A program made the position numbers and the translations under genes. Positions 1 through 13,239 of a DNA stretch of 13,239 nt are shown in pieces; the stretch's first letter is position 1; the number at the start of each line of letters is the position of its first letter. The notes below the pieces were generated by a model. That model made no database searches, was not told the DNA's origin, and saw nothing but the letters and a program-made list of their open reading frames with translations. The stretch comes from Acidobacteriota bacterium (GTDB lineage: Bacteria; Acidobacteriota; Terriglobia; Bryobacterales; Bryobacteraceae): assembly GCA_023380575.1 (NCBI GenBank), contig JAMCRM010000189.1, positions 1 to 13,239 of the forward strand, read 5' to 3'.

Positions 1-1
1 A

Positions 2-1713
2 GCGGCCGGGCAGAACGATGCCGCCAACCTGCTCAAGCCGGCCCTGGCGCGCGGCGAGTTGCGCACCATCGCGGCCACCACGTGGTCCGAGTACAAGAAG
101 TATTTCGAGAAGGACCCGGCCCTGGCGCGCCGCTTTCAGGTGGTCAAGGTGGAGGAGCCCGGCGAAACCAAGTGCACGGTCATGCTGCGCGGGGTGGTGC
201 CGGTGCTGGAGAAGCACCACAACGTGCGCATCCTGGACGAAGGGCTCGAATCCGCCGTGCGGCTCTCGCATCGCTATCTGCCGGACCGGCAACTGCCCGA
301 TAAGGCCGTGAGCGTGCTCGATACCGCCTGCGCCCGACTGGCACTGGGCCAAAACACCACTCCGCCGGCGGTGGAAGCGTTGCGCCGCCAACTGGACGAT
401 ATCGAGGTACAGCAGCGCGTGCTCAGCCGCGAAGCGGAGCTTGGTGCAGACCACGCCGAGCGCTTGGCCGCCCTGGCCGCCCAGAAAGACAGTACCCAGG
501 CCAAACTGGAAGAGACCAGCGCGCGCTTCGAGAACTCCGCGCACGCATCGAAAACGGTGCTACCGCAACCCCGGCCCCCGACCCCCAGTCCCCGGCCCCT
601 GGCGCGGCTGCTGCCGCGCCGGCACCCGCGGCGGACCCCAAGGTCGAACTGACCGCTCTCAATGCCGAACTCGATGCCCTGCAGGTCGAAACGCCGCTCA
701 TCCGCGTCTGCGTGGACGCGCAAGTAGTCGGCGAGGTGATTTCGGGCTGGACCGGCATCCCCATCGGCAAGATGCTCAAGGACGAAATCCAGACCATTCT
801 GAAGCTGGATGAGCATCTCGGCAGGCGCGTCATCGGGCAAGGCCACGCCCTGGGCGCCATTTGCGAGCGCATCCGCACGTCCAAGGCGGGACTGGAGGAT
901 CCCAATAAGCCGGTCGGGGTCTTCCTGCTGGTAGGCCCGAGCGGCGTCGGCAAGACCGAAACCGCGCTGGCGCTGGCGGACCTGCTCTACGGCGGCGAGC
1001 ACAACGTCATTACCATCAACATGTCGGAGTTCCAGGAATCCCATACCATTTCCACCCTGAAGGGCTCGCCTCCGGGATACGTGGGTTACGGCGAGGGCGG
1101 TGTTTTAACGGAGGCGGTGCGCCGCAGGCCCTATTCCGTGGTGCTGCTGGACGAGGTGGAGAAGGCCCACCCCGACGTGTTGGAACTTTTCTTCCAGGTC
1201 TTCGACAAAGGCCGTATGGAAGACGGGGAAGGCCGGGAAATCGACTTCAAGAACACCATCATCATCCTGACCTCCAATGCCGCCACCGACACGGTCATGA
1301 AGCTGACGGCGGACCCCGAAACCATGCCCACCTGGGAAGCCCTGGCCAAGGCCATGAAGCCGGAGCTGAACAAGATCTTCAAGCCCGCCTTCCTGGGACG
1401 GCTGGTGGTGATCCCCTACTACCCGATTCGGGACGAAGCGCTTAAGAAAATCATTCTGCTCAAGGTCGGGAAGATCCAGCGGCGCATTCAGGAAGCCCAC
1501 AAGATCGCGCTGGATTTCGACGAGGTGGTAGTGGAGGAAGTGGCCCGCCGCTGCACCGAAGTGGAAAGCGGCGCGCGCAATGTGGACAACATCCTGACCA
1601 ACACGGTGCTGCCGGAGGTTTCGCGGCAGATCCTCGCCCGCCTGGCGGCGGGGGAAAAACTCGAATCCATCCACGTCTCCATCGGCGAGGATGGAGCCTT
1701 TCTCTACGCGTAA
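2..1713 (+). CDS. tssH: TssH/ClpV, type VI secretion sheath-disassembly ATPase (5' partial, apparent frameshift)
   Basis: A ClpB-like double AAA+ ATPase that unfolds contracted TssB-TssC sheath in the cytoplasm so T6SS subunits are reused. The window opens inside the first AAA+ domain. Visible there are the sensor region AATTW and the arginine finger in ALARRFQ, followed by the middle domain with [13 protein letters not shown], typical of ClpV rather than ClpB. The second AAA+ domain has Walker A GPSGVGKT at 934-957, Walker [12 protein letters not shown] near 1138-1170, sensor LTSNAA near 1270, and a ClpV-type C-terminus with [10 protein letters not shown]. The reading frame changes once. Frame 2 is good to about 530 (ARFE) and would stop at 650-652, whereas frame 1 resumes with ELRARIE from about 532 and runs to TAA at 1711-1713. 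An Ala/Pro-rich linker (about 553-640) sits in the middle domain. The identity is secure. Whether the frameshift is real, or a sequencing error, cannot be told here. Confidence 0.93.
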
Positions 1714-1722
1714 CAGAACGGC

Positions 1723-1744
1723 GGGGCGGGCCGCAGCCCGCCCC
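1723..1744. repeat. GC-rich stem-loop between clpV and vgrG
   Basis: A perfect 9-bp inverted repeat, GGGGCGGGC and GCCCGCCCC, closes a 4-base CGCA loop ten bases after the clpV stop. No T-run follows, so it is not a canonical intrinsic terminator. It could be a REP-like palindrome, an mRNA-stabilising element, or a partial terminator that tunes vgrG expression relative to clpV. Confidence 0.55.
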
Positions 1745-1762
1745 CTACCCTAGGAGACTTGC

Positions 1763-3292
1763 ATGTACGTCCAGGCGGAAAGGCCCATGACGCTCACCAC
1801 GCCTCTCGGGCCGGATAAGTTTATTCTCATCAGCTTCACGGGCCGCGAGGCGATTTCGCAACTGTTCCATTTCCATTTGGATTTGGCCAGCCAGGAGGAA
1901 GTCATTTCGTTCAACGAGCTGCTCGGCCAGAAGGTGACCGTGGAGTGGAAGCTGAGGGATGACGAAAAACGGTACTTCAACGGAATCGTCAAGCGCATCT
2001 CGCAAGGGGAACGCACCAACATCTTCACCCGCTACAGCATGGAGATCGTGCCGCAGCTGTGGATACTCAGCAAGAAGGCTCAAAGCCGCATTTTCCAGCA
2101 CATCAGCGTGCCGGAGATTCTAAAGAAGGTCTTCGAAGGCCTGGATGTCAGTTACGAAATTATGGGCACCTTCCAGCCGCGGGACTACTGCGCGCAGTAT
2201 CGCGAGTCGGATTTCCATTTCGCCTCGCGGCTGATGGAGGAAGAGGGCCTCTACTATTTCTTCAAGCACAATGCGGGCGGCCACACCATGGTGGTGGCCA
2301 ACACCCCGCAGTCCCACCCGGACGCTCCCGGCGACGTCATCTACGAGGAGACCATCGGCGGCATGCGCGACGAGGATCGCGTGTGGGCGTGGGAGAAGAC
2401 CCAGGAATTGCGCTCCGGCAAATATACCCTTTGGGACCACTGTTTTGAGCTGCCCGGCAAGCATCTGCAGGCGGATAAGACCACCCTCGAAAGCGTGCAG
2501 ATCGGCCAGAACACGCACAAGCTCAAGGTCGGAGGCAACGATAAGTTGGAGATGTACGATTATCCGGGCGGCTACGCCCAGCGGTTCGACGGGGTGGATA
2601 AGTCCGGCGGCGAGCAGGCCGGCGATATCCAAAAGATCTTCGAGGATAATAAGCGAACCGTCGAAATCCGCATGCAGGCAGAAACGACTCCCGCCGTTAT
2701 CGTCGAAGGCGCGGGCAATTGCGACGCCTTCGTATCCGGCTACAAGTTCAACTTCACGCGGCATTTCTCCGACAACGGCAAGTACCTCCTCACCTCCGTG
2801 GACCACCACTGCGCGCAGCCGCTGGGCAGCGGGCGCGACACCGAGGGCGCCTTCACATATGAGAACCGCTTCACGGCCATCCCGGCCGCGGTGCCGTATC
2901 GCCCCTCGCGCGTGACCCCCGTCCCCACCGTACAAGGCACCCAGACCGCCACGGTAGTGGGACCGGCCGGGGAAGAGATCTTCACGGACAAGTACGGCCG
3001 CATCAAGGTGCAGTTCCACTGGGATCGCGAGGGCAAGAACGATATCGACAGTTCCTGCTGGCTGCGCGTGGCCACCCTGTGGGCCGGGAAGCAGTGGGGC
3101 ATCGTGCACATTCCCCGCATCGGCCAGGAAGTCATCGTAGACTTCCTGGAAGGTCATCCCGACCAGCCCATCGTTATCGGCAGCGTCTATAACGCCGATC
3201 AGATGCCGCCCTATACCCTCCCCGACAATAAGACCCAAAGCGGCATCAAGAGCCGCAGCTCCAAGGGGGGCGGCACGGACAATTTCAACTAA
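1763..3292 (+). CDS. vgrG: VgrG/TssI spike protein, N-terminal gp27-OB part (ends at in-frame TAA)
   Basis: Trimeric spike at the tip of the T6SS Hcp tube. The 509 residues contain the gp27-like base (about 1-380), with the family signature YRESDFHFASRLMEEEG at 146-162, and the gp5-like OB domain (about 392-475) with DKYGRIKVQFHWD and IPRIGQEVIVDFLEG, ending in the conserved SRSSKGG and DNFN. Full-length VgrG proteins continue from DNFN with E-(I/M)-RFED; here the expected Glu codon is TAA at 3290-3292, and the remainder is encoded in the same frame from 3293. A single G-to-T change of GAA would explain it. The start is ATG 1763 with AGGAG at 1752-1756, six bases upstream. It lies 49 bp after clpV and is probably co-transcribed with it. 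Recognition is secure; the split may be real or a consensus error. Confidence 0.94.
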   Translation: MYVQAERPMTLTTPLGPDKFILISFTGREAISQLFHFHLDLASQEEVISFNELLGQKVTVEWKLRDDEKRYFNGIVKRISQGERTNIFTRYSMEIVPQLWILSKKAQSRIFQHISVPEILKKVFEGLDVSYEIMGTFQPRDYCAQYRESDFHFASRLMEEEGLYYFFKHNAGGHTMVVANTPQSHPDAPGDVIYEETIGGMRDEDRVWAWEKTQELRSGKYTLWDHCFELPGKHLQADKTTLESVQIGQNTHKLKVGGNDKLEMYDYPGGYAQRFDGVDKSGGEQAGDIQKIFEDNKRTVEIRMQAETTPAVIVEGAGNCDAFVSGYKFNFTRHFSDNGKYLLTSVDHHCAQPLGSGRDTEGAFTYENRFTAIPAAVPYRPSRVTPVPTVQGTQTATVVGPAGEEIFTDKYGRIKVQFHWDREGKNDIDSSCWLRVATLWAGKQWGIVHIPRIGQEVIVDFLEGHPDQPIVIGSVYNADQMPPYTLPDNKTQSGIKSRSSKGGGTDNFN

Positions 3293-3925
3293 ATGCGCTT
3301 TGAAGACAAGAAAGGGCAGGAACTGGTCTTCGTGCACGCGGAAAAGGACCTTACCACGGAGGTGGAGCACGACGAGAAGCGCGACGTAGGCAACGACCGC
3401 ACGACGGATATCCACCGCGATGAGACCAAGACGGTTGACCGCGACCAGACCCTCACGGTAAAACGCAACCGCACCGCCACCGTGGAGGGAGATGACAAGG
3501 AGACCGTTAACGGCAAGCAGGAAATCACCATCGGCAAGAACCAGACCGTGCAGATCGGCAGCGACCAGAAGATCACCGTGGGCGGGGGGCTCACCATCAC
3601 GATCAGTTCCTCGGAGAGTTCCACGGTGGGATCTTCCAGGTCTGCTACGGTGGCAAGTTCCGACAGCCTCAACGTCGGCTCGTCCCGCACGGTCAACATC
3701 GCGTCTTCCGACAGCCTGACCGCAGGGAGCAGCATTACCATTACGGGCGGCGCCGGTGTCACCATCACGGGCGGAGGCGGCGTGAAGATCGTCTCGGGCG
3801 CCCCTTTACAGATCACCGCGCCCATGGTCACCATGGCTACGGCCATGCTGCAGGTGGCCGGCGTGGTGCAGTGCACGTCGGTGATCTCGCCCACCTACAC
3901 GCCGGGTGCTGGAAATATTTTGTGA
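3293..3925 (+). CDS. vgrG: VgrG/TssI C-terminal beta-helix part, in frame after the stop
   Basis: The 210 residues begin MRFEDKKGQELVFVHAEKD, the conserved segment that follows DNFNE in intact VgrG. They then run as a long series of short beta-strand repeats (TVDRDQTLTV, VNGKQEITIG, SSRTVNIASS and similar), which form the triple beta-helix needle, and end in SPTYTPGAGNIL, a common VgrG tail. No extra effector domain is attached, so this looks like a structural rather than an evolved VgrG. The ATG directly abuts the TAA of the upstream part (TAAATG). There is no well-placed Shine-Dalgarno; a G-rich run near 3265-3272 is about 20 bases away. Production would need termination-reinitiation, readthrough, or a true intact codon in the organism. 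Together the two parts would be 720 residues, a normal VgrG length. Confidence 0.85.
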   Translation: MRFEDKKGQELVFVHAEKDLTTEVEHDEKRDVGNDRTTDIHRDETKTVDRDQTLTVKRNRTATVEGDDKETVNGKQEITIGKNQTVQIGSDQKITVGGGLTITISSSESSTVGSSRSATVASSDSLNVGSSRTVNIASSDSLTAGSSITITGGAGVTITGGGGVKIVSGAPLQITAPMVTMATAMLQVAGVVQCTSVISPTYTPGAGNIL

Positions 3926-4905
3926 TGCGGGCCGAAGAGATCCGCAGCGGGCTCTGCCATACCGAAGCGGCTCCCCGCCTCATCGCGCTGGCCGAACTGG
4001 CCAAACCGGAGGTAGAGCCAGGGGCGTATGCGGCCGAGGTAGGGTCTTCGGTGGATTACCCGGGCGAAGACGTGCGTCAGGCGGCGGTGTACGTGCTGGG
4101 GCGGATCGGTGCGTCGGCGGTTCCCTATCTCATCCGCGCCGTGCTTCCGGAACAGCCCCTCATCGTCCGGCTTTTCGCCGCGCAGGCGCTGGGCGGCATC
4201 GGGCCGGGGGCGGCCCCCGCCATCCGCGAATTATGCCGCGCCATGACCGATGCCGACACCGGCCTGCGATTCCACGCCTCCTTTGCCCTGGGAAAGATCG
4301 GCGCGGCGGCAGTACCGTGGCTGCAACGGATGCTGCAGTTCTCCGATGTGCTGGTCAAGTGCGCCGCGGCGGACGGTCTGGGCTGGGTGGGGCAGCCTGC
4401 CGCTGGAGCGGTTCCGGACCTGCGGGCGCTCGGCATGGCCCCACAGGTCAAGCTGCGCCATTCCTGCGCGTCCGCGTTGGTCAAGATCACCGGAGACCCC
4501 GCGGCCGGCCTTCCCATCCTGCAGCGCGATCTCCAGGATCCCGACCCCGACGTGCGCAAATCGGCGCTGGAACGCATCGGGGAACTGCAAACCGCCGGGC
4601 GGCCGGCTACGCCGGACATCCTGCGGGAAATGTACGATCCGGTTGCCGGCGTGCGCGCCTCCGCGGCGCTGGGGTTGGCACGCGTCCAGGCGGACCCCGC
4701 CCAGGCTGTGCCTTGCCTGCACGCCATGCTGCAAGACCCTGAAAACATTGCCCGTGCCAGCGCCGCCATGGCCTTGGCGGCTTACGGACCGGCGGCCCGC
4801 GAGGCCGTTCCCGCCCTCGACCAGATGCGGCGCGGCCCCGACGCCCGCATGTCCGCCATCGCGAAAACCGCCCTCGAACGGATCACCGGCCAAACTGCAA
4901 CGTAA
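3925..4905 (+). CDS. HEAT-repeat protein coupled to vgrG
   Basis: The 326 residues consist almost entirely of about eight HEAT/PBS-lyase-type helical repeats. Each has the pattern of a variable helix, then (V/L)R-x-x-A-A-x-(A/G)-L-G-x-I-G, then A-(A/V)-P-x-L, for example AAVYVLGRIG at 53-62, FAAQALGGIG at 84-93 and HASFALGKIG at 117-126. No signal peptide or catalytic motif is seen. The start ATG 3925 shares its A with the vgrG stop (TGATG), so translation is probably coupled; an upstream start at 3871 would lie inside vgrG and lacks support. HEAT solenoids bind proteins. The coupling to vgrG suggests an adaptor or chaperone that loads a toxin on the spike, or a spike partner. That role is inference, and no known T6SS adaptor family (DUF4123, DUF1795, DUF2169) was recognised in it. 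Confidence 0.85.
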   Translation: MRAEEIRSGLCHTEAAPRLIALAELAKPEVEPGAYAAEVGSSVDYPGEDVRQAAVYVLGRIGASAVPYLIRAVLPEQPLIVRLFAAQALGGIGPGAAPAIRELCRAMTDADTGLRFHASFALGKIGAAAVPWLQRMLQFSDVLVKCAAADGLGWVGQPAAGAVPDLRALGMAPQVKLRHSCASALVKITGDPAAGLPILQRDLQDPDPDVRKSALERIGELQTAGRPATPDILREMYDPVAGVRASAALGLARVQADPAQAVPCLHAMLQDPENIARASAAMALAAYGPAAREAVPALDQMRRGPDARMSAIAKTALERITGQTAT

Positions 4906-4914
4906 TTTTTGTAA
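4902..4914 (+). promoter_or_regulatory. GTAATTTTTGTAA motif at the end of the HEAT gene
   Basis: An AT-rich 13-mer overlapping the HEAT-gene stop codon differs at one base from the 13-mer at 7567-7579. The surrounding 42-bp gap before the next gene is strikingly AT-rich for this genome and may contain the promoter of the 4948 gene, but no convincing -35/-10 pair was found. Confidence 0.25.
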
Positions 4915-4947
4915 GAATATTTTCTTCCATCCGGCACTAATTGGGTT

Positions 4948-5397
4948 ATGACGATCCGTCTGGCAATTGGCCTGTGGGCGTGTCTCGCCCTGGCTGGAGA
5001 GCACGGCCTCTCGGCGAACCTCGTGGGCGGAACCGTGGCGGGGCTCATTCGGCATCATGAAGGCCACATGCAGCTTACCGGGCAGGAGAACCTGCTCTTT
5101 CTGGGGGCGGGGCACCCCTTGCGGATCCCGTTTGACCGGATCCACACCTTGGAATACGGGCAGCAGGTGAGCCGGCGCTACGCCGAGGCGATCCTGATCT
5201 CTCCCGTCCTCATCCTGGCGAAATCGCGCAAACACTATGTCACGATCGGCTATACCGACGCCAACGGGCGGCGCCAGGCGCTGGTTTTCCAGGTGAATAA
5301 GCACGATGTGCGCGCCGTGCTGACGGGCCTGGAGGCCAAAACCGGCCGCCGCGTGGAGTACCAGGACGAAGAGGCGCGCAAGTCGGGGAAGGGATAG
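4948..5397 (+). CDS. Small exported protein of unknown function
   Basis: 149 residues. The N-terminus (MTIRLAIGLWACLALAG) resembles a signal peptide or membrane anchor, so export is likely. The body alternates short beta-strand patterns (QENLLFLGAG, LRIPFDRIHTLEYG, HYVTIGYTD, RRQALVFQV) and ends in a helix (DVRAVLTGLEAKTG). This layout recalls small PH-like or GRAM-like domains, but no catalytic residues are visible and the family is not recognised with certainty. The start ATG 4948 has no strong Shine-Dalgarno; translation runs to TAG 5395-5397. The next gene starts three bases later, so the two are almost certainly one transcription unit. Nothing ties it functionally to the T6SS genes upstream. 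Confidence 0.75.
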   Translation: MTIRLAIGLWACLALAGEHGLSANLVGGTVAGLIRHHEGHMQLTGQENLLFLGAGHPLRIPFDRIHTLEYGQQVSRRYAEAILISPVLILAKSRKHYVTIGYTDANGRRQALVFQVNKHDVRAVLTGLEAKTGRRVEYQDEEARKSGKG

Positions 5398-5400
5398 CGG

Positions 5401-5973
5401 ATGCGAATCCTGCTATTCACCGCTCTGGCCCTGGCCGCGGCCGCCCAGGAGCCGTCCGAGGCAGACCCGGTCGAAGCGCAGGCATTGCGCCAGTTGCTCA
5501 CCGTGCGCCGCGTCTATGTGGAGAGGCTGGGCGGTGGCGAAACCGCCGGGCAGATACGGGATATTATCATCGCCAGTCTGCAAAACGCGCGCCTGTTCGT
5601 GATCACCGAAAACCAGGAACGCGCCGACGCTGTTCTGAAAGGCTCCGGCGAGGACCTGGTCTTTACCGAGAGCCATAACGTTGGCGACAGTGTGAACGCC
5701 CGCGCCTCCCTGGGTACCACCCGCACTACCCGCTCCAGCGGCGGTTATGGCAGCATGGGCATCGGCGAGAACGAATTCTACCGGACCACCGAGCGGCGCC
5801 ATGAAGCCACCGCTTCGGTCAGGCTCATCAACAAGGAAGGCGATGTGATCTGGTCCACCACCCAGGAGAGCATGGGGGGAAAGTTTCGCGGAGCCAGCTC
5901 CGACGTCGCGGACAAGATCACCCGCACGCTCAAAGACGATTTCGAACGCGCCCGCCACCTGCCGAAAAAATAG
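5401..5973 (+). CDS. Exported protein of unknown function, acidobacterial type
   Basis: 190 residues with a clear signal peptide (MRILLFTALALAAAAQ, cleavage probably near residue 15). The mature part begins with RRVYVERLGGG followed by a helix (IRDIIIASLQNA) and LFVITENQERADAVLKGSG, a layout seen in periplasmic CsgG-like or LPS/lipoprotein-assembly-type alpha/beta domains. A Ser/Thr/Gly-rich segment (about 100-125) follows, then a beta-rich end with SVRLINKEGDVIWSTTQ and a basic helix. Similar exported proteins are frequent in Acidobacteria (from memory); their role is unknown. A GGGAAGGG stretch just before the upstream gene's stop serves as ribosome-binding site for ATG 5401. It forms a two-gene unit with the preceding exported protein. 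Confidence 0.8.
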   Translation: MRILLFTALALAAAAQEPSEADPVEAQALRQLLTVRRVYVERLGGGETAGQIRDIIIASLQNARLFVITENQERADAVLKGSGEDLVFTESHNVGDSVNARASLGTTRTTRSSGGYGSMGIGENEFYRTTERRHEATASVRLINKEGDVIWSTTQESMGGKFRGASSDVADKITRTLKDDFERARHLPKK

Positions 5974-6048
5974 CCGCCGGCGAGAGCGCGCAGGCATGGC
6001 GCGCACAAATGCCGTGGCGGCGTGTATCTTAAGAGGTAAGCACTCGCG

Positions 6049-7535
<1,487 letters not shown>

Positions 7536-7560
7536 GGCATTAAGCATCAAACGGTGCAAA

Positions 7561-7579
7561 TTACAAGTAAATTTTGTAA
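7561..7579. promoter_or_regulatory. TTACAA-N7-TTGTAA dyad downstream of metY
   Basis: A perfect inverted repeat of 6-bp arms (7561-7566 and 7574-7579) lies in an AT-rich stretch about 17 bp upstream of the first small-RNA promoter. The spacing and position would suit an activator or repressor site for that promoter. A second related 13-mer lies at 4902-4914. The regulator is unknown. Confidence 0.35.
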
Positions 7580-7595
7580 AGTATTTGTTGGAAAG

Positions 7596-7624
7596 TAGAC
7601 AATATTTGGTGGGGATGATAGGAT
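7596..7624 (+). promoter_or_regulatory. Sigma70-like promoter of small RNA copy 1
   Basis: -35 TAGACA (7596-7601), 17-bp spacer, -10 TAGGAT (7619-7624). The element sits at exactly the same position relative to the RNA core as the promoter of copy 2, which supports it although the -10 is weak. Transcription should start near 7631. Confidence 0.55.
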
Positions 7625-7630
7625 GAAACC

Positions 7631-7719
7631 AATCTAGACAGCATCCTGACGACGAGACCCCTCCCGTCGTCAACCCCTCTGAGTGCAGGCCCCGGTACCC
7701 AGCCGGGGCCTTTATTTTT
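7631..7719 (+). ncRNA. Predicted small RNA, copy 1 (about 89 nt)
   Basis: A short unpaired 5' end is followed by a perfect 8-bp hairpin, TGACGACG (7647-7654) with CGTCGTCA (7665-7672), closing the 10-base loop AGACCCCTCC. Then comes a single-stranded linker that repeats ACCCCTC (7673-7679), and last an intrinsic terminator. It carries no ORF. It lies between convergent genes, so it cannot be the 5' leader of a protein gene on this strand, which argues against a riboswitch. The C-rich loop and linker could pair with Shine-Dalgarno sequences, as known for unrelated trans-acting RNAs such as the tandem AbcR1/AbcR2 pair. I do not recognise a named family; comparison with acidobacterial Rfam motifs (Acido-1, Acido-Lenti-1) is needed before calling it new. 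Confidence 0.7.
7687..7719 (+). terminator. Intrinsic terminator of small RNA copy 1
   Basis: A 9-bp perfect stem, AGGCCCCGG (7687-7695) with CCGGGGCCT (7703-7711), a 7-base loop TACCCAG, and a tail TTTATTTTT ending at 7719. It would also stop readthrough from metY. Confidence 0.9.
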
Positions 7720-7777
7720 GGCCTCATAAATTCCTACGGGCCGGCGGCGAAAAAAGGCATCTTTTTGTCGGACTTGC

Positions 7778-7806
7778 TGGACAACCGGATCTTTAAGTGC
7801 TATTAT
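7778..7806 (+). promoter_or_regulatory. Sigma70-like promoter of small RNA copy 2
   Basis: -35 TGGACA (7778-7783, five of six consensus bases), 17-bp spacer, -10 TATTAT (7801-7806, five of six). Start predicted near 7813. This is the stronger of the two promoters. It has the same geometry as copy 1 although the spacer sequences differ. Confidence 0.7.
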
Positions 7807-7812
7807 GGAACC

Positions 7813-7902
7813 AATTAGACAGCATCCCTGACGACGAGACCCCTCCCGTCGTCAACCCTCTGAGTGCAGGCCCCGGTACCCAGCCGGGGCCTTTAATTTT
7901 TT
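7813..7902 (+). ncRNA. Predicted small RNA, copy 2 (about 90 nt)
   Basis: It has the same fold as copy 1: hairpin TGACGACG (7829-7836) with CGTCGTCA (7847-7854), an identical 10-base loop AGACCCCTCC, a linker one C shorter (ACCCTC, 7855-7860), and an identical terminator stem. Having its own, different promoter suggests that the two copies can be expressed under different conditions, as in other sibling small-RNA pairs. The end lies about 12 bases before the stop codon of the convergent phosphatidyltransferase gene. Confidence 0.75.
7868..7902 (+). terminator. Intrinsic terminator of small RNA copy 2
   Basis: The stem AGGCCCCGG (7868-7876) and CCGGGGCCT (7884-7892), with loop TACCCAG, is followed by the T-rich tail TTTAATTTTTT. 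On the opposite strand the hairpin is not followed by a T-run, so it is directed at plus-strand transcripts. Confidence 0.9.
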
Positions 7903-7914
7903 CTTGGGAATCTT

Positions 7915-8538
7915 TCAGGCTCGCGGCGTCGGCACCGCGCGCAGCTGCGCTTGTTCGAGCCGCTTGGTTTCCTGCCAGGTGTAGATCATGCGGTGAATTA
8001 CGGTCAGGTTGGAAAGGATGGCGATCACCCACAAGACCGGCGCCATGCGGTCGAAAAGGGCGCCGATAATAATCAGGACGATGCGCTCCGGCCGTTCCAA
8101 AAAGCCCACTTTGCACTTGGGGATGGTGCACTCGGCGCGCGCCCGCGAGTAACTCACCATCACGGAGCCGGTCATCACGATGGCGGTGAGGACGATGTAG
8201 AAGAAACGGTTGATGGAGGCGTAATAGACCAACAGCCCGACCAGCAGCGCCAGGTCCGAGTAGCGGTCCACCACGGAATCGAAAAAGCCGCCGAAGCGCG
8301 TCACCCGGTTGGTTTCCCGCGCGACACGGCCGTCCACCATGTCGAACAGGCCGGCGCCAATCACCACCACCGCGGCCCAGCGGAAGTTGCCCGCCGCGAA
8401 CAGAAAGGCCGCCACGATATTGATCAGCAACCCGATAAAGGTGAGGACGTTGGGATGGATGCGAGAGAGCGCCAGCCAGCGTACGATGCGATCGATAACG
8501 GCCCCGCAGGCAATCCCGATCGCCCGGTTGTATGTCAT
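7915..8538 (-). CDS. CDP-alcohol phosphatidyltransferase family membrane protein
   Basis: A 207-residue inner-membrane enzyme that transfers a phosphatidyl group from CDP-diacylglycerol to a polyol acceptor. The family signature D-G-x2-A-R-x8-G-x3-D-x3-D is complete at 69-91 (DGRVAR, then GGFFDSVVD), preceded by D66; the four aspartates bind the two metal ions. Several hydrophobic segments (about 32-50, 54-65, 95-107, 113-129, 153-167, 168-183) fit the usual six-helix fold. The acceptor cannot be fixed from sequence. The later ERPERIVLIIIGALFD segment resembles phosphatidylinositol-phosphate or archaetidylinositol-phosphate synthases more than classic PgsA, but this is only an impression. The start ATG 8536-8538 overlaps the greA stop by four bases (ATGA), implying translational coupling with greA. 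Confidence 0.9.
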   Translation of the reverse strand: MTYNRAIGIACGAVIDRIVRWLALSRIHPNVLTFIGLLINIVAAFLFAAGNFRWAAVVVIGAGLFDMVDGRVARETNRVTRFGGFFDSVVDRYSDLALLVGLLVYYASINRFFYIVLTAIVMTGSVMVSYSRARAECTIPKCKVGFLERPERIVLIIIGALFDRMAPVLWVIAILSNLTVIHRMIYTWQETKRLEQAQLRAVPTPRA

Positions 8539-8996
8539 AGGTCGTGGATGGTGGTCAGCTTCAGGATCTCCAACTCTTTGCTCCCCCCGGGGATCTGCAC
8601 TCTGACCACATCGCCCACTTCCTTCCCCAGGAGAGCCCGCCCGATCGGCGAACTGGTTGAAATCTTGCCGTTCGGCGCGTCCGCTTCTTCGCTTGTGACA
8701 AGGTTATAAGTGATCTCCTCGTCTTTGACGGTGTCGAGTACGATAACGGTGGACCCCAGTCCCACGCGGTCGTGCGGAATCTTCGAGAAGTCGATCATCG
8801 CCATCTCGGCAGCCCGATACTTGAGCTGGTTCAATCGCGCATTGACCAGACCCTGGCGCTCCTTGGCGGCATGGTATTCGGCGTTTTCGCTCAAATCCCC
8901 GTGCTGCCGGGCCTTCAAAATCTCCCTGGGCAGTTCGTTGCGCAATTCGTATTCGAGTGCGGCGATTTCCTCCTGCAATTTCTTCTTGATATCCAT
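8535..8996 (-). CDS. greA: Transcription elongation factor GreA
   Basis: GreA enters the RNA polymerase secondary channel and stimulates cleavage of backtracked transcripts. The protein is 153 residues, the family norm being about 158. The N-terminal coiled coil (MDIKKKLQEEIAALEYEL) carries the tip motif GDLSENAEY with the acidic residues needed for cleavage. The C-terminal FKBP-like domain shows ISTSSPIGRALLGKEVGD, characteristic of GreA. The reading frame is open further upstream to 9113, but the family's N-terminus fits ATG 8996, so that start is used. A TATAAT lies at 9024-9029 on the minus strand, about 28 bases upstream, which also makes the longer start unlikely. It is followed by the overlapping phosphatidyltransferase gene. 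Confidence 0.95.
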   Translation of the reverse strand: MDIKKKLQEEIAALEYELRNELPREILKARQHGDLSENAEYHAAKERQGLVNARLNQLKYRAAEMAMIDFSKIPHDRVGLGSTVIVLDTVKDEEITYNLVTSEEADAPNGKISTSSPIGRALLGKEVGDVVRVQIPGGSKELEILKLTTIHDL

Positions 8997-9023
8997 TTGA
9001 ACGGGACCGGCTCCCAGGCTTTC

Positions 9024-9029
9024 ATTATA
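9024..9029 (-). promoter_or_regulatory. Candidate -10 box of greA
   Basis: A perfect TATAAT on the minus strand 27 bases upstream of the greA ATG, predicting a start near 9017 and a leader of about 20 bases. No good -35 was found at 16-18 bp, so an activator or a weak -35 must be assumed. Confidence 0.5.
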
Positions 9030-9062
9030 GCCACAGGAGCGAAGTCCGGTAGAAGCTGTTTT

Positions 9063-9098
9063 CCGGGCGGGGGAAGGCGCGCTTCTCCCCCGCTCCGG
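9063..9098. other. Strong imperfect hairpin upstream of greA
   Basis: CCGG (9063-9066) plus GCGGGGGA pairs with TCCCCCGC (9086-9093) plus CCGG (9095-9098), with a T bulge and a small AAG/CTT extension around a GCGCG loop. It lies in the 184-bp gap between the secreted-protein gene and greA. Neither strand has a T-run after it, so it may be a non-canonical terminator or a transcript-stabilising structure. I see no gene in this gap. Confidence 0.45.
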
Positions 9099-9180
9099 GC
9101 TGTTCTCCACCACACAGAATGGCGATCGTAGGAATTTCGGAAGGTTGGGTTGCCGTGAGGAAGCGCGCGGGCAGATGCGG

Positions 9181-9498
9181 TCAGTCGTTCACCACCAGTT
9201 TCATCTTGGTCCCGCCCAGGCGGATTTCCTGAATACGATTCTTGCCGTCGGCGCTGTCGAACCGCACGGAAGTGCTGGAGAACTTGTTAGCCCCGGTCTC
9301 CACTTTCACTGCGGCCTCCGTGGACTCCCTGCCGCTGCGCAGCACAACTTTTTCGCCATTGAGTTCCACCTTGTACTGGCCGGCCTGCAGCTCGTGCCCG
9401 CTCAGAGTAACGGCCTGGTACAGCGTGAGCGAATAAGTCTTGGCGCTTGCCACGGTCAGCGCCAGAGTCGCGAAAGCAAGTAACAACTTCTTAGTCAT
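9181..9498 (-). CDS. Small secreted protein of unknown function
   Basis: 105 residues with a textbook signal peptide (MTKKLLLAFATLALTVASA, cleavage after ASA). The mature part of about 86 residues is beta-rich: KTYSLTLYQAVTLSGHELQ, AGQYKVELNG, EKVVLRSGRES, then VRFDSADGKNRIQEIRLGG and KMKLVVND. The (E)LQAGQYKVEL pattern recalls small periplasmic beta-sandwich proteins abundant in Acidobacteria (from memory); no enzymatic motif is seen. A TTG start twelve bases upstream is in frame, but it would overlap the GGAGG at 9504-9508, which sits five bases from ATG 9498, so the ATG is chosen. It lies between miaA and greA on the same strand but is separated from each by a gap, and likely has its own promoter. 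Confidence 0.85.
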   Translation of the reverse strand: MTKKLLLAFATLALTVASAKTYSLTLYQAVTLSGHELQAGQYKVELNGEKVVLRSGRESTEAAVKVETGANKFSSTSVRFDSADGKNRIQEIRLGGTKMKLVVND

Positions 9499-9503
9499 CG
9501 AAT

Positions 9504-9508
9504 CCTCC
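9504..9508 (-). promoter_or_regulatory. Shine-Dalgarno GGAGG deciding the start at 9498
   Basis: GGAGG on the minus strand, five bases before ATG 9496-9498. It is the clearest ribosome-binding site in the right half of the window and excludes the upstream in-frame TTG that overlaps it. Confidence 0.85.
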
Positions 9509-9561
9509 AAGATACGATCTACTTACAAATCTATGTACGCGCAGGCAGGCAAAAGGTTCGC

Positions 9562-10524
9562 TCAAAAGTTCAGAAAATTTTCGATGCGCGCCAGCGCCGG
9601 ATCGCCAACGCGCGCCAGGCCCCCGAATCCCCTGAGCCACCACACGCCCTCTTCGCGCCGGAACCAGGTCATCTGCCGCTTGGCATAACGGCGCGTGTTT
9701 CGCTGCGCGTAGAAGACGGCCTGCTTGAGGCTCAGTTCGCCGCGCAGTACCTGGAGCGCCTGCTTGTACCCGTGGGACTCGAAAGGCTTGGCCGTGGCGG
9801 GAAAACCGAGGTCCAAAATGTGGCGCACCTCGTCGATCAGTCCGGCGGCGAACATGCTCTCGCAGCGCGCGTCGAGATGCCGGTAGAGTTCGTCCCGGTC
9901 CGGGTCGAGGCCGAGTTTGAGCGTGCGGAAACCGGTGAGCGCGTCGCGCCCCCGGCTGTGGAGTTCCGTGATGGGCCGGCGGGCCAGCAGGCAGACCTCG
10001 AGCGCGCGGGTCACTTTGGGGACGTCGTGGGGATGGATTCTGGCCGCCGCGCGCGGATCGAAACGGCGGAGCAGGCGATGCAGCGAGCCCGGCCGGCGCT
10101 CCTGGCGCGCCGCCAGCCGCGCTCGCAGTGCGGCATCCCGTTCGGGACCCGCGAAAAGCCCCTCCAGCAGAGCCCGCAGGTAGAACCCGGTCCCTCCGGC
10201 CACCACCGGAAGACGGCCGCGCGCCGCGATTTCGCGGATGGTCTCCCGCGCCCTGCGCGCGTACTCGCCAGCCGTAAACACCTGGTCGGGGTCGAGAATG
10301 CCGATCAAATGGTGCGGAATCCCACGCATCTCCTCGGGCCGCAGCTTGGCGGTGCCGATGTCGAAATGGCGGTAAATCTGCAACGAATCGCAATTGACCA
10401 CTTCGCCGGCAAAGGTTTCGGCTACGGACAGAGCGAGTTCGCTCTTTCCCGATCCGGTTGGTCCGGCGATGGCGATCAGGGGGAATTCCGGGCTTTGATC
10501 CTGGGGCAAACCTCCGTTATACAA
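9562..10524 (-). CDS. miaA: tRNA dimethylallyltransferase MiaA
   Basis: Transfers the dimethylallyl group to N6 of A37 in tRNAs that read codons starting with U. With the TTG at 10524 the protein has 320 residues, a normal length. The Walker A GPTGSGKS is at 21-28, the tRNA/catalytic motif CDSLQIYR at 45-52 with DIGTAK at 55-60, and the DMAPP-site GGTGFYLRAL at 110-119. The C-terminal part has GYKQAL and QRNTRRYAKRQMTWFR, conserved in MiaA. The exact start is uncertain. TTG 10524 lies over a possible TATAAC -10 box, and TTG 10509 is only one base from a GGAGG, so neither has a well-spaced Shine-Dalgarno; homologues usually begin a few residues before LIAIAGPTG. It is divergent from the TPR gene. 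Confidence 0.95.
   Translation of the reverse strand: MYNGGLPQDQSPEFPLIAIAGPTGSGKSELALSVAETFAGEVVNCDSLQIYRHFDIGTAKLRPEEMRGIPHHLIGILDPDQVFTAGEYARRARETIREIAARGRLPVVAGGTGFYLRALLEGLFAGPERDAALRARLAARQERRPGSLHRLLRRFDPRAAARIHPHDVPKVTRALEVCLLARRPITELHSRGRDALTGFRTLKLGLDPDRDELYRHLDARCESMFAAGLIDEVRHILDLGFPATAKPFESHGYKQALQVLRGELSLKQAVFYAQRNTRRYAKRQMTWFRREEGVWWLRGFGGLARVGDPALARIENFLNF
10495..10523 (+). promoter_or_regulatory. Candidate promoter of the TPR gene, overlapping the miaA start
   Basis: TTGATC (10495-10500), 17-bp spacer, TATACA (10518-10523). The alternative -10 TACAAT (10520-10525) would have a 19-bp spacer. On the opposite strand TATAAC (10516-10521) overlaps the same bases, so divergent transcription of miaA and the TPR gene may be mutually exclusive here. 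Confidence 0.35.
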
Positions 10525-10587
10525 TGAAGTGGAACGCTTCGACCCCCCTCGGCATCCAAAGATTCAAGGTCGAAAAGGGCTAAATTC

Positions 10588-12642
10588 ATGATTCGCTACG
10601 CCAATCTCTTCCTGCTGGCAACCGCGCTGGCTTGTGTTTCCAATGGCCAAACCAACCCTCCTGCGGCGCCGGACAGGGCCGACTCCTATTACAACTACGC
10701 AATGGGACACCTTTACGCGGAGTTGGCGGGGGCCTACGGGAATCGCGGCGATTATGTGAACAAGGCCATCGAGCACTACCGCGTGGCCCTGCGGGAGGAC
10801 CCCTCGGCCGGCTTCCTGGCCGAAGAGTTGACGGACCTCTACATCCAGGCGGGACGGCTGCGCGACGCCATCGGGGAAGCCGAGGAGATGCTGAAGCAGA
10901 ACCCCGATAACATAGATGCGCGCCGTATTCTGGGGCGCATCTACACGCGCATGATCGGGGATCCGCAACAGGGAAAGATCAACGAAGAGATGCTGCGCAA
11001 GTCCGTGGAACAGTATCAAAAAATCACGGACAAAGATCCTAAAGATGTGGATGCCTGGCTGACCCTGGGCCGCCTGTACAAGGCGGGCAATAATTCCGCG
11101 GACGCCGAGAAGGCTTACGACAAGGCCCTTGCACTCGACCCCGACAACGAGGACGCGCTCACCGGCCTGGCCATCGTGTACTCCGACCTCGGCGACACCG
11201 CCAAGGCCATTGAAAAGCTCAAACAGCTCACCGACCGCAATCCCAACCCGCGCACCCTGATGGCGCTGGCCAGCTCCTATGAGCAGATGCGCGATTGGAA
11301 GAGTGCCGCCATGGTGCTCCGGCGCGCCATGGAACTGCAGCCGGATAACCCGAGGCTGAAGCGCGCGCTGGCCCAGGATGTGCTTTTTTCGGAAGATTAC
11401 GACGAAGCCCTGAAGCTTTACAGCGAGCTTTCCGCCGAGGATCCCCGGGACCCGCAACCGCAGCTCCGTATTGCCGATATCTACCGGCAGAAGCGCGATT
11501 TCCCCAAGGCTCATGCCGCGCTCGAAAAGGCCCGGCAGATTGACGGCAACAGCCTGGAAGTGCGCTACGACGAAGTGAATTTGCTGGACACCGAGGGCAA
11601 AGACGAAGAGGCCGTCGCGCTGCTCAAGGGCATTCTGGAGGACACCGCCAAGAAGTCCTATTCGGCTTCGGAGAAGGCCAACCGAACCATGCTGCTGGAG
11701 CGGTTGGGCTTCCTTTACCGCGGCCTTTCCAAGTACCCCCAGGCGGTGGAGTGCTTCCGGCAGATCGCCGCGCTCGACCCCGATTCCGGCGCCAAAGCCG
11801 CCGCGCAGGTGATCGACAGCCTGCGCATGGGCAAGGATTTCAAACAGGCCCAGCAGGAGGGCGAAGCCGCCCTCAAAAAGTATCCCGAGGAGCGCGTAAT
11901 CAAGTTGACCTACGCCTCCGTGCTCGCCGATATGGGAAAAACCGACCAGGCGGCGGGCATCATCCGTCCCTTGCTCAGCGGCAGTTCCGCGCACGATCGC
12001 GATACGTGGCTTGCCCTGGCCCAGGTCTATGAAAGGGGTAAGCGGTACAGCGAGGAAACCAAGGCCCTCGATGAAGCCGCCAAGCTCTCGACCTCGAAAC
12101 AGGACCGTGCCACGGTGGATTTCATGCGCGGCGCGATGTTTGAGCGGATGAAGGATTATGACCGGGCGGAGGCCGAATTCCGCAAGGTACTGGAAGCCGA
12201 TCCGGAAAATTCCGGCGCCCTCAACTACCTGGGTTACATGCTGGCGGACCGCAACGTGCGCCTGGAAGAAGCGCAGAAGCTGATCAGTCGCGCGCTCGAA
12301 CTGGAACCCGATAACGGCGCTTACCTGGACAGCCTGGCCTGGGTCAACTACCGCCTCAACAAACTCTCCGACGCCGAGAACCTGCTGGTGCGCGCCCTGG
12401 AGAAGATCGGCGACGACCCCACGGTGCACGATCACCTGGGGGACGTTTATTTCAAGCAGGGACGCACGCGGGACGCCATTCTGCAGTGGCAGACCTCGCT
12501 CAAGGAATGGGAGTCCGCCGCGCAGCCGGACCTGGATCCCGCCGAAGTGGCCAAGGTCAACAAAGAAGCTGGAAAACGCGCGCGTGCGCCTGGCTCGCGA
12601 AAGCGGCGGCAAGCCGTAGAGCGGCCTTTCAGGCCGGCATAA
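10588..12642 (+). CDS. Exported TPR-repeat protein (C-terminal tail apparently frameshifted)
   Basis: 684 residues as read. The N-terminus MIRYANLFLLATALACVSNGQ is a signal peptide; the ALAC site is a poor lipobox, so a soluble periplasmic form or a lipoprotein are both possible. From about residue 45 to 640 the protein is a chain of some 15 tetratricopeptide repeats, for example AWLTLGRLYKAGNNSADAEKAYDKALALDPDN and the consensus-like GALNYLGYMLADRN. TPR solenoids are protein-binding scaffolds; the partner is unknown. The tail after AEVAKVNKE turns into a basic, proline-containing stretch. Removing one A at 12562-12564 instead gives VNKKLENARVRLARESGGKP and a stop at 12617-12619, a much more TPR-like helical end (676 residues). 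So the annotated end at 12642 is doubtful. ATG 10588 is preceded by AAAAGGG. Confidence 0.9.
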   Translation: MIRYANLFLLATALACVSNGQTNPPAAPDRADSYYNYAMGHLYAELAGAYGNRGDYVNKAIEHYRVALREDPSAGFLAEELTDLYIQAGRLRDAIGEAEEMLKQNPDNIDARRILGRIYTRMIGDPQQGKINEEMLRKSVEQYQKITDKDPKDVDAWLTLGRLYKAGNNSADAEKAYDKALALDPDNEDALTGLAIVYSDLGDTAKAIEKLKQLTDRNPNPRTLMALASSYEQMRDWKSAAMVLRRAMELQPDNPRLKRALAQDVLFSEDYDEALKLYSELSAEDPRDPQPQLRIADIYRQKRDFPKAHAALEKARQIDGNSLEVRYDEVNLLDTEGKDEEAVALLKGILEDTAKKSYSASEKANRTMLLERLGFLYRGLSKYPQAVECFRQIAALDPDSGAKAAAQVIDSLRMGKDFKQAQQEGEAALKKYPEERVIKLTYASVLADMGKTDQAAGIIRPLLSGSSAHDRDTWLALAQVYERGKRYSEETKALDEAAKLSTSKQDRATVDFMRGAMFERMKDYDRAEAEFRKVLEADPENSGALNYLGYMLADRNVRLEEAQKLISRALELEPDNGAYLDSLAWVNYRLNKLSDAENLLVRALEKIGDDPTVHDHLGDVYFKQGRTRDAILQWQTSLKEWESAAQPDLDPAEVAKVNKEAGKRARAPGSRKRRQAVERPFRPA

Positions 12643-12664
12643 CGCCGCCTCCAAAGTCGTCCTG

Positions 12665-12682
12665 GCAGGCCGGAAGGCCTGC
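12665..12682. terminator. GNRA-capped hairpin between convergent genes
   Basis: A perfect 7-bp stem, GCAGGCC (12665-12671) and GGCCTGC (12676-12682), closes a GGAA tetraloop in the 48-bp gap between the TPR gene and the sensor-kinase gene. There is no T-run, so it is at best a weak bidirectional terminator or 3'-end stabiliser. A second small stem, CGGCC/GGCCG (12622-12636), lies just upstream. Confidence 0.45.
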
Positions 12683-12690
12683 ACCACGTT

Positions 12691-13239
12691 TCAGGTGCGC
12701 AGGATTTCCTGTACCTTGCGCGTGAAAGCGGCCGCGGTATAGGGCTTGTGGAGGAATCCGGTAGCGCCCCGGGATGTTTGGCGCAGGGCTTCTTCCTCAT
12801 CGTAGGCCGTAGCCACCAGAACGCGCAGGTCCGGACGCAGGACCAGCAGCCGCTCGAGCAGTTCCGCTCCGCTCATTTCGGGCATTTTCAGGTCCAGCAC
12901 CACGGCGGCTATCGCCTCATTATGGGCCTTGAAAATGTCCAGTGCGCCGGCCCCGCTCTGTGCCACCAATACGTTGTAGCCGGCCCGTTCGAGCGCCATC
13001 TTACCCACGCGCACGACCATCTCCTCGTCGTCCACCAGCAGAATGGTTTCGCGCGCCGGCGGCGCTTCGACGGCCATGGGAAAGAGGGCCCGAAAAACGC
13101 TCCCCTGACCGGGAACGGAGTGCACCTGGAAGCCGCCGCGGTGGCCTCGCAGGATCCCCAGGGCGGCGGGAAGCCCCAGCCCGCGGCCCAGAAACTTGGT
13201 AGTGAAGAAGGGCTCGAAAAGCCGCGACCGCACTTCCGG
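12691..13239 (-). CDS. Hybrid sensor histidine kinase, C-terminal part (5' partial)
   Basis: The frame is open to the window edge. Counting from the GTG-encoded Val at 13233, residues 1-52 are the end of a HATPase_c domain: LFEPFFTTK, the G2-type glycine box GRGLGL at 16-21, and GHRGGFQVHSVPGQGSVFRALFP. After a short linker comes a receiver domain (about 63-180) with the acidic pocket D68/D69, the phospho-acceptor D114 in VVLDLKMPEMSG, T142 and the conserved lysine K163 in FLHKPY. This order (kinase then receiver) defines a hybrid kinase, which passes phosphate to a separate Hpt protein or response regulator. The sensor, the phospho-acceptor histidine and the rest lie outside the window, so the stimulus cannot be inferred. 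The stop TGA is at 12691-12693. Confidence 0.93.
   Translation of the reverse strand, partial: PEVRSRLFEPFFTTKFLGRGLGLPAALGILRGHRGGFQVHSVPGQGSVFRALFPMAVEAPPARETILLVDDEEMVVRVGKMALERAGYNVLVAQSGAGALDIFKAHNEAIAAVVLDLKMPEMSGAELLERLLVLRPDLRVLVATAYDEEEALRQTSRGATGFLHKPYTAAAFTRKVQEILRT

Follow-up and report, generated by a model that had tools for sequence, protein, structure and literature searches.

Weinberg et al. 2010 (PMC2864571) classed the Acido-1 motif as a probable RNA that is probably not cis-regulatory. The same work suggests a possible reverse orientation of transcription for a different motif, the L17 downstream element, and the parts of that paper considered here contain no comparable remark on the orientation of Acido-1. 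Sibling small RNAs (sRNAs) are often encoded in tandem; OmrA and OmrB, 88 and 82 nt long, have differing promoters, and the Qrr sRNA genes of Vibrio are distal to each other, according to the sections of PMC4211561 used here. The LhrC1-5 sRNAs of Listeria monocytogenes are present in five copies, four of them at one locus, and C-rich motifs in loop A, the linker, and the terminator loop take part in mRNA binding. The UCCC motif of LhrC has been called typical of sRNAs that block Shine-Dalgarno (SD) sequences, and the binding of LhrC to lapB did not follow the predicted two-sequence scheme (PMC4132741, in the passages that deal with these points).

The window analyzed here, a stretch of 13,239 nucleotides of acidobacterial DNA, contains two copies of Acido-1, a family of small RNAs from soil Acidobacteria that has been catalogued but not studied. 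With Infernal, both units match the Rfam model RF01686 over its full length, on the minus strand and over the cut-off of 50 bits, which overturns the "no sequence relation" of the first-pass annotation. The two hairpins and the linker of Acido-1, with covarying stems, are present in the units. A permissive Rfam search gave 13 matches up to E 10, and the 11 that are not Acido-1 lie far under their own cut-offs. No riboswitch family, a match to which the first-pass annotation had named as a refutation, is among the 13, nor are the OmrA-B, AbcR, or LhrC families. The best overall explanation, which we consider likely, is that the units encode a plus-strand, multicopy, probably Hfq-assisted sRNA that pairs with SD regions.

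The first-pass annotation described two plus-strand units 182 bp apart, each with a promoter spacing of 17 bp, an 8-bp hairpin with a 10-base loop, and a terminator, and all of these features were found again (Table 1). Hairpin 1 (TGACGACG-AGACCCCTCC-CGTCGTCA) is identical in the two units, and both terminators consist of a 10-pair stem followed by a T-run. The cores of 88 and 87 bases align with 85 identities in 89 columns (alignment score 155; best of 1000 shuffles -13). They contain the three single-base indels by which they had been said to differ, but also one mismatch near the 3' end, which is an A inserted in the T-tract and in effect a fourth indel. The flanks and the spacer had been called unrelated, and gapped alignment of the 60 upstream bases, the promoter spacer, and the 40 downstream bases gives identities of 0.43-0.50, about the level of unrelated loci. 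The flanking genes are convergent, as noted before: that of a Cys/Met-metabolism PLP enzyme ends at 7535 on the plus strand, and that of a CDP-alcohol phosphatidyltransferase ends at 7915 on the minus strand. The sequence supports two stand-alone plus-strand sRNA genes, each with its own promoter and terminator. In a scan of the window, two promoter-like sites were found compared with 0.6 in shuffles, and three terminator-like sites compared with 2.1 expected; because the latter count barely exceeds that of the shuffles, the terminator call rests on conservation. Elsewhere in the window, positions 712-4905 contain a frame for an AAA/ClpB-type ATPase, a VgrG-like protein with domains of phage/type VI secretion baseplates, a repetitive frame extending to 3925, and a HEAT-repeat protein, which are perhaps part of a type VI secretion cluster.

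Table 1. Positions of predicted elements of the twin units in the window and of the overlapping Rfam matches
Feature	Position	Strand	Remark
Unit 1, -35 hexamer TAGACA	7596..7601	+	TAGACA in 21/53 group A copies
Unit 1, -10 hexamer TAGGAT	7619..7624	+	17-bp spacer, TGn ahead of hexamer
Unit 1, predicted 5' end and unpaired 5' segment containing the conserved AGACAGCATCC	7631..7646	+	7 bases past -10
Unit 1, hairpin 1 with C-rich loop AGACCCCTCC	7647..7672	+	Folding, covariation
Unit 1, single-stranded linker ACCCCTCTGAGTGC	7673..7686	+	TCTGAGT invariant in 52/52 aligned group A copies
Unit 1, intrinsic terminator hairpin (ACCCA in loop) and T-run	7687-7711, T-run to 7719	+	T-run kept in relatives
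Unit 1, Rfam RF01686 Acido-1 match	7648..7713	-	73.4 bits; antisense to proposed gene
Unit 2, -35 hexamer TGGACA	7778..7783	+	TGGACA in 25/53 group A copies
Unit 2, -10 hexamer TATTAT	7801..7806	+	17-bp spacer, TGn ahead of hexamer
Unit 2, predicted 5' end and single-stranded 5' segment	7813..7828	+	Conservation in group A
Unit 2, hairpin 1 with C-rich loop AGACCCCTCC	7829..7854	+	Folding, covariation
Unit 2, single-stranded linker ACCCTCTGAGTGC	7855..7867	+	Conservation in group A
Unit 2, intrinsic terminator hairpin and T-run	7868-7892, T-run to 7902	+	T-run kept in relatives
Unit 2, Rfam RF01686 Acido-1 match	7830..7894	-	78.5 bits; antisense to proposed gene

Relatives of the units were compared using 84 RF01686 matches, including the two from the window. 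The GCATC anchor is present in 80 of them, which were divided into 55 window-like copies (group A) and 25 copies with a different loop (group B); the four matches without the anchor were excluded from both groups. A match in genome G222 (30.1 bits, under the cut-off), which has no conserved 5' segment or linker, is not among the 84. The group alignments contain distinct sequences only, 52 from group A and 25 from group B; alignment A3 comprises 51 of these 77 sequences, and alignment A5 comprises 56 of 59 listed. The stem covariation in relatives that the first-pass annotation had proposed to look for is strong: in the group A alignment of 52 distinct copies, both sides have changed in 11 of 14 pairs, and pairing is kept in 98.6% of the cells. 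Slid versions of the helices give at most three such pairs, and none of 500 shuffles reaches 11, whereas in the count of further pair types nine of 500 shuffles do as well. The GCAT and TCTGAGT segments, although mostly unpaired, are invariant in all 52 aligned group A copies, as is much of the loop. We make no claim for a predicted outer helix between the 5' segment and the linker, in which both sides have changed in none of the pairs.

Each unit would constitute a complete plus-strand sRNA gene with a promoter, an RNA of about 90 nt, and an intrinsic terminator. The predicted transcript, which may bind Hfq, would expose four C-rich stretches: GCAUCC(C) lies in the 5' segment, ACCCCUCC in the hairpin 1 loop, CCCUCUGA in the linker, and ACCCA in the loop of the terminator. 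These stretches, probably with the help of Hfq, may pair with the G-rich SD regions of several mRNAs and so block their translation. Tandem copies with separate promoters would provide a higher dosage or channel different signals into one regulator. Hfq is encoded in all 16 relatives tested, and the number of open YCCY motifs per copy averages 5.0 in group A (range 2-9) and 4.6 in the rest (range 0-10). The sequence GGAGG, complementary to the CCUCC of the loop, occurs 0.087 times per start in the SD zone compared with 0.012-0.027 in four other zones, and is thus three to seven times commoner just upstream of the starts, in what is a weak test with 334 starts guessed as the first ATG. At the same guessed starts, GGGGA is only slightly raised in the SD zone, and no enrichment there was found for GGAGGGG, the complements of the linker and of GCAUCC, or two control words. 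Hairpin 1 of group B carries RCCCAG and not CCUCC, and some group B copies have zero open YCCY motifs, indicating that the hairpin 1 loop is not a fixed anti-SD sequence.

Pairing with SD regions is, as a mechanism, slightly favored, because Hfq is encoded, YCCY motifs are exposed, GGAGG is enriched, and the units are like LhrC. Its main rival is that the RNA serves as a sponge for Hfq or another RNA-binding protein instead of as a base-pairing regulator, with the copies raising the dosage. The presence of multiple copies with strongly conserved unpaired motifs would suit a sponge. However, the motifs are C-rich, whereas sponges of Hfq/Crc and CsrA carry A-rich or GGA motifs, and the group A loop is complementary to the SD core that is enriched ahead of starts. 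We regard a sponge as unlikely.

The sRNA genes are very probably located on the sense (plus) strand, judging from promoters, terminators, and base pairs. Upstream sequence is long enough for this comparison in 53 group A copies, and their -35 hexamer is TGGACA in 25, TAGACA in 21, and TTGACA in three, a total of 49. A score of 9 or more out of 12 is reached by the best -35/-10 pair in 35 of the 53 copies, compared with 0 of 51 on the opposite strand. The spacer of the best pair is 17 bp in all 53 copies, under a scoring that gave this length a half-point bonus, and the -10 hexamer ends 14-16 bases ahead of GCATC in 48 of them. Promoters of group B are less clear than those of group A, with a sigma70 score of at least 9 in 12 of 25 copies and in one of 25 on the opposite strand. 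Runs of at least four T past the terminator are found in 43 of 54 copies of group A, compared with 0 of 55 on the opposite strand, and in 11 of 25 copies of group B, compared with 0 of 25. A first count of wobble pairs, in hairpin 1 of groups A and B, gave 13 G-U and 0 A-C, and the group A stems read on the proposed strand contain nine G-U and 0 A-C. In a branch with an additional 5' hairpin, described below, there are 38 G-U compared with 18 A-C over all helices and 24 compared with one in the first two helices, and most of the A-C cells fall in the terminator. Since related sequences are not independent, none of these strand counts is to be read as a probability. The copies of an array share one strand in 29 of 29 arrays. 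In group A, conservation extends in part to the -35/-10 spacer, which is often close to CAGATCT, and the -35 hexamer is preceded by an A/T-rich stretch; the two are possibly a regulator site and an UP element.

The location of promoters, T-runs, and wobble pairs on the plus-equivalent strand indicates that Rfam models the reverse complement of the gene. As read from these signals, the catalogued Acido-1 corresponds, in reverse complement, to the structured 3' portion of the proposed RNA, and the DNA element of the units is homologous to it. The Rfam model has 64 positions and does not include the 5' segment. It is very improbable that the functional RNA is instead the minus-strand transcript as catalogued, the G-rich loop of which (GGGAGGGG) could bind a protein such as CsrA. 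The Rfam model is on that strand, and the minus-strand folds are more stable, with energies of -42.4 and -42.8 kcal/mol compared with -37.4 and -36.0 kcal/mol on the plus strand. However, both strands fold better than shuffles (z of -5.1 and -5.9 on the plus strand, -5.0 and -4.2 on the minus strand), so folding alone gives no strand. Promoters scoring 9 or more and T-runs are absent from that strand in the group A counts given above, the stem changes that are mostly G-U on the plus strand would there be A-C, and the catalogued RNA would start with the complement of the T-run side of the terminator.

The units could also be mere terminators or the 3' untranslated region of the upstream PLP enzyme gene, without a function in trans, since this gene shares their strand and its end lies 60 bases ahead of the first -35 hexamer. 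Such a role is highly improbable: conserved promoters belong to the group A copies themselves, a terminator would not need the invariance seen in the 5' segment, loop core, and linker, and at several other loci (e.g. L058, L065, L066, L076) the nearest upstream ORF is on the other strand.

At an E value of 0.001, RF01686 identifies matches in 41 of 200 genomes of the order Bryobacterales (24 over the cut-off), in nine of 299 genomes of the class (five over the cut-off), and in two of 396 genomes of the phylum, of which one is weak and the other (G003) belongs to the searched order; the genome sets are samples of larger groups, closely related genomes were counted separately, and strict filters lose weak matches. 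A plus-strand model, R1, raises the number for the order from 41 to 74 of 200 genomes at E 0.001 and 76 of 200 at E 0.01. Another model, R2, finds 26 of 299 genomes of the class and one of 297 of the phylum (G003). Of the 26, 24 had already been found with R1, one is new (G424), and one is weak (G768, E 8.6e-4). Although R2 was built without group A, it finds both window copies with 40.1 bits and an E value of about 6e-9, and the branches are therefore homologous. A match over the RF01686 cut-off in genome G726 (L045:1501-1560, 61.4 bits) has neither the conserved linker nor the conserved 5' segment. On the Rfam strand it resembles an ordinary terminator, so it was not counted as a homologue and is likely a false positive of the current model. 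A pattern match in Ruminiclostridium (L006) has no R1 match up to E 1 and was taken as chance. The MiaA protein of the window is at most 76% identical to other proteins among the 120 matches listed. Ten of the 11 genomes with the closest MiaA, among the 120 of the order listed, contain the sRNA, as does one of the next five; the window itself therefore probably belongs to this order.

The 74 genomes contain 143 matches, with one copy in 25 genomes, two in 36, three in eight, four in three, and five in two; two matches of 26-27 bits (G558, G496) were omitted, so that the count covers 74 of the 76 genomes found with R1. There are 29 tandem arrays in 28 genomes, comprising 65 copies, with a period of 158 to 1052 bases (median 246). 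Among the neighboring ORFs of the window, a single one, encoded on the opposite strand, groups with an ORF from another locus (L102), and a plasmid search gave no match. That the elements are dispersed mobile repeats, which the first-pass annotation had named as a possible refutation and to which their adjoining different ORFs in many genomes might point, is scarcely credible given one to five copies in each of the 74 positive genomes, arrays confined to one strand, conservation from promoter to terminator, and covariation.

The pair had been described as recently duplicated, a claim that finds no support in its promoters and flanks, which are no more alike than those of unrelated loci. The two window copies are 0.97 identical in the core, 0.56 in the promoter, 0.47 upstream, and 0.49 downstream. 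For random copies of different loci the mean identities are 0.86, 0.63, 0.49, and 0.45, respectively, and for 27 within-array comparisons of group A (15 arrays) they are 0.91, 0.69, 0.52, and 0.44, the last mean including two values shortened by a contig end. No other sampled copy is as close to either window core as the two are to one another (best 0.90 and 0.89), and two copies are mutually closest in four of 15 arrays, that of the window included. In other arrays, for example L058 and L064, each copy is better matched by a copy in another locus than by its neighbor, so these duplications look old. The likeness of the window pair could be explained by purifying selection, gene conversion, or duplication in an unsampled lineage.

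A sister branch, which scores under the RF01686 cut-off, comprises the 60 of 134 assembled copies that carry a 5' hairpin AGTC..GACT ahead of the common body (L143-L154, L159, L161, L176, L179, and others). Among its 56 aligned copies, 17 of 23 pairs change on both sides, and none of 500 shuffles reaches 17. In the 5' hairpin one pair has changed on both sides and four never vary, so that this hairpin, taken alone, might also represent a palindrome in the DNA. Upstream of 38 of the 60 hairpin-bearing copies there is a GG-N10-GC site with a score of 12 or more, in many cases TGGCAC..TGCA. Such sites occur on the opposite strand of two of the 60 copies, in 291 of 5052 other windows taken from these loci, and in 1.9% of shuffles. 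Sites of this score are found in two of 52 group A copies (none reaching 13; five of 52 on the opposite strand) and in six of 22 other copies. These sites suggest that the sister branch uses sigma54-type promoters. In eight tandem pairs (L145, L146, L153, L154, L159, L161, L176, L179) only one of the two copies has a site with a score of 12 or more; in their partners, the best sigma70-like sites reach just 7 or 8 of 12. The sigma-54 DNA-binding domain is encoded in all 16 genomes tested, in one of them as two pieces (G413:C55:30725-31089), which suggests a frameshift or an assembly error. Acido-1 may be an inverted fragment of a larger Bryobacterales sRNA superfamily, in which paralogues that share a C-rich body respond to different sigma factors, one branch to sigma70 and another to sigma54, sometimes within one tandem pair, so that the body would be a shared output of housekeeping and sigma54 signals; we consider the arguments for and against this broader scheme to be evenly balanced.

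The family itself was already catalogued, whereas its proposed strand, the complete gene, the tandem arrays, and the sister branch are new as far as the open-licence literature searched shows; we found no open-licence paper on tandem sigma-54 small RNAs in Acidobacteria. The result would put a publicly catalogued RNA family on its correct strand and so direct expression studies to the right transcript, and it provides gene boundaries and testable motifs for an sRNA family of widespread, little-studied soil bacteria. It also adds a branch with putative sigma54-type promoters that scores under the cut-off of the current model. The arrays of two to four copies with diverged promoters represent a natural series for studying why sRNA genes multiply.

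The units share with Acido-1 a full-length match above the gathering score and the occurrence in Acidobacteria, but promoters, terminators, and wobble pairs would place their gene on the opposite strand. The Qrr sRNAs are under sigma54 control, and the sister branch resembles them in comprising several siblings with sigma54-type promoters. In contrast, the window copies have sigma70-type promoters, are in tandem, and have no Qrr match in the Rfam search up to E 10. OmrA/OmrB and AbcR1/AbcR2 are, like the units, sibling sRNAs that are often in tandem, but both families are absent from the Rfam matches up to E 10. LhrC is from a Firmicute and has no sequence match to the units, being absent from the 13 Rfam matches up to E 10. 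Nevertheless, both are multicopy and expose C-rich motifs in the same three places, a resemblance and not a kinship.
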